NCBI RefSeq assembly: GCF_024171895.1
Contig: NZ_JAMTCQ010000011.1
Coordinates: 62,001-126,000, forward strand
Direction: 5' to 3'
Length of the DNA: 64,000 bases
From: Prauserella halophila
GTDB lineage: Bacteria; Actinomycetota; Actinomycetes; Mycobacteriales; Pseudonocardiaceae
Below, one piece after another: positions 1-64,000 of this stretch (the first letter of the stretch is position 1; each line of letters begins with the position of its first letter). Both the position numbers and the translations under genes were made by a program. The notes below the pieces were generated by a model. That model worked only from the letters and a program-made list of their open reading frames with translations, made no database searches and was not told the origin of the DNA.

Positions 1-1
1 G

Positions 2-859
2 CTGGCGCAGCTGGAGCGATGCGGCGTCACGAGCTTCTGCGCCCCGCCGACGGTCTGGCGGATGCTCATCCAGGCCGACCTGAGTGCGCTGCCGACGCCG
101 CCGACGAAGGTCGTCGGTGCGGGCGAGCCGCTGAACCCGGAGGTCATCGAGCAGGTGCGGACCGCGTGGGGCGTGACCATCCGCGACGGTTTCGGCCAGA
201 CCGAGACCACGGTGCAGATCGCCAACACCCCGGGGCAGAAGGTCAAGCCGGGTTCGATGGGGCGGGCGGTGCCGGGCTTCGACGTCGTGCTGGTCGACCC
301 GGCCAGCGGCGAGCCGGCCACGGAGGGCGAGCTGTGTCTCGACCTGTCGCAGCGGCCGACCGGCCTGATGGTCGGGTACGCGGGCGACGAGGACCGCACG
401 GCCACGGCGTTCGAGGGTGGCTATTACCACACCGGAGACGTCGGAGCGATCGACGAGGACGGCTACATCACCTACGTCGGCCGCACCGACGACGTCTTCA
501 AGGCCTCGGACTACCGCATCTCGCCGTTCGAGCTGGAGAGTGTGCTGCTGGAGCACGAGGCGGTCGCCGAGGCGGCCGTCGTGCCCGCTCAGGATCCGAT
601 CCGCCTGGCGGTGCCGAAGGCGTACGTCGTGCTGACCTCCGGGCACGCTCCCGACGGTGCGACGGCCGAGCGCATCCTCGCGTTCTGCCGCGAGCACCTT
701 GCGCCGTACAAGCGGGTGCGCAGGCTCGAGTTCGCCGAGTTGCCGAAGACGATCTCCGGCAAGATCCGCCGGGTCGAGCTGCGCGGCAAGGAGAACGACG
801 CCGCGGAGCGGCCGGCAGGGGAGTTCCGCGACGAGGATTTCCCGGGGCTGAAGGGCTGA
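2..859 (+). CDS. Acyl-CoA synthetase (AMP-forming), C-terminal part
   Basis: This is the 3' part of an adenylate-forming enzyme of the acyl-CoA synthetase family, which activates a carboxylic acid with ATP and transfers it to CoA. The 5' end lies outside the window, and the reading frame is open from base 2. Visible motifs are DGFGQTET (the A5 ATP-binding motif), YYHTGD (the A7 Asp that binds the AMP ribose), GRTDDVFKASDYRISPFELE (hinge and A8 loop) and LPKTISGKIRR with the catalytic A10 lysine. The complete adenylation C-terminal subdomain is therefore present. The overall look is of the medium-chain/acetyl-CoA synthetase-like branch, but the acid substrate cannot be read from this part. An 8-bp triplet repeat (847-870) runs through the stop codon. 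Confidence 0.9.
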   Translation: MAQLERCGVTSFCAPPTVWRMLIQADLSALPTPPTKVVGAGEPLNPEVIEQVRTAWGVTIRDGFGQTETTVQIANTPGQKVKPGSMGRAVPGFDVVLVDPASGEPATEGELCLDLSQRPTGLMVGYAGDEDRTATAFEGGYYHTGDVGAIDEDGYITYVGRTDDVFKASDYRISPFELESVLLEHEAVAEAAVVPAQDPIRLAVPKAYVVLTSGHAPDGATAERILAFCREHLAPYKRVRRLEFAELPKTISGKIRRVELRGKENDAAERPAGEFRDEDFPGLKG

Positions 860-870
860 AGGGCTGAAGG
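847..870. repeat. 8-bp tandem repeat (x3) across the synthetase stop codon
   Basis: Three consecutive copies of GCTGAAGG end the synthetase gene. The first copy codes for the last residues, the second holds the TGA stop, and the third is non-coding. This looks like replication slippage. A contraction or expansion by one unit would shift the C-terminus slightly. Confidence 0.7.
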
Positions 871-979
871 GGCGGCAGGCCTGCAGGCGAGTCCATTGTG
901 GATCGCGTGCGGGCCGCGGACGGGTGAATCGTGCGGCAGCCCGTTAACGTCCCCGCGGATCGTGCCGATAATCCCGGTG

Positions 980-1210
980 ATGAACGACAGTGAGCAACGT
1001 AGCGCCGAGCTTTCCACTGCGCCACCGCGGCACGCGGCGGCGCCACCGACGACCCCGTGCACCGTCGTGTGGAGTCAGGGCAGGCCGTACGTGCTCGAGA
1101 ACAGCACCGGTCGACCGCGGTGGATGGGCACGGACCGGCGTGGTCGGCCGCTCGCCCTCACCCGGGACGAGCTGTGCCGTCGCGGCTGGAGCTATCACCG
1201 CGCCCGCTGA
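980..1210 (+). CDS. Small conserved-looking hypothetical protein (76 aa)
   Basis: I do not recognise a named family. The product is a basic 76-residue protein with a low-complexity N-terminal third and a compact C-terminal half (about residues 27-76) containing VVWSQGRPYVLEN and GTDRRGRPLALTRDEL, rich in Arg, Gly and aromatic residues. No signal peptide or membrane segment is visible. I chose the ATG at 980 because residues encoded upstream in the same frame look random. It sits alone between the acyl-CoA synthetase and the pgsA2-like gene. The ordered C-terminal half and codon use typical of the neighbours argue for a real gene, but the function is unknown. Confidence 0.55.
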   Translation: MNDSEQRSAELSTAPPRHAAAPPTTPCTVVWSQGRPYVLENSTGRPRWMGTDRRGRPLALTRDELCRRGWSYHRAR

Positions 1211-1242
1211 CCACGGTCGCGTCCCGCCGGCCTGTGACTCGA

Positions 1243-1248
1243 TACGGT
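1243..1248 (+). promoter_or_regulatory. -10 hexamer TACGGT for the pgsA2-like gene (leaderless)
   Basis: TACGGT ends six bases before the GTG at 1255, the spacing expected if transcription begins at the start codon. There is no good ribosome-binding site, which supports a leaderless mRNA and decides the start. Confidence 0.55.
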
Positions 1249-1254
1249 GAGTGG

Positions 1255-2067
1255 GTGAATGAGTCGGCGGGGTCGAGGCAGTGCGCGGGTCGCAGCGGCG
1301 GAAACGGACCGCCGGACGAGACGGCCGGTACGGACGCTGCGGGGGGAACGGACGCTGCGGGGGGAACGGACGCTGCGGGGGCCGGGGACACGCCGACGGG
1401 CAGGGACACGGCGACGGGCGGCCGTGAGCGGGGCCCGGCCGTGAGAGCCGCTGCCGGTGGCAGGGGCGGTCCGTCCGTCCTGCGGCAGGCGTTCATGCTG
1501 CCGAACCTGCTGTCGATACTGCGGCTCGCCGGCGTGCCGGTGTTCCTGTGGTTGCTGCTCGGCCCCCATGCGGACGGCTGGGCGCTGGCGATCCTCGTGT
1601 TCAGCGGGCTCACCGACTGGCTCGACGGCAAACTCGCCCGTTGGCTGAACCAGATGAGCCGCCTGGGGCAGCTCCTCGATCCGGCCGCCGACCGGCTCTA
1701 CATCGTCGCCACGCTGGTGGCGTTCCTGCTGCGCGACATCGTCCCGTGGTGGGCCGTCGCGGTGCTGCTGGTGCGGGAGGGCGCCGCGGCGCTCTGTGTG
1801 CTGGTCCTGCGGTACAACCGGTTCGAGCCACCCGTCGTCACCTACGTCGGCAAGGGCGCCACGTTCGTCCTGATGTATGCCTTCCCGCTGTTGCTTCTCG
1901 TCCAGGGTGAGTCGACCGCGGCCGCGATCGCGGCGCCGCTGGCCTACGCGTTCACGATCTGGGGCGGCGTGCTCTACGTCTGGTCCGGCGTGCTGTACGT
2001 CGTGCAGACCGGGCTGGCGGTCGCGCGCGACCGCCGCGCCGGCGGGTCGGACGCGACAGCGGGCTGA
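1255..2067 (+). CDS. pgsA2: CDP-alcohol phosphatidyltransferase (PgsA2-like)
   Basis: This membrane enzyme transfers a phosphatidyl group from a CDP-lipid to an alcohol in phospholipid synthesis. The family signature D-x2-DG-x2-AR-x8-G-x3-D-x3-D is intact at about residues 120-145 (DWLDGKLAR then G-QLL-D-PAA-D), and several hydrophobic segments follow. M. tuberculosis has a homologue (Rv1822, PgsA2) upstream of gcvH-garA, and phosphatidylglycerophosphate synthase and cardiolipin synthase are both possible activities. The start is the leaderless GTG at 1255, giving 270 aa. The N-terminal 80 residues are low complexity and include three TDAAGG units coded by an 18-bp tandem repeat (1330-1383), which is unusual for this family. 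The mycobacterial DUF881/small-basic genes that normally separate it from gcvH are absent. Confidence 0.85.
   Translation: MNESAGSRQCAGRSGGNGPPDETAGTDAAGGTDAAGGTDAAGAGDTPTGRDTATGGRERGPAVRAAAGGRGGPSVLRQAFMLPNLLSILRLAGVPVFLWLLLGPHADGWALAILVFSGLTDWLDGKLARWLNQMSRLGQLLDPAADRLYIVATLVAFLLRDIVPWWAVAVLLVREGAAALCVLVLRYNRFEPPVVTYVGKGATFVLMYAFPLLLLVQGESTAAAIAAPLAYAFTIWGGVLYVWSGVLYVVQTGLAVARDRRAGGSDATAG
1330..1383 (+). repeat. 18-bp tandem repeat (x3) coding TDAAGG
   Basis: Three 18-bp units, with only the end of the third divergent, encode TDAAGG repeats in the disordered N-terminus of the phosphatidyltransferase. Length polymorphism between strains is likely. Confidence 0.85.
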
Positions 2068-2186
2068 GCGGAGCACAGGCCCGCCCGCCGGGGCGGCCGG
2101 GCGTGTGGTTCGGCCTGACGCGATCGCAGCGTCGTGCGACGATTCCTCTCGTTCGTGGCCATGAGGGGAGTGAAAGGGGAACGGCC

Positions 2187-2579
2187 TTGGCTGCACAGTC
2201 CACGCCGGAGGAGCTGCGCTACACCGAGGACCACGAATGGGTCGCCGAGCGCGGTGACGGTGTCGTGCGGGTGGGCATCACCGAGTACGCCCAGGACCAG
2301 CTGGGTGACGTCGTGTTCGTCGACCTGCCGGATCCCGGCGGCGAAACGGCGGCGGGCGAGACCGTCGGCGAGGTCGAATCGACCAAGAGCGTGTCCGAGA
2401 TCTACGCCCCGCTGGACGGCGAGATCGTCGCCGTCAATGCCGCGGTCGTCGCCACCCCGGAGCTGATCAACGGCGACCCCTACGGCGAAGGCTGGCTCGT
2501 CGAGCTCGAGGTGTCCGATCCGGCCACCCTCGACGGGTTGCTCGACGCCGAGGCGTACCAGCGACTGACCGGGAGTTGA
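2187..2579 (+). CDS. gcvH: Glycine cleavage system H protein
   Basis: GcvH carries the lipoyl-bound aminomethyl group between the P, T and L proteins of the glycine cleavage complex. The 130-aa product has the expected YTEDHEWV opening and the lipoylation motif GEVESTKSVSEIYAPL, in which the Lys of STKS is the lipoyl attachment site. The fold ends normally with DAEAYQRLTG. I chose the TTG at 2187 because a purine-rich AAGGGGAA stands about 7 nt upstream and the protein then has family length; the in-frame extension back to 2103 looks non-coding. It lies directly upstream of garA, the same gcvH-garA order as Rv1826-Rv1827. The other gcv genes are not in the window. Confidence 0.95.
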   Translation: MAAQSTPEELRYTEDHEWVAERGDGVVRVGITEYAQDQLGDVVFVDLPDPGGETAAGETVGEVESTKSVSEIYAPLDGEIVAVNAAVVATPELINGDPYGEGWLVELEVSDPATLDGLLDAEAYQRLTGS

Positions 2580-2595
2580 TCGGGGAGCCCGGGCA

Positions 2596-2623
2596 TTGCG
2601 CGCGGCCGCCCGCGCGGTACGTT
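2596..2623 (+). promoter_or_regulatory. Candidate promoter for garA-ftsR
   Basis: TTGCGC (2596-2601), a 16-bp spacer and TACGTT (2618-2623) form a plausible sigma-A-type promoter about 95 nt upstream of the garA start. This is inferred from sequence alone. Confidence 0.4.
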
Positions 2624-2716
2624 GAGGCGCACCAGGTTTCATGGCCGCCTGCGGTTTCGCGATCACGGGCGGTGAGGGACCAAGCGACAGACTGTCAGTG
2701 CGTAAGGAGAGCTCAG

Positions 2717-3169
2717 GTGAGCACGAACGACGGGCCCGAGATTCCCCCGGAGGGAGCTCCGGAGAAGACCTCCGTGTTCCGGGCGGACTTCCTGTCGGAA
2801 GGGGAGGGGCAGGAGGCGCCGGCGGCCGAGTCGCAGGAGGCCGGCGTTGACGCGCTGCCCGCGGGTTCGGCGTTGCTGGTGGTCAAGCGGGGCCCGAACG
2901 CGGGTTCGCGATTCCTGCTCGACCGCGACACGACGAGCGCGGGCCGCCACCCCGACAGCGACATCTTCCTGGACGACGTCACCGTTTCCCGGCGGCACGC
3001 GGAGTTCCGCCGCGAGGGCGGTTCGTTCGTCGTGATCGACGTCGGCAGCCTCAACGGCACGTACGTCAACCGTGAGCCGGTCGACCAGGCGGTCCTCGCC
3101 GGCGGTGACGAAGTGCAGATCGGCAAGTTCCGTCTGGTGTTCCTGACCGGAGGCCAGGGGGCGCAGTGA
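2717..3169 (+). CDS. garA: FHA-domain protein, GarA/OdhI type
   Basis: GarA (OdhI in Corynebacterium) is a phospho-switch that inhibits 2-oxoglutarate dehydrogenase and adjusts glutamate metabolism when unphosphorylated. The 150-aa product has a short acidic N-terminus, the switch segment PEKTSVFRADFLSE (from residue 15), and one C-terminal FHA domain with GRHPDSDIFLDD, VSRRHAEF and GSLNGTYVN, the phosphothreonine-binding loops. The GTG at 2717 has a good AAGGAGAG site. In M. tuberculosis the switch reads ETTSVF: PknG targets the first Thr and PknA/B the second. Here the first Thr is Lys17, so only Thr18 remains. It overlaps ftsR by 4 nt, so the two are translationally coupled. Confidence 0.93.
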   Translation: MSTNDGPEIPPEGAPEKTSVFRADFLSEGEGQEAPAAESQEAGVDALPAGSALLVVKRGPNAGSRFLLDRDTTSAGRHPDSDIFLDDVTVSRRHAEFRREGGSFVVIDVGSLNGTYVNREPVDQAVLAGGDEVQIGKFRLVFLTGGQGAQ

Positions 3170-3927
3170 CGGCTGCCGGACGGCAACCACGCGAGGGGTT
3201 GAGCATCGGGGCCGTACTGGCGCACCTGCGCAAGGACTTTCCCGGGGTGACGATCTCGAAGATCAGGTTCCTCGAATCCGAGGGCCTGGTCCGGCCTGCT
3301 CGCACGCCGTCCGGCTACCGTCAGTTCACCACGGCCGATGTCGAGCGGCTCCGGTTCGTCCTGACGGCGCAACGTGATCATTATCTGCCACTGAAGGTCA
3401 TCAAGGAGCAGCTCGACGACGCGGACCGTGGTGCGGCTCCGGTGCCGACGTCCGATCCGCAGCCGGGACTCCGCCCGCCGCGGCGGCTGGTTCCGCTCGA
3501 TGCTCCGGAATCCGGTGCGCCGGCGCCGACGGCGGACGAGTTCGCCGTCGGCGCCGTGTCCCGGTTGACCCACGAGCAGCTACTGGCCGAGGCGGAGATC
3601 GATGAGGCGTTGCTGTCCGAACTGGTCCAGTACGGACTGATCCGGCCCGCCGCAGGCGGGTTCTACGATGCCGATGCGGCGACCATCGCGAAGACGGCCG
3701 CCGCGATGGGGGCGTTCGGCATCGAACCACGGCACCTGCGGGCGCTGCGCGTCTCGGCCGATCGCGAGGTCGGGCTGCTCGAACAGGTGGTGGCTCCGGT
3801 GTACCGGAGTCGTGACGAGGGCGCCCGTGAACGCGGCGACGAACTCGTTCGCGAGCTGGCGGCCCTGTCGGTCACGCTGCACACGTTGCTGGTGAAGGCG
3901 GGGATCCGGGGGATGTCCCACGGGTGA
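3166..3927 (+). CDS. ftsR: MerR-family regulator, FtsR (Rv1828) type
   Basis: This is a MerR-family DNA-binding protein orthologous by sequence and position to Rv1828 and corynebacterial FtsR, an activator of ftsZ. The N-terminal winged helix reads LSIGAVLAHLRKDFPGVTISKIRFLESEGLVRPARTP, followed by SGYRQFTTADVERL. The C-terminal half (about residues 120-250) is a second, helical domain with no cysteine-rich metal-binding tail, so it is not a classical metal sensor. The GTG overlaps the garA stop (GTGA). The middle linker (about 85-125) is Pro/Ala-rich and probably disordered. 253 aa is normal for the family. Confidence 0.9.
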   Translation: MTAAGRQPREGLSIGAVLAHLRKDFPGVTISKIRFLESEGLVRPARTPSGYRQFTTADVERLRFVLTAQRDHYLPLKVIKEQLDDADRGAAPVPTSDPQPGLRPPRRLVPLDAPESGAPAPTADEFAVGAVSRLTHEQLLAEAEIDEALLSELVQYGLIRPAAGGFYDADAATIAKTAAAMGAFGIEPRHLRALRVSADREVGLLEQVVAPVYRSRDEGARERGDELVRELAALSVTLHTLLVKAGIRGMSHG

Positions 3928-4219
3928 GGCCGCGGCGGCGTCTCCGCCCCGGCATTCGGGGGTCCGGGGCGCTCGGACGGAGCAGTGCGGCAGGTCGTGG
4001 CCTCAGCAGCCGGGTGGCGAAACTTCGGTGCAGTCCCCGGGATGACGTACGGTTGAAGGCGGGCTCGAAGAGACCGGGCCGGCGAGAGTGAGAAGCGAGC
4101 ACAGTGCACCGATGGCGGGTAGCGTCGGCGGTGTCCGCGTGGAGTCCGCGTGGGCCGGCCGAACAGCTGATCCACCGGGGAGCGCTGCAGCCCGCGCGCA
4201 GAGAGGGAGGCGAAGCCCG

Positions 4220-4693
4220 ATGAGCGAGATGCGCGTCGTCGGCGTCCGGGTCGAGCTGCCCGCGAACCAGCCGATCTTGTTGCTGCGGGAGACGGACGGC
4301 GAGCGGTACCTGCCGATCTGGATCGGCTCGGTGGAGGCGACCGCGATCGCCTTGGAACAGCAGGGCGTGCGGCCTGCCCGTCCGCTGACTCACGATCTGC
4401 TCAAGGACGTCATCGCCGGTCTCGGCCGGGAGCTCGAGCAGGTGGTCATCACCGATCTGGAGGAGAGCACCTTCTTCGCCGAGCTCGTGTTCGACGGTGA
4501 TGTGCGGGTGTCCGCGCGGCCCAGCGACTCCGTCGCGCTCGCTCTCCGCATGGGTGTGCCGATCCATGCGGAGGAAGGCGTGCTCGACGAGGCCGGCCTG
4601 ATCATCCCGGACGAGCAGGAGGACGAGGTCGAGAAGTTCCGCGAGTTCCTCGACTCGGTCTCACCGGAGGACTTCCGCGGCGCCGACACGTAG
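4220..4693 (+). CDS. Bifunctional nuclease family protein (DUF151, Rv1829 type)
   Basis: This is a 157-aa DUF151 protein. Characterised relatives in plants act as nucleases on RNA and DNA; the bacterial role is unsettled. The conserved core is visible: LLLRETDGERYLPIWIGSVE, EATAIALEQQG, RPLTHDLL and ARPSDSVALALRMGVPI, close to the Rv1829 pattern. The ATG at 4220 follows GAGGGAGG. The 292-nt gap upstream contains TACGGT (4048-4053), a possible -10, so the gene probably has its own promoter despite the conserved garA-ftsR-DUF151-merR order. No signal peptide is seen, so it should be cytoplasmic. Confidence 0.9.
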   Translation: MSEMRVVGVRVELPANQPILLLRETDGERYLPIWIGSVEATAIALEQQGVRPARPLTHDLLKDVIAGLGRELEQVVITDLEESTFFAELVFDGDVRVSARPSDSVALALRMGVPIHAEEGVLDEAGLIIPDEQEDEVEKFREFLDSVSPEDFRGADT

Positions 4694-4831
4694 CTGCCGG
4701 CCGGATGCCCGGTACCTCGGCGGCACGTTCCTCCGCATGCACCGGAGTCTCCTCATGGGTGGAGAAGCGTGTGCCGAAGCCGGCGATCGGGTAATCGGGT
4801 CGAGATGTCGTCACCGCGCCCGCGCGTCGCG

Positions 4832-4860
4832 TTGACCGCCCCGTGAGGCAGGCATACCGT
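4832..4860 (+). promoter_or_regulatory. Promoter for the Rv1830-type MerR gene
   Basis: TTGACC (4832-4837), exactly 17 bp and TACCGT (4855-4860) match a strong actinobacterial housekeeping promoter. It implies a leader of about 120 nt before the GTG at 4986. Confidence 0.65.
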
Positions 4861-4985
4861 TCGTAGAGCGACGAAACGCGCCGTGGCCGGCGACCGGGCC
4901 GCACGGGCGTCGGTCGTACCGGTCGGCCCGCCCGGGCCGGCGGTCTTGTTTCGTCGGCCGCGCGGCCGGGCGAGAGGAGGCATGC

Positions 4986-5555
4986 GTGGTCGACGACAGT
5001 CCGATCAGGGGCATCGACGGTAGTGAACAGGAGGCACTGTTCCCCGACGATTCGCTGCCGGATGAGCTGGTTGGCTACCGTGGCCCTGCGGCCTGTCAGA
5101 TCGCCGGAATCACGTACCGTCAGCTGGACTACTGGGCGCGCACCAAGTTGATCGCGCCCAGCATCCGCACGGCGCACGGTTCGGGCTCGCAGCGGCTGTA
5201 CTCGTTCAAGGACATGTTGGTCCTCAAGATCATCAAACGACTGCTCGACACGGGTATTTCGCTGCAGAACATCCGGGTCGCGGTCGATCACCTGCGGGGC
5301 AGGGGAGTGCGCGATCTGGCGCGGGTGACGCTGTTCTCCGACGGTACGACCGTCTACGAATGCACGTCGCCGGAGGAGATCGTCGATCTGCTCCAGGGCG
5401 GTCAGGGTGTGTTCGGTATCGCCGTCAGCGGTGCGATGCAGGAGATCAGCGGCTCGTTGCACGAGTTTCCCGCCGAGCGGGCCGACGGTGGTGAGATCGA
5501 GACGCCGGTGGCCGACGAGCTGTCCCAGCGGCGCCACGCCCGCCGCACCGGCTGA
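4986..5555 (+). CDS. MerR-family regulator, Rv1830 (ResR) type
   Basis: This 189-aa MerR-family protein matches Rv1830 in sequence and position. The HTH runs from LVGYRGPAACQIAGITYRQL through the wing TAHGSGSQRLYSF, followed by the dimerisation helix LKIIKRLLDTGISLQNIRVA. The C-terminal region (about 115-165, DLARVTLFSDGTTVYECTSP) is conserved in the Rv1830 group and has no metal-binding cysteines. Rv1830 has been linked to growth and cell-division recovery after drug stress in M. tuberculosis, so a similar growth-control role is an inference. The GTG at 4986 has an ideal GAGGAGG site and a TTGACC-N17-TACCGT promoter. A long palindrome follows the gene. Confidence 0.9.
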   Translation: MVDDSPIRGIDGSEQEALFPDDSLPDELVGYRGPAACQIAGITYRQLDYWARTKLIAPSIRTAHGSGSQRLYSFKDMLVLKIIKRLLDTGISLQNIRVAVDHLRGRGVRDLARVTLFSDGTTVYECTSPEEIVDLLQGGQGVFGIAVSGAMQEISGSLHEFPAERADGGEIETPVADELSQRRHARRTG

Positions 5556-5575
5556 GGCGCAGCCCGGCGCCACAC

Positions 5576-5608
5576 CTCGACGTCATATCTCGACGTCATA
5601 TCTCGACG
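5576..5608. repeat. 13-bp direct repeats (2.5 copies)
   Basis: The unit CTCGACGTCATAT occurs twice in full and then as CTCGACG, running into the palindrome at 5606. Each unit contains the 6-bp palindrome GACGTC. Function unknown. Confidence 0.85.
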
Positions 5609-5649
5609 ACTGAGCGCGTACGAACCGCGGTTCGTACGCGCTCAGTCGT
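5606..5649. terminator. Perfect 44-bp palindrome between convergent genes
   Basis: Two 22-bp arms are exact reverse complements with no intervening spacer (centre GAACCGCGGTTC). The element lies about 50 nt after the MerR stop and 175 nt before the end of the convergent minus-strand gene, so a bidirectional terminator is the simplest reading. No T-run follows on either side, as is common in high-GC actinobacteria. A protein-binding palindrome is the alternative. Confidence 0.6.
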
Positions 5650-5674
5650 GCAGGGTCGTGGTGATCCGCAGGTT

Positions 5675-5690
5675 GTATAACGACCTATAC
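5675..5690. promoter_or_regulatory. GTATA-N6-TATAC palindrome, copy 1
   Basis: GTATAACGACCTATAC is identical to the copy at 50246. It lies in the convergent gap between the MerR gene and the minus-strand membrane-anchored gene, where no start codon is nearby, so a simple operator role does not explain it. Confidence 0.6.
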
Positions 5691-5824
5691 GGCAGTGCAT
5701 CTCTATGCGGCAGCGCCTCAGTGCTCCCCCTCTTGCTCATCTCTTGCTCCGGTTGTGCGGTGCCGGGAGGCTTCGGAAGGCGCAGGGGAGGGGCCGGCTC
5801 GGCGTACCGGCGTCACGGGCCGGA

Positions 5825-7087
5825 TCAGCCCGTGACGCCGGCCTGCGCGAAGTGCTGCTGAGACTGCGAGGTCAGGTGCGCACGGAACGACTGTGCGGCG
5901 CGCTGTTGCACGGTGTCCACGCCATCACCTGCGAGGCTGAGATAGGTGAACTCACCGTCGGGGCCGGTGGTGAGCTGTTCCGGTGAGGCACCGATCCGGT
6001 CGGGCTGGGCCGAGGCGAGCCGGTCCGGCCACTGCGGGCCGTCCGTGATCCATGCGCCGGGTGTGCCGCGGGTGCGGTCGCCGGTCAGGTCGTCGAACAC
6101 CTCCGACGGCGCCGCCGGCTGCACCGTCACGGTGATGCAGTGTCCGTGGACCACGGTGTCGTCGTCGTTCCATGTCTTGGCGGCTTGCCGGACGGGTTCG
6201 GCCACGGCGGGCGCCGTCGCCACCCGCAGCGTCGACCGGCCTTCCTGACATGCCGCGGCCTGCGCTTCGGCGCGGCTCGAGAGTGCACCGGAGGCCCAGT
6301 TCCAGCCGAAGATGCCCGCCACGACGAGCACCACGAGTACGCCACCGGCCACCGGCCACGCCGCGATCTTGCGCTGGGGCTTCTTGTCCACGGCGCGATG
6401 GCTTCCGGTCGAGGTGACCGTGCCGTGCCTGCCCGTCGTCGTGACGGCCCGGCGGCTGCCGGTGGCGCTGACGGTGCTGTGGCGGCCGGTCGCGGTGGCA
6501 CGGCGACCGCCGCCGCTCGACGCCGTAGCCGCGTCGCGGCCGGTCCCGGGGGCTGTCGTTCCGGAGGTGGCGGAGTCGGAGGTGGCCCCGGCGGCCGGGC
6601 CGGTGGCGCCGGGCGGGGTCTCGCTCGTGGAGTGGCCCGCGTCGTGGACACGTGGCCGGTCGGCGTGCGGGCGGGAAGGAGGTCCGGCGTCCGCTGGTGC
6701 CGGGTGGGGGAGCGGGGCGTCCGGCCGGGCTCCGGTAGCCGTGTGGGCGGCGTGGTCCCGGCGGCCGGATTCGTCTCCGGTCGGGACCGGGCCGTCGGCC
6801 GGAGGACTGTCGGCCGGGACGGGGTCGAGGCGGGTGGTCCGCTCGGCCGCGTCCTCGGCCCGGGTGCGATCCGGTCCGACCGGGTGCATCGCGGGGGAGG
6901 TGGACAGGACGTCGTCCGGGGCCGGCGCATAGCCGGGCGTGCTGCGATAGGCAGCCGGCGGCGTGGTCGTGTCGCGGAACCAGTCGTCCGGCGATCCGCC
7001 CGTGCTCGAGCCGGTCTCCGGTCTCTCGCTGCGCAGCGGGTCAGGCTGCCCGGGAGCCGGGTCCTCGGCTCTGTAATGCCGCCCCAT
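5825..7087 (-). CDS. Membrane-anchored protein with extracellular substrate-binding-like domain
   Basis: I do not recognise a named gene. The 420-aa product has three parts. Residues 1-235 are a long Pro/Thr/Gly/Arg-rich, probably disordered cytoplasmic region with repeated TGRH/TGSH motifs (for example STVSATGSRRAV). One transmembrane helix follows (about 240-262, AAWPVAGGVLVVLVVAGIFG). The final 155 residues are extracytoplasmic (TLRVATAPAVAEPVRQAAKTW, GAWITDGPQWPDRL) and resemble the first lobe of solute-binding domains found in actinobacterial VWA/SBP proteins, but they are too short to be a complete two-lobe binder. The gene is transcribed toward the MerR regulator and stands apart from the next minus-strand operon by 86 nt. 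Confidence 0.75.
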   Translation of the reverse strand: MGRHYRAEDPAPGQPDPLRSERPETGSSTGGSPDDWFRDTTTPPAAYRSTPGYAPAPDDVLSTSPAMHPVGPDRTRAEDAAERTTRLDPVPADSPPADGPVPTGDESGRRDHAAHTATGARPDAPLPHPAPADAGPPSRPHADRPRVHDAGHSTSETPPGATGPAAGATSDSATSGTTAPGTGRDAATASSGGGRRATATGRHSTVSATGSRRAVTTTGRHGTVTSTGSHRAVDKKPQRKIAAWPVAGGVLVVLVVAGIFGWNWASGALSSRAEAQAAACQEGRSTLRVATAPAVAEPVRQAAKTWNDDDTVVHGHCITVTVQPAAPSEVFDDLTGDRTRGTPGAWITDGPQWPDRLASAQPDRIGASPEQLTTGPDGEFTYLSLAGDGVDTVQQRAAQSFRAHLTSQSQQHFAQAGVTG

Positions 7088-7173
7088 TCGCGTCCTCTCG
7101 CTTGCACCGAGTGCCGGTCACACTCTGTCGACGTGACACAAACGTAACCACCCTAACAGCCCAACCCGTCGGA

Positions 7174-8070
7174 TCAGTGTGATTCGGATCCGACTTCCGT
7201 CGTGGCGAGCAACTCGCGGTAGAGGGCGATCAGCCGTTCGCGTAACGGCGCGGCGCGCCGGGTGAACGCGGCCTGTTGCCGGGCGTACTCGGCACGGCCC
7301 GCAGCCGTCTCGATCCGCACCGGGGAATAGCCCAGGTCCGACAGGTCGTACGGGCTCGCGCGCATGTCCAGGACCCGGACGTCGGCCGCCAGCTCGAAGC
7401 AGTCTCCGAGCAGCTCCGACGGCACGAGCGGGCCGAGCTTGTAGGCCCATTTGTAGAGGTCCATGCCGACGTGCAGGCACCCGGGCTGGTCGAGGTCGCG
7501 CTGCGTCTCGCGGGTCGGCTGCAGCGTGTTCAGCGGCCGTGCCTGCTCGGTGAAGAACCGGAAGGCGTCGTAGTGGCCACAGCGGATGTCGAGGCTCTGG
7601 ACAACGTCGTCGGTGCCGCCGGAACCCAGTCGCAGCGGTAACTGAGCGTGTCGAACCTGGTCCGGCGGGTGGCGATACACCATGGCCCATTCGTGGAGGC
7701 CGAAGCAGTTCAGCCGGGGTGGGCGTGAGGCCGTCGCCTCGAGCAGGGAGAGCACGTACCGCGCCATGCGGGCACGCTTGGGCGGCAGCACCGGATCGGC
7801 GTGGACGCCGTCGGCGGTCTCCACGTACCCGGTGCGGTCGAGGAACCGTCGGATCCCTTCTCCGGTGAGCAGCACGCCCGGACCCGGCTGCCAGCGCTCG
7901 AGCTGCGAGGGCGGCAGCGAGTAGTAGGTGAACAGGAAGTCCAGCACCGGGTGCTTCTCACCGCGGGAGCGTCGTTCCTGACGGGGCTCTGTCCACGGCC
8001 GCATGCGCGTGGTGTGCGCCTCTTCCCGCGCCCGCCATTCCGGTTCGGTGAGCACCGTGTCAGGTGACAT
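7174..8070 (-). CDS. Conserved actinobacterial protein, often annotated as 3-methyladenine DNA glycosylase
   Basis: The 298-aa product belongs to a conserved actinobacterial family usually labelled 3-methyladenine DNA glycosylase by similarity transfer. I see no helix-hairpin-helix or other glycosylase motif, so that label should be treated with caution. Recognisable stretches are HPVLDFLFTYYSLPPSQLERW, RLNCFGLHEWAMVYR, PLRLGSGGTDDVVQ and GCLHVGMDLYKWAYKLGPLV, the last with conserved Cys, His and Trp residues that could bind metal or substrate. The ATG at 8070 lies inside the end of the upstream CBS-protein gene (11-nt overlap), so it is the last gene of a translationally coupled three-gene minus-strand operon. 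Confidence 0.8.
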   Translation of the reverse strand: MSPDTVLTEPEWRAREEAHTTRMRPWTEPRQERRSRGEKHPVLDFLFTYYSLPPSQLERWQPGPGVLLTGEGIRRFLDRTGYVETADGVHADPVLPPKRARMARYVLSLLEATASRPPRLNCFGLHEWAMVYRHPPDQVRHAQLPLRLGSGGTDDVVQSLDIRCGHYDAFRFFTEQARPLNTLQPTRETQRDLDQPGCLHVGMDLYKWAYKLGPLVPSELLGDCFELAADVRVLDMRASPYDLSDLGYSPVRIETAAGRAEYARQQAAFTRRAAPLRERLIALYRELLATTEVGSESH

Positions 8071-9106
8071 GTGTGCCGTCCCGCACCGTGCCGACGTACT
8101 CCTCGACGAGGTCCTCCAGCGCGGCCACGCCGATCACCGCGCCCGCGTCGTCGGTGGCGGTCGCCAGGTGACTGCCCTCCCGCCGCATCGCCGACAGCGC
8201 GGTGTCGAGCCGCGCGTGCACCGGCAGCTGGGTCAGCCGCCGGATCTTGCTCACCGGGACCCGCGCTCCCGGATCGTCGCCGAGGTGGTCGAGCACGTCC
8301 TTGACGTGCAGGTACCCGACGAGGTCGCCGCTGTCGGCACGCAGCGGGTAGCGGGAGAACCCGGTGGCCGACACCGCCGCCTCGACGTCGCCGAGCGTCG
8401 GATGATCCGGCACGGTCCGCAGCTCGGCCATCGGTACGACGATGTCGGCAACGGTCTTGTCGGCCGAGGACAGCGTCTGCGACAGCCGCCGGTGCTCGGC
8501 GTGCTCGATGAGCCCCTCCCTGCGTGACTCGCTGAGCAGTGCGGCCAGCTCGTCGGAGGTGTAGCCGGTGTCGATCTCGTCCTTCGGTTCGACACGCATC
8601 AGCCGCAGCACGCCGTTGGCGATCCCGTTGAGCAGCCAGAGGAACGGGTGCACCAGCCGGACCCACGCGACGTGCACGGGCACGAGCCACAACGCCATCC
8701 GCTCCGGCTCGGCGATCGCGATGTTCTTCGGCACCATCTCGCCGACCAGCACGTGCAGCAGGGTGATGGCCACGAGCGTGACGACGAAGGCGACGGCGTG
8801 CACGACGTACGCGGGCAGCGGGACGCCGAGTGCGTTGACGGCGGCCTCGAGCTGGTTCGCCACGGCCGGTTCGCCGAACTGGAGCAGCAGCAGCGAGCAC
8901 ACCGTGATGCCCAGCTGTGCGCCCGCGAGCATCAGCGAGACGTTCTGGCCCGCCTTGATGACGGTCCTCGCGCGGCCTTTGCCCGCTTCCAGCAGCGCTT
9001 CGAGCCGGTCCCGCCGGGAGGAGATGAGCGCGAACTCGGCGCCGACGAAGAATGCGTTCAACCCCAGCAGGACGGCGATGAGGGAGATGGCGACCCAGTC
9101 GTTCAC
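8060..9106 (-). CDS. CNNM/HlyC-family membrane protein with CBS domains (Rv1841c type)
   Basis: This 348-aa protein has an N-terminal DUF21/CNNM membrane domain (about residues 1-185, four hydrophobic segments including VAISLIAVLLGLNAFFVGAEF and the LVGEMVPKNIAIAEPER motif) and a C-terminal CBS pair (about 205-340, ending GVAALEDLVEEYVGTVRDG). Relatives are linked to magnesium or cobalt efflux and Mg homeostasis; older haemolysin names are misleading. It overlaps the upstream CBS paralogue by 4 nt and the downstream gene by 11 nt. It lacks the C-terminal CorC/HlyC transporter-associated domain that its neighbour has, so the two may form a heterodimer (inference). Confidence 0.88.
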   Translation of the reverse strand: MNDWVAISLIAVLLGLNAFFVGAEFALISSRRDRLEALLEAGKGRARTVIKAGQNVSLMLAGAQLGITVCSLLLLQFGEPAVANQLEAAVNALGVPLPAYVVHAVAFVVTLVAITLLHVLVGEMVPKNIAIAEPERMALWLVPVHVAWVRLVHPFLWLLNGIANGVLRLMRVEPKDEIDTGYTSDELAALLSESRREGLIEHAEHRRLSQTLSSADKTVADIVVPMAELRTVPDHPTLGDVEAAVSATGFSRYPLRADSGDLVGYLHVKDVLDHLGDDPGARVPVSKIRRLTQLPVHARLDTALSAMRREGSHLATATDDAGAVIGVAALEDLVEEYVGTVRDGTHVT

Positions 9107-10419
9107 GCGGGCACCTCCCGTCGCTCGACGCGGACCTCGGCGATGCGGTGCCGGTCCATCTCGGTGACGGTGAGCCGCCAGCCGTCGATGTCGACCGAGT
9201 CGTCGGCGGCGGGGATGCGGCCCAACCGCTCGAGGATCAGGCCGGCGATCGTCTCGTAGTCGCCGTCGGGCATGGCGAAGCCGGTGATGTCGGCGACCTC
9301 GTCACCGCGCAGCTGCCCGGACACGGCCCAGCTGTCGACGCCGATCTGTTGCGAGGCGGGCTCCTCGCGGTCGTCGTGTTCGTCCCGGACGTCGCCGATG
9401 ATCTCCTCGACGACGTCTTCGAGGGTGACGAGCCCGGCGCTGCCGCCGTACTCGTCGACCACGATCGCCAGCTGGAAGCGCGAGGCACGGAGGCGCTCGA
9501 GCAGCGTGTCGCCCGGCAGCGATTCGGGCACGGTCGGGACGGGGCGCATCACCGAGCCGATCGGCACGGTGGTGCGCTCGTCGGCGCGGACCGTGAATGC
9601 CTGTTTGATGTGCACGGCGCCCTGGACGTCGTCGAGATCCTCGCGGTAGACGGGGAACCGGGACAGCCCGGTGCGCCGCGACACCTCGACGAGGTCGGCG
9701 ACGGTCTCGTCGAGGTGCAGTGACTCGACACGCACGCGCGGGGTCATCAGCTCGGCGGCAGTGCGCTCGCCGAACCGCAGCGAGCGGTCGAGCAGGTGGG
9801 CGGTGGCGACGTCGAGGGTGCCGCTCGCGGCGCTCGTGCGCACGATCGAGCCCAGCTCCTGGGGCGACCGTGCGGAGCGCAGTTCCTCCTGCGGTTCGAT
9901 GCCGAGTTTGCGGACGACGACGTTGGCGCTGTTGTTCATGAGCGCGATCAGCCAGCGGAACAGCGCCGAGAACCGGGAGTGGTAGCCGGCGACGGCTCGC
10001 GCCGTGTTGAGCGGCAGCGAGACGGCGAGGTTCTTCGGCACCATCTCGCCGATGACCATCGACAGCGCGGTGGCGAGCAGCATCGACAGCACCAGCGACG
10101 TGCCCCGAGCGGCGCCCTCGGACAGGCCGACGCCCGTCAGCACGGGGCGGATCACCTGGCCCAGCAGCGGTTCGGCGACGTACCCCGTCAGCAGGGTCGT
10201 GAGTGTGATCGCGACCTGGGCGCCGGACAACTGGAACGAGAGGGTCCGGTGCGCCTTGAGCACGGTCTTCGACCGGCGGTCGCCGACCTGGCGGACGTTG
10301 GCCTCGATGGTGCTGCGTTCGAGTGTGGTGAGGGAGAACTCGGCCGCCACCGCGAGGCCCGTGCCGACGGTCAGCAGGACGACGACCAGCAGGCCGCCGA
10401 TGATGAGCAGGACGTCCAT
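9103..10419 (-). CDS. CNNM/HlyC-family membrane protein with CBS and CorC_HlyC domains (Rv1842c type)
   Basis: This 438-aa protein contains the DUF21/CNNM membrane domain (residues 1-200, opening with MDVLLIIGGLLVVVLLTVG and including VIGEMVPKNLAVSLP), two CBS motifs (about 215-340, AIVVDEYGGSAGLVTLEDVV) and a C-terminal CorC/HlyC domain (about 355-435, SGQLRGDEVADITGF to RHRIAEVRVERRE). The complete architecture points to divalent-cation transport or Mg homeostasis at the membrane. It is the first gene of the minus-strand trio and overlaps the next gene by 4 nt. The order of two CNNM paralogues matches Rv1842c-Rv1841c. Confidence 0.9.
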   Translation of the reverse strand: MDVLLIIGGLLVVVLLTVGTGLAVAAEFSLTTLERSTIEANVRQVGDRRSKTVLKAHRTLSFQLSGAQVAITLTTLLTGYVAEPLLGQVIRPVLTGVGLSEGAARGTSLVLSMLLATALSMVIGEMVPKNLAVSLPLNTARAVAGYHSRFSALFRWLIALMNNSANVVVRKLGIEPQEELRSARSPQELGSIVRTSAASGTLDVATAHLLDRSLRFGERTAAELMTPRVRVESLHLDETVADLVEVSRRTGLSRFPVYREDLDDVQGAVHIKQAFTVRADERTTVPIGSVMRPVPTVPESLPGDTLLERLRASRFQLAIVVDEYGGSAGLVTLEDVVEEIIGDVRDEHDDREEPASQQIGVDSWAVSGQLRGDEVADITGFAMPDGDYETIAGLILERLGRIPAADDSVDIDGWRLTVTEMDRHRIAEVRVERREVPA

Positions 10420-10658
10420 CAGCAGGCGCCGCCCGGGGCCGCAGGGGCGGGGCGGACAGGGGGAGACATCAACGAGCCGGGTCTGTCACCCGGCCGAATA
10501 CTGTCATCCGGTGACTGCGCATCGCGCACGAACGACGTCACTCCTCGGGCAGCACAGGCGAACAGGGGATACGAGCATCTTAACCAGGACAAACGGTGGC
10601 GACGGCGGCGGAGTTCCCGAACCGGGCAGGCCTGCGCCGTGCCGGCCGGCGAGCGGGC

Positions 10659-11237
10659 TCAGTCGCCCCGGTGGCGGCGGACGCTGTCCTCGACGACGTC
10701 CAGGACGGGCTCCAGGTCGTCGGCGGGCAGGCCCATCGCGAGGTGGGAGACCAGCCCCTCCAGGACGAGCTGGAGGTAGTCGGCCAGCACGTTCACCTCG
10801 ATGTCGTCGCGCAGGTTGCCGGACCGGCGCTGCCATTCGAGGCGCTTGCGGGTGGCGGTGGTCAGTTGCTGCGAGTGTTCGGCCCACCGGCTGCGGAACT
10901 CGGGGTCGGTACGCAGCCTGCGGGAGACCTCGAGCCGGGTGCCGAGCCAGTCGGCCGGGTGTTCGGAATCGCCGGCCAGCAGGTCACGCATCACCTGCAC
11001 GAGACCCTGCTGCGCGACGACGTCGGCCATACGGGCGGCGTCGTCCTCGGCGAGGGCGAGGAACAGCGACTCCTTGTCGCGGAAGTGATGGAAGATCGCG
11101 CCGCGTGACAGACCGGTCGCCTCTTCGAGCCTGCGGACGGTGGCACCCTCGTAGCCGAAGCGCCCGAAACACAGGCGTGCGCCGTCGAGGATCTGGCGTC
11201 GGCGTGCTTCGAGGTGGTCCTGGCTGACCCGTGGCAT
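10659..11237 (-). CDS. acnR: TetR-family repressor of aconitase, AcnR
   Basis: This 192-aa TetR-family protein has the HTH of corynebacterial AcnR almost unchanged: MPRVSQDHLEARRRQILDGA, then YEGATVRRLEEATGLSRGAI and FHHFRDKESLFLALAE. AcnR represses aconitase and is encoded next to acn in Corynebacterium and Mycobacterium (Rv1474c beside Rv1475c). Here it is 6.2 kb from acn, with the ergothioneine cluster between. An almost perfect AcnR operator lies 38 bp upstream of its ATG, so autoregulation is likely. The C-terminal ligand domain (about 60-192) is complete. Identity rests on the HTH and on the operator match. Confidence 0.88.
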   Translation of the reverse strand: MPRVSQDHLEARRRQILDGARLCFGRFGYEGATVRRLEEATGLSRGAIFHHFRDKESLFLALAEDDAARMADVVAQQGLVQVMRDLLAGDSEHPADWLGTRLEVSRRLRTDPEFRSRWAEHSQQLTTATRKRLEWQRRSGNLRDDIEVNVLADYLQLVLEGLVSHLAMGLPADDLEPVLDVVEDSVRRHRGD

Positions 11238-11274
11238 TCACCGATCTTGACACCGGGCACGCATGAGATGCAAA

Positions 11275-11290
11275 CCGTACGTACGTACTG
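11275..11290. promoter_or_regulatory. AcnR operator upstream of acnR
   Basis: CCGTACGTACGTACTG matches the published corynebacterial AcnR motif CAGNAC-NNNC-GTACTG at every specified position except one (C for A at position 2). On the minus strand it overlaps a TACGGT hexamer that could be the acnR -10. Negative autoregulation is the inference. Confidence 0.65.
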
Positions 11291-11416
11291 GGATTGGCGT
11301 GTCGCCCACTGCGTATCGGCGTTCGCGCCCCGTTCGGCCCCGCGCGGTGGCTGCGATTGTCGGTGGCCGCCGGTAGCGTCCGACAGCGACGGTCCCCGAG
11401 TGGATGCGGTGGTCGC

Positions 11417-12751
11417 ATGACGGCGATGCACGGTTCTGTCACTTCAACCCCGGACACCCCGACTCCGGAGCCCCCGAGTTCAGAGTCCCCGACCCTAGAG
11501 ACCCCGACCCCGGACGCTGCGGCCGTGGAGGTCGCCGCACGGGCGATCGCCGACCGCGCCGAAGGGGAGGCGTACGTCGCCTCGGTCTGCTTCAAGCACG
11601 GCCCGCCGCGGCTGACCGGTGCCGAACTCGAGTTCCTCGTCCACGACGCGGCCGATCCGAGCCTCCCGCTGGACCCCGATCGCTTGCGGCGCGCACTCGG
11701 CGCGCACGCTCCGGCCACGCTGGCGCCCGGCGGCCGCGCCGCACCGTTGCCTGCAGGATCGACCCTCACCCTCGAACCGGGCGGCCAGGTGGAGATCTCC
11801 ACGCGCCCGCAGGAGTCGGTGCCGGCGCTGGTGACCGACGCGGGCGTCGACCTGGCTCACGTCACCGACCTGCTCGCCGCCGACGGTCTGGTGCTCGCCG
11901 CGGAGGCGATCGACCCGGTGCGCCCGCCCGCACGGGTCCTCGACACCGAACGTTATGCGGCGATGCAGCGCCGGTTCGCCGCGATCGGCCCCGGTGGCGC
12001 GACGATGATGTGCAGCACCGCGGCCGTGCAGGTGTGCGTGGACGCCGGGGAACCCGCCGCGGTACCCGCCCGCTGGGCGGCCGTGCACGCACTCGGTCCC
12101 GTCCTGCTCGCACTGTTCGCCAATTCGCGTACCCACACCGGCCGCGACACCGGGCACGCGTCGGCACGCTGGCGCGCCGTGATGGACACCGAACCCGCCC
12201 GCACCGACCCGGCCGCGGGCAGTGGCGCCGTCGCCGATCCGCCCGCACGCTGGGCCTCCCACGTGCTCGACACGCCGCTCATGGTCCGCAGGCGCACGGC
12301 CGGACCCTGGGACGCACCCGCCCGGCTGACGTTCGCCGACTGGATCGCCCGCCGCGGCGCCGCCCGGCACTGGCCGCCGCCGACCTTCGGCGACCTCGAC
12401 TACCACCTGACCACACTGTTCACCCCGGTCCGCCCGCGCGGGCACCTCGAGGTGCGCTACCTCGACGCGCAGCCAGCAGGCCGCTGGGTCGATCCCGTCG
12501 CGCTGCTGGCCGCGCTGCTGCGCGGTCCGGCGGTGGTCGACCGCGTCCGCGAGGTCTGCGCACCCACCGAGGGCCGGTGGGCCGACGCCGCCCGGCTCGG
12601 GCTCGCCGATCCCGCCCTCGCCCGCGGCGCCCGCGGCGTCGCGGAGCTCGGCTGTGACGGTCTCGCCGATCTCGGCCTCACGTCCGCGCTGGCCGAGGAG
12701 ATCGCCACCGCCGTCGCCGCCCGGCTCGACGGCCGCCTGCACCCCGCATGA
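11417..12751 (+). CDS. egtA: Glutamate-cysteine ligase EgtA (ergothioneine pathway)
   Basis: EgtA makes gamma-glutamylcysteine from Glu, Cys and ATP, the sulfur donor for ergothioneine. The 444-aa product has the GCS2 features: TGAELEFLVHD near the N-terminal core, LTLEPGGQVEIS, ARVLDTERYAAMQRRFA, SRTHTGRDTGHASARW and the late HLEVRYLDAQPAGRW. It is the first gene of a complete egtA-B-C-D run and the only one separated from the next by more than a few bases (132 nt). The first 25 residues are a Thr/Pro/Glu low-complexity tail coded by imperfect CCCCGAC repeats, and the ATG at 11426 is an alternative start. The large minus-strand open frame across this region is a GC-driven shadow. Confidence 0.92.
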   Translation: MTAMHGSVTSTPDTPTPEPPSSESPTLETPTPDAAAVEVAARAIADRAEGEAYVASVCFKHGPPRLTGAELEFLVHDAADPSLPLDPDRLRRALGAHAPATLAPGGRAAPLPAGSTLTLEPGGQVEISTRPQESVPALVTDAGVDLAHVTDLLAADGLVLAAEAIDPVRPPARVLDTERYAAMQRRFAAIGPGGATMMCSTAAVQVCVDAGEPAAVPARWAAVHALGPVLLALFANSRTHTGRDTGHASARWRAVMDTEPARTDPAAGSGAVADPPARWASHVLDTPLMVRRRTAGPWDAPARLTFADWIARRGAARHWPPPTFGDLDYHLTTLFTPVRPRGHLEVRYLDAQPAGRWVDPVALLAALLRGPAVVDRVREVCAPTEGRWADAARLGLADPALARGARGVAELGCDGLADLGLTSALAEEIATAVAARLDGRLHPA

Positions 12752-12883
12752 CGCCGATACCCGCCGGGCCGCCGGTGTGCCGGCACCCCGGCGCGTCAAC
12801 CCGTTGCTCGTCCCCGCTGTCGTTCCAGCCCCCTGTCGTTCCAGCCCACTGTTGTCCAGCCCACTGTCGTTCGAGGAGGAAGT

Positions 12884-14302
12884 ATGGCCGCGTTCGATCG
12901 TTCCCCGGTCCCCGCTGCGCCGGAGGTGCCCGGTACACCCGACCCCGCAGGTGGCCCCGACCCCGCAGGCGCACCCGATCGGCGGCCGGGCGGCACCGCC
13001 GAGGACCTGCGTGCCCACGCGGCCGCGGCGCTGGACCGGGCGCGCCGACGCACCGCGGCACTGACCGACATCGACGACACCGAGCTCACCCGGCAGCATT
13101 CGACACTCATGTCCCCGCTGGTGTGGGATCTCGCGCACGTCGGCAGCCAGGAGGAGATCTGGCTCGTGCGGGACGTCGGCGGGCGTGAACCGTTGCGCCC
13201 CGATCTGGACGAGTTGTACGACGCGTTCCAGCATCCGCGTTCCGACCGGCCCGCACTGCCGCTGCTCGGTCCGGACGAGGCCCGCGCTTACGTCGGCCAG
13301 GTCCGGGACAAGGCGCTGGACGCGCTCGACCGCGTCCCGTTGGAGGGTGACCGGCTGACCACGTCGGCGTTCGCGTTCGGCATGATCGCCCAGCACGAAC
13401 AGCAGCACGACGAGACGATGCTCGCGACCCATCAGCTGCGCCGCGGCGATCCGCTGCTCGAGGCGCCGGCTCCGCCCGGCAGGCGCGCCGGATCGTTGCC
13501 GGAGGAGGTCGTCGTGCCCGCGGGGTCGTTCGTCATGGGCACGTCGGTGGAACCGTGGGCGCTCGACAACGAACGACCCGCCCACGAGGTGTTCGTCGAC
13601 GCCTTCGCGCTCGACACGGTCCCGGTGACGAGCGGGCGGTACGCCGCGTTCGTCGAGGCCGGCGGGTACACCGAGCCGCGGTGGTGGAGCGAGGAGGGCT
13701 GGGCGTACGTGACCCGCCACGGCATCACCGCGCCGCGGTTCTGGTACCGCGACGAGGGCCGCTGGCGGCGCAGGCGGTTCGGTGTGGACGAGGCGGTCCC
13801 GGCCGACGAACCGGTGCTGCACGTGTCGTTCCACGAGGCCGAGGCCTACGCCGCGTGGGCGGGCAAACGGCTGCCCACCGAGGCGGAATGGGAGAAGGCG
13901 GCCCGCCACGACCCGGCGTCCGGCCGTTCGCTGCGCTACCCGTGGGGCGACGGCGAACCCACGGCCGAGCGCGCCAACCTCGGTCAGCGGCACCTGCGGC
14001 CCGCGCCGGTCGGTGCCTACCCGGACGGCGCGTCGCCGGTGGGTGCGCATCAGCTGATCGGTGACGTCTGGGAGTGGACGGCCACGGAGTTCGCGGGATA
14101 CCCGGGCTTCACGGCGTTCCCGTACCGCGAGTACTCCGAGGTGTTCTTCGGCAGCGACCACAAGGTGCTCCGCGGCGGATCGTTCGGCACCGATCCGGTG
14201 GCGATCCGCGGTACGTTCCGCAACTGGGACTACCCGATCCGCAGGCAGATCTTCACGGGCTTCCGCTGTGCCCGCGACCTGCGCCGTGACGAGGTGGTGT
14301 GA
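12884..14302 (+). CDS. egtB: Ergothioneine sulfoxide synthase EgtB
   Basis: EgtB is the non-haem iron enzyme that joins gamma-glutamylcysteine to hercynine using oxygen. The 472-aa product begins with a disordered Pro/Ala-rich tail (about 1-40), then the DinB-like domain with the iron ligands: the His of WDLAHVGSQEE and the HEQQHDE motif (H-x3-H-x-E). The C-terminal half is the formylglycine-generating-enzyme-like fold with PAGSFVMGT, TEAEWEKAAR, YPWGD, GDVWEWTATEF and VLRGGSFGTD. The ATG has an excellent GAGGAGGA site, although the upstream gap holds short repeated CCAGCCCACTGT copies. The next gene begins 3 nt after the stop. Confidence 0.96.
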   Translation: MAAFDRSPVPAAPEVPGTPDPAGGPDPAGAPDRRPGGTAEDLRAHAAAALDRARRRTAALTDIDDTELTRQHSTLMSPLVWDLAHVGSQEEIWLVRDVGGREPLRPDLDELYDAFQHPRSDRPALPLLGPDEARAYVGQVRDKALDALDRVPLEGDRLTTSAFAFGMIAQHEQQHDETMLATHQLRRGDPLLEAPAPPGRRAGSLPEEVVVPAGSFVMGTSVEPWALDNERPAHEVFVDAFALDTVPVTSGRYAAFVEAGGYTEPRWWSEEGWAYVTRHGITAPRFWYRDEGRWRRRRFGVDEAVPADEPVLHVSFHEAEAYAAWAGKRLPTEAEWEKAARHDPASGRSLRYPWGDGEPTAERANLGQRHLRPAPVGAYPDGASPVGAHQLIGDVWEWTATEFAGYPGFTAFPYREYSEVFFGSDHKVLRGGSFGTDPVAIRGTFRNWDYPIRRQIFTGFRCARDLRRDEVV

Positions 14303-14305
14303 GCG

Positions 14306-15079
14306 GTGTGCCGGCATCTCGCGTATCTCGGCGCACCGGCCTCGCCCGCGGACCCGCTGGTGGGCGCGCCGCACGCGCTGCTCGTGCAGTCCTACGCCCC
14401 GGCGGACATGCGCGGCGGCGGCACCGTCAACGCCGACGGGTTCGGCCTCGCCTGGCTGGCCGACGACGCCGGCCCGCCGGTGCAGTACCGCCGTGCTCGT
14501 CCGATGTGGACCGACGACACGCTGCCGCGGTTGGCCGGCACGCTCCGGCCCGCGGCCTACGTCGGCGCGGTGCGCTCGGGTACGCCGGGCATGCCGGTCG
14601 AGGAGGGCGCCTGTGCGCCGCTGGTCGACGACCGGTGGATGTTCAGCCACAACGGGGTCGTGCGCGACTGGCCGTCCTCGGTGGCGGGGCTCGCGGAGAA
14701 GCTTCCCGTCGTCGAGCTGCTCGGCCTGGAATCGCGCACCGACTCGGCATTGCTGTGGGCACTGCTGCGGCATCGGCTGGCCGTGGGCGGCGATCCGGTG
14801 ACCGAGGTGGCGCGGCTGGTGTCCGATGTGGACCGATCGGCGCCGGGATCGCGGCTGAACCTCGTGCTCGCGGGCCGCGACCTGCTCGTCGCGACCGCGT
14901 GGACGCATTCGCTGTCGGTCCGCGCAGACCCCGGCGGCGTCGCCGTGGCCTCGGAACCCTACGACGACGATCCGGCGTGGCAGGCCGTTCCCGACGGCCA
15001 CCTCGTCATCGCCCGCCGGGCCGCCACCGGCGCGGTCACCAGCACGATCCTGCCCCTCGACGAACGGAGCTCGGAGTGA
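14306..15079 (+). CDS. egtC: Gamma-glutamyl-hercynylcysteine S-oxide hydrolase EgtC
   Basis: EgtC is a class-II glutamine amidotransferase-fold hydrolase that removes the glutamate from the EgtB product. The protein begins MCRHLAYLGAP, so Cys2 becomes the N-terminal nucleophile after methionine removal. NADGFGLAWL, AYVGAVRSGTPG and the FSHNGVVRDW motif mark the Ntn-hydrolase active site, and the 257-aa length is normal. The GTG at 14306 fixes Cys2 correctly. The stop overlaps the egtD start (GTGA), so the two are coupled. Signature residues and operon position agree. Confidence 0.95.
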   Translation: MCRHLAYLGAPASPADPLVGAPHALLVQSYAPADMRGGGTVNADGFGLAWLADDAGPPVQYRRARPMWTDDTLPRLAGTLRPAAYVGAVRSGTPGMPVEEGACAPLVDDRWMFSHNGVVRDWPSSVAGLAEKLPVVELLGLESRTDSALLWALLRHRLAVGGDPVTEVARLVSDVDRSAPGSRLNLVLAGRDLLVATAWTHSLSVRADPGGVAVASEPYDDDPAWQAVPDGHLVIARRAATGAVTSTILPLDERSSE

Positions 15080-16047
15080 ACAACGTGATCATCGAACGGC
15101 ACCGCAGCGGCGACGACCTGACCACGGCGCTGCGCCGCGACGTCCGGGAAGGACTGTCGGCGGCGCAGAAGTGGTTGCCCGCCACGTGGTTCTACGACGC
15201 GCGGGGCAGCGAGTTGTTCGAACAGATCACCGCGCTGCCCGAGTACTACCCCACGCGCGCCGAGCGGGAGGTGCTGCTGCGCGAGGCCCCCGCGATCGCC
15301 GCGGCCACCGGGGCGCGCACGCTCGTGGAACTCGGCGCCGGCTCGAGCGAGAAGACCCGTGCGCTGCTCGACGCGCTGCGGTCGGCCGACACGCTGACGA
15401 GCTTCGTGCCCCAGGACGTGTCGGCCTCGGCGCTGACCGAGGCGGCGGAGGCGATCGCCGCCGATTACCCGGACCTGGCCGTGCACGGCGTCGTCGGGGA
15501 CTTCACCGTGAATCTCGGCGAGCTGCCGGGCACGTCGCCGAGACTGGTGGCGTTCCTCGGCGGCACGATCGGCAATTTCCCGCCCGCCGAGCGCGCGGCG
15601 TTCCTGCGGTCGGTGCGTGCGGTGCTCAAGCCGGGGGAATGGCTGCTGCTCGGGACCGACCTGGTGAAGGACCCCGCCACGCTCGTGGCCGCCTACGACG
15701 ACGCGGGCGGCGTGACGGCCGAGTTCAACCGCAACGTGCTCACGGTGCTGAACAGTCGCCTGGACGCCGACGCCGACCCGGCGGATTTCGACCACGTGGC
15801 CGCGTGGGACGCCGAGCACGAGTGGATCGAGATGCGCCTGCGTGCCCGGCGCGATCTCGTGGTGCATGTCCCGGGCGCCGGGCTGGACGTCGAATTCCGC
15901 GCGGGCGAACATCTGCGGACCGAGGTCTCCGCCAAGTTCCGGCCCGACGGGGTGCGGACCGAACTCGCCGAGGCGGGATTCACCCGCGAACACTGGTGGA
16001 CCGACGAGGCGAACCGGTTCGGCGTCTCCCTCTCCCGCGCCGTGTGA
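15076..16047 (+). CDS. egtD: L-histidine N-alpha-methyltransferase EgtD
   Basis: EgtD trimethylates histidine to hercynine with three SAM molecules, the first committed ergothioneine step. The 323-aa length matches characterised EgtD proteins. The SAM-binding motif ELGAGSSEKTRALLDAL, the substrate region WFYDARGSELFEQITALPEYYPTR (read in two blocks), FLGGTIGNFPP and the late AEHEWIEMRLRAR are all present. The GTG at 15076 overlaps the egtC stop by 4 nt; the open frame continues upstream inside egtC but that part has no EgtD similarity. No egtE-like PLP lyase follows, so the last C-S cleavage must be encoded elsewhere or done by another enzyme. Confidence 0.96.
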   Translation: MNNVIIERHRSGDDLTTALRRDVREGLSAAQKWLPATWFYDARGSELFEQITALPEYYPTRAEREVLLREAPAIAAATGARTLVELGAGSSEKTRALLDALRSADTLTSFVPQDVSASALTEAAEAIAADYPDLAVHGVVGDFTVNLGELPGTSPRLVAFLGGTIGNFPPAERAAFLRSVRAVLKPGEWLLLGTDLVKDPATLVAAYDDAGGVTAEFNRNVLTVLNSRLDADADPADFDHVAAWDAEHEWIEMRLRARRDLVVHVPGAGLDVEFRAGEHLRTEVSAKFRPDGVRTELAEAGFTREHWWTDEANRFGVSLSRAV

Positions 16048-16061
16048 GGCCTGCGTCCGTT

Positions 16062-16103
16062 CGTGTGTCCTGCACTCGGCACCGCGTGTCCTGCACTCGG
16101 CAC
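16062..16103 (+). repeat. Two 21-bp tandem units with core CGTGTCCTGCA
   Basis: Two adjacent 21-bp units differ at a single position and lie 14 nt after the egtD stop. The same core and the same 21-bp period recur on the minus strand at 35968-36004. The shared period and 3'-intergenic position suggest a family of short intergenic repeats. Confidence 0.75.
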
Positions 16104-16149
16104 GGCCGTCGGGAAACCGGCGTGCGGCACGCCCGTCGGCAATGATCGA

Positions 16150-16800
16150 ATGTCCGGTATGCGGAACCCCCTGCCCGCCGTCGCCCGGGTTCTGGGCCGA
16201 CGGCGGTCGCTGATGAAGCTCGCCGAGGGCATCGTGTGGGCCGACGCTCGCCTGCACCGCGCCTCCCGGGGACGGGCCAGTCTGGTCGGCATCGCGGGCC
16301 TGCCGTCACTGCGACTGATCACGACGGGACGCCGGACCGGACAGCCGCGGGAGAACAATCTGCTCTACCTGCCCGACCGCCGGGCTCCCGACAACGAAAC
16401 GCCCGGCAACGAAACGCCCGGCAACGAAGCGCCCGGCAACGAAGCGCCCGGCAACGAAACGCCCGACACCCGAGCCGCCGGCCGCAGCGGACCCCGGGGC
16501 ACGGCGCGCGGGCGGGCGGCGCCGGGAACGGGCGGTGAGGCGTTCGTCGTCACCGGGTCGAACTGGGGCCGCCCCCACGACCCGGCATGGGCGCTCAACC
16601 TGCGCGCGTGCCCGGACGCGCGCGTGCTCGCCCGCGGCAGGGACGTCGCGGTGCGCGCCCGGGAACTCACCGGCCTGGACCGCGATGCCATGTGGCGACG
16701 GCTGCTGGCGTTCTGGCCCGGCTACGGCATGGAACGGCAGCAGGCGGGCCGCGACTTCCCGATCTTCGTGCTCACCCCGACCGGGGATCGCTCGCGATGA
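16150..16800 (+). CDS. Deazaflavin-dependent nitroreductase (DDN) family protein with repeat insertion
   Basis: The 216-aa product belongs to the DDN/DUF385 family, many of which are F420H2-dependent quinone reductases. The family core is seen as PSLRLITTGRRTGQPRENNLLYLP, split by an insertion, then EAFVVTGSNWGRPHDPAWALNL, RGRDVAVRARELTG and the closing WPGYGMERQQAGRDFPIFVL. The insertion (about residues 80-120) consists of five NE(T/A)PG repeats from a 15-bp tandem array, followed by an Arg/Gly-rich stretch, between the two beta-strands where the family normally has a tight turn. Its 3' end overlaps the convergent GNAT gene by 29 nt. Cofactor use is inferred from the family only. Confidence 0.82.
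   Translation: MSGMRNPLPAVARVLGRRRSLMKLAEGIVWADARLHRASRGRASLVGIAGLPSLRLITTGRRTGQPRENNLLYLPDRRAPDNETPGNETPGNEAPGNEAPGNETPDTRAAGRSGPRGTARGRAAPGTGGEAFVVTGSNWGRPHDPAWALNLRACPDARVLARGRDVAVRARELTGLDRDAMWRRLLAFWPGYGMERQQAGRDFPIFVLTPTGDRSR
16393..16467 (+). repeat. 15-bp tandem repeat (x5) coding NE(T/A)PG
   Basis: Five in-frame 15-bp units differ only in the third codon (ACG or GCG) and the last codon. They form the loop insertion in the DDN-family protein and are a likely site of length variation. Confidence 0.9.
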
Positions 16801-17332
16801 TGCCCATCGCGATCACGTCGTGCCAGATGCCGCCGGAGTACAGTGCACTGCGGTAGATGCCTTCGCGGACGAACCCGCACTTCTCGTAGACCCGCTGGGC
16901 GCGGACGTTGAAATCGAACACTTCCAGGCCCACGCGGTGCAGCCCGGCTGTGCCGAACGCGTAGTTCAGCACCAGCCGGGTCGCCGCGGTGCCGTAGCCG
17001 CGGCTGAAGACGTCCGGGCCGAGCAGCGCGATGCGGTATCCCGCCGTGGCGTTCGGCGCGTCCAGCTCGTGCAACACCGCCTCGCCGAGGAACGCGCCCG
17101 TGCCGGCGTCGGTGATGGCCCAGTCCGCGCGGTCGTGGTGGTCGGCCCTGGTTGCCAGGTGCTGCCGCACCTCGTCGTCGGTGAACGTGCGGTGCGTCCC
17201 GGTCAGCCTGCGGACCACCGGATCGTCGACCATCCGCCGCACCCCGTCGAAGTGCTCCTCGGCGAGCGGGACGAGGCGCAGTCGGTCGTCGGTCAGGCTC
17301 GGCAGCTCGCGGAAGACGTCGGAGGGGATCAC
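16772..17332 (-). CDS. GNAT-family N-acetyltransferase (RimJ/RimL-like)
   Basis: This 186-aa protein has the GNAT fold of the ribosomal-protein acetyltransferase branch: LTDDRLRLVPLAEEHFDGVR at the start, WAITDAGTGAFLGEAVL, the acetyl-CoA-binding region DVFSRGYGTAATRLVLNYAF and the final AQRVYEKCGFVREGIYR. The acceptor may be a protein N-terminus, an amino sugar or an antibiotic and cannot be told from sequence. The start is the GTG at 17332. The 3' end overlaps the DDN-family gene tail to tail. Confidence 0.85.
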   Translation of the reverse strand: MIPSDVFRELPSLTDDRLRLVPLAEEHFDGVRRMVDDPVVRRLTGTHRTFTDDEVRQHLATRADHHDRADWAITDAGTGAFLGEAVLHELDAPNATAGYRIALLGPDVFSRGYGTAATRLVLNYAFGTAGLHRVGLEVFDFNVRAQRVYEKCGFVREGIYRSALYSGGIWHDVIAMGIIASDPRSG

Positions 17333-17431
17333 TCCGACACGGAACCATCACCGGTGCCGACGCGCGACCGGATATCCGGAGCGGTGGTGCCGGACCGGCC
17401 GGCCACAGCAGAACCGGCCGGCCACAGCAGA

Positions 17432-17465
17432 ACGGCGCCGCGAGCCGAAAGGCCCGCGGCGCCGT
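17432..17465 (-). terminator. Terminator hairpin of acn
   Basis: An 11-bp GC stem with three further pairs past one mismatch and a GAAA tetraloop starts 18 nt beyond the aconitase stop. It has no T-run, typical of high-GC actinobacterial terminators. Just beyond it an ACCGGCCGGCCACAGCAG unit is directly repeated. Confidence 0.75.
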
Positions 17466-17483
17466 CCGTCGCGTGTTACGGGA

Positions 17484-20297
<2,814 letters not shown>

Positions 20298-20394
20298 TCA
20301 CTCCATGCGGCGGTTAGTTCGGGTACCCAGGGCCGAGTCTTGCGCACCCCCGTTGCGCCCGCAGAGGTGGGCTCGGATGATCCCTGCGTTACAA

Positions 20395-20423
20395 ACAGTA
20401 CGCGTGTCCTTTTTTGGGTTCAA
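20395..20423 (-). promoter_or_regulatory. acn promoter (TTGAAC-N17-TACTGT)
   Basis: On the minus strand TTGAAC, exactly 17 bp and TACTGT form a near-ideal housekeeping promoter. The predicted leader is about 94 nt. Confidence 0.7.
20396..20411. promoter_or_regulatory. Candidate AcnR operator at the acn -10
   Basis: CAGTAC-GCGT-GTCCTT keeps the full CAGNAC half-site of the AcnR motif, while the second half is degenerate (4 of 6). It covers the acn -10 and part of the spacer, where binding would block transcription. Confidence 0.5.
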
Positions 20424-20490
20424 GGAAGGGTACGGCTGGATGTCGCCGGAAACGTGTGATATCCGCCCCGATTCCCGTTCACCTCGCACA

Positions 20491-20526
20491 CAGGGCCCCG
20501 GCACCAGGTGCGGTGCCGGGGCCCTG
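20491..20526 (-). terminator. Strong terminator hairpin (15-bp perfect stem)
   Basis: A 15-bp perfect GC stem with a 6-nt loop, 50 nt beyond the stop of the minus-strand PQYGQ-repeat gene. Together with the nearer hairpin it forms a double terminator. Confidence 0.75.
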
Positions 20527-20547
20527 GGTTCTCGGGGAGGCCCGGTG

Positions 20548-20573
20548 GGTGGCCGCCACGCGAGGCGGCCACC
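20548..20573 (-). terminator. Stop-proximal hairpin
   Basis: A 10-bp perfect stem (GGTGGCCGCC and its complement) with a 6-nt loop starts 4 nt after the stop codon of the minus-strand gene. Confidence 0.65.
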
Positions 20574-20576
20574 GGA

Positions 20577-22052
20577 TCAGTAGTCGCCGGCGAGCATGGC
20601 CTTGAGGTCCTCCGGCTGCATGCTGCGCATGGCCGTGATGACCAGATCGTTCGCGGTGTCCAGGGGGCTGACGTAATGCTTGCCGTCGACCTCCGTGGTC
20701 ACGACGCCGAGGCCCTGCTTCATGAACCCTTCGGTGACGTTGGAGACCATCTCCGCGGCGGCCGGTGGCATGTCGGGGGAGTCCGCCGCAGCCTGCCGGG
20801 CGATGTCGTCGGCGCACAGCCGCTGGCTCCGGCCCCGGGCCTGCATCTCGTAGCAGTCGCCGGACTTGGCGACCGTGATGGTGCTGCCCTGTACGGACAC
20901 GGAGATCGACGTGATCGTGGCGCGCGTACCGCCGGTGACCTCGCTGGTCTCGGTCTGCAGGTCGGTGACCTCGGCGCCCGGCAGACCCTCGAAGCCGGCG
21001 GCCTGCTCGAGCAGCAGCGGTCCCGCGTCGTGCACCACCGCCAGCTGGTCCGGAGGCAGCAGTTCGATGACGCGCTCGAGGTCGCCGCTCAACGCGGCAT
21101 TGACGGTGTCCTTCACGGCCGCGTCGACCGAGTCGGCACCCTTCGCGGGGATCGACCGCGACGACCACTCGAGGTCCAGGTCCTGCACGGCATAGTCGGC
21201 GAGCGTGTAGAAGAGGCTCGGATACCACTCGCCGTTCTCCTGCACGGCGGCGAGCCGCAGAGGCTCGTCGAGATCCTCGGCGATATCGACCGTGTGGCTG
21301 TCCTCGCCGAAGGGCGTGTTTTCGACTATCTGGTCCTTGAACTCGGGTGCCAGCGGCACCTCGGAGTAGTCGGCCTCGAACGTGATCGTCCCGCCCGTGA
21401 GCTCGGTGACGGTGACGCGGTCGTTGATCCGCTCCTCACCCTGCTCGTCGAAGCGCAGGTTCTCGGTGGTCACGCTGATTCCGCTGAACATCTCGGGATC
21501 GGCGTCCTCGGTGAGCACGCCGAGGCGCTTGTACTCGGCGATGAATTCGTCGAACGTATCGGTGAGCGGTCGGGATTCCGACGGGGCGAGGGTGCTCACG
21601 GCTCCCGCGACGTCATCGCCTTCGAGCGACGTCGCCAGCTTGCGCACGGCCTCGGTCGGCGACGACGAGCCCGCGGCGACGGAGCTCTGCTGGAAGAACG
21701 CGAAATAGCTGCCCACGGCGCCCGCGGCGACGACGAGCGCGATGACGAGCCCGATGACGAGCCCGCGTTTACGGCCCTTGCCCGCGGGCGGCGGAGCCGG
21801 GGCGACGGCGTCCTGCTGGCCGTACGGCGGCGGGTATCCCTGGTCGTATCCCTGCTGCGGCTGCCCGTACTGCGGTCCCGGCTGTCCGTACTGGGGCTGG
21901 CCGTATTGCGGTTGTCCGTACTGAGGCTGCCCGTACTGGGGCTGGCCGCCCTGCGGGTCGCCGCCCGGCTGGGGCTGACCGCCGTACGGCTGGCCCGGCT
22001 GCCCGCCGGGCTGGTTCCCCCACGGATTGTCGGGGTCTTGCGGAGTGGTCAC
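20577..22052 (-). CDS. PQYGQ-repeat single-pass membrane protein, unknown function
   Basis: The 491-aa product is not a named gene. Residues 1-85 are Gly/Pro/Gln-rich with several PQYGQ repeats and are predicted to be cytoplasmic and disordered. A basic KGRKRG stretch precedes one transmembrane helix (about 97-117, LVIGLVIALVVAAGAVGSYF). The extracytoplasmic part (about 120-490) has two Cys residues that could form a disulfide (GDCYEM and RLCADD) and looks like repeated NTF2-like or lumazine-binding-like modules. I prefer the GTG at 22052, which has AGGTGG 8 nt upstream; the GTG at 22061 is poorer. It lies beside a second membrane gene and the ripA locus, so a role at the envelope is an inference. 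Confidence 0.75.
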   Translation of the reverse strand: MTTPQDPDNPWGNQPGGQPGQPYGGQPQPGGDPQGGQPQYGQPQYGQPQYGQPQYGQPGPQYGQPQQGYDQGYPPPYGQQDAVAPAPPPAGKGRKRGLVIGLVIALVVAAGAVGSYFAFFQQSSVAAGSSSPTEAVRKLATSLEGDDVAGAVSTLAPSESRPLTDTFDEFIAEYKRLGVLTEDADPEMFSGISVTTENLRFDEQGEERINDRVTVTELTGGTITFEADYSEVPLAPEFKDQIVENTPFGEDSHTVDIAEDLDEPLRLAAVQENGEWYPSLFYTLADYAVQDLDLEWSSRSIPAKGADSVDAAVKDTVNAALSGDLERVIELLPPDQLAVVHDAGPLLLEQAAGFEGLPGAEVTDLQTETSEVTGGTRATITSISVSVQGSTITVAKSGDCYEMQARGRSQRLCADDIARQAAADSPDMPPAAAEMVSNVTEGFMKQGLGVVTTEVDGKHYVSPLDTANDLVITAMRSMQPEDLKAMLAGDY

Positions 22053-22159
22053 GATTCCCACCTGCTCTGTGTCGATGCGCCGGTGCGCGGGCGCGGGTAC
22101 CGGCGTCCTGTCTTGCCGGGCTCGCGGCGAACCGGAACCCGGATGTGCATGCCGACCGT

Positions 22160-22678
22160 TCAGTCGTGCCGCTGTGGCACGTCGGCGTTGTCCACTGCCG
22201 CCGCCTGCGTGGCCCGGTGAGCCGGTCCTGCGACGGCGAGCGTGACGAGTGCGGCGACCGCGGTGAGGCCCATGCCGAGCGCGGTCACAACGGGGCCGGA
22301 CGGGGCGATGCCGATCAGTCCTTGATCACGTTCACCGGCTCGGACTGCGACGAGTACCGCGACGGTTCCCACCGGAAGTGAAAGAACAAGGCACAGCGCT
22401 GCGGCCGTGCGTACGAACCGGGTGGCCAGCGTGGCGGCGAACACAGCTGCCAGCAGCGGGACACCGGCCCACACGGTCAGCGCCTCCTCGGCGCCGCCCG
22501 CGAGGCGGAAGTGCTCGACCAGCCCCGCAGTTTCGTAGCTGCTGCGGTTCACATCGCCGGACGAGAACCACGGCAGAAACGTCCCGACGACGGCGAGTAC
22601 GAGACCGACGCCGGTCAGCGCGGTGGCGGTGGTGCGGACCACGACCGCCGTCGGACGGGAGTTGACCATGCGCACCAT
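22160..22678 (-). CDS. Four-helix membrane protein, unknown function
   Basis: The 172-aa product has four hydrophobic helices: TTATALTGVGLVLAVVGTF, LTVWAGVPLLAAVFAATLA, TAAALCLVLSLPVGTVAVL and VVTALGMGLTAVAALVTLA. FLPWFSSGDVNRSSYETAGL lies in the first extracytoplasmic loop. It ends with a short basic tail. An in-frame ATG at 22669 with AGG upstream may be the true start. It is divergent from ripA and sits where M. tuberculosis has the membrane protein Rv1476, but I cannot establish homology by eye. Confidence 0.75.
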   Translation of the reverse strand: MVRMVNSRPTAVVVRTTATALTGVGLVLAVVGTFLPWFSSGDVNRSSYETAGLVEHFRLAGGAEEALTVWAGVPLLAAVFAATLATRFVRTAAALCLVLSLPVGTVAVLVAVRAGERDQGLIGIAPSGPVVTALGMGLTAVAALVTLAVAGPAHRATQAAAVDNADVPQRHD

Positions 22679-22824
22679 CCTGCCGGATTTGCCCGACCAG
22701 CCGGATGGGGGTCCCCCAATACGGGGAAATGTGATGAACGATGCCGATGTTTCGAATGTGGCATGTGGTGGCGCAGAGGCGGTGATGGCACAGTTCTGCT
22801 CGGAGTAGCAGGAGGTGGGATCGG

Positions 22825-24219
22825 ATGCGGACGAGCGCGGACCGAGCGGCGCAGTCGCGGGCGTCGGCGCCGCGGCCGGCCTGGTCGTCGGCGCGGCGGG
22901 GTGGACGGAGGTCCCGGCGCGGGGTGGCCGCGGGAGCGTTCACGCTGGCCGTGCTGCTCGGAGCCCCGGGTACGGCCGCTGCGGTGCCGCCGCCCCCGCC
23001 GAACCCGAGCGATGCGGAACTCGAAGCCGGCAGGGCGGAAGCGTCCGAGAAAGCGGGCGAGGTCGGCCGGCTCACCAGTCGACTCGCCGACGCCGAGGCC
23101 AAACTGACCACCCTGCGCAACCGGGTGGAGCGGAAACTCGAGCAGGCCAACAAGGCGCGGGTGGATCTGCAGCGGGCGCGGTCCGCCGCCGAGGCCGCGG
23201 AGTCACGTGCCGAGACGGCCCGCGCGGAGGTCGAGACCGCGTCGGGTGCGATCCGGACGGCGCGGAAGTCGCTGGACCGGTTCGTGGCGGGCAGCCACCG
23301 GCAGGGCACCGCGATCGGCTCACTGAGCGCCTATCTGGGTGCCGATTCGCCGAAGGATCTGCTCGCCCGGGAGCAGCTGCTGGGTGCCGTCGGCGACAGT
23401 GAGCTGGATGCGCTCGGCAGCATGAAACGCGCGCAGGTACGCAAGTCGAACAAGGAGGCCGCGGCCAGGGAGGCCCTCCAGGACGCGCGGCAGAAGCGGG
23501 CCGCCGCGGCGGAGGCGAAGACCGCGGCGGACCAGGCCCAGCAGGCGGCCGTCGCCGCACGCTCCCGGCAGGCGTCCCGTGCCAAGGAGCTCCGGACGGA
23601 GAAGAGCTCCGTAGAACGGCAGCTTCGTGAGGCGCGCTCGCACGTCGGCGGTCTCGAAGGGCAGCGCGAGCGGTACCAGGAGTGGCTCGCCGAGAAGGAG
23701 GCCGAAGAGGCTGCGCAGGCCCAGCAGGCGGCAGCCGCGGCCTCCGGCGGGGGCGGTTCGGCCCCGGCCCCAGCGGCGTCGGCGACGTCGGTACCGGCGG
23801 GCGCGAGCGTCGAAGCGGCGGTGCAGCGCGCGATGTCGCAGCTCGGTGTGCAGTACGCCTGGGGCGGCGGCAATGCGCACGGCCCGACGTACGGCATCCG
23901 CGACGGCGGCGTCGCCGATGCCCACGGCGACTACAACAAGATCGGCTTCGACTGTTCGGGCCTGATGATCTACGCGTTCGCCGGGGTCCAGGCGCTGCCG
24001 CACTACAGCGGTTACCAGTACGACGCGGGACGGAAGGTGCCGCTGTCGCAGATGCGGCGCGGCGACATGCTGTTCTGGGGCAATGGCGGCATCCATCACG
24101 TCGCGATGTACCTGGGCAACGGCCAGATGATCGAGGCACCGTACTCCGGTGGCCACGTCCGGGTCGTGCCGGTGCGGTACGGCGACATCCTCCCGTACGC
24201 CACGCGCCTCATCGGGTGA
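22825..24219 (+). CDS. ripA: NlpC/P60 peptidoglycan endopeptidase, RipA-like
   Basis: This secreted hydrolase cuts peptidoglycan peptide stems (D-Glu to diaminopimelate) during cell separation. The 464-aa protein has a long basic signal sequence (about 1-53, ending GAPGTAAA), a coiled-coil region (about 60-290) rich in Ala, Glu, Lys and Arg, a Gly/Ala linker, and a C-terminal NlpC/P60 domain (about 325-464). Catalytic residues are visible: Cys377 in FDCSGLMIYAF and the His of GGIHHVAMYL. The coiled coil is the autoinhibitory or partner-binding segment in RipA. The ATG has GGAGGTGGGA upstream. A second ripB gene is missing; a mobA-like gene is coupled instead (GTGA overlap). Confidence 0.92.
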   Translation: MRTSADRAAQSRASAPRPAWSSARRGGRRSRRGVAAGAFTLAVLLGAPGTAAAVPPPPPNPSDAELEAGRAEASEKAGEVGRLTSRLADAEAKLTTLRNRVERKLEQANKARVDLQRARSAAEAAESRAETARAEVETASGAIRTARKSLDRFVAGSHRQGTAIGSLSAYLGADSPKDLLAREQLLGAVGDSELDALGSMKRAQVRKSNKEAAAREALQDARQKRAAAAEAKTAADQAQQAAVAARSRQASRAKELRTEKSSVERQLREARSHVGGLEGQRERYQEWLAEKEAEEAAQAQQAAAAASGGGGSAPAPAASATSVPAGASVEAAVQRAMSQLGVQYAWGGGNAHGPTYGIRDGGVADAHGDYNKIGFDCSGLMIYAFAGVQALPHYSGYQYDAGRKVPLSQMRRGDMLFWGNGGIHHVAMYLGNGQMIEAPYSGGHVRVVPVRYGDILPYATRLIG

Positions 24220-24836
24220 CGGCGCGCGGCGCCGGCGCCTCCCCGGGCTCCGCGGCGGGGCCGGATCCGGAGCCGTATGCGGGCATCGTCGTGGCCGGCG
24301 GGCAGGCACGCCGGCTCGGCGGGGTGGACAAACCGATGCTCGACGTCGGCGGGCGCACGCTGCTGGCACGGTCACTGGATGCGCTGAGCGGTGCCGATCC
24401 CGTCGTGGTCGTCGGACCGCGGCGGCCCGATGTGCACGGCGTGCGCTGGACGCGGGAGGAACCGCCGGGCGGCGGGCCGGTCGCCGCGCTCGCCGCCGGG
24501 CTGGCTCTGGTGGACCGGCCGCGGGTGGTGGTGCTGGCCGGGGACCTGCGCGGGGTCACGCCGGACGTCGTGGGCCGCCTCCTGGACGCGCTCGACCGGC
24601 AGGCCCGCGAGCACCCCGCCGCCGGCCCCGACCCGGACGGTGCGGTCCTGGTCGACGCCGCCGGCCGCCGGCAGTGGCTGCTCGGTGCCTGGCGGACGGC
24701 GGCACTGCGCGCGGCGATCCCGGCAGCTCCCGCCGGTCACGCGCTGCGCCGGGTGCTGAATGGTCTGACCATCGCCGACGTACCGGCCCGCGGTGACGAG
24801 GCCGCCGACGTCGACACGGCCGGTGACCTGCCGTGA
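24216..24836 (+). CDS. mobA: MobA-like molybdenum cofactor guanylyltransferase
   Basis: The 206-aa product has the nucleotidyltransferase signature of MobA: IVVAGGQARRLGGVDKPML (family LAGGxSxRMGxDK), VVVLAGDLRGVTPDVV and the late ADVDTAGDL. MobA transfers GMP to molybdopterin to make the guanine-dinucleotide cofactor; MobA-like proteins with other nucleotides exist. The GTG overlaps the ripA stop, so translation is coupled to a cell-wall hydrolase, an odd pairing. AGDLRG replaces the common AGDxPF metal-binding sequence, so activity or substrate may differ. No other molybdenum-cofactor gene is in the window. Confidence 0.8.
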   Translation: MTARGAGASPGSAAGPDPEPYAGIVVAGGQARRLGGVDKPMLDVGGRTLLARSLDALSGADPVVVVGPRRPDVHGVRWTREEPPGGGPVAALAAGLALVDRPRVVVLAGDLRGVTPDVVGRLLDALDRQAREHPAAGPDPDGAVLVDAAGRRQWLLGAWRTAALRAAIPAAPAGHALRRVLNGLTIADVPARGDEAADVDTAGDLP

Positions 24837-24967
24837 CCGTCGGAGTGGTTCACAGGCGTCATACCGCGTGTCGGGTTCCATAGAACCCTCCACCTCAGCC
24901 ACCGGGTGCGCGCCCGCGAGCGGTACGGTCCCGGCGAGAGGGAAGATCACCGGCAAGGAGGTTAGGT

Positions 24968-26041
24968 GTGACCGAGCCCGGCACCCCCGACAACGCGAGC
25001 GGGGCGGAACCCGGCGCACCGGCACGCGACGCCCAGCTGCTCGAACGCACCGTGTTCGAGGTCAAGCGCGTCATCGTCGGCCAGGATCGGTTGGTCGAGC
25101 GCATGCTGGTGGGGCTGCTCGCGAAAGGTCACCTGCTGCTGGAGGGCGTGCCCGGGGTCGCGAAGACCCTCGCCGTCGAGACGTTCGCCAAGGTCGTCGG
25201 CGGATCGTTCTCGCGCGTACAGTTCACCCCCGACCTCGTGCCCGCCGACATCCTCGGCACCCGGATCTACCGGCAGGGCAGCGAGAAGTTCGACGTCGAG
25301 CTCGGCCCGGTGGTCGCGAACTTCGTCCTCGCGGACGAGATCAACCGTGCTCCGGCGAAGGTCCAGTCGGCGATGCTCGAGGTGATGGCCGAGCAGCACG
25401 TCTCGCTGGGCGGGGAGACCTTCCCGATGCCGGATCCGTTCCTCGTGCTCGCCACGCAGAACCCGATCGAGAACGAAGGCGTGTATCCGCTGCCGGAAGC
25501 CCAGCGCGACCGGTTCCTGTTCAAGATCATCGTCGAGTACCCCACGGCCGAAGAGGAACGCGAGATCGTCTACCGGATGGGCGTGTCCGCGCCCGAGCCG
25601 CAGACGGTGCTCACGCCGGACGAACTCGTCCGGTTGCAGGGCGTGGCCTCGCAGGTGTTCGTCCACCATGCGCTCGTGGACTACGTGGTCCGCCTGGTCC
25701 TGGCCACCCGCACCCCGAACGACCACGGGCTCTCCGACGTCGCGGGGTGGGTGTCCTACGGTGCTTCGCCGCGTGCGAGCCTCGGCATCATCTCCGCGGC
25801 ACGTGCGCTGGCCCTCGTGCGCGGTCGTGACTACGTGCTGCCGCAGGACATCGTCGATGTCGCCGGAGACGTGCTGCGCCACCGGCTGGTGCTGTCCTAC
25901 GACGCACTCGCCGACGGCGTTCCGCTCGACCACATCGTGAGCCGCATCCTGCAGACCGTGCCGTTGCCCCAGGTGACCGCGCGTCCGCAGGGCCCGCAGG
26001 GCGGTCAGCCCGCGGTCGCGGCCGGCGCGCCGGGCCGGTAA
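24968..26041 (+). CDS. moxR1: MoxR-family AAA+ ATPase
   Basis: MoxR ATPases act as chaperones that mature partner complexes, usually encoded with DUF58 and VWA proteins, as here. The 357-aa protein has Walker A GVPGVAKT (about residues 60-67), Walker B FVLADEINRAP, sensor 1 VLATQNPIENEGVYPLPEAQ and the arginine finger in AQRDRFLF. The GTG at 24968 has AAGGAGG 6 nt upstream. It begins a moxR-DUF58-VWA operon equivalent to Rv1479-Rv1480-Rv1481. The 131-nt gap upstream probably holds the promoter, but I cannot pick hexamers with confidence. Confidence 0.93.
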   Translation: MTEPGTPDNASGAEPGAPARDAQLLERTVFEVKRVIVGQDRLVERMLVGLLAKGHLLLEGVPGVAKTLAVETFAKVVGGSFSRVQFTPDLVPADILGTRIYRQGSEKFDVELGPVVANFVLADEINRAPAKVQSAMLEVMAEQHVSLGGETFPMPDPFLVLATQNPIENEGVYPLPEAQRDRFLFKIIVEYPTAEEEREIVYRMGVSAPEPQTVLTPDELVRLQGVASQVFVHHALVDYVVRLVLATRTPNDHGLSDVAGWVSYGASPRASLGIISAARALALVRGRDYVLPQDIVDVAGDVLRHRLVLSYDALADGVPLDHIVSRILQTVPLPQVTARPQGPQGGQPAVAAGAPGR

Positions 26042-26050
26042 TCCGTCGCC

Positions 26051-27042
26051 ATGGCGCGGACGAACGACTCCGGAGGCCCGCCCGGGCCGGCAGGGGGGAG
26101 CGGTGCCGGCGGCCGGGACGCGGGACGGCCCTCGTGGGCGCCGCCGGTGCTGCGCGGCGATCGGCTGACGGCGGGCCTGCGGACGCTGGAACTCGACGTC
26201 CGCGGCCGGCTCGACGGGCTGCTGCAGGGAAACCACCTCGGCCTGGTGCCGGGCCCCGGGTCCGAACCGGGGGAGGCGCGTCCGTACCAGCCCGGTGACG
26301 ACGTGCGCCGGATGGACTGGGCCGTGACCGCCCGGACCACGACCCCGCACATCCGCGAGACGATCGCCGACCGCGAGCTGGAGACCTGGCTCGTGGCGGA
26401 CGTGTCGGCGAGCCTCGATTTCGGCACGGCGGCCTGCGAGAAGCGCGACCTCGTCGTGTGCGCCGCGGCCGCGATCACGCATCTGACCCTCGGGGGAGGG
26501 AATCGCGTCGGGGCGCTCATCTCGAACGGCGCCGAGACCGTGCGCGTTCCGGCACGGGGAGGACAGGCTCACGCACGCAACCTGGTCCGCACGATCGCCG
26601 AGATGCCCCGTGCGGCCGAGGGCACGCGCGGCGATCTGGCCGAGCTCGTCGACCAGTTGCGCAGGCCACCCCGCCGGCGCGGACTGGCCGTGGTCGTCTC
26701 CGATTTCCTGGGGGACACGGGGTGGCAACGGCCGCTGCGCGGGCTGTCCGGGCGGCACGACCTGATCGGCGTCGAGGTGCTCGACCCGCGGGACGTCGAC
26801 CTGCCGGAGGTCGGTGACATCGTGCTCGCCGATCCGGAGACCGGCCGACAGCGTGAGGTGCACGCGTCGGCCCGGCTGCGCAAGGAGTTCGCCGCCGCGG
26901 CCCAGCAGCACCGCGGTGAGGTCGCCCGCGCGCTGCGCCAGGCCGGTGCCGGGCACCTCGTGCTGCGCACCGACTCCGACTGGATCGCCGACGTGGTGCG
27001 GTTCGTCGTCGCGCGCAAACGCGGCTGGTCGGGAGCGACCTC

Positions 27043-27046
<4 letters not shown>
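26051..27046 (+). CDS. DUF58 domain protein (MoxR partner)
   Basis: The 331-aa product has the DUF58 signature EARPYQPGDDVRRMDWAVTA followed by a VWA-like fold (ETWLVADVSASLDFG with a D-x-S-x-S metal site). The family is always found with MoxR ATPases and is thought to be a cytoplasmic substrate or adaptor. It starts 9 nt after the moxR stop and overlaps the VWA gene by 4 nt, so the three are one operon. The first 40 residues are disordered and Gly-rich. It is homologous by position and motif to Rv1480. Confidence 0.9.
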
Positions 27047-29444
<2,398 letters not shown>

Positions 29445-29605
29445 GCCGCTGCGGGCACCGCAGCTCGCGCGGCGAATCCGGCCGCACGCGATCGGCCGCA
29501 CATGATGGGCCACCGCGCCGCGCCGCACTCACGTCAACCAGCACCGGCCGGCACCGGCCGGCATCACCGCCGCGACCATCGGCACACAGCGAAGGGAAGA
29601 ATTCC

Positions 29606-30373
29606 GTGTCCGGACTGCTCGAAGGTAAGCGCCTGCTGATCACCGGCGTCATCACGGACGCGTCGATCGCGTTCCACGCCGCGAGGACGGCGCAGGAACA
29701 GGGCGCACAGGTGGTGCTGACCGGCTTCGGCAGGTTGTCGCTCATCGAGCGCATCGCCAAGCGGCTGCCCGAGCCCGCACCGGTGGTCGAACTCGACGTG
29801 CAGGACCCCGAACACCTCGACACGCTCGCCGACCGCGTGCGCGAGCACGTCGACGGGCTCGACGGCGTGTTGCACTCGATCGCGTTCGCCCCGGAGAGCT
29901 GCTTGGGTTCGCCGTTCCTGGACGCGCCGTCGGAGGACGTCGGCAAGGCCGTCGAGGTGTCGGCCTACTCGTACAAGGCGCTCGCCAAGGCCGCGCTGCC
30001 GTTGCTGGGCTCCGGATCGGCGGTGGTGGGCATGGACTTCGACGCCCGCGTCGCCTGGCCCGCCTACAACTGGATGGGGGTCGCCAAGGCGGCACTGGAA
30101 TCGGTCAACCGGTACCTCGCCCGCGACCTCGGGCCGCACGGTGTGCGGGCGAACCTGGTGTCGGCAGGACCGGTCAAGACCATGGCTGCCAAGTCGATCC
30201 CGGGTTTCGAGGAGCTCGAGGACGGCTGGGGCGACCGCGCGCCGCTCGGCTGGGACACCACCGACCCGACACCGGTGGCGAAGACGATCTGCGCCGCACT
30301 GTCGGACTGGATGCCCGCCACCACGGGTTCGATGATCATGGTCGACGGTGGCGTGCACGCCACCGGTCAGTAG
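29606..30373 (+). CDS. inhA: Enoyl-ACP reductase InhA
   Basis: InhA catalyses the NADH-dependent last reduction of fatty acid elongation. The 255-aa protein has the expected [26 protein letters not shown] (aligned with the Ser94 region of M. tuberculosis InhA) and the active-site [13 protein letters not shown] with Tyr and Lys. The substrate-binding loop is clearly shorter than in mycobacteria: about 17 residues ([17 protein letters not shown]) replace about 31, fitting normal-length acyl chains and an organism without mycolic acids. The GTG at 29606 has GAAGGGAAG upstream. It forms the conserved fabG1-inhA-hemH order. Confidence 0.95.
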
Positions 30374-30526
30374 CGCCGCGCGAGCGTCGCGGCGGGCCGG
30401 TGCGCGGGACACGGGTCCGCCGCTCCCGGCCCCGTGGACGTGTCCCTCGGTCGGCAGTCCGGTTGCGGGTGAGGGCCGGTGGCACCGGTGTACCCGGTTC
30501 GGCGTGCCGCGGGCCACAGCGGAAAG

Positions 30527-31582
30527 ATGGGGGCCGTGAGTTACGACGCGCTGCTGTGGTTGTCGTTCGGCGGGCCCGAGGGGCCGGACGACGTGATGCC
30601 GTTTCTGGAGAACGTGACGCGGGGCCGGGGAGTGCCGCGCGAACGGCTCGACGAGGTGGCCGAGCACTACCGGCATTTCGGGGGAGTGTCGCCCATCAAT
30701 CGCCTCAACCGGGAGGCGATGGCGGCGGTGGAGCGGGAACTCGCGGTGCGCGGCCTCGACCTTCCGGTGTACTTCGGCAACCGCAACTGGCATCCGATGG
30801 TCGAGGACACCCTCGCGCGGATGCGGGCCGACGGGGTGCGGCGGGCCTTGGTGTTCCCGACCAGTGCCTACGGCGGGTACTCGGCGTGCCGGCAGTACGA
30901 CGAGGACATCGCGCGCGCCCGTGCGGCGGTCGGCGACGGCGCGCCGGAGCTGCTCAAGCTCCGCCAGTTCTTCGATCACCCGTTGTTCGTGGCCGCCAAT
31001 GCCGACGCCGTCCGGGCCGCGCACGCGCAGCTGGACGGGCGCCCGGCTCGCACGGTGTTCACCGCACACTCCGTCCCGACGGCCGCCGACGCCGCGGCGG
31101 GACCGCCCGGCACGGGCGGCGAGTGGTACTCGGCGCAGGTGTTCGAAGCGGCACGGCTCGTCGCCGCGCAGGCGGGCGTCGAGGAGTACGACGTGGTGTG
31201 GCAGTCCCGGTCCGGACCACCGCACGTTCCGTGGTTGGAGCCGGACATCGTCGATCACCTCGATGCGCTGCACGAGCAGGGCGCCGGGGCGGTCGTGGTG
31301 AGCCCGATCGGCTTCGTCTCGGACCATCTCGAGGTGGTGTGGGACCTCGACAACGAGGCCGCCGACCGGGCGGCCGAGCTCGGCATGGGCTTCGCGCGCG
31401 CGGCGACACCGAACGGCGACCCGCGGTTCGCCGAGCTCGTCGCCGAACTCGCGCAGGAGCATCTCGCGTCGGCGGGCGTGCGGAAGCTGTCCGAGGCGTT
31501 TCCGGTGGCCGGCTGCACCCTGAACGGGGCGCCGTGCGCGGAGGGTTGCTGCGCGCCGGTGGGGCGACCGGCGACGGGCTAG
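30527..31582 (+). CDS. hemH: Ferrochelatase (coproporphyrin-type, CpfC/HemH)
   Basis: The enzyme inserts iron into the porphyrin ring; actinobacterial members use coproporphyrin III. The 351-aa product has [20 protein letters not shown] at the start, [27 protein letters not shown] (containing the catalytic His) and [33 protein letters not shown]. The C-terminus [15 protein letters not shown] together with the internal YSACRQY supplies cysteines arranged as in the [2Fe-2S] ferrochelatases of actinobacteria. The ATG at 30527 is chosen; the GTG at 30536 is also possible. It follows inhA by 153 nt. Confidence 0.95.
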
Positions 31583-31612
31583 TCGTGCGGGGCGGTCACC
31601 TCGAAGAGTGTC

Positions 31613-31628
31613 GTATAACGGTTTATAC
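31613..31628. promoter_or_regulatory. GTATA-N6-TATAC palindrome, copy 2
   Basis: GTATAACGGTTTATAC differs from the consensus copy only in the centre. It lies between the convergent ends of hemH and the minus-strand unknown gene. Confidence 0.55.
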
Positions 31629-31645
31629 AGCTTGGCGATGGAGTA

Positions 31646-32461
31646 TCACGCACGGTTCGCCTGATCGCCGAACACGCGCACGGTCTCGTTGATCGCCGCG
31701 CACCTCGCGGTGCGCACCGCCTCCGACAGCGGGCGGAGGGCGTCGGCGCGGCGTTCGGCGGCCGACGCCGACAGCGCGCCGCCCGGCTCTTCGGCGGTGG
31801 CGACGTCGAGGATCGCGCCGATCTCTTCGGCGCGCTGCAGCACCCGCAACGCGCGCGGGGGTGTGCCGTCCGGCCAGGCGGGTTCCGGCCGGGCACGCAG
31901 GTGTGCCGACAGCTCGGCGCGCACGCTCGGGCGTTCGCTGGCCACGTCGAGGGACTGCAGAGCGCCTGCGCTGTCGCGGATGGCATCGGTCAGGCCGTGC
32001 TCGGCCTCGGCGAGACTCACGTGGTCGAGGCCCACGTCCTGCGGCAGGACGGGGCCGGACGTGGCGAGCGGGTGGACCGTCCAGCGGACGAGCCCCTCGG
32101 CGATGTGGTGCGGCACGACGCCGTAGCCGGCGCAGGGGAGGACAACGGCCTCACCGGCGGCCAGTGCCGCCTTCGGGAACTCCCCGCCGCCACCGAGGCC
32201 GCGGACGTCGCCCGGCACCGGCAGCACGAGCCGGGCGATGGTCACGCCGAGTCTCCGGAGAGTGCCCAGCAGCTGAGCGGGACGGGCGGGCGGCCCGCCC
32301 GTCACGGGAAGGTCGAGGGCGGCGCCGGTGGCATCGTCGGCGGCGACCACCTCGTGCGCTTCGCCCCACGGCAGCAGGGCGTCGAGCACGTTGTCGGACG
32401 CGGCCGCGCCGTGGAGCCACGCCGAGGACCACACGGCCAGAGTCGCACTGGGACAACACAC
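31646..32461 (-). CDS. Conserved hypothetical protein beside hemH (possibly Rv1486c-like)
   Basis: I do not recognise a domain. The product is about 271 aa, soluble, Ala/Val/Leu-rich, with LAVWSSAWLHGAAASDNVLDAL near the start, ALDLPVTGGPPARP, RLVLPVPGDVRGLGGGGEF and the ordered stretch EGLVRWTVHPLATSG. M. tuberculosis has a conserved hypothetical gene (Rv1486c) in the same place and orientation, so it may be the same family (inference from position). The open frame extends far upstream into the divergent ChlI gene, but the only usable start before the first conserved block is the GTG at 32461, which lacks a strong ribosome site, so the start is uncertain. Confidence 0.7.
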   Translation of the reverse strand: MCCPSATLAVWSSAWLHGAAASDNVLDALLPWGEAHEVVAADDATGAALDLPVTGGPPARPAQLLGTLRRLGVTIARLVLPVPGDVRGLGGGGEFPKAALAAGEAVVLPCAGYGVVPHHIAEGLVRWTVHPLATSGPVLPQDVGLDHVSLAEAEHGLTDAIRDSAGALQSLDVASERPSVRAELSAHLRARPEPAWPDGTPPRALRVLQRAEEIGAILDVATAEEPGGALSASAAERRADALRPLSEAVRTARCAAINETVRVFGDQANRA

Positions 32462-32548
32462 AGCGCCCGAGGGTACCGTCCGGAACGCCCCGGTGGGCCC
32501 GGCGATCCGGACGGGCCGGCGATCGTGACGCGTTCGCCGCAGCAGGCC

Positions 32549-32554
32549 TAGGCT
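32549..32554 (+). promoter_or_regulatory. -10 hexamer TAGGCT for the ChlI-like gene (leaderless)
   Basis: TAGGCT ends seven bases before the GTG at 32562; no ribosome-binding site is present. Confidence 0.55.
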
Positions 32555-32561
32555 GGTCGGG

Positions 32562-33989
32562 GTGAATGTTTCGGAGGAGACCGCACCCGCAGACCTGCCG
32601 CGTACGGCGGGGGAGCTGCGCGCCGCAGGCCATGAGCCGCGGGGTGTGAAGGACGAGATCGCCGCCAACCTGCTCACCGCACTGCGGGAGGGCCGCGATC
32701 CGTGGCCGGGCATCGTCGGGTTCGGGGCCACGGTCGTGCCGCAGCTGGAACGCGCGCTGCTGGCCGGGCACGACGTCGCGCTGCTCGGCGAACGCGGCCA
32801 GGGCAAGACCCGGCTGCTGCGCACGCTCGGCGGACTGCTCGACGAGTGGACCCCCGTCATCGAGGGTTCCGAACTCGCCGAGCACCCGCTGCGGCCGATC
32901 ACGCCCGCCTCCCTGCGCCGCGCCGCCGAACTCGGCGACGACCTGCCGGTCCGGTGGTGGCACCGCAGCCACCGGTACACGGAGAAGCTCGCCACCCCCG
33001 ACACCTCGGTGGGCGATCTCATCGGCGACGTCGATCCGGTGAAGGTCGCCGAGGGCAGGCCCCTCGGCGACCCGGAGACCATCCACTTCGGACTGGTGCC
33101 ACGGGCGCACCGCGGGATCGTGGCGGTCAACGAGCTGCCCGATCTGGCCGAGCGCATTCAGGTGGCGCTGCTGAACGTGATGGAGGAGCGCGACATCCAG
33201 GTCCGCGGTTATACGCTGCGCCTGCCGCTGGACGTGCTGCTCGTCGCGACGGCGAACCCGGAGGACTACACCAACCGCGGGCGGATCATCACCCCGCTCA
33301 AGGACCGCTTCGGCGCGGAGATCCGCACGCATTACCCGGCTGAGGTCGAGGCCGAGATCGACCTCGTGCGACAGGAGGCGGACCTGGTCGCGGAGGTCGG
33401 TGATCCGCTGGTGGAGGTGCTCGCGCGGTTGGTGCGCAGCCTGCGCGAGGCGACCGTGATCGACCAGCGGTCCGGCGTGTCTGCCCGGTTCGCCGTGGCG
33501 GCGGCGGAGACCGTGGCCGCGGCGGCGCTGCGGCGCGCAGCCCTGACGGGCGAGGAGCCGGCGGTGGCGCGTCCGGTGGACCTGGAGTCGGTCCCGGAGG
33601 TGTTGCGCGGCAAGCTCGAGTTCGAACCCGGCGAAGAGGGCCGCGAGCTCGAACAGTTGGTGCATCTGCTGCGGGTGGCGGTGGCCGAGACGGCACGCAC
33701 CCGGTTCGCGGGGCTGGACCTCACGCCGTTGGCCGATGCGGTGACCGAGGGGCGGCCGGTCGAGACGGGCGAGCGGGTCCGCGGCCGGGAACTGCTGGCC
33801 GTGTTACCGGAGTTGCCGGTGCTGCACGAGGTGGCCGAGCGATGCGGCGCAGGCCCGGACGACGCGGCTGCGCGAATCGCCGCGGCGGTCGAGCTGGCGC
33901 TCGAATCGCTGTATCTCGGCAGGAAGGTCGCCAAGGACGTCCGCAGTCCGGGCGACGGCGCGGACGCGAGGACGGTATACGGATCATGA
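32562..33989 (+). CDS. Magnesium-chelatase-subunit-like AAA+ ATPase (Rv0958 type)
   Basis: The 475-aa product is an AAA+ ATPase of the ChlI/BchI-like group found in non-photosynthetic actinobacteria next to a VWA partner. Walker A is LLGERGQGKTRLLRTL (about residues 75-90); IVAVNELPDLAERIQVALL is the Walker B region, with Asn-Glu instead of the usual Asp-Glu. LLVATANPEDYTNRGRIITP is sensor 1, and LKDRFGAEI holds the finger. There is no porphyrin pathway here that needs Mg, so a remodelling role like MoxR/RavA is more likely. The gene is leaderless (TAGGCT) and its stop overlaps the VWA gene start (ATGA). Confidence 0.88.
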   Translation: MNVSEETAPADLPRTAGELRAAGHEPRGVKDEIAANLLTALREGRDPWPGIVGFGATVVPQLERALLAGHDVALLGERGQGKTRLLRTLGGLLDEWTPVIEGSELAEHPLRPITPASLRRAAELGDDLPVRWWHRSHRYTEKLATPDTSVGDLIGDVDPVKVAEGRPLGDPETIHFGLVPRAHRGIVAVNELPDLAERIQVALLNVMEERDIQVRGYTLRLPLDVLLVATANPEDYTNRGRIITPLKDRFGAEIRTHYPAEVEAEIDLVRQEADLVAEVGDPLVEVLARLVRSLREATVIDQRSGVSARFAVAAAETVAAAALRRAALTGEEPAVARPVDLESVPEVLRGKLEFEPGEEGRELEQLVHLLRVAVAETARTRFAGLDLTPLADAVTEGRPVETGERVRGRELLAVLPELPVLHEVAERCGAGPDDAAARIAAAVELALESLYLGRKVAKDVRSPGDGADARTVYGS

Positions 33990-35938
33990 GTGCCGACGGG
34001 TACCGGTACGGGCCGTATCGCGACGGTCCGGACCCGCTGGCCCCACCGGTCGAGCTGCGGGAGGCGGTGGATCAGGTCGGCCGGGACGTCATGGAAGGCG
34101 CTTCACCGCGGTCGGCGACCGACGAGTTGCTGCGGCGGGGCACGCCGGCCACGGCGGGACTGGACGAGCTGACCCGCCGGGTGTGGCAGCGGCGCGCGGA
34201 GATCCAGCGCCGCCATCGCCTGGACGGCACGTTGCAGGAGGTGCGGCGGCTGCTCGACGAGGGGCTCACGGCGGAGCGGCGGCGACTGGCGAGCGAGGCC
34301 TCCGAGGACGCCCGGTTCGAGGAGATGCGACTGGACGCGTTGCCGTCGGGGACGGCGGGTGCGGTGTCGGATCTGGCCGATCACGAGTGGCGATCGGAGA
34401 CCGGCAGGAGCAACTACGAGCGAATCCGGGAGCTGCTGGGCCGGGAACTGCTCGGTGCGCGGTTCGATCGCATGAAGGAGGCGCTGCAGCAGGCGACACC
34501 CGAGGACGCGGACCGGGCGGGTGCGATGCTCGCCGATCTGAACGACCTGCTCGCCGCGCACGCCCGCGGCGATGCGGACGTCGCGGAGCGGTTCGACGAG
34601 TTCCTGCGCAGGCACGGCGAGTTCTTCCCGGAGAACCCGTCGACCGTGGACGAGCTGATCGATGCGCTGTCCGCGCGGTCGGCGGCGGCGCAGCGGGCGA
34701 TGAACTCGATGACGCCGGAGCAACGGCAGGAGCTGGCGGAGCTGGCGCAGCAGGCGTTCGGCGACCCGCGGATCGCCGAGCAGCTGTCGCGGTTGGACGA
34801 GCGACTGCGTGCCGCGAGACCGGGGGAGGACTGGTCGTCGTCCGGCCGGTTCCGCGGGCAGGATCCGCTGGGGCTGGCCGAGGCGGCGCGGGCGATGACC
34901 GATCTGTCCGAACTCGACGCGCTGGCCGAACAGCTGGCACAGAGCTATCCGGGTGCGCGGCTCGAGGACATCGACCTCGAATCGCTGGAACGTCAGCTCG
35001 GCGACGACGCCGGGGTGGACGCGCGCAGGCTCGCCGAACTGGAACGGGAGCTGAGCAGGCAGGGTGTGTTCGAGCGGGCGCCGGACGGGTCGCTGCGGCT
35101 GTCACCGAAGGCGCTGCGCAGACTGGGGGAGACCGCACTGTCCGATGTGGTCCGCGTGCTGCGGGCCGGACGCGGTGAGCGCGATACGACGGCCTCCGGC
35201 GCGGCCGGCGAGGTGACCGGATCGAGCAGGCCCTGGCGATTCGGGGACACCCAACCGTGGGCGGTGTCGAAGACGGTGCGGAACGCGGTGCTGCGCACTG
35301 CGTCGGCGGGCCGGTCGACGGTGCGGCTCGACGTGTCCGATGTGGAGGTCGCCGAGACCGAACACCGGTCGCGGGCCGCGGTGGCGCTGTGCGTCGACAC
35401 CTCGTGGTCGATGGTCGCCGAGGACCGGTGGCTGCCGATGAAGCGCACCGCGCTGGCCCTGCATCAGCTCATCTCGACCCGCTTCCGGACCGATGCGCTG
35501 CAGATCATCACGTTCGGACGCCACGCCCGGCAGGTCGAGCTGTCCGAGCTGGTGGCGCTCGAGGCCACGTGGGAACAGGGCACGAACGCCCACCACGCGC
35601 TGCTGCTCGCCGGGCGGCATCTGCGGCGGCATCCGGGTGCGCAGCCCGTGGTGCTGATGGTCACCGACGGCGAACCGACCGCCCATCTCGAACCGGACGG
35701 CGAAGCACTCTTCGACTATCCGCCGAGCCCGGTGACGCTCACCAGGACGCTGTCCGAAGTGGACCGGCTCGCCACGTCGGGTGCGGCACTGTCGGTCTTC
35801 CGCCTCGGCGACGACCCGCGGCTGGCGGCATTCGTGGATCTGCTCGCACGCCGCGCGGGCGGGCGCGTGCTGGCACCGGACGCCGACGGCCTGGGCGCGG
35901 CCGTGGTGGGCGACTACCTGCGCAACCGGCGCGGCTGA
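33986..35938 (+). CDS. VWA-domain protein paired with the ChlI-like ATPase (Rv0959 type)
   Basis: The 650-aa product has a long, Arg/Glu-rich helical N-terminal region (about 1-430) and a C-terminal VWA domain (about 455-640) with a metal site ALCVDTSWSMVAEDRW, EQGTNAHHALLL and LMVTDGEPTAHL. This is the D-subunit-like partner of the ATPase immediately upstream, with which it overlaps by 4 nt, and the pair matches Rv0958-Rv0959. No signal peptide or membrane helix is seen, so the complex is cytoplasmic. The ATG at 33986 is decided by the overlap. Its client is unknown. Confidence 0.88.
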   Translation: MSADGYRYGPYRDGPDPLAPPVELREAVDQVGRDVMEGASPRSATDELLRRGTPATAGLDELTRRVWQRRAEIQRRHRLDGTLQEVRRLLDEGLTAERRRLASEASEDARFEEMRLDALPSGTAGAVSDLADHEWRSETGRSNYERIRELLGRELLGARFDRMKEALQQATPEDADRAGAMLADLNDLLAAHARGDADVAERFDEFLRRHGEFFPENPSTVDELIDALSARSAAAQRAMNSMTPEQRQELAELAQQAFGDPRIAEQLSRLDERLRAARPGEDWSSSGRFRGQDPLGLAEAARAMTDLSELDALAEQLAQSYPGARLEDIDLESLERQLGDDAGVDARRLAELERELSRQGVFERAPDGSLRLSPKALRRLGETALSDVVRVLRAGRGERDTTASGAAGEVTGSSRPWRFGDTQPWAVSKTVRNAVLRTASAGRSTVRLDVSDVEVAETEHRSRAAVALCVDTSWSMVAEDRWLPMKRTALALHQLISTRFRTDALQIITFGRHARQVELSELVALEATWEQGTNAHHALLLAGRHLRRHPGAQPVVLMVTDGEPTAHLEPDGEALFDYPPSPVTLTRTLSEVDRLATSGAALSVFRLGDDPRLAAFVDLLARRAGGRVLAPDADGLGAAVVGDYLRNRRG

Positions 35939-35967
35939 GCGTGCCGACCCGACCGCGCCACCTGCCC

Positions 35968-36004
35968 GGGTGCAGGACACGCGCGTCTGACTGCAGAACA
36001 CGCG
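35968..36004 (-). repeat. 21-bp-period repeat with core CGTGTYCTGCA (second locus)
   Basis: On the minus strand CGCGTGTTCTGCAG (from 36004) and CGCGTGTCCTGCAC (from 35983) are spaced exactly 21 bp apart, the same core and period as the repeat after egtD. The element lies between the convergent ends of the VWA gene and the P450 gene. Confidence 0.7.
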
Positions 36005-36007
36005 GGG

Positions 36008-37114
36008 TCAGCGCGGGGTGATCACGAGGCGGGCGCCGCGGGCGGGGACCATCGTGATGTTGCGGGCCTTGGCGCGTTCGGGGCGCGTCCGGTCCGGGGT
36101 GATCCGGAAGCGTCGCAGCACCTCGCCGAGGACGACGGCGGATTCGAGCAGGGAGAAGCCCGCGCCCAGACAACGCCGGACGCCGCCACCGAACGGGAAC
36201 CAGGTTCCGGTGGCCGGGCCGGAACCGGTGAACCGCTCCGGGCGGAACGCGTGCGGATCGTCGTGGTGCGCCGGGTCGTGCTGGACCATCGTGATCGACG
36301 GCATGACGCCGTGGCCCGCGGGAATGCGGTGGCCGCCGATCTCCACGTCGCGGGTGACGACCCTGGCGACCTCGGAGATCACCGGGTGCAGCCGCATCGC
36401 CTCCTTCACGACGGCCTCGAGGTGCTTCTCGTCGTGGTCGTCGGCGGCTGCGCGGACCTCGGCATCGCGTTTCCATACGCCGAACCGCTGCAGTTTCGGC
36501 TGGTGCCAGCCGAGGAGGTCGACGGGGCCGATGTCGACGATGCGGCGCAGCAGCTCGCGCAGCCGGTCGAGCCGCGGTCCTTCGGCGACACCGAACACGA
36601 CGCGCAGGATGCTCTCGAGCGTCACGGCCTGCATGCGTTCGTGCGAGCGCACCGGACCCGGCCGCCAGCCGTCGACCTCGGCCCCGGCGAGCTCGGTGAT
36701 CAGGTCGCGATAGCCCCGCAGGGCGGCGCCGTTGAACGCGGGCATGAGCAGCTTGCGGGCGCGCAGGTGCACGTCCTCGTCGGTGAGCAGTACCGAGTGC
36801 CTGCCCATCGCGGGCTTGAGGATCACGTTGCCCTCGCCCGCGTGGAACACGTCGGCCGGGCCGCCGAACACGGCCCGGATGTGCTCGACGTTCGCCAGTT
36901 GCACGACGTCGCCGTCGGGGAAGACGCGCAGCCGGAACACGTCGCCGTGGCGGCGGCGCAGCCGGGGCATCCAGTGCTCGCGGTACGAGCCGTACAGCAG
37001 GGTCTGGACGATGCGGGGCAGGCGCGGCCCGGGAGGCGGTGCGGTGGCCGTGACGTCGTCGAGGTGCACGCCCGTGTCCGGGGCGGCCGATGCGGTGGAG
37101 CCGGTCGTCGTCAT
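36008..37114 (-). CDS. Cytochrome P450 lacking the I-helix (probably inactive)
   Basis: The open frame codes for a CYP138/CYP110-like P450: PPGPRLPRIVQTLLYG, LRARKLLMPAFNG (C-helix), the K-helix ExxR as EAMR in VVKEAMRLHPV, and the haem-binding WFPFGGGVRRCLGAGF. The product is only 368 aa, about 80 short. The sequence passes from the G-helix region (FGVWKRDAEVR) straight to the K-helix, so the H, I and J helices, including the oxygen-activating AGxxT motif, are absent. The frame is intact, so this is an in-frame deletion. The start ATG at 37114 has a perfect AAAGGAG. A truncated TetR remnant lies divergently upstream, and both look like a decaying locus. Confidence 0.85.
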   Translation of the reverse strand: MTTTGSTASAAPDTGVHLDDVTATAPPPGPRLPRIVQTLLYGSYREHWMPRLRRRHGDVFRLRVFPDGDVVQLANVEHIRAVFGGPADVFHAGEGNVILKPAMGRHSVLLTDEDVHLRARKLLMPAFNGAALRGYRDLITELAGAEVDGWRPGPVRSHERMQAVTLESILRVVFGVAEGPRLDRLRELLRRIVDIGPVDLLGWHQPKLQRFGVWKRDAEVRAAADDHDEKHLEAVVKEAMRLHPVISEVARVVTRDVEIGGHRIPAGHGVMPSITMVQHDPAHHDDPHAFRPERFTGSGPATGTWFPFGGGVRRCLGAGFSLLESAVVLGEVLRRFRITPDRTRPERAKARNITMVPARGARLVITPR

Positions 37115-37232
37115 GAGCGCGCTCCTTTGCGTGGGCGGAGGGTGCCCGATGCCGTGCGGGCGGGAGCGCTCCGGCCGGGTGTTCCGGTGGCGGGCTCCGG
37201 TGGTCGCGGCCGGCACGGGCGGCGGTCCTCGG

Positions 37233-37427
37233 TACGCGCGTGACCTCGTCGCGGCGTCCGGCACGAACCTCGCGTCGATCGGCTACCACTTCGGCTCGAA
37301 GGCCGGTCTGTTGAACGCGGCGATCGCGACCGTGTTCGAGGAATGGACCGATCGGCTCGCCGGGCTGGCGGCATTGTGGTCGGCGTCTTTCCCACCGGAC
37401 GGGAACGTTCCGCCGGGGCGCACATAG
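37233..37427 (+). pseudogene. Truncated TetR-family regulator remnant
   Basis: The plus-strand frame reads ARDLVAASGTNLASIGYHFG then SKAGLLNAAIATVFEEWTDR, the second half of a TetR HTH (recognition helix and YHFGSK signature) and the start of helix 4. Nothing before it resembles the first HTH helices, and the frame stops after about 64 codons, whereas a full TetR protein is about 190 aa. It therefore lacks both ends. It lies divergent to the damaged P450, a typical regulator-target arrangement. Its TAG stop is the first half of the mshC -10 hexamer. Confidence 0.75.
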
Positions 37428-37430
37428 GGT
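37425..37430 (+). promoter_or_regulatory. -10 hexamer TAGGGT for mshC (leaderless)
   Basis: TAGGGT ends six bases before the mshC ATG at 37437 and shares its TAG with the stop of the TetR remnant. Confidence 0.6.
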
Positions 37431-37436
37431 TGAGAC

Positions 37437-38687
37437 ATGCAGACTTGGTCCTCGGTCGCCGTGCCCCGTGTCCCCGGAGAGTCCCGCCCGCTGCGGCTGT
37501 ACGACACGGCATCCGGTGACATCCGCCCCGTCTCACCCGGCCGGATCGCCCGGATGTACGTCTGCGGCATCACGCCGTACGACGCCACGCACCTCGGGCA
37601 CGCCGCGACGTACCTCGCCTTCGACCTCGTGCACCGGCTGTGGCTCGACGCCGGGCACGAGGTGCACTACGTCCAGAACGTCACCGACATCGACGATCCG
37701 CTGCTCGAACGCGCCGAGCGGGACCAGGACGACTGGGTCGTGCTCGCGATGCGTGAGACCGCCCTGTTCCGGGAGGACATGGAGGCCCTGCGGGTCGTTC
37801 CGCCTCGCGACTTCATCGGCGCCGTCGAGACCATCCCGCAGATCGTGGAGGTCATCGGGAAGCTGCTGGCCTCAGGTGCGGCCTACCGGGCCGACGACCC
37901 CGAGTACCCGGACGTCTACTTCGATCGTTCGTACACCGGCCGGTTCGGGTACGAGTCGGGCTACGACGCCGAGACGATGGCGCGGCTGTTCGCCGAGCGG
38001 GGCGGCGATCCCGAGCGTTCCGGCAAGCGGGACCCGCTCGACGCGCTGCTGTGGCGGGCGCACCGGCCGGGGGAGCCGTACTGGGAGTCCGAACTCGGAC
38101 GTGGCCGGCCCGGCTGGCACATCGAGTGCAGCGTGATCGCCCTCGACCAGCTCGGGGTCGGCTTCGACGTGCAGGGCGGCGGTTCCGATCTGGCGTTCCC
38201 GCACCACGAGTACAGCGCCGCGCACGCCGAGGCGCTCGCGGGTGACCATCCGTTCGCCCGGCACTACGTGCACGCCGGGATGATCGGGCTCGACGGCGAG
38301 AAGATGTCCAAGTCGAAGGGAAACCTGGTGTTCGTGTCGCGGCTGCGGGCCGCCGACGTCGAACCGGACGCCATCCGGCTGGGCCTGTTCGCGGGCCACT
38401 ACCGCGAGGAGCGCGCGTGGACCGACGAGGTGCTCGCGACGGCTCAGCGCCGGCTCGCCCGGTGGCGCGAGGCCGTGCAGCTTCCGGCGGGCCCCGCCGC
38501 GGCCGACACGGTCGCCCGGCTGCGTGAACACCTGGCCGACGACCTCGACACGCCGCGCGCGCTCGCCGCCGTCGACGCGTGGGCCGACGAGGCACTCCGC
38601 GGCGGTCCCGGCGGATCGGGCGGGGACGCCGACGCCCCCGCGCTGATCCGCACGGCCGTCGACGCCCTGCTCGGGGTCGTCCTGTAG
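37437..38687 (+). CDS. mshC: Cysteine:GlcN-Ins ligase MshC (mycothiol biosynthesis)
   Basis: MshC joins cysteine to glucosaminyl-inositol with ATP, the penultimate step of mycothiol synthesis. The 416-aa product is a class-I tRNA-synthetase-like protein related to Cys[21 protein letters not shown] contains the HIGH-like motif and a zinc Cys, [11 protein letters not shown] and [16 protein letters not shown] carry further zinc ligands, and [13 protein letters not shown] is the KMSKS loop. The length and the [12 protein letters not shown] sequence distinguish it from true cysteinyl-tRNA synthetase. The ATG at 37437 is leaderless. The same neighbourhood holds Rv2130c (mshC) in M. tuberculosis. 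Confidence 0.96.
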
Positions 38688-38740
38688 GAACCATCGGCAT
38701 CAGGCTCATCCGGTAGGAGGATCGCCCGGCGCTGGGACGC

Positions 38741-38746
38741 TACCGT
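38741..38746 (+). promoter_or_regulatory. -10 hexamer TACCGT for the phosphoesterase (leaderless)
   Basis: TACCGT ends seven bases before the GTG at 38754 and supports that start over the GTG at 38745, which overlaps the hexamer. Confidence 0.55.
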
Positions 38747-38753
38747 GGGCCGC

Positions 38754-39587
38754 GTGCCCACTCTTCACGCCACGAGCGATCTGCACGTCACGCACACCGG
38801 CAACGAGACGTACGTCGACGTGATCCGGCCGGACACGCCGGACGACTGGCTGCTGGTCGCCGGGGATGTCGGCGAACGCATGGCCACCGTCGTCGACACC
38901 CTGGCGCGCCTGCGGGAGCGGTTCGCCACGGTCGTGTGGGTGCCGGGAAATCACGAGTTGTGGACCACCGCGAAGGATCCGGACCAGCTTTCCGGCCGCC
39001 CGCGCTACGACGAACTGGTCAGCCGCTGCCGGGAGATCGGCGTGCTCACCCCCGAGGACGAGTTCCCCGTGTGGCCCTACGCCGAGCGGCCGCTGACGAT
39101 CGCACCGCTGTTCGTGCTGTACGACTACAGCTGGCGGACGCCGTCGGCGCAGGGCACGTCGCTGGACGAGGCGCTTCGGCAGGCCCGCGAGGCGGGGGTG
39201 GTCTGCACCGACGAGTATCTGCTCGGGCACGAGCCGTATCCCGGCCGCGCCGAGTGGTGCGACGAGCGGCTGACGCTGAGCGAGAAGCGCTTGGCCGAGA
39301 TCCCCGACGACCACGAGACGGTGCTGCTGTCGCACTGGCCGTTGCACCGGCATCCGACCGCGCCGCTGTACTACCCGGAGTTCGCCATGTGGTGCGGTAC
39401 GAACCGGACGGAGGACTGGCACCTCCGGTTCCGCGCGCGGCTCGCCGTGTACGGGCACCTGCACATCCCGCGCACCACGTATGCCGACGGGGTGCGCTTC
39501 GAAGAGGTGTCGCTGGGCTATCCGCGGGAGTGGCGCAAGCGCTCCCGCGGTCCGGTGGCGGTCCGGACGGTGCTGACCGCGGACTGA
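38754..39587 (+). CDS. Calcineurin-like metallophosphoesterase
   Basis: The 277-aa protein has all metallophosphoesterase blocks: SDLHV (D-x-H), LVAGDVGE (GD), VWVPGNHELW (GNHE), VLLSHWPLH and the final YGHLHIPRT (GHxH). It should be a two-metal phosphodiesterase or phosphatase, substrate unknown. No signal peptide is present. I chose the GTG at 38754 from the leaderless promoter; a longer form from 38745 would add three residues. It follows mshC by 66 nt in the same direction. Confidence 0.85.
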   Translation: MPTLHATSDLHVTHTGNETYVDVIRPDTPDDWLLVAGDVGERMATVVDTLARLRERFATVVWVPGNHELWTTAKDPDQLSGRPRYDELVSRCREIGVLTPEDEFPVWPYAERPLTIAPLFVLYDYSWRTPSAQGTSLDEALRQAREAGVVCTDEYLLGHEPYPGRAEWCDERLTLSEKRLAEIPDDHETVLLSHWPLHRHPTAPLYYPEFAMWCGTNRTEDWHLRFRARLAVYGHLHIPRTTYADGVRFEEVSLGYPREWRKRSRGPVAVRTVLTAD

Positions 39588-39639
39588 GGCCGGCAGGCGG
39601 CGCGTGCGATCGGGGCGCCGCCTGCCGTGCTCCTCGCGG

Positions 39640-40542
39640 TCACCGGCCGGTGTGCCCCGGTCCGTCGTCCCTGCGCCGCCGCAGGTAGCGCTCGAACTCG
39701 GCCGCGATCATGTCGCCGCTCGCGCCCTCGAGGTCGATCTCCGCGTCGCCCCGCTCCTCGAGCGAGCGCACGTACTCGGAGATCTCCTCGTCCTCGTCGG
39801 CCATCTCACTGACGGTCTTCTGCCAGTCCTCGGCCTGTTCCGGCAGTGCGCCCAGCGGGATCCCGACGTCGAGGATGTCCTCGAGCTTGTTCAGCAGGGC
39901 GATCGTGGCCTTCGGGGACGGTGGGTGCGACACGTAGTGCGGCACGACCGCCCACACCGACACCGCGGGCACGCCCTCCTTCACACACAGGTCCTGGAAC
40001 ACGCCGACGATCCCCGTCGGGCCCTGGTACCGCTCCCGCTCGAGCCCGAACCGCTTGGCGGCCTCCGCGTCGTAGGCCGTGCCGGTCACCGGGATCGGCC
40101 GGGTGTGGGCGGTGTCACCGACCAGGGCGCCGATGGTGATCACGGTCCGCACTCCGAGCCGTTCGGCGTGCTCGAGGAGCTCCGCGCAGAACGCCCGCCA
40201 GCGCATGTTCGGCTCCGGCCCCTGCACCAGCACCACGTCCTGGTCGGCACCCGCAGGGCGGCACACCGACAGGCGGGTCGTCGGCCACTCGACGCGGCGG
40301 GTCACACCGTCGACCAGCCGGACCGTCGGCCTGGCGACCTGGAAGTCGTAGTAGTCGTCCGGTTCGAGTTCGGCCAGCGGTGTCGCGTCCCAGTTCAGCG
40401 CGAGGTGCTCGAGCGCAGTGCTGGCGGCATCACCCGCGTCGTTCCAGCCGTCGAAACAGGCGATCATGACCGGGCCCCGGGGTTCCCGGGTCTCATCGCC
40501 ATCGGTGTCGCCGTCGGTGAAGTCGTTGAAGGGCGTGCTCAC
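39640..40542 (-). CDS. PAC2-family protein
   Basis: The 300-aa product belongs to the PAC2 family, named for a eukaryotic proteasome-assembly chaperone; the bacterial role is not known. Conserved features are VMIACFDGWNDAGDAASTAL near the N-terminus, NWDATPLAELEPDDYYDFQ, ITIGALVGDTAHTRPIPVTG and VPAVSVWAVVPHYVSHPPSP. Homologous to Rv2125 in the same neighbourhood. The GTG at 40542 is leaderless (TACGCT six bases upstream). It is divergent from the HAD gene. A link to the nearby proteasome is tempting but unsupported by sequence. Confidence 0.88.
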   Translation of the reverse strand: MSTPFNDFTDGDTDGDETREPRGPVMIACFDGWNDAGDAASTALEHLALNWDATPLAELEPDDYYDFQVARPTVRLVDGVTRRVEWPTTRLSVCRPAGADQDVVLVQGPEPNMRWRAFCAELLEHAERLGVRTVITIGALVGDTAHTRPIPVTGTAYDAEAAKRFGLERERYQGPTGIVGVFQDLCVKEGVPAVSVWAVVPHYVSHPPSPKATIALLNKLEDILDVGIPLGALPEQAEDWQKTVSEMADEDEEISEYVRSLEERGDAEIDLEGASGDMIAAEFERYLRRRRDDGPGHTGR

Positions 40543-40548
40543 CCGCCC

Positions 40549-40554
40549 AGCGTA
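40549..40554 (-). promoter_or_regulatory. -10 hexamer TACGCT for the PAC2 gene (leaderless)
   Basis: On the minus strand TACGCT ends six bases before the GTG at 40542. A divergent TAGGCT at 40583-40588 may serve the HAD gene. Confidence 0.5.
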
Positions 40555-40640
40555 CGTCCCGGCGCCGGGCGGGTACGTCACCGTAGGCTGGACGGCGGCC
40601 GCTGCCTGCGGTGCGCCCACCGACCACGAGGGAGAAGTCC

Positions 40641-41336
40641 GTGATCGATCCGTCCTCCGCCCCCGGTGAAGGCGGTCCGGCCGCTGTGTTGTGGGACATG
40701 GACGGCACCCTGGTCGACTCCGAGAAGCTCTGGGACGTGGTGCTCGCCGAAGCGGCGCAGCAACTGGGCGGGCAGCTGACCGCCGAGCAGCGGACCGCGC
40801 TCGTCGGGTCGAACATGGCCGTGACGTCCCGCAGGCTGTTGGAGATCGCGGGGCGTGCGGTGACCGACGAGGCCGCCGGCGAGGTCGCGGACCGGATGCG
40901 GGTGCGCACGGCGGAGCTGTTCTCCGGTGCGCTGCCCTGGCAGCCGGGCGCACGGGAGGCGCTCGAGGCGCTGCGCGCGGCCGGCGTGCCGTGCGCGTTG
41001 GTGACGTCCACCGAGCGCGGGCTGACCGAACTCGCGCTTGACACGATCGGGCGAGAATTCTTCGCCGCCACGGTGTGCGGGGACGAGGTGGACGGGCAGA
41101 ACAAGCCGCATCCCGAGCCGTACCTGCGGGCTGCGCGGCTGCTCGGCGTGGATCCGGGCGCATGCGCGGCCGTCGAGGACTCGCCCGTCGGCGCGGCCTC
41201 GGCCGAGGCCGCAGGCTGTGCCGTCCTGGTCGTCGAGTCCGACGTCCCCGTCGACCGCGGTCCGCGACGGATTTTCCGCCCGTCGCTCGTGGGGGTCGAC
41301 GCCGGTGAACTGCGCCGGCTGATCCGGCGCCGGTGA
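40641..41336 (+). CDS. HAD-superfamily hydrolase (subfamily IA)
   Basis: The 231-aa protein is a complete HAD phosphatase of the beta-phosphoglucomutase/phosphatase type: motif I WDMDGTLVDSE, a helical cap (about 30-95), motif II LVTSTERG, motif III Lys in NKPHPEPYLRAA and motif IV VEDSPVGAASAEAAG. The physiological substrate is unknown; a sugar phosphate or phosphoglycolate is possible. The GTG at 40641 has GAGGGAGAAG upstream, with TAGGCT at 40583 as a likely -10. It lies just upstream of hisE-hisG, and similar HAD genes are found beside hisG in related genomes. Confidence 0.88.
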   Translation: MIDPSSAPGEGGPAAVLWDMDGTLVDSEKLWDVVLAEAAQQLGGQLTAEQRTALVGSNMAVTSRRLLEIAGRAVTDEAAGEVADRMRVRTAELFSGALPWQPGAREALEALRAAGVPCALVTSTERGLTELALDTIGREFFAATVCGDEVDGQNKPHPEPYLRAARLLGVDPGACAAVEDSPVGAASAEAAGCAVLVVESDVPVDRGPRRIFRPSLVGVDAGELRRLIRRR

Positions 41337-41399
41337 CCTGCAACATCACCGGCCAGGCCGCTCGCCGGCCCGCGCGCCGCGGATGACAGGATTCTCCGC

Positions 41400-41663
41400 G
41401 TGAAGACCTTCGACGAGCTGTACGCCGAGCTGACCGAGCGCGCCCGCACTCGACCCGCGGATTCGGGCACCGTCGCCGCGCTGGACGCCGGAGTGCATGC
41501 GCAGGGCAAGAAGGTACTGGAAGAGGCGGGCGAGGTGTGGATCGCCGCCGAGCACGAATCCGACGAGCGGCTGGCCGAAGAGGTGTCCCAGCTGCTGTAC
41601 CGGGTTCAGGTGCTGATGATCGGCCGGGGCGTCGCGATGGACGACGTCTACCGGTACCTGTGA
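41400..41663 (+). CDS. hisE: Phosphoribosyl-ATP pyrophosphatase HisE
   Basis: HisE hydrolyses phosphoribosyl-ATP to phosphoribosyl-AMP in histidine synthesis. The 87-aa protein is a stand-alone HisE with the family helices: [29 protein letters not shown] (containing the metal-binding Glu residues E-x2-E) and [18 protein letters not shown]. The GTG at 41400 is leaderless or nearly so (CAGGAT seven bases upstream). hisG follows 17 nt downstream, so the two are co-transcribed, as in Rv2122c-Rv2121c. Confidence 0.95.
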
Positions 41664-41680
41664 ACGAGAGAGGACGTCAG

Positions 41681-42526
41681 ATGCTGCGTGTCGCGGTACC
41701 GAACAAGGGTGCGCTGGCCGGGCCCTCGTCGGAAATGCTCGGTGAAGCGGGCTACCGCAAACGACATGAGCAGCGGGACCTGACCGTGCTCGACACGGTC
41801 AACGAGGTCGAGTTCTTCTTCCTCCGGCCGAAGGACATTCCGGTCTACGTCGGGTCCGGCGAGCTGGACCTGGGGCTCACCGGCCGCGACCTCGCGCTGG
41901 ACTCGGGCGCCGCCGTGCAGGAAAAGCTCGGGTTGGGTTTCGGCGGGTCGACGTTCCGGTACGCCGCTCCTGCGGTGCGCGACTGGACCGTCGCCGACCT
42001 GCAGGGCAAGCGGCTCGCCACGTCGTATCCGCGACTGGTGCGCGACGACCTGGCCCGGCAGGGTGTCGAGGCGGACGTCATCCCGCTCGACGGGGCCGTC
42101 GAGATCTCGGTACAGCTCGGCGTGGCCGACGCGATCGCCGACGTCGTGGGCTCGGGACGGACGCTGCGCCAGCACGAACTGGTGGCGTTCGGTGACCCCA
42201 TCTGCGTGTCCGAGGCCGTGGTCATCGAGCACACCGGCAACGGCCGGAACCCCGCGGTCGAACAGCTCACCGCGCGACTGCAGGGTGTGGTGTTCGCCCA
42301 GCACTACATGATGCTGGACTACGACTGCCCGCGGTCGCTGCTGGAACAGGCGACCGCGATCACGCCGGGACTCGAATCGCCCACCGTGGCGCCGCTCGCC
42401 GATCCGGACTGGGTGGCCGTGCGTGCCATGGTGTCGCGTAAGAAGGTCAACGCCGTGATGGACGAGCTCGCCGCGGTCGGCGCGAAGGCGATCCTGGCTT
42501 CGGACATCCGTTCCTGCCGCCTGTAG
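41681..42526 (+). CDS. hisG: ATP phosphoribosyltransferase HisG (long form)
   Basis: HisG starts histidine synthesis by condensing ATP and PRPP and is feedback-inhibited by histidine. The 281-aa length shows the long form with a C-terminal regulatory domain (about 210-281). Motifs include [39 protein letters not shown] and the PRPP loop [20 protein letters not shown]; the end [11 protein letters not shown] is typical. The ATG follows AGAGAGGACG. A long hairpin ends the operon. Confidence 0.97.
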
Positions 42527-42540
42527 GACGCCGGCACAGC

Positions 42541-42587
42541 ACGTAGGGGCCCGGCAACGCGCGATGCGTTGTGCCGGGCCCCTACGT
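42541..42587. terminator. Bidirectional terminator between hisG and parA-like gene
   Basis: A 16-bp perfect stem (ACGTAGGGGCCCGGCA and its complement) with a short inner stem lies 15 nt after the hisG stop and 69 nt after the convergent ParA-like stop. It has no T-run. Confidence 0.8.
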
Positions 42588-42655
42588 CGCGTCGGCAGCC
42601 CGCGTGAGGAACTGCTGCGGTTGTCGCGCGGTCGTTCCTGGTTGTCCTTGCTGCG

Positions 42656-43585
42656 CTAGTGGTCTTTACTGCGCTTCGGCAGCAGGTCGTAGAGCTTCCT
42701 GCGCGCGCCGTTGTCGTTGGCGTTGCGCGTGTGGGCGACGTCGGTGATGAAGTCTTCGAAGTCGAAGTCCTGTTCCGGCGCGGCCGGTGCCTGCGGGGCG
42801 GTGCCCGGCGACTCGTCCAGCGCACGGGCGATCTCGCGGAACGCCGCGGCGTGCGTGGTCTCCGGGGCGAACGTCGTGACCGGCATGCCGCGCGCGGCGG
42901 CCTCGTTCATCACCACGCCCAGCGGCACGTGCGGTAGCACGGGGATGCCGAACTGCTCCAGTTCCCGCAGCGCGGTGACGGCGTAGCCGGAAATGGGACG
43001 CCGGTACAGCCCGGGTACGAGGCCGTAGTAGTCGATGGGCGGCCGTTCGACCATGGTCTCGAGGTGGCGGATCTGCTCCTGCATGAGCCGGAGCGCACGG
43101 ATGCTGGTGCGGTCCGGCTGCACGGGTACGAGCAGTCCGCTGGTGGCGACCAGCGCGTTGTTGGTCAGCACGTCGAGTGCGGGCGGACAGTCGATGACGA
43201 CGTGGTCGTAATTGGCGAACTGGATCACCCGAGCCAGCTGCCAGCCCGGAACCCGGAACTGGTCGAGCCTGCGGACCAGGTCGAACATGCCGGGCGAGGT
43301 GGGGATGACGTCGAACACCCCGCCACGGCCGACATTACTGCGCGGATGCGCCGCGACGAGCTCTTCGACCGGGCCGCGCCACGTCTTCGTGAGCGCCTTG
43401 GCGAGGCTGGGCCGGTCGGCCGGAACCTCGGGCAGGCCGAGCATCTCCGTCGTGGCGTGCCCTTGCGGGTCCAGGTCGATGAGAAGAACGCGGCGGCCCC
43501 GCTCCGCGAGTGCGGCGGCGGCGCCGACACTCAGCGCGGTCTTGCCGACCCCGCCCTTCTGATTGACCACCGAGGTGATCTGCAC
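42656..43585 (-). CDS. Orphan ParA/Soj-family ATPase
   Basis: The 309-aa product is a ParA-type deviant-Walker ATPase: VVNQKGGVGKTALSVGAA (Walker A with signature Lys), VLLIDLDPQGHATTEMLG, and YDHVVIDCPPALDVLTNNAL (Walker B). After the ATPase core (about 1-255) is a 50-residue acidic tail. No parB or parS-like site is nearby, so it is not the chromosome-partition ParA. Such orphan ParAs position other cargos (inference). The start is the GTG at 43585. It is convergent with hisG and separated from the RecB-like gene by 113 nt. Confidence 0.9.
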   Translation of the reverse strand: MQITSVVNQKGGVGKTALSVGAAAALAERGRRVLLIDLDPQGHATTEMLGLPEVPADRPSLAKALTKTWRGPVEELVAAHPRSNVGRGGVFDVIPTSPGMFDLVRRLDQFRVPGWQLARVIQFANYDHVVIDCPPALDVLTNNALVATSGLLVPVQPDRTSIRALRLMQEQIRHLETMVERPPIDYYGLVPGLYRRPISGYAVTALRELEQFGIPVLPHVPLGVVMNEAAARGMPVTTFAPETTHAAAFREIARALDESPGTAPQAPAAPEQDFDFEDFITDVAHTRNANDNGARRKLYDLLPKRSKDH

Positions 43586-43698
43586 TGTGCGCGGCTCCTG
43601 GATCTCGATTGCCGGGAACAGAGTAGTCGATCAGCACTCGCGTGCGGCGCTGATCGCGCCCGGCGTGCCGGTCGATCCTGTCACGGCCCGCCAGGGGG

Positions 43699-44640
43699 TC
43701 AATCCGCGCGGTCGAGCGCCGACTCCTCACCGCCGGCCGGTTCGGGCCAGCCGGGGTACTCCGGTGGCGTACCGCCGAACTCCGGGCAGAGCGATTGGTG
43801 GGCACACCAGTTGCACAGCTTGCTCGGACTGGGGCGGAAGTCGCCGGTCTTGCCCGCGGTGCGGATCGCCGACCAGATCGCCTCGAGGGTGCGCTCGAAC
43901 CGCGCCAGTTCGTCCTCGTCGGGGGTGTAGGCCAGGTCCTGCCCGTCGCGCAGGTACATCAGCTTGAGCTGCCGGGGCACCACCCCGCGGGTGCGCCACA
44001 GCACCACGGCGTAGAACTTCATCTGGAACAGGGCCTTGGCCTCGCCGATCGCCCGGGGCGCGGCGCCGGTCTTGTAGTCGACGACCCGGATCTCGCCGGT
44101 CGGCGCGACGTCGAGCCGGTCGACGTAACCGCGCAGGCGCACGCCTGATCCGAGCTCGGTCTCGACGTGCACCTCGCACGCCTCCGGTTCGAGGCGGTTC
44201 GGGTCTTCGAGTTCGAAGTACGAGTCGAGCAGCGTGCCCGCACCGTCGAGCCACCCGGCCGCGTGACCGTCCGGGCCCGTTTCGTCCTCGGCGAACAGCT
44301 CCGACCACTCCGGGCTCTCCTGCGAAAGCTCCTCCCACGTCGGCGCGAGCAGCGCGTGTGCCCGCTCGGGGCTGCGGTCGCCACGAGGGAGTGCGAACAG
44401 TCGCTCCAGCACCGAATGCACGAGCGTGCCGCGGACCTGGGCCTTGGTGGGCGGTTCGGGAATCCGGTCGATCGCGCGGAACCGGTAGAGCAGCGGGCAC
44501 TGCTTGAAATCGCCCGCCCGCGACGGCGACAGTGCCGGGCGCCGGCGTGGCCGCGGCGCCTCGCCGTCGGCGCCGGCGGCCGGTGCGGCATCGGCGGCGT
44601 TCGAGCCCCCGGCGGGAGCGTCGTCCGTCGTGTCAGTCAT
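43699..44640 (-). CDS. RecB-family PD-(D/E)XK exonuclease (Cas4-like, Rv2119 type)
   Basis: The 313-aa product is a single-domain RecB-type nuclease: PSRAGDFKQCPLLYRFRAID near the N-terminus, VRGTLVHSVLERLF, LRGYVDRLD, IRVVDYKTG (the D-x(n)-DYKTG catalytic core) and Q-motif AKALFQMKFYAVVLW. Four cysteines (KQC plus LCNWCAHQSLC) are placed as in iron-sulfur nucleases of the AddB/Cas4 class. No helicase domain is present. Rv2119 is the equivalent beside trmI in M. tuberculosis. The N-terminal 40 residues are disordered. The role is probably in DNA repair (inference); no CRISPR array is present. Confidence 0.88.
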   Translation of the reverse strand: MTDTTDDAPAGGSNAADAAPAAGADGEAPRPRRRPALSPSRAGDFKQCPLLYRFRAIDRIPEPPTKAQVRGTLVHSVLERLFALPRGDRSPERAHALLAPTWEELSQESPEWSELFAEDETGPDGHAAGWLDGAGTLLDSYFELEDPNRLEPEACEVHVETELGSGVRLRGYVDRLDVAPTGEIRVVDYKTGAAPRAIGEAKALFQMKFYAVVLWRTRGVVPRQLKLMYLRDGQDLAYTPDEDELARFERTLEAIWSAIRTAGKTGDFRPSPSKLCNWCAHQSLCPEFGGTPPEYPGWPEPAGGEESALDRAD

Positions 44641-44831
44641 GGGTTCCCTCGGTCATGCCCGGCACCCTAACGAGCGCTCCCGACAGAAACCGACCACGGC
44701 CGCCGCGGTGTCACGGCTGCCGTGGTGCCGGGGCGGTGGTGCCGGGGCCGTGACGGCGACACGGCCGTGCGAACCGGCGATGCCGTGCGCGGCGGGGCGC
44801 GGCGATAACCGGGCTCGTACACGGCGCGTTC

Positions 44832-44837
44832 TACCCT
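44832..44837 (+). promoter_or_regulatory. -10 hexamer TACCCT for the site-2 protease (leaderless)
   Basis: TACCCT ends six bases before the GTG at 44844. Confidence 0.55.
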
Positions 44838-44843
44838 CACCTC

Positions 44844-45986
44844 GTGAACACGACGAACCGGTCCCGGCGCGGGACCGTCACCGACGGCGGTCTGCTGCTG
44901 TTCCGGGTCGGCGGTGTGCCCGTGCTGCTCGCCCCGTCCTGGTGGATCGGTTCGCTGCTCATCGTCGTGCTGTACAGCCCGTTGGTCGGCAGGCTGCTGC
45001 CGGGCGCGGGCCCCGGCGTGTCGTGGGCCCTGGCCGGCGCGTTCGCCGTACTGCTGGGCCTGTCGGTTCTCGCCCACGAGCTCGGCCACGTCCTCGTCGC
45101 GCTCCGGCTCGGCATGCCCGTGCGCAGGCTGCGACTGTTCCTGCTCGGCGGCCTCTCGGAGGTGGCCCGCAGCCCGGCGAAGCCGAAACAGGAGGGCCTG
45201 GTGGCGGCCGCGGGCCCCGTGGTGTCGGTGCTGCTCGCCGTGTTCTGCGGCCTCCTGCTGATCGCCGTGCCACCGGGCGGCGCGGTGTGGCTGCTCGTCG
45301 CCCAGTGCGCGGTGGCCAACCTTGCGGTCGGGGTGTTCAACCTGCTGCCGGGGCTGCCGCTCGACGGCGGGCGGATGCTGCGGGCCGGCGTGTGGTCGCT
45401 CACGGGCAACCGCGCGTCGGGGACGCGTGCGGCCGTGTTCGGCGGCGGCCTGGTCGCGCTGGCGCTGTTGGTGTGGGCGCTGTGGGGCCTGGCGGAGGGC
45501 AGCGACGACCGGTGGCTGCGGCTCGGGGTCTGTGTCGTGACGGCCTGGTTCGTGGTCACGGGTGCCACCGGCGAAATGGCCGCCGAACAGCGGCGGAGCT
45601 GGCCGGCGGGCCTGGCGCTCGAGGACCTGACCCGGCCGGTGCTGCAGCTGCCGGCCGAGAGCCCGGTGGAGTCGGCACTGTCGGCCTCGGCGGGCAGGGG
45701 AGTGGTGCTCGTGCGGGCCGACGGCGTCGCGGCAGGACTGCTCGACGAGACCGCGGCCGAACAGCTCGCCGCCGAATCGCCGCGTGCGCCCGCGGAACTG
45801 GCGGCGGAAGCGATCCGCGCGGAGACCGTGCTGCTCGCGTCGGAGACGGGCGATGCGGTGATCGAACGTGTCGCCGAGGTCGCTGCGTGGCAGTTCCTCG
45901 TCGTCGACGACGAGGGCAGGCCCGCAGGCGTGCTGCACCGCGACGATCTGCGCGCCGCCCTGGCCGGGAACCGCCGTACCCGCTGA
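44844..45986 (+). CDS. Site-2 protease family (M50) zinc metalloprotease with CBS-like tail
   Basis: This intramembrane protease cuts transmembrane anti-sigma factors or similar targets. The 380-aa protein has the zinc motif LAHELGHVLVAL (HExxH) in the second helix, the third ligand region FNLLPGLPLDGGRMLRA, and about five membrane helices (residues 20-230). The last 120 residues (about 245-380) form a degenerate CBS pair ending QFLVVDDEGRPAGVLHRDDL, the Rip3-type architecture. Leaderless GTG at 44844. The trmI gene follows after 77 nt. Its substrate is not encoded next to it. Confidence 0.9.
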   Translation: MNTTNRSRRGTVTDGGLLLFRVGGVPVLLAPSWWIGSLLIVVLYSPLVGRLLPGAGPGVSWALAGAFAVLLGLSVLAHELGHVLVALRLGMPVRRLRLFLLGGLSEVARSPAKPKQEGLVAAAGPVVSVLLAVFCGLLLIAVPPGGAVWLLVAQCAVANLAVGVFNLLPGLPLDGGRMLRAGVWSLTGNRASGTRAAVFGGGLVALALLVWALWGLAEGSDDRWLRLGVCVVTAWFVVTGATGEMAAEQRRSWPAGLALEDLTRPVLQLPAESPVESALSASAGRGVVLVRADGVAAGLLDETAAEQLAAESPRAPAELAAEAIRAETVLLASETGDAVIERVAEVAAWQFLVVDDEGRPAGVLHRDDLRAALAGNRRTR

Positions 45987-46027
45987 ATCGGGTGCCCGGC
46001 GGGTCTGGGACGATCGAGCGCCGCTGA

Positions 46028-46885
<858 letters not shown>

Positions 46886-46906
46886 CGGAGCGGGGGTCGG
46901 CGAGCG

Positions 46907-47704
46907 TTACGACGACGCGCCGTTGGCGATGCACCACTGGCCCGACTGCTGCTGGGCGGCGAAGTCGACCGTTCCGCTCTCGTTCCCCATGCTGGCGGTC
47001 ACCGTGAACTGGCCCCGGCTTCCGGACTCGCTCGGCGTTCCGCGCAGTTGCCATTGCGCACCCTGCTGGGGGGTGAGCTCTCCCTTGAGCGGGGAGTCCG
47101 CACAGACGAGCGCGTCGAATGCGTCGCCGTCGGCCTCGTTCAACGCGGTGACCGTCTCGGTCGCGAGTTCGTTCAGCCCCGCGGCGCCGCCACCGGAATC
47201 GGGTGCGCCGGTCTCGAGCTCCGGCACGGTCTCGGACGTCGGCACGGTCTCCGAGCTGGGGGCCGCCGGCTCGGAGGCCTGACTCGTCGTCGGGGAGGTG
47301 CCCTGGTTGCCCTCGGCCGAGTTCTCGTCGTCGGTGAGGAACCCGGGCGCGACCCACGCGGTGAAGGCGAACACGCCGGCGAGCAGCACGACGGCCGCGG
47401 CGACGATGCCGACGACGAGGCCGGTCTTCTTCTTGGGCGGCTCACCGCCGGGGCCGCCGGGATAGCCGCCGTAGGGCTGCTGCCCGAACTGTCCCTGCCC
47501 GAACTGTCCCTGGCCGTAGGGGTTCTGACCGTACGGCTGCTGGCCGTACGGATCCTGCTGGCCGTAGGGCCCCGGCTGCGGCGGCTGGCCGTACGGCTGA
47601 GGACCGGGCTGCTGGGGGTAGCCGGGCTGCTGGCCGTATTGACCGGGTTGCTGGCCGTAGGGGTCCGGTTGGCCCGGTCCGGGCGGCTGCGGTGGATATG
47701 TCAT
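46907..47704 (-). CDS. PYGQ-repeat single-pass membrane protein, unknown function
   Basis: The 265-aa product resembles in layout, not in detail, the one at 20577-22052: a disordered Pro/Gly/Tyr/Gln-rich cytoplasmic part (1-88, many PYGQQ, YGQQPG and FGQ units), a KKK stretch, one transmembrane helix (about 93-113, TGLVVGIVAAAVVLLAGVFA), a Thr/Ser/Glu-rich linker and a C-terminal extracytoplasmic domain (about 175-265) with two Cys (LVCADS and QWCIAN) that could form a disulfide. The latter looks like a DUF4878/NTF2-like fold. The ATG at 47704 has AAGGGGA. No function can be assigned. Confidence 0.78.
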   Translation of the reverse strand: MTYPPQPPGPGQPDPYGQQPGQYGQQPGYPQQPGPQPYGQPPQPGPYGQQDPYGQQPYGQNPYGQGQFGQGQFGQQPYGGYPGGPGGEPPKKKTGLVVGIVAAAVVLLAGVFAFTAWVAPGFLTDDENSAEGNQGTSPTTSQASEPAAPSSETVPTSETVPELETGAPDSGGGAAGLNELATETVTALNEADGDAFDALVCADSPLKGELTPQQGAQWQLRGTPSESGSRGQFTVTASMGNESGTVDFAAQQQSGQWCIANGASS

Positions 47705-48333
47705 GAGGTCCCCTTGTGTCGGCGCGAGCTGTGGCCCCCTCAGTGGGATGTGATCGTATCCACGTCGGTTCCGGCCACTCATCCACCCGTGTACCACCGT
47801 CGGTCACGGCGGGCCGCGGTTCGCGGCGGGACCGGCCGGCGAGGCGCGTAACCGCGGTGTTTCGCGGCGGTGTATCGGGGCGGGGCCGTGCTTTTTCGTA
47901 GCGGGGCACCCGTCGACGGCCGCCCCGCTACGCGAGGGTGGGCCGGTGTGCCGCGCGGGTGAGGCCGTCACGGCCCGCACGCCCGTCGCCGCGCGGGTCG
48001 TCGCGGGCCCGGGCGGGTGGTGTGCTGCGCAGATCCACCGGTACGCCGTCGGCCGCGCACTGTCGATCATGATTCACCGCATCGTGGGGCGGTGTCCGGG
48101 TTGTCCGGTCCACGCCCGTGTTCCTCGTCGCTTCCCGCCGTTCCACGACGCGCGCGGGCGCTGCGGCCGTTCGGTGGAACCTGCGCAGTGCGGCGGAGTT
48201 CCGCATCCCCGCGCGGAGCAGTGGGTAGTCGGTCGAACCCGCGCGACGCGCCGATTCTGTAACTCGCCGAAGGCTTTTCTTGTCGGTGATCGCCGGTACC
48301 GTGGAAGCAAATGCATTCCGAGGAGGTGCCGAA
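47705..48333. other. Long intergenic region upstream of mpa
   Basis: This 629-nt region separates the minus-strand PYGQ-repeat gene from mpa. I find no convincing coding sequence: the open frames on both strands are Arg/Pro-rich shadows. It contains a hairpin with 11-bp arms (47897-47907 and 47922-47932) and, at 48290-48302, a GGTACCGT that could supply an mpa -10. The last 100 bases are less GC-rich than the rest, as expected of a promoter region. The mpa promoter and any divergent promoter must lie here. Confidence 0.5.
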
Positions 48334-50148
48334 ATGCAACACGACCTTCCCGGTGGTCGGCACGAGGAGGCCGACTCTTCAGAACCGAATGGAGCGACCA
48401 GCGCGGGGTCTCCCGCGGACACCCCGGCCGGCGACGAGGCGAGCCAGGTCCGACAGCTGGAAGAGGAAGTCGCCCTGCTTCGCCGGAAGCTGAACGACTC
48501 TCCCCGGCAGAATCGTGTCCTCGAACAACGTCTCGCAGAGGCGACCGAGCGCGTCGAACAGCTCACCGAGCGGAACGAGAAGCTCGTGGAGACGTTGCGC
48601 GAGGCCCGGAGTCAGCTGCTGACGCTCCGCGAGGAGGTCGACCGGCTCGCGCAACCGCCGAGCGGGTACGGCGTCTTCGTCGAGGCCTACGAGGACAGCA
48701 CGGTGGACGTGTTCACGTCCGGCAGGAAGATGCGCGTCGCCGTGTCGCCGAACGTCGAGGTCGGATCGTTGCAACGCGGGCAGACCCTGCGGCTGAACGA
48801 GGCACTCACGGTCGTCGAGGGCGGAGGCTTCGAACGCACCGGTGAGGTGTGCACCCTGCGTGAGGTGCTTCCTCCGGAAGTCGAGGGCGGCAGTGTCCGC
48901 GGGCTCCTCGTCGGGCATGCCGACGAGGAACGCGTCGTCTGGCTCTCGGATCCCCTCGCGGCGGAGGAGTTGAAGTCCGGCGACTCGGTCCTCGTCGACT
49001 CCAAGGCCGGATACGCCTACGAGCGGGTGCCGAAGGCCGAGGTCGAGGACCTGGTGCTGGAGGAGGTGCCCGATGTCGCGTACGAGGACGTCGGTGGCCT
49101 CTTCGGGCAGATCGAGCAGATCCGGGATGCCGTCGAGCTCCCGTTCCTGCACGCGGACCTGTTCCGGCAGTACCAGCTCCAGCCGCCGAAGGGGGTGCTG
49201 CTGTACGGCCCGCCGGGGTGCGGCAAGACGCTGATCGCCAAGGCGGTGGCGAACTCGCTGGCGAAGAAGGTGTCCGGTGACGCGAGCGAGGCGAAGTCGT
49301 ACTTCCTCAACGTCAAGGGCCCCGAGCTGCTGAACAAGTTCGTCGGCGAGACCGAACGGCACATCCGGATGATCTTCCAGCGCGCTCGGGAGAAGGCGTC
49401 CGAGGGCACTCCGGTCATCGTGTTCTTCGACGAGATGGAGTCGATCTTCCGAACCCGTGGCAGTGGGGTGTCGTCGGACGTCGAGACGACGATCGTGCCG
49501 CAGCTGCTGGCGGAGATCGACGGTGTCGAAGGGCTCGAGAACGTGATCGTCATCGGTGCCTCGAACCGCGAGGACATGATCGACCCGGCGATCCTGCGTC
49601 CCGGCAGGCTCGACGTGAAGATCAAGATCGAGCGGCCGGAGGCCGAGGGCGCGAAGGACATCTTCTCGAAGTACCTGACCGCGGATCTGCCGATCCATGC
49701 CGACGACCTGCTCGAGTTCTCCGGGGACTCCCAGGCCACGTTGGACGCGATGATCCAGCACACCGTGGAGCGGATGTACGAGGAGTCCGACGAGAACCGG
49801 TTCCTGGAGGTGACCTACGCCAACGGGGACAAGGAGGTGCTCTACTTCCGCGACTTCAACTCCGGCGCGATGATTCAGAACATCGTCGACCGGGCGAAGA
49901 AGGCCGCCATCAAGTCGGTGCTGGAGACCGAGCAGGCGGGTCTGCGAGTGCAGCATCTGCTGGACGCGATCGTGGACGAGTTCGCGGAGAACGAGGACCT
50001 GCCCAACACGACCAACCCGGACGACTGGGCCCGGATCTCCGGCAAGAAGGGCGAACGGATCGTCTACATCCGCACGCTCGTCACCGGCAAGAACCAGGAC
50101 TCCGGCAGGGTGATCGATACCGCGACCAACACCGGCCAGTACTTGTGA
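48334..50148 (+). CDS. mpa: Proteasome-associated AAA+ ATPase Mpa (ARC)
   Basis: Mpa unfolds pupylated proteins and feeds them to the 20S proteasome. The 604-aa protein has the N-terminal coiled coil that binds Pup (about 35-85, [15 protein letters not shown] and onwards), two OB-fold domains (about 95-225), and the AAA domain with Walker [21 protein letters not shown], Walker [17 protein letters not shown] and sensor/finger region [20 protein letters not shown]. It ends GQYL, the C-terminal motif that docks into the proteasome. The ATG at 48334 has AGGAGGT; the open frame extends 18 codons further without conservation. A terminator hairpin follows. Confidence 0.98.
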
Positions 50149-50186
50149 CGTTCGTGGCCTCGTGATCGAGGTGCCCGTTTCGGGCG

Positions 50187-50223
50187 GCGCGGCCCGCTCC
50201 GGCGATGTCGGGGCGGGCCGCGC
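50187..50223 (+). terminator. Terminator hairpin of mpa
   Basis: GCGCGGCCCGC (50187-50197) pairs perfectly with 50213-50223, 38 nt after the mpa stop. This separates mpa from the small HTH-like gene. Confidence 0.7.
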
Positions 50224-50245
50224 GCGTGTCGCACCACCACGGCTC

Positions 50246-50261
50246 GTATAACGACCTATAC
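50246..50261. promoter_or_regulatory. GTATA-N6-TATAC palindrome, copy 3, at the HTH-like gene promoter
   Basis: GTATAACGACCTATAC, identical to copy 1, ends ten bases before the ATG at 50272. There is no ribosome-binding site between them. The TATAAC or CTATAC part may be the -10 itself, so a bound protein would block transcription. Confidence 0.65.
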
Positions 50262-50271
50262 GATCGGGCTC

Positions 50272-50670
50272 ATGAGTGAGGACATCCCACCCGTCGGCCC
50301 ACCGGATTCGACCGCCGAAGCAGGGGAGGGGAGTACGCCGGCCCCGGTCACCGCCGCGGCGGTGCTGGCATGGCTCGAGGAGACCGCTGCGGCGGTGGCG
50401 GCAGGCGAACTCGACGCCGAGGAACTGATCGCGCTGCTCGGCGAGTTGCGGCAGGCGTCGACGGCATGCGCGAACGCGTCCGACTGGACCTTGCTCGCGG
50501 CGCGTGAAGCGGGCGCCAGTCTGCGCGAGATCGCGCCGGTCTTCGGCAAGGGGTACGTGCGGGCGCCTGCGGCGAGGCTGGAGAAGCTGCATCGCGAGGT
50601 GCTGTCGGCCGACCAGTTTCTCGAGCTGATGCGGCGCCGTGCGTCGGGCGCCTCGGAGCCAGCTGTATAA
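50272..50670 (+). CDS. Small HTH-like protein bracketed by GTATA-N6-TATAC sites
   Basis: I do not recognise a named family. The 132-aa acidic protein has a disordered start, a helical region (about 24-70, AAAVLAWLEETAAAVAAGEL then ELIALLGELRQASTAC) and a stretch that looks like a helix-turn-helix (about 70-105: WTLLAAREAGASLREIAPVF, then GKGYVRAPAARLEKLHREVL). A DNA-binding role is an inference. The same palindrome lies over its likely promoter (50246-50261) and its stop codon (50665-50680), so it is a good candidate for the protein that binds it. It stands between mpa and an aldo/keto reductase, a place where M. tuberculosis has other small genes. Confidence 0.7.
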   Translation: MSEDIPPVGPPDSTAEAGEGSTPAPVTAAAVLAWLEETAAAVAAGELDAEELIALLGELRQASTACANASDWTLLAAREAGASLREIAPVFGKGYVRAPAARLEKLHREVLSADQFLELMRRRASGASEPAV

Positions 50671-50680
50671 CGATCTATAC
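50665..50680. promoter_or_regulatory. GTATA-N6-TATAC palindrome, copy 4, overlapping a stop codon
   Basis: GTATAACGATCTATAC extends in both directions to 11-bp arms (CCAGCTGTATA and its complement), the strongest of the four copies. It contains the TAA stop of the HTH-like gene and lies 50 bp upstream of the aldo/keto reductase start. Confidence 0.7.
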
Positions 50681-50717
50681 AGCTGGGCATTCGGCAACCA
50701 CCTTCACTCCCACCCGC

Positions 50718-50723
50718 TACCGT
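50718..50723 (+). promoter_or_regulatory. -10 hexamer TACCGT for the aldo/keto reductase (leaderless)
   Basis: TACCGT ends seven bases before the ATG at 50731. The GTATA-N6-TATAC copy at 50665 lies at about -50 to -65 from the predicted transcription start. Confidence 0.55.
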
Positions 50724-50730
50724 GCGCCAT

Positions 50731-51669
50731 ATGGACAACATCGCACGGACAGCGGTGGGCCTCGCTTCGTTGGGGCGGCCCGCCTACATCAACCTCGGCC
50801 GCGACCCGGAACTGCCGGCGGATCGCACCGTCGACGCGATGCGCGAGGCGACGTTCGCCGTACTGGACCGTGCGTACGCGGCGGGTGTCCGCCGGGTCGA
50901 CGCGGCGCGCTCGTACGGCAGGGCCGAAGAGTTCCTCGCCGACTGGCTGACCGCGCGGGGGCATGTCGACGTCACGGTGTCCAGCAAATGGGGATATGCG
51001 TACGTGGGCGAGTGGCGGCTGGACGCAGCCGTGCACGAGGTCAAGGAACACTCGCTCGCGCGGTTCCGGCAGCAGTGGGCCGAGACCCGGGACGCGCTGC
51101 CGGTCGTGCCGGCGCTCTACCAGGTGCATTCGCTGACCCCGGACAGTCCGCTGTTCGACGACCGCGGACTGCAGGCGGCGCTCGGCGAGCTCGTCGATGC
51201 CGGAGTGCGGGTGGGCTTCTCGACGTCCGGGCCGGTGCAGGCCGACACGATCCGGCGCGCACTGGACCTGACCGTCGCCGGCAGGCAGCTGTTCACCGCC
51301 GTGCAGTCGACGTGGAACGTGCTCGAATCGTCGGCCGGTCTGGCGCTCGCCGAGGCGCACAAGGCCGGTGTGCTGGTCCAGCTGAAGGAAACGCTGGCCA
51401 ACGGCAGGCTGGCCGTCGACCCGCCGGAGGTCGTCGCCGACATCGCACGGGCCCACGGCACGACGCCCGACGCGGTGGCGCTCGGGTCCGCCTACGCCGA
51501 GGAGTGGGCCGACGTCGTGCTGGTCGGTCCGGCCGGCGTGGCACAGCTCGACGCGAACCTCGCGGCCGCCAGCCTGCAGCTGAGCGACGACGACCTGGAA
51601 CGACTCGCCGAGCTGCGGGAGAACCCGCAGGAATACTGGGCCCGCCGGTCGCAGCTCGTGTGGGGATGA
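50731..51669 (+). CDS. Aldo/keto reductase
   Basis: The 312-aa protein is an NADPH-dependent aldo/keto reductase of the TIM-barrel family: GVRRVDAARSYGRAEEFLAD (catalytic Asp and Tyr), VTVSSKWGY (catalytic Lys), LYQVHSLTPDS (catalytic His) and the cofactor end VLVGPAGVAQLDANL. The natural carbonyl substrate is unknown. The ATG at 50731 is leaderless; the in-frame GTG at 50722 is part of the promoter. It follows the HTH-like gene and precedes a lipoprotein gene (48 nt). Confidence 0.9.
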   Translation: MDNIARTAVGLASLGRPAYINLGRDPELPADRTVDAMREATFAVLDRAYAAGVRRVDAARSYGRAEEFLADWLTARGHVDVTVSSKWGYAYVGEWRLDAAVHEVKEHSLARFRQQWAETRDALPVVPALYQVHSLTPDSPLFDDRGLQAALGELVDAGVRVGFSTSGPVQADTIRRALDLTVAGRQLFTAVQSTWNVLESSAGLALAEAHKAGVLVQLKETLANGRLAVDPPEVVADIARAHGTTPDAVALGSAYAEEWADVVLVGPAGVAQLDANLAAASLQLSDDDLERLAELRENPQEYWARRSQLVWG

Positions 51670-51717
51670 CTACTGTCGCGAGCGCCCAGTGAGCGAGTCG
51701 GAGAGGACGAGACTCAG

Positions 51718-52389
51718 GTGCGACGCGCACGATGGACCACCATGGCCGGGCTGCCCGTGGCGATCACGCTGCTGACGGTCGTGGCCGGTTGCGCCGACCG
51801 CGAGAACGACCTGGACACGTACTACGACGACCGGCCGGCCGCCGGCGAGCGCTCCGACGACGCCGCCGCTGCGCCACGGTCCGACGGCACGCTGCAGGGT
51901 GAGACCACCCAGCAGGGCGGTGACGCGGATACGGCGCCTGCGCAACCCGCCGGACAGGGCCTGCTGCTCACCCCCGAGGACGTCCGCGAGGAAGGTGTCG
52001 CGGCGATCGCGCCGTCGAGCGCTGGTGCCGACCCCGCCGCTCCGACGTGTCTCGCGACGCTCGCCGAACAGCCGGGTGCCGTGGAGATCGACGAGCGCGC
52101 CTGGCGTTACCCGACCGGTTCCACGCTGCACCACCTCGTGACGCGCTACGAGAACAGGTCCGCGGCCGACGTACCGGCCGACCAGGTCGCGTGCAGCGGC
52201 GAGGAGATCCCGGTCAGCGGTGCTCCGCAGGGTGTCGACGCGCAGGCGTGGTGTCAGGCGGCCACCTGCACCGTCGTGATCGCGGCCGAGGACGTGCTCT
52301 CGACCGTCGAGGTGCGGGCCGCCGACCAGGGCAGTGCGACCGAGGCCATCCACCGGCTCGCGCCCGTCGCCGTCGGTAAACACGCCTGA
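51718..52389 (+). CDS. Secreted lipoprotein, unknown function
   Basis: The 223-aa product has a lipoprotein signal: basic MRRARWTTMAG, hydrophobic LPVAITLLTVV and lipobox VAGC with Cys25 as the lipid-modified residue. The mature part begins with an acidic disordered region (about 26-85) and then an ordered domain (about 90-220) with four cysteines (TCLATL, VACSGEE, WCQAATCTVV) that may form two disulfides. No family is recognised. It overlaps nothing and ends 7 nt from the convergent NUDIX gene. Confidence 0.82.
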   Translation: MRRARWTTMAGLPVAITLLTVVAGCADRENDLDTYYDDRPAAGERSDDAAAAPRSDGTLQGETTQQGGDADTAPAQPAGQGLLLTPEDVREEGVAAIAPSSAGADPAAPTCLATLAEQPGAVEIDERAWRYPTGSTLHHLVTRYENRSAADVPADQVACSGEEIPVSGAPQGVDAQAWCQAATCTVVIAAEDVLSTVEVRAADQGSATEAIHRLAPVAVGKHA

Positions 52390-52396
52390 GTCCCGG

Positions 52397-52906
52397 TCAG
52401 CCGTAGCGACGGAACCATTCGAGAGCGCCGAGACGGCCGTCGGGGACGAAGGTGCCGTCGTCGGCGGCCAGTCGCTCCCGTAACAGCGGCAGCGGGGTCC
52501 ACCAGCCGTCGGCGACCTCCTCGGGCTGGTGGACCACGGGGCCGTCCCAGCGCACTTCGTACGTGAAGTTGTGACAGCGCAGGGAGTCCGCGGTGAAGGC
52601 CCAGGTGAACAACGGCCGTGGGGTCACTCGGTGGATGCCGAGTTCCTCGCCGAGTTCGCGGGTGGCGCAGTCGTCGGGCGATTCGCCTGCGGCGACGACA
52701 CCCCCGGCCCAGCAGTCGAGCGCCGAGGGGTACACGTCCTTGGTGGCGGTGCGCCGGTGGACGTACACCGATCCGCCGTCACCGGAACGCACCAGTACGA
52801 CGGCGGCGGCGTGCCACAGTCCGCGACTGCGTACATCGGCCCTGGTCGCGGCGCCGACGACGCGTGCGTGTGGGTCGTAGATTGCAACGACCTCGTCACC
52901 GCCCAT
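52397..52906 (-). CDS. NUDIX hydrolase (YfcD-like)
   Basis: The 169-aa product has a complete Nudix box, GGVVAAGESPDDCATREL then GEELGI (G-x5-E-x7-REL-x-EE-x-GI). The N-terminal YDPHARVVGAATRADVRSRG and the HRRTATKDVYPSALDCWAGG block are typical of the IDI-like/YfcD group, some of which act on small nucleotide or isoprenoid diphosphates. Its ATG is only 38 bp from the divergent dop start, so the two promoters overlap. Confidence 0.9.
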   Translation of the reverse strand: MGGDEVVAIYDPHARVVGAATRADVRSRGLWHAAAVVLVRSGDGGSVYVHRRTATKDVYPSALDCWAGGVVAAGESPDDCATRELGEELGIHRVTPRPLFTWAFTADSLRCHNFTYEVRWDGPVVHQPEEVADGWWTPLPLLRERLAADDGTFVPDGRLGALEWFRRYG

Positions 52907-52932
52907 GGGGTGATCGTGGCATGCGGCGCCCG

Positions 52933-52938
52933 TAGGGT
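52933..52938 (+). promoter_or_regulatory. -10 hexamer TAGGGT for dop (leaderless)
   Basis: TAGGGT ends six bases before the dop ATG at 52945, inside the 38-bp gap shared with the divergent NUDIX gene. Confidence 0.6.
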
Positions 52939-52944
52939 GGTGGC

Positions 52945-54447
52945 ATGCGGCGGATCATGGGAACAGAGGTGGAATACGGGATCGCGGTTCCGGGCGACGC
53001 CACCGCAAACCCGGTGCTGACTTCCACCCAGGTCGTGCTGGCCTATGCGGCGGCGGCCGACATTCCGCGTGCCCGGCGTGCGCGCTGGGACTACGAGGTC
53101 GAGTCGCCGCTTCGCGACGCACGGGGCTTCGACCTCACCGGCCCGAGCCAGCCCACGCAGGACAACGACGTGGAGGACCTCGGCGCGGCCAACGTGATTC
53201 TCACCAACGGTGCGCGGCTGTACGTCGACCACGCGCACCCGGAGTACTCCGCGCCGGAGGTGACCAACCCGCGGGACGCCGTGGTGTGGGACAAGGCGGG
53301 GGAGCGGGTCATGGAGCAGGCGGCGATGCGCGCCGCGACCGTTCCCGGACAGCCGCAGCTCCAGTTGTACAAGAACAACGTGGACGGCAAGGGCGCCTCG
53401 TACGGCACGCACGAGAACTACCTGATGGACCGGGCGACCCCGTTCACGTCGGTCATCACGGGGCTGACGCCGTTCTTCGTGTCGCGCCAGGTGGTGACCG
53501 GGTCGGGCCGGGTGGGGCTCGGGCCGCAGGGTGAGGAGCCGGGGTTCCAGCTCTCGCAGCGTTCGGACTACGTCGAGGTCGAGGTCGGGCTGGAGACAAC
53601 CCTCAAGCGCGGCATCATCAACACGCGCGACGAACCGCACGCCGATGCGGACAAGTACCGCAGGCTGCACGTCATCATCGGTGACGCCAACCTGGCCGAG
53701 TACTCGACGTATTTGAAGGTCGGCACGACCGCGCTGGTGCTCGACATGATCGAGGCGGGGGTGCGGTTCGACCACCTGAAACTCGACGAGCCGGTGCGCG
53801 CGGTGCACGAGATCAGTCACGATCCGTCGCTGAAGGCGACCGTCGACGTCGCGGGTGGTCGCAAGTACACGGGCCTCGACCTGCAGTTCGCGTACCACGA
53901 ACTGGCCTCGGCGCACCTGGAGCGGACCGGTGGGGACGAGCAGTCCAAGGAGGTGCTGCGGGTGTGGGGCGAGACGCTCGACACGCTCGCGAAGGATCCG
54001 ATGGACGCGTCCGACCGGCTGGACTGGCCTGCCAAGTTGCGGCTGGTCGAGGCGTACCGCGAACGTGATCAGCTCGGCTGGGCCGCACCGCGGTTGCACC
54101 TGGTCGACCTGCAGTACTCGGATGTGCGCCTCGACAAGGGCCTGTACAACCGGCTCGTGACGCGCGGGTCCATGAAGCGCATGGTCGGTGAGGACGAGGT
54201 GCAGCGGGCGATCACGACGCCGCCGGAGGACACGCGGGCGTACTTCCGCGGCCGCACGCTGGAGAAGTACGCCAGTTCGATCGCGGCGGCGTCGTGGGAT
54301 TCGGTCATCTTCGACGTCGGGCGGGATTCGCTGGTGCGGATTCCGACGCTGGAGCCGCTGCGGGGTACGAAGGCGCACGTCGGTGCCCTGCTGGACCGGA
54401 CGGAGACGGCCGAGGAACTGGTCGAGGCGTTGACCGGATCGGAGTAG
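52945..54447 (+). CDS. dop: Depupylase/deamidase Dop
   Basis: Dop removes Pup from substrates and, where needed, deamidates Pup's C-terminal Gln. The 500-aa protein is a glutamine-synthetase-like enzyme: [17 protein letters not shown] holds the Mg-binding Glu8 and Glu10, the Dop-specific loop spans about 43-80, and [14 protein letters not shown] holds the catalytic Asp95. [18 protein letters not shown] and [20 protein letters not shown] are shared with PafA. The gene is leaderless. Because the local Pup already ends in Glu, Dop is needed here only for depupylation. Confidence 0.98.
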
Positions 54448-54498
54448 GAGAAGATCACCACTCCGACAACGATCGCCCAGAATCGCCCTTCCTCTGGG

Positions 54499-54504
54499 TA
54501 GGCT
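54499..54504 (+). promoter_or_regulatory. Candidate -10 (TAGGCT) for pup
   Basis: TAGGCT lies 38 nt before the pup ATG, in the 95-nt gap after dop, so pup probably has its own promoter as well as a ribosome site. Confidence 0.45.
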
Positions 54505-54542
54505 GGGCGCTACAAGCTCATCGGTGACACCGGGAGGCGGCA

Positions 54543-54737
54543 ATGGCTCAGGAGAAGGTCGAGAAGCACGGCGGTGGCGACTCCGAGGACGAGGCCGAAG
54601 GTGCAGCCCCGGCCGGTCAGGAGCGCCGTGAGCAGATGGGCGAGGACGTCGACACGATCCTCGACGAGATCGACGACGTCCTCGAGGAGAACGCCGAGGA
54701 CTTCGTACGGGCCTACGTGCAGAAGGGCGGCGAGTGA
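54543..54737 (+). CDS. pup: Prokaryotic ubiquitin-like protein Pup
   Basis: Pup tags proteins for proteasomal degradation through its C-terminal glutamate. The 64-aa protein is disordered and acidic, as expected, with the conserved DTILDEIDDVLEENAEDFVR helix that binds Mpa and the C-terminus KGGE. It ends in Glu, not Gln, so it is ready for ligation without deamidation (M. tuberculosis Pup ends GGQ). The ATG has GGGAGGCGG upstream. A 16-bp perfect palindrome (54737-54752) follows the stop. Confidence 0.98.
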   Translation: MAQEKVEKHGGGDSEDEAEGAAPAGQERREQMGEDVDTILDEIDDVLEENAEDFVRAYVQKGGE

Positions 54738-54752
54738 CGCAGGCGCCTGCGT
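54737..54752. repeat. 16-bp perfect palindrome after pup
   Basis: ACGCAGGCGCCTGCGT begins at the last base of the pup stop codon. It may form a small hairpin between pup and prcB or be a protein site. TAGGCT (54757-54762) and TACTGT (54781-54786) downstream are possible -10 elements for prcB. Confidence 0.5.
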
Positions 54753-54816
54753 GACCTAGGCTCGCTGATCAACATTTCGGTACTGTCCCTTTCGTCGATG
54801 GGAACTACGAGCACGC

Positions 54817-55677
54817 ATGGAACAGATTCCGCGCAACTCGGGCTTCGCGCTGCCCTCCGCCTACCTGTCGTCGACGACGTCGTCCTTCGCCGATTTCCTG
54901 CGTGCCGAGGCACCGGATCTACTGCCGAGCAAGCGCTCGGCCGGTATGGCCACGTCGGGCACTGATCTCGACGCGCCGCACGGTACGACGATCGTGGCGG
55001 CGACGTTCAACGGTGGTGTGCTGATCGCAGGCGACCGGCGTGCGACGAGTGGCAACCTGATCGCGACCCGCGACATGGACAAGGTGTACGTCACCGACGC
55101 CTATTCGGCCGTGGGTATCGCGGGTACGGCGGGTATCGCTCTCGAACTCGTCCGGCTGTACACCGTGGAGTTGGCGCACTACGAGAAGATCGAGGGTGTG
55201 TCACTGTCGCTCGACGGTAAGTCGAACAAGCTCGCGACGATGGTGCGGGGCAACCTGGACGCAGCGATGGCGGGGCTGGCGGTGGTCCCGTTGTTCGTCG
55301 GCTACGACATCGAGGCGTCCGATCCCAAGCGGGCGGGGCGCATCGTCTCGTTCGACGTCACGGGCGGCCGGTACGAGGAGAACGCGGGTTTCCACTCCAT
55401 CGGCTCCGGGTCGGTGTTCGCGAAGTCGGCGATGAAGAAGCTCTACGACCCCGATGCCGACCAGGACGGCGCGGTGCGGGCGGCGATCGAGTCGCTCTAC
55501 GACGCCGCCGACGACGACACGGCCACCGGTGGGCCGGATGTGGCGCGCAAGATCTATCCGAGCGTCGTCACGGTCACTGCCGAACACGGTGCCGTGCAGC
55601 TGCCCACGGAGGAGACCTCGGCCATCGCGGAGGCCGTCGTCGCCGACCGGGCGGCCCAGCAGGACTGGCGCGGCTGA
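54817..55677 (+). CDS. prcB: Proteasome beta subunit PrcB
   Basis: PrcB is the catalytic subunit of the 20S proteasome. The 286-aa precursor has a 56-residue propeptide and is cut before Thr57 in [13 protein letters not shown], exposing the catalytic threonine. Other active-site elements are the Asp of [11 protein letters not shown] and the Lys of [30 protein letters not shown] and [16 protein letters not shown] are family blocks. The ATG at 54817 gives the usual propeptide length. prcA follows after 99 nt. Confidence 0.98.
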
Positions 55678-55776
55678 TCCGGGTGCCGGGTCGCATACGG
55701 CCCGGCACCGGACCGGTTCGCGCCCGGTTCCCCACTCGTCAGCTTCACATCCCCGAACAGAGCGGAGCCAACGCAA

Positions 55777-56613
55777 GTGTCGATGCCGCTGTACGCCTCG
55801 CCCGAGCAGTTGATGCGGGAGCGTTCCGAACTCGCACGCAAGGGCATTGCCCGCGGTCGGAGCGTCGTGGTGCTCAAATACCGGGGCGGAATCCTGTTCG
55901 TGGCGGAGAATCCGTCGCCGACGCTGCACAAGGTGTCGGAGATCTACGACCGCATCGGGTTCGCAGCGGTCGGCCGCTACAGCGAGTTCGAGAGCCTGCG
56001 CCGGGGTGGTATCCGGCACGTGGATCTGCAGGGGTACCAGTACGACCGGCGTGACGTGAGCGCGCGGGCACTGGCCAACGTCTACGCGCAGACGCTGAGC
56101 ACGATCTTCACCGAGCAGCTCAAGCCGTATGAGGTGGAGATCTGTGTCGCCCAGGTCGGGGCGAGCGCCGATGAGGACGAGCTGTACCGGCTGACCTACG
56201 ACGGCTCGATCGTGGACGAGCCGCAGTTCGTCGTGATGGGCGGGCAGACGGACGCGATCAACACGAAGCTGAAGGACACCTTCTCCGACGGCATGGAGAT
56301 GGCCGATGCCGTGCGGATCGCGGCGGAGTCGTTCCGCCCGTCGAAGTCCGGCAGCGGTACGAACGGGAGCAGCGCGTCCGGGAGCGGCGCGTCGGCGTCG
56401 GCATCGTCGGCATCGTCGGCATCGACGTCGGACAGTGAGCCGAGCAAGCTCGAGGTCGCCGTGCTGGAGCGTGAGCGGCCGGGGCGGAAGTTCCGTCGCA
56501 TCACCGGTGCCGCCCTGGATGCCTTGCTGCCTGCGCGTACCGAGGCCGCCGACAGCAGCGACTCGGGTTCCGAGGACGGCGACTCCGAAGGGGACGGGAA
56601 GGCATCCAGCTGA
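55777..56613 (+). CDS. prcA: Proteasome alpha subunit PrcA with Ser-rich linker
   Basis: PrcA forms the outer rings and gate of the 20S proteasome. The 278-aa protein has the N-terminal gating residues [40 protein letters not shown] and [17 protein letters not shown]. Between about residues 190 and 222 is a Ser/Gly/Ala-rich stretch ([20 protein letters not shown] and more) not found in M. tuberculosis PrcA, followed by [18 protein letters not shown] and an acidic disordered tail. The GTG at 55777 is used; the ATG at 55783 is also possible. A 339-nt gap separates it from pafA. Confidence 0.96.
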
Positions 56614-56952
56614 CCTGGCCGGTGTCGAGTGCCGGTCGGTGGCTGGGCCAGAATCCCTTGGGCGCGTAGGTGCCGCTGCCGACGAACACGAGCCACACGA
56701 GTGCGCGCGTGCTGTGTCCGCCGACCGGGTGATCATGGTCAGCGCGTCGTCGGCGCGGGTGTGGGCAGGGCGGCGCTGCGGGCCATCAGCCTGCGGTCGG
56801 GGCGGCCGGCACGCTGAAGTGCGGCGACGCGACGGAGCAGGGGCGGAGTCATGACCGACATGCCGTCGTACGGCGCTGTGGGGCCCGTGTCGGCGTGCGG
56901 TCGCACGCGATTCGTTCCCCAGTTCCGGGCTTTCACCGCCTACCCTTGAGGG
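56614..56952. other. Gap between prcA and pafA with short minus-strand frames
   Basis: No convincing gene is present in this 339-nt stretch. Two minus-strand frames look weakly protein-like: MTPPLLRRVAALQRAGRPDR (56849 downward) and, in another frame, MWLVFVGSGTYAPKGFWPSH (56698 downward). Together they could be the remains of a small gene broken by a frameshift. The pafA promoter (TACCCT) lies at the right end. Confidence 0.4.
56941..56946 (+). promoter_or_regulatory. -10 hexamer TACCCT for pafA (leaderless)
   Basis: TACCCT ends six bases before the pafA ATG at 56953. Confidence 0.6.
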
Positions 56953-58311
56953 ATGCAGCGGCGGATCTTTGGGATCGAAACCGAGTTCGGAGTGACCTGC
57001 ACGTTCCACGGGCAGCGCAGGCTCTCGCCCGACGAGGTGGCGCGGTATCTGTTCCGGCGGGTGGTCTCGTGGGGCCGGTCGTCCAACGTCTTTCTGTCCA
57101 ACGGCTCCCGGCTCTATCTCGATGTGGGTTCGCATCCGGAGTATGCGACGGCCGAGTGTGACGACCTGACGCAGCTGGTCACGCACGACAAGGCGGGGGA
57201 GCGGATTCTCGAGGACCTGTTGGTCGACGCCGAGCGCAGGCTCGCGGACGAAGGCATCGGCGGCGACATCTTCCTGTTCAAGAACAACACCGACTCGGCC
57301 GGCAATTCGTACGGCTGTCACGAGAACTATCTGGTCACGCGTGCGGGCGAGTTCTCGCGGATCGCCGATGTGCTGTTGCCGTTCCTGGTCACCCGCCAGT
57401 TGATCTCGGGTGCGGGCAAGGTGCTGCAGACGCCGCGGGGTGCGGTGTACTGCCTGTCCCAGCGGGCCGAGCACATCTGGGAGGGCGTGTCGAGCGCGAC
57501 GACGCGGTCCCGGCCGATCATCAACACGCGCGACGAGCCGCACGCCGATGCCGAGCGGTACCGCAGGCTGCACGTGATCGTGGGCGATTCGAACATGGCG
57601 GAGCCGACGACGCTGTTGAAGGTCGGTACGGCGCATCTGGTGCTGGAGATGATCGAGCAGGGGGTGCAGTTCCGGGACTTCAGTCTGGACAACCCGATCC
57701 GCGCGATTCGCGAGATCAGCCATGACATGACCGGTCGCAGGCAGGTGCGGCTCGCCGGGGGCCGGGAGGCGTCGGCGCTGGAGATTCAGCGTGAGTACTA
57801 CGCGCGGGCGGTGCAGCATGTCGAGGAGACCGGTGCGAGTCCGCTGATGCACCGGGTGGTCGATCTGTGGGGCCGGGCGCTCGACGCGGTCGAGCAGCAG
57901 GACTACTCGTTGGTCGACACCGAGATCGACTGGGCGATCAAGCACCGGTTCGTCGAGCGGTACCGGGCCAAGCACAATCTCGATCTCTCGGATCCGCGGG
58001 TGGCGCAGCTGGACCTGGCGTATCACGACATTCGGCGTGGCCGGGGCGTCTTCGATCTGTTGCAGCGCAAGGGGCTGGTGCAGCGGGTGACCGATGACGG
58101 TGAGGTCGAGGCTGCCAAGGACACGCCGCCGCAGTCGACCCGGGCGAAGCTGCGTGGTGATTTCATCGCGGCGGCGCAGCAGGCGGGCCGTGATTTCACC
58201 GTCGACTGGGTGCATCTGAAGCTCAACGATCAGGCGCAGCGGACGGTGCTGTGCAAGGATCCGTTCCGTGCCGTCGACGAACGGGTGGATCGGTTGATCA
58301 ACTCGTTGTAG
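56953..58311 (+). CDS. pafA: Pup-protein ligase PafA
   Basis: PafA uses ATP to phosphorylate the Pup C-terminal glutamate and join it to a lysine of the target. The 452-aa protein has the Mg-binding [10 protein letters not shown], catalytic Asp57 in [39 protein letters not shown] and the [20 protein letters not shown] block shared with Dop. The C-terminal RNA-polymerase-like helical part ends [15 protein letters not shown]. Leaderless ATG. It is separated from pafB by 117 nt that includes another leaderless promoter. Confidence 0.98.
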
Positions 58312-58415
58312 CCCGGATCGTCCGGACCCGGCCGCGTTCGAGCATCTCCGGCAGGCCGGCGGCGGTGGCCACGCCGCGCTGGGGAGACCTCTCGGAAACG
58401 TGGCTCCGGGCGAGC

Positions 58416-58421
58416 TAGGGT
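58416..58421 (+). promoter_or_regulatory. -10 hexamer TAGGGT for pafB (leaderless)
   Basis: TAGGGT ends seven bases before the GTG at 58429 and overlaps the GTG at 58420, so the downstream GTG is favoured. Confidence 0.55.
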
Positions 58422-58428
58422 GGGTGAG

Positions 58429-59412
58429 GTGTCCACCGCCCGTGCAGAACGCCTGGTCAACCTGGTGCTGGCGCTGCTGTCCACCCGGCAGTACCTGCCG
58501 GCCGAGCGTATCCGCGGGATTGTTCCCGGTTACGGGGATGCGGCGAGTACCGAGGCGTTCTTCCGGATGTTCGAACGCGACAAGGCCGAGCTGCGTGAAC
58601 TGGGTATCCCTCTGGAAACGGGTTCCAACTCCGCGTTCGACCCCGAGGGGTATCGCATCGCGCGCCGTGATTACGAGCTCGGCGACATCGACCTTGCTCC
58701 CGATGAGGCGACGGCCGTGGCGCTCGCGGCGCGGCTGTGGGATTCGCCGGACCTGACCGGGCAGGCCCGCGGCGCGCTGGTGAAACTGCGCGCCGCGGGC
58801 GTCGAGGTCGACGATCAGGCGCACGCCATGGTCGAACCGCGGGTGCACACCGAGCCGGCGTTCGCGCCGCTGCTCGCGGCGGTACAGCGCGGCGAGGCGG
58901 TGCGGTTCGACTACCGGCGTTCCGATTCGCCGGAGCGGCGCACGCGCACGCTCGAACCGTGGGGCGTGGTGTCGTGGCGCGGCCGGTGGTACGTCGTCGG
59001 CCACGACCGCGACCGGGATGCGCCCCGCTGCTTCCGGCTCTCGCGCATCAGTAGCGAGGTGGCGGCGACGGGGGACCGGGCCGCGGTGCGGCGGCCGGAC
59101 GACGTGAACCTGCTCGACTTCGTGGCGGGCACGTCCGTGAGTGACGACGGTGCCTCGGCCACCACGGCTCGGCTGTGGCTCGCCGAGGGAAGGGCCGCCG
59201 GGATCCGCCGGCATGCCCGGGTGCTGGATCGCCGCTCGATCGACGGTGAGGACGGCGAGGTCGTCGAGATCGAGTTGCAGCACCCCGAAGGTGCCGCGGA
59301 CTGGATCGCGGGACACGGTCCGGACGCGGTCGTGCTGGCCCCCGACGTGCTGGCCAAGGCCGTACTGGACCGGCTCGAGCGGGTCGCCGCACACGAGGAA
59401 GGGATGCGATGA
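58429..59412 (+). CDS. pafB: WYL-domain transcriptional activator subunit PafB
   Basis: PafB and PafC form a heterodimer that activates the LexA-independent DNA-damage response; they are not part of the proteasome itself. The 327-aa protein has an N-terminal winged helix (ARAERLVNLVLALLSTRQYL, FRMFERDKAELRELGIPL), the WYL domain (RTLEPWGVVSWRGRWYVVGH then CFRLSRIS) and a C-terminal WCX domain (about 235-325). The start is set by the leaderless TAGGGT promoter. It overlaps pafC by 4 nt (ATGA). Confidence 0.93.
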   Translation: MSTARAERLVNLVLALLSTRQYLPAERIRGIVPGYGDAASTEAFFRMFERDKAELRELGIPLETGSNSAFDPEGYRIARRDYELGDIDLAPDEATAVALAARLWDSPDLTGQARGALVKLRAAGVEVDDQAHAMVEPRVHTEPAFAPLLAAVQRGEAVRFDYRRSDSPERRTRTLEPWGVVSWRGRWYVVGHDRDRDAPRCFRLSRISSEVAATGDRAAVRRPDDVNLLDFVAGTSVSDDGASATTARLWLAEGRAAGIRRHARVLDRRSIDGEDGEVVEIELQHPEGAADWIAGHGPDAVVLAPDVLAKAVLDRLERVAAHEEGMR

Positions 59413-60389
59413 GCGCGGCAACCGAGCGCATGCCGAGGCTGCTCGCTCTCGTGCCGTACCTGCTGGCCCGGCCCGGGATCCGCATCGACCAGGCGGCGCA
59501 GGACTTCGACGTCACGCCGAAACAGTTGCGCAAGGACCTCGAGCTGCTCTGGCTCTGCGGACTGCCCGGGTACGGTCCCGGCGACCTCATCGACCTGTCG
59601 TTCGACGGTGACACCGTGTCGGTCACGTTCGACGCGGGCATGCGCAGGCCGCTGCGGCTCACCGGTGGCGAAGCGAGTGCGCTGGTCATCGCGTTGAAGG
59701 CCCTCGCCGAAACGCCCGGCGTCGTCGACACCGACGCCGTCGGCCGGGCGATCGCGAAGATCGAGGTCGCGGCGGGGGCCGCCGAGCCGGCAGGGGTCGT
59801 CGTCGGTAGCGGGGTCCGGGAGCACGAGGCGACCACGCGGACGCGGGAAGTGCTCCGGGAGGCGCTGCTGCACGGGCGCGCGATCCGGATGCGGTATTAC
59901 GCGGCGTCGAACGACCGGATGACCGAGCGCACGGTCGACCCGATGCGGTTGCTCATCGTGCAGGCGCACAGCTATCTGGAGGCGTGGTGCCGCCGCGCCG
60001 AGGACGTGCGGCTGTTCCGGCTCGACCGGATCGACGAGCTGCACGTGCTCGACGAGCCTGCGGCCCCACCACCGCACGCCCGCCATGCCGACATCTCCGA
60101 CGGCGTGTTCTCCGCACACGAGAGCTATCCCGAGGCCGACCTGGTGCTCGAACCCGATGCGCGGTGGGTCGCCGAGTACTATCCGTGCGAGGAGCTGGCC
60201 GAGCTCGAGGGCGGCAGGTTGCGCGTGCGGATGCGCTACGGCGACGAATCGTGGATGGTGCGGCTCGTACTGGGGCTCGGCGGTCGCGCGACGGTGGAAC
60301 GGCCCGGTGAACTCGCGGTGGCCGTCCGACGCCGTGCCGAAGCCGGGTTGGCACGAGCACGTCACCTGTCGATCATCGGCCCACAGTAG
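59409..60389 (+). CDS. pafC: WYL-domain transcriptional activator subunit PafC
   Basis: The partner of PafB. The 326-aa protein has a winged helix (ERMPRLLALVPYLLARPGIR, FDVTPKQLRKDLELLWLCGL), a WYL domain with VQAHSYLEAWCRRAEDVRLF and a C-terminal WCX domain (about 235-320). The ATG overlaps the pafB stop, so the two are made in equal amounts. Its TAG stop forms the first three bases of the -10 hexamer of the next small gene. Confidence 0.94.
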   Translation: MSAATERMPRLLALVPYLLARPGIRIDQAAQDFDVTPKQLRKDLELLWLCGLPGYGPGDLIDLSFDGDTVSVTFDAGMRRPLRLTGGEASALVIALKALAETPGVVDTDAVGRAIAKIEVAAGAAEPAGVVVGSGVREHEATTRTREVLREALLHGRAIRMRYYAASNDRMTERTVDPMRLLIVQAHSYLEAWCRRAEDVRLFRLDRIDELHVLDEPAAPPPHARHADISDGVFSAHESYPEADLVLEPDARWVAEYYPCEELAELEGGRLRVRMRYGDESWMVRLVLGLGGRATVERPGELAVAVRRRAEAGLARARHLSIIGPQ

Positions 60390-60392
60390 GCT
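60387..60392 (+). promoter_or_regulatory. -10 hexamer TAGGCT for the small membrane protein (leaderless)
   Basis: TAGGCT ends seven bases before the GTG at 60400 and includes the pafC stop codon. Confidence 0.55.
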
Positions 60393-60399
60393 GGTGGAC

Positions 60400-60657
60400 G
60401 TGTTCTACGTGCTGAGTGCCGCCGCGGCCGGTGCCGGGCTGATCGTGCTCGCCGTCGCCCTGCTTCGAACGGCAGGGACGGCGAAAGGGCTCGGCCGCGC
60501 CGCCGCGGCGATGCGGGTCGACGTGGAATCCCGCACGGGTATGCTCCGCGCTCGCGCGGCCGCGGTCGGTGTCGCCGTCCGCGACCTTCGTATCCGACGT
60601 GTTCGAAACGGTTCGGCATCGGTACCCGAGCCCGTACGATCGGCCCTGAACGAATAG
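60400..60657 (+). CDS. Small single-pass membrane protein between pafC and tatA
   Basis: No family recognised. The 85-aa product has one N-terminal transmembrane helix (about 3-24, [20 protein letters not shown]) with a basic cytoplasmic part (about 25-85) rich in Arg and Ala. The GTG at 60400 stands exactly seven bases after a TAGGCT hexamer, and tatA follows 14 nt after the stop, so it is probably the first gene of the tatA-tatC operon. It is not a second TatA: it lacks the FG hinge. Confidence 0.7.
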
Positions 60658-60671
60658 GGAGGCCACCCACT

Positions 60672-61067
60672 ATGAACGCCTTGCAGCCGTGGCATTTGAT
60701 CATTCTCGTGCTGGTTGTCGTGGTGCTGTTCGGCGCCAAGCGCCTGCCGGACGCGGCCCGATCCGTCGGCAAGTCCATGAAGGTCTTCAAGGCCGAGACC
60801 AAGGACATGCGCGGAGACCGGTCGGAGGACGAGGACTCGACGGAAGCCGGCACGACGACGGCGGACGCCAAGCAGATTTCGAACCCGACGGTCAAGGCCG
60901 ACGCCGAAATCGCCGATGACACCCCCGCCGGGACCACGGCGGGCGGTACCACGGCGACCGGGACCACGGCGACCGATTCCAAGGACGACCAGGTGGAGCA
61001 GCTGCAGCGCCAGCTCGACGAGCTCAAGCAGCAGCAGGCTGCCGAGCAGGCGCCGAAGAACGGCTGA
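60672..61067 (+). CDS. tatA: Sec-independent translocase subunit TatA
   Basis: TatA oligomerises to form the pore through which folded proteins are exported. The 131-aa protein has the short N-terminal helix ([12 protein letters not shown]), the FG hinge (Phe20-Gly21) in [15 protein letters not shown], an amphipathic helix, and a long acidic Thr-rich tail ending in a Gln-rich helix ([14 protein letters not shown]). The tail is longer than usual. The ATG has AGGGAGG. tatC follows after 33 nt. Confidence 0.96.
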
Positions 61068-61100
61068 CCGCACCCGAACGGATCGAGAACGGACGCTTTC

Positions 61101-62054
61101 GTGGGAGACACCTCCGCACAGCGCGAGGGCCGGGGCGGCAAACGGAAGACTCGGAACCGTCGGCACAACCCCGACGGCACGATGTCGCTCATCGAGCACA
61201 TCTACGAGTTCCGCCGCCGAGTGGGCTATGCGCTACTCGCCCTGATCGGGGGCGGGATCATCGGGTTCCTGTGGTTCGGGCACGGCATCGGGCCGATTCC
61301 GACCCTCGGCGACCTGGTCACCGAGCCCTATTGCGCCATCCCGCAGGAGCAGCGCTACCCCAAGGGCGGGGACTGTCAGTTACTGCAGACCGTGCCCTTC
61401 GAAGCGTTCATGATCCAGATGAAGGTCGGTCTCAGTGCGGGGGCCGTCCTGTTCTCACCGCTGTGGCTGTACCAGCTGTGGGCGTTCATCGCGCCCGGGC
61501 TGTACTCCAAGGAGCGCAAGTACGCGATGACGTTCGTCGCCATCGCATCCCTGCTGTTCACCGGCGGCGCGCTGCTGGCCTACTTCATGGCCCCGCACGC
61601 GCTGGAGATCCTCACGACCTTCGGCGCAGGCGAGTTCGCCACGTGGTTCACCGGTGACAAGTACATCTCGTTCGTGCTGTCACTGCTGCTGATCTTCGGT
61701 GTCAGCTTCGAGCTGCCGCTGCTGATCATCATGCTCAACCGGGTCGGCGTGGTGCACTACGCGACGCTGAAGAAGTGGCGCCGCGGCATCATCATGATCA
61801 TGTTCGTGTTCGCGGCGTTCGTGACGCCGGCGGATCCGTTCTCGATGATCGGCCTGGCCGGCGCATTGTGCATCCTGTTCGAGATCTCGCTGCAGATCAC
61901 GCGTTTCCACGACCGCAAGCTGGACCGCAAGCGCGGCGCCGAGGGCTGGGACGAGCTGTCCGACGACGAACCGGCCCCGTTCGAGTACACCCCGAGCACC
62001 GCGGATGACGGCACCGACGGCGGTCGCCGCGGCGGCACCGACGACATCACGTGA
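61101..62054 (+). CDS. tatC: Sec-independent translocase subunit TatC
   Basis: TatC is the receptor for twin-arginine signal peptides. The 317-aa protein has six membrane helices and the family motifs SLIEHIYEFRRRVGYALLAL, PFEAFMIQMKVGLSAG, FSPLWLYQLWAFIAPGLYSK and FVTPADPFSMIGLAG. The Arg/Asn-rich N-terminal tail (about 1-27) and acidic C-terminal tail (about 280-317) are disordered extensions usual in actinobacteria. The GTG at 61101 is the start, and the stop overlaps the next gene by 4 nt (GTGA). Confidence 0.97.
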   Translation: MGDTSAQREGRGGKRKTRNRRHNPDGTMSLIEHIYEFRRRVGYALLALIGGGIIGFLWFGHGIGPIPTLGDLVTEPYCAIPQEQRYPKGGDCQLLQTVPFEAFMIQMKVGLSAGAVLFSPLWLYQLWAFIAPGLYSKERKYAMTFVAIASLLFTGGALLAYFMAPHALEILTTFGAGEFATWFTGDKYISFVLSLLLIFGVSFELPLLIIMLNRVGVVHYATLKKWRRGIIMIMFVFAAFVTPADPFSMIGLAGALCILFEISLQITRFHDRKLDRKRGAEGWDELSDDEPAPFEYTPSTADDGTDGGRRGGTDDIT

Positions 62055-62950
62055 CCGGGGGGCCTCGCGTAGCCCTGGCGTTCCACCCCGGATCCGGCAG
62101 GGGAGCGGCCGCGCGGCTGGCCGGGGCGGTCGCCACGCGGCTCCGGCCGCACGTCGCGCGCCTCGACATCGTCGAGGGGGCTCGGCAGCGACTGGACGCG
62201 GCGCGGGATGCCGGGCTCGACGTGCTGGTCGTCGTCGGCGGTGACGGCTCGGCGCACCAGGCCGTGCAGTTCTGCGCCGACACGCCGGTGGCACTCGGGC
62301 TGATTCCGTCCGGCACCGGCAACGACCTCGCTCGCGCCCTCGACGTGCCCACCGATCCCGCCGCGGCCGTGGACGCGCTGATCGACGCGTTCCGCACCGG
62401 TCGGCGGCGTCGCTTCGACCTCGGCAAGGCCGGCGACACGTGGTTCGGCACCGTGCTGTGCAGCGGTTTCGACGCAGCGGTCAACGACAGGGCGAACCGG
62501 CTGCGCTGGCCCCGCGGTCCGCGCCGCTACGACGTCGCGATCGCGGCGGAGCTGGCCTCGTTCCGGGCCCGTGAGGTGCGGATCGCCACCGACACCGACG
62601 AGGTCACGCTGCCCGCGATGCTCGTCGCCGTCGGCAACACGTCCTGGTACGGCGCGGGCATCCCGGTCTGCCCCGGCGCCGATCCCGCCGACGGGCTGCT
62701 CGAGGTGACCGTTGTCGGCCGGGCGGGCTCCCGCGAGCTCGTGCGGGTGCTGCCACGGCTGCGTACCGGTCGCCACGTCGAACATGCGGCCGTGACCACC
62801 CTGCAGGCCCGTACCGTCGAGGTGGCCGAGGTCGGGTCGCGTGCCGGCGACGGCCGAGGTCCGTGGCCGGTGTTCGCCGACGGCGACCCGCTCGGCACGC
62901 TGCCCGTGTCGATCAGCTGCGTGCCGCAGGCCCTGACGGTCCTGGCCTGA
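62051..62950 (+). CDS. Diacylglycerol/lipid kinase family protein
   Basis: The 299-aa protein is a DAGK-catalytic-domain lipid kinase: VALAFHPGSGRGAAARLAGA, the nucleotide-binding LVVVGGDGSAHQAVQFC (GGDG) and LGLIPSGTGNDLARALDV (GTGND). It phosphorylates diacylglycerol, a sphingoid base or a related lipid in the membrane. The GTG overlaps tatC, so it belongs to the tat operon. Its 3' end overlaps the convergent YjbR-fold gene by 38 nt. Confidence 0.9.
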   Translation: MTGGPRVALAFHPGSGRGAAARLAGAVATRLRPHVARLDIVEGARQRLDAARDAGLDVLVVVGGDGSAHQAVQFCADTPVALGLIPSGTGNDLARALDVPTDPAAAVDALIDAFRTGRRRRFDLGKAGDTWFGTVLCSGFDAAVNDRANRLRWPRGPRRYDVAIAAELASFRAREVRIATDTDEVTLPAMLVAVGNTSWYGAGIPVCPGADPADGLLEVTVVGRAGSRELVRVLPRLRTGRHVEHAAVTTLQARTVEVAEVGSRAGDGRGPWPVFADGDPLGTLPVSISCVPQALTVLA

Positions 62951-63326
62951 CCTGCTCCTCGGCCAGCGCCTTCCAGCCGAGTCGCTCGCGCGTCGCCCGG
63001 GGCAGGTTGGCGACGACCAGATCGTAGGAGTCCTCGACCAGATCGAGGATCAATTGCTCGGGGAGCGAGCCGTCGTCGAGCACGACCGTGTTCCAGTGCC
63101 GCTTGTTCATGTGCCAGCCCGGCGTCACGGCCGGATACGAGGCCCGCAGTTGCAGCGCGAGTTCCGGTTCACACTTGAGGTTCACGCTCAGCGGGGTGCG
63201 GCCGAGCGCCGACAGCGCGAAAATCTTCCCGCTCACCTTGAACACACTCACGTGCTCGTCGAACGGGAACTCCTCGCCGGCACCCGTGAATGCCAGGCAC
63301 GCCGCCTTCAGCCGCTCCGGGGTCAT
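62913..63326 (-). CDS. MmcQ/YjbR-fold protein
   Basis: The 137-aa protein belongs to the MmcQ/YjbR family (CyaY-like fold), a DNA-binding-like group with no settled function. Signatures are EEFPFDEHVSVFKVSGKIFA, NLKCEPELALQLR and the HMNKRHWNTVVLDDG block. The ATG at 63326 is leaderless: on the minus strand TACCGT ends six bases upstream. It is convergent with the lipid kinase and divergent from helY. Confidence 0.88.
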   Translation of the reverse strand: MTPERLKAACLAFTGAGEEFPFDEHVSVFKVSGKIFALSALGRTPLSVNLKCEPELALQLRASYPAVTPGWHMNKRHWNTVVLDDGSLPEQLILDLVEDSYDLVVANLPRATRERLGWKALAEEQVRPGPSGPAARS

Positions 63327-63332
63327 GACCGG

Positions 63333-63338
63333 ACGGTA
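63333..63338 (-). promoter_or_regulatory. -10 hexamer TACCGT for the YjbR-fold gene (leaderless)
   Basis: On the minus strand TACCGT ends six bases before the ATG at 63326. Confidence 0.5.
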
Positions 63339-63452
63339 GCGCCGCCCGCAGACATCAACCGGCACGCCCCTGCACGCTCCTGTGCACTCTCGCTCGGTAC
63401 GGCCACGGAGCGCCTCATGCGGGTACGACCGCCGATGTGAAACCCTGACCCC

Positions 63453-64000
63453 GTGGACTCATCCGCCTCTCCCAGCCCGGCCGAGGCGTACGCCGCAGCC
63501 CGCCGGCGCAGCGACCACCCGCAGCTGGCCCGGTTCGCGGCGGAGCTGGCCTTCGAGTTCGACGACTTCCAGACACGGGGGTGCGAGGCGCTCGAGGACG
63601 GGCACGGCGTGCTGGTGTGCGCGCCCACCGGTGCCGGCAAGACCGTCGTCGGCGAATTCGCCGTGCACCTCGCACTGGCCGAGGGCCGCAAGTGCTTCTA
63701 CACGACGCCGATCAAGGCGCTGTCGAACCAGAAGTACACCGACCTGGCCGAGCGCTACGGCGCGGACGCGGTCGGTCTCCTGACGGGCGACACCGCCATC
63801 AACGGCAACGCGCAGGTCGTCGTCATGACCACCGAGGTCCTGCGCAACATGCTGTACGCGGGGTCGGCCACGCTCGACGAGCTGGGCTACGTCGTCATGG
63901 ACGAGGTGCACTACCTCGCCGACCGGTTCCGCGGCGCGGTGTGGGAAGAGGTCATCCTGCACCTGCCCGAGTACGTCCGCGTGGTCGGACTGTCGGCGAC
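63453..64000 (+). CDS. helY: DEAD/DEAH-box RNA helicase HelY (5' part)
   Basis: Only the first 182 residues of this Ski2/Mtr4-like helicase are in the window; the gene continues beyond base 64000. The helicase core is clear: FDDFQTRGCEALEDG (Q-motif region), Walker A VCAPTGAGKTVVGEFAVHLA, motif Ia FYTTPIKALSNQKY, motif Ib VVVMTTEVLRNML and motif II VMDEVHYLADRFRG. HelY acts in RNA metabolism, and Rv2092c lies at the same place beyond tatC in M. tuberculosis. The GTG at 63453 stands six bases after AACCCT, an imperfect leaderless promoter. Confidence 0.95.
   Translation, partial: MDSSASPSPAEAYAAARRRSDHPQLARFAAELAFEFDDFQTRGCEALEDGHGVLVCAPTGAGKTVVGEFAVHLALAEGRKCFYTTPIKALSNQKYTDLAERYGADAVGLLTGDTAINGNAQVVVMTTEVLRNMLYAGSATLDELGYVVMDEVHYLADRFRGAVWEEVILHLPEYVRVVGLSA

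Follow-up and report, generated by a model that had tools for sequence, protein, structure and literature searches.

The window, a stretch of 64,000 nucleotides of the Prauserella halophila genome (positions 62,001-126,000 of contig C4), contains a gene for a 132-aa protein that is bracketed by two copies of a GTATA-N6-TATAC palindrome (Table 1). The ATG of this gene (50272) lies ten bases past the end of the first copy, and the second copy overlaps the TAA stop codon and has arms of 11 bp (CCAGCTGTATA and TATACAGCTGG). An earlier, sequence-only reading of this DNA had described the two flanking palindromes, and their positions, the ten-base gap, the overlap with the stop codon and the length of the arms were all confirmed. 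Such long arms are not general among the 60 sites aligned below. The copies at 5675-5690 and 31613-31628 were absent from that account and bring the number of exact copies in the window to four, all in the same direction. When 100 dinucleotide shuffles of the window were searched with up to one mismatch allowed, no copies were found, giving a chance expectation of 0.00.

Table 1. Palindromic sites and associated genes in the 64-kb window (window coordinates)
Feature	Sequence	Position	Strand	Remarks
Palindromic site	GTATAACGACCTATAC	5675-5690	+	Terminator-like; convergent genes on both sides
Palindromic site	GTATAACGGTTTATAC	31613-31628	+	Terminator-like; convergent genes on both sides
Site 1	GTATAACGACCTATAC	50246-50261	+	Start-of-gene site; 3' extension GATCGGGC to 50269; terminator-like
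132-aa gene		50272-50670	+	Proposed terminator (site-binding) protein, from homologues, alignment and predicted model
Site 2	GTATAACGATCTATAC	50665-50680	+	Covers TAA stop (50668-50670); same direction as site 1; terminator-like
Aldo/keto reductase gene		50722-51669		Directly downstream of the 132-aa gene

The palindrome is rare in the P. halophila genome, with eight copies of GTATA-N6-TATAC in 5.05 Mb (16 contigs) and no copies of a reversed control pattern in the whole genome. Seven of the eight copies are on C4, a contig of 505 kb that holds the predicted terminus, and the eighth is at C1:34,126; one copy with two mismatches, on C2, was left out. When the sites are read as GTATAAYGnYCTATAC, the C4 copies up to 112,680 (four) fall on the + strand, whereas those from 234,249 onwards (three) and the C1 site fall on the - strand. 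The predicted dif is located between the + and - groups at C4:155,301, approximately 29 kb past the right end of the window. With + sites to the left of dif and - sites to the right, the sites therefore point at dif from both sides. Across C4:1-400,000, the left part has positive GC skew, the stretch from about 140 to 210 kb is mixed and the remainder is negative, with a cumulative maximum near 210 kb, and the change of sign falls in the same interval as the flip in site direction and the predicted dif. From the direction of the C1:34,126 site, C4 may be joined at its end to the start of C1 in the chromosome.

Alignment of 60 sites from seven genomes (three of the ten sites in genome G062 were left out) produced a consensus consisting of a core, GTATAAYGnYCTATAC, and a one-sided extension, nGCnSGGC. 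As the sites had been found with the core pattern, conservation of the core is partly by construction, from which the flanks are free. Outside the core there is a Y at position 0, and the other conserved positions are on the 3' side only (G18 70 %, C19 77 %, G22 77 %, G23 78 % and C24 90 %); nothing comparable was seen in the 5' flank of the 60 sites past position 0. This indicates that the site is polar and extends over approximately 25 bp. The 3' extension faces dif on both chromosome arms. When the centre of the palindrome was left free, GTATAAY was present on one strand in 74 of the 75 copies among the matches listed, and 70 of the 75 copies among these matches fitted the full pattern. The sites tend to lie outside genes: coding-like frames hold four of the 60 sites, as compared with 428 of 600 random control positions drawn from two genomes.

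Site direction relative to dif was tallied for 38 genomes, including that of P. halophila, which were chosen for assembly quality or listed coordinates, and the tally was restricted to sites on the contig carrying dif. The dif query was the Frankia dif suggested in an extract of PMC3025954, which had one match only, with four mismatches, in 400 kb of the P. halophila genome. Each of the 38 genomes gave a dif match and the best per genome was used, with extra three-mismatch matches in G003, G064, G129 and G280 being left out; the reversed dif control had one match, in G066. A first dif pattern, with an N6 spacer, had no match in 400 kb of the P. halophila genome and was rejected.

Of 310 sites on dif contigs, 308 point toward the predicted dif. 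Site direction flips across the predicted dif in all 36 genomes with sites on both sides, and the two genomes with dif-contig sites on one side only (G002 and G061) are consistent with this layout. One site each in G131 and G195 was scored as correct on the assumption that the circle closes, the contig ends in these two genomes being the last listed site and not known lengths. For the innermost sites, the median distances to dif are 92 kb and 67 kb; over all sites, the distance between site and dif has a median of 161 kb and a maximum of 2.05 Mb. Both wrong-way sites are in G273, at C1:3432220 and C1:3478353. DNA located about 2 kb from the first of these is homologous to right-arm DNA of Amycolatopsis sp. 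2-2 (G060), while a + site of G273 at 4,848,834 is in DNA homologous, in inverted orientation, to that of a - site at 8,961,018 in G060. From these homologies, rearrangements across the terminus are the likely cause of the exceptions in G273. The wrong-way sites of this genome constitute a natural test of whether such sites are tolerated.

The sites sit at the replication terminus, opposite oriC, as seen from the antipode of dnaA in G060 and G020 and from the GC skew in G102 and in the P. halophila genome (G000). A position for dnaA was obtained in all 12 genomes searched, but it is on the same contig as the sites in only two, G060 and G020; in the other ten it is on a different contig and thus uninformative on the position of the terminus. 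The G060 genome is complete (10.665 Mb) and has dnaA at 2.75 Mb, which puts the antipode at 8.08 Mb; site direction flips at 8.120-8.270 Mb and dif is at 8.191 Mb. The flip in G020 is at 3.25-3.43 of about 7.0 Mb, with dnaA located at base 82. GC skew in G102 was positive in 11 of 11 samples to the left of dif and negative in nine of nine to the right. The skew of G060 is weak and noisy: negative values are expected for the right arm, yet three of the five samples taken from base 1 to dnaA are positive. That of G273 is also noisy in part. The dnaA gene of G060 is split over two frames (C1:2749531-2751097), perhaps owing to a sequencing frameshift.

Homologues of the 132-aa protein at E<1e-50 were detected in 63 of 249 genomes of the family, and these are identical to the 63 of 249 genomes that contain sites. 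Sites were found in none of the 186 family genomes without a close homologue. The 63 genomes contain 531 sites, with 3-13 in each (the per-genome counts being complete), and the reversed control pattern had two matches in all 249 family genomes. A class-wide sample was searched with the site pattern only, and two of its 394 genomes, both Prauserella, had sites; scattered sites were not seen in this sample. This exact correspondence of sites and protein supports the proposal of the sequence-only reading that the 132-aa protein is the partner of the palindrome. Palindromes that are scattered at random or occur without the protein would have contradicted that reading; instead, the scan of the genome and its relatives revealed a chromosome-scale layout pointing at dif, and no site without the protein was seen in the 249 family genomes. 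Presence follows genera, and may thus reflect one old acquisition, so that the match between the two sets is strong without representing 63 independent events. The 73 named loci belong to Prauserella, Amycolatopsis, Saccharomonospora, Qaidamihabitans and Tamaricihabitans, and two of the 73 are from metagenome bins.

A site is present at the start of the gene in 71 of the 73 loci, and in 62 of these it is at -24 to -26, counted from the start codon as chosen in this analysis. A site near the stop is present in 36 of 73 loci, and all of the start and stop sites run in the direction of the gene. The protein alignment, comprising 60 sequences (53 of the 73 named proteins, six others and the window protein), contains 38 invariant residues, of which 36 are within residues 56-108. 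The predicted model consists of five helices without strands (mean pLDDT 85), and its residues 54-126 weakly resemble LuxR-type helix-turn-helix domains. The earlier description of the protein as helix-turn-helix-like is therefore plausible with respect to the all-helical model and the C-terminal likeness to LuxR-type domains; this likeness is, however, weak, and no Pfam family passed the cut-off in scans of the window protein and 59 homologues. In 70 of 73 loci the next gene downstream is that of the aldo/keto reductase, and mpa is directly upstream in 32 of 73. We know of no function that links an aldo/keto reductase with a terminator gene.

Inward-pointing polar sites around dif, together with a terminator gene whose promoter carries a site, are the combination described for Tus/ter and RTP/ter (PMC6549158, PMC10331603 and PMC13220808). 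We consider it probable, from this shared layout, that the palindrome is a polar Ter site, that the 132-aa protein is the terminator and that some Pseudonocardiaceae have, in these two components, a replication fork trap surrounding dif. The trap-bearing group would consist of Prauserella, Amycolatopsis, Saccharomonospora and their kin. The protein would bind the site, with a dimer probably occupying the GTATA/TATAC half-sites, which are spaced 11 bp apart, and once bound it would repress its own gene. Forks arriving from oriC would pass inward through the sites, and forks leaving the terminus would stop at the side facing dif; both the polar nature of the arrest and the side that would block are proposed by analogy, from the layout held in common with Tus/ter and RTP/ter. 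The strict polarity of the sites fits a fork trap, since inverted Ter sites are described as highly detrimental in an extract of PMC5993296.

Two unrelated fork traps, Tus and RTP, are named in the extracts used of PMC6549158 and of PMC13220808 (2026). According to the same extracts and one of PMC7174701, fork traps are limited to a few groups of gamma-proteobacteria and a subgroup of the Bacillales, and the PMC13220808 extract attributes little phenotype to fork-trap mutants. Tus/ter ranges over the Enterobacterales and some other gamma-proteobacteria. Both tus and rtp are described in part of a review (PMC10331603) as autoregulated and as having a ter site in their promoter, of which the site at the gene start may be the counterpart here. 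A further likeness to Tus/ter is that several non-palindromic sites round the terminus point toward dif (PMC6549158, same extract). The host in the present case is, in contrast, from a different phylum, and the 60 aligned sites, compared by eye, are unlike the ter consensus AGNATGTTGTAAYKAA given in an extract of PMC3317982. There was also no match at E<=1 to the Tus family (PF05472, the number being taken from the PMC6549158 extract) among the window protein and 59 homologues. RTP/ter of Bacillus shares with the present system the use of a small protein (14.5 kDa for RTP in the PMC3317982 extract and 132 aa here) and of sites built on inverted repeats; the nine RTP/ter sites, which occupy a region of about 10 % of the chromosome according to PMC13220808, were also counted as a likeness. 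The site consensus is, however, unlike that of B. subtilis as quoted in the extract of PMC3317982, and the RTP family (PF02334, numbered as in the PMC6549158 extract) had no match at E<=1 in the window protein or 59 homologues. No winged helix is seen in the predicted model, which is without strands, although the fold searches excluded no fold.

Sites round the terminus that are recognised by one small protein are also a feature of MatP/matS, in which the matS sequence, GTGACRNYGTCAC, is a non-polar palindrome. A terminus-domain organiser of this kind, with a protein that condenses or holds the Ter region without arresting forks, would agree with the crowding of sites round dif and with the small, dedicated, DNA-binding-like protein. 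We nevertheless regard this explanation as unlikely, as a single polarity in 308 of 310 sites and a one-sided extension are needless for a non-polar organiser, and there are only 3-13 sites per genome. The sites also differ from matS in being polar and in having another sequence, and the Pfam scans of the window protein and 59 homologues gave no match to the MatP family at E<=1.

The sequence-only reading suggested that the protein may be a transcription factor of the usual kind, controlling a small regulon that comprises its own gene, the reductase gene and a lipoprotein gene placed between mpa and dop. The first element of this proposal is retained: with a site where the gene begins in 71 of 73 loci, the protein probably controls its own gene. 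This placement is what would be expected of a transcription factor, as are the helix-turn-helix-like predicted model and the settings of 15 of the 60 sites, flanked by divergent genes, and of 19 more, flanked by tandem genes (determined with a crude gene caller). The other 26 of the 60 sites are, however, between convergent genes, and the set of sites, extending across about 0.5 to 3.6 Mb of chromosome, is directed at dif. A role as operator of the reductase gene is not borne out: when exact copies are counted, a site near the stop was present in only 35 of the 70 loci with the reductase next to the gene, and in the other 35 the reductase stays adjacent although no exact copy lies downstream. 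A role at the lipoprotein gene is likewise unsupported, since the window holds only four copies and none is near this gene. A transcription factor with a small regulon is thus a very improbable explanation of the sites.

Least probable of all, and hardly to be expected, are direction signals for chromosome segregation or dimer resolution, in the form of a few strong sites close to dif that would guide or stop FtsK-like translocases: the sites do point at dif on both arms, but they are few (3-13 per genome), about 25 bp long and accompanied by a dedicated gene that bears one of them at its start, whereas the known guide sequences, KOPS and SRS, are short and numerous.

The fork trap remains the preferred reading. 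It is also likely, if with a shade less assurance than the trap itself, that this is a third fork trap, the first in Actinobacteria, which evolved independently of both Tus/ter and RTP/ter and is formed by a protein family without known relatives and by sites of approximately 25 bp (GTATAACGnCCTATACnGCnSGGC) at one chromosomal address. No actinomycete fork trap or terminus motif is announced in the titles or abstract openings of the open-licence papers listed by the searches, a description elsewhere being possible, and neither exact site string was found in the open-licence literature searched. If the reading is true, the same layout of inward polar sites, a small self-controlled protein and dif inside has evolved again in antibiotic producers with large genomes. 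It would also provide a new, non-homologous system for investigating one-sided fork arrest by a bound protein, and the sites would be precise marks of the terminus for Amycolatopsis and its relatives.

Weak homologues of the protein were detected in a small number of genomes. G011 and G163 have weak homologues only (E 3e-10 and 1.5e-13, respectively) and no sites by the pattern; the single palindrome match in G011 is off-consensus and was left out. A second weak homologue match was obtained in G239 (E 5e-4). The G011 homologue (locus L024, G011:C10:56835-57170) has 37 % identity and is in a genome without fitting sites. It is located just upstream of a frame that resembles a DUF3800-type protein, and may provide a hint to the origin of the terminator family.
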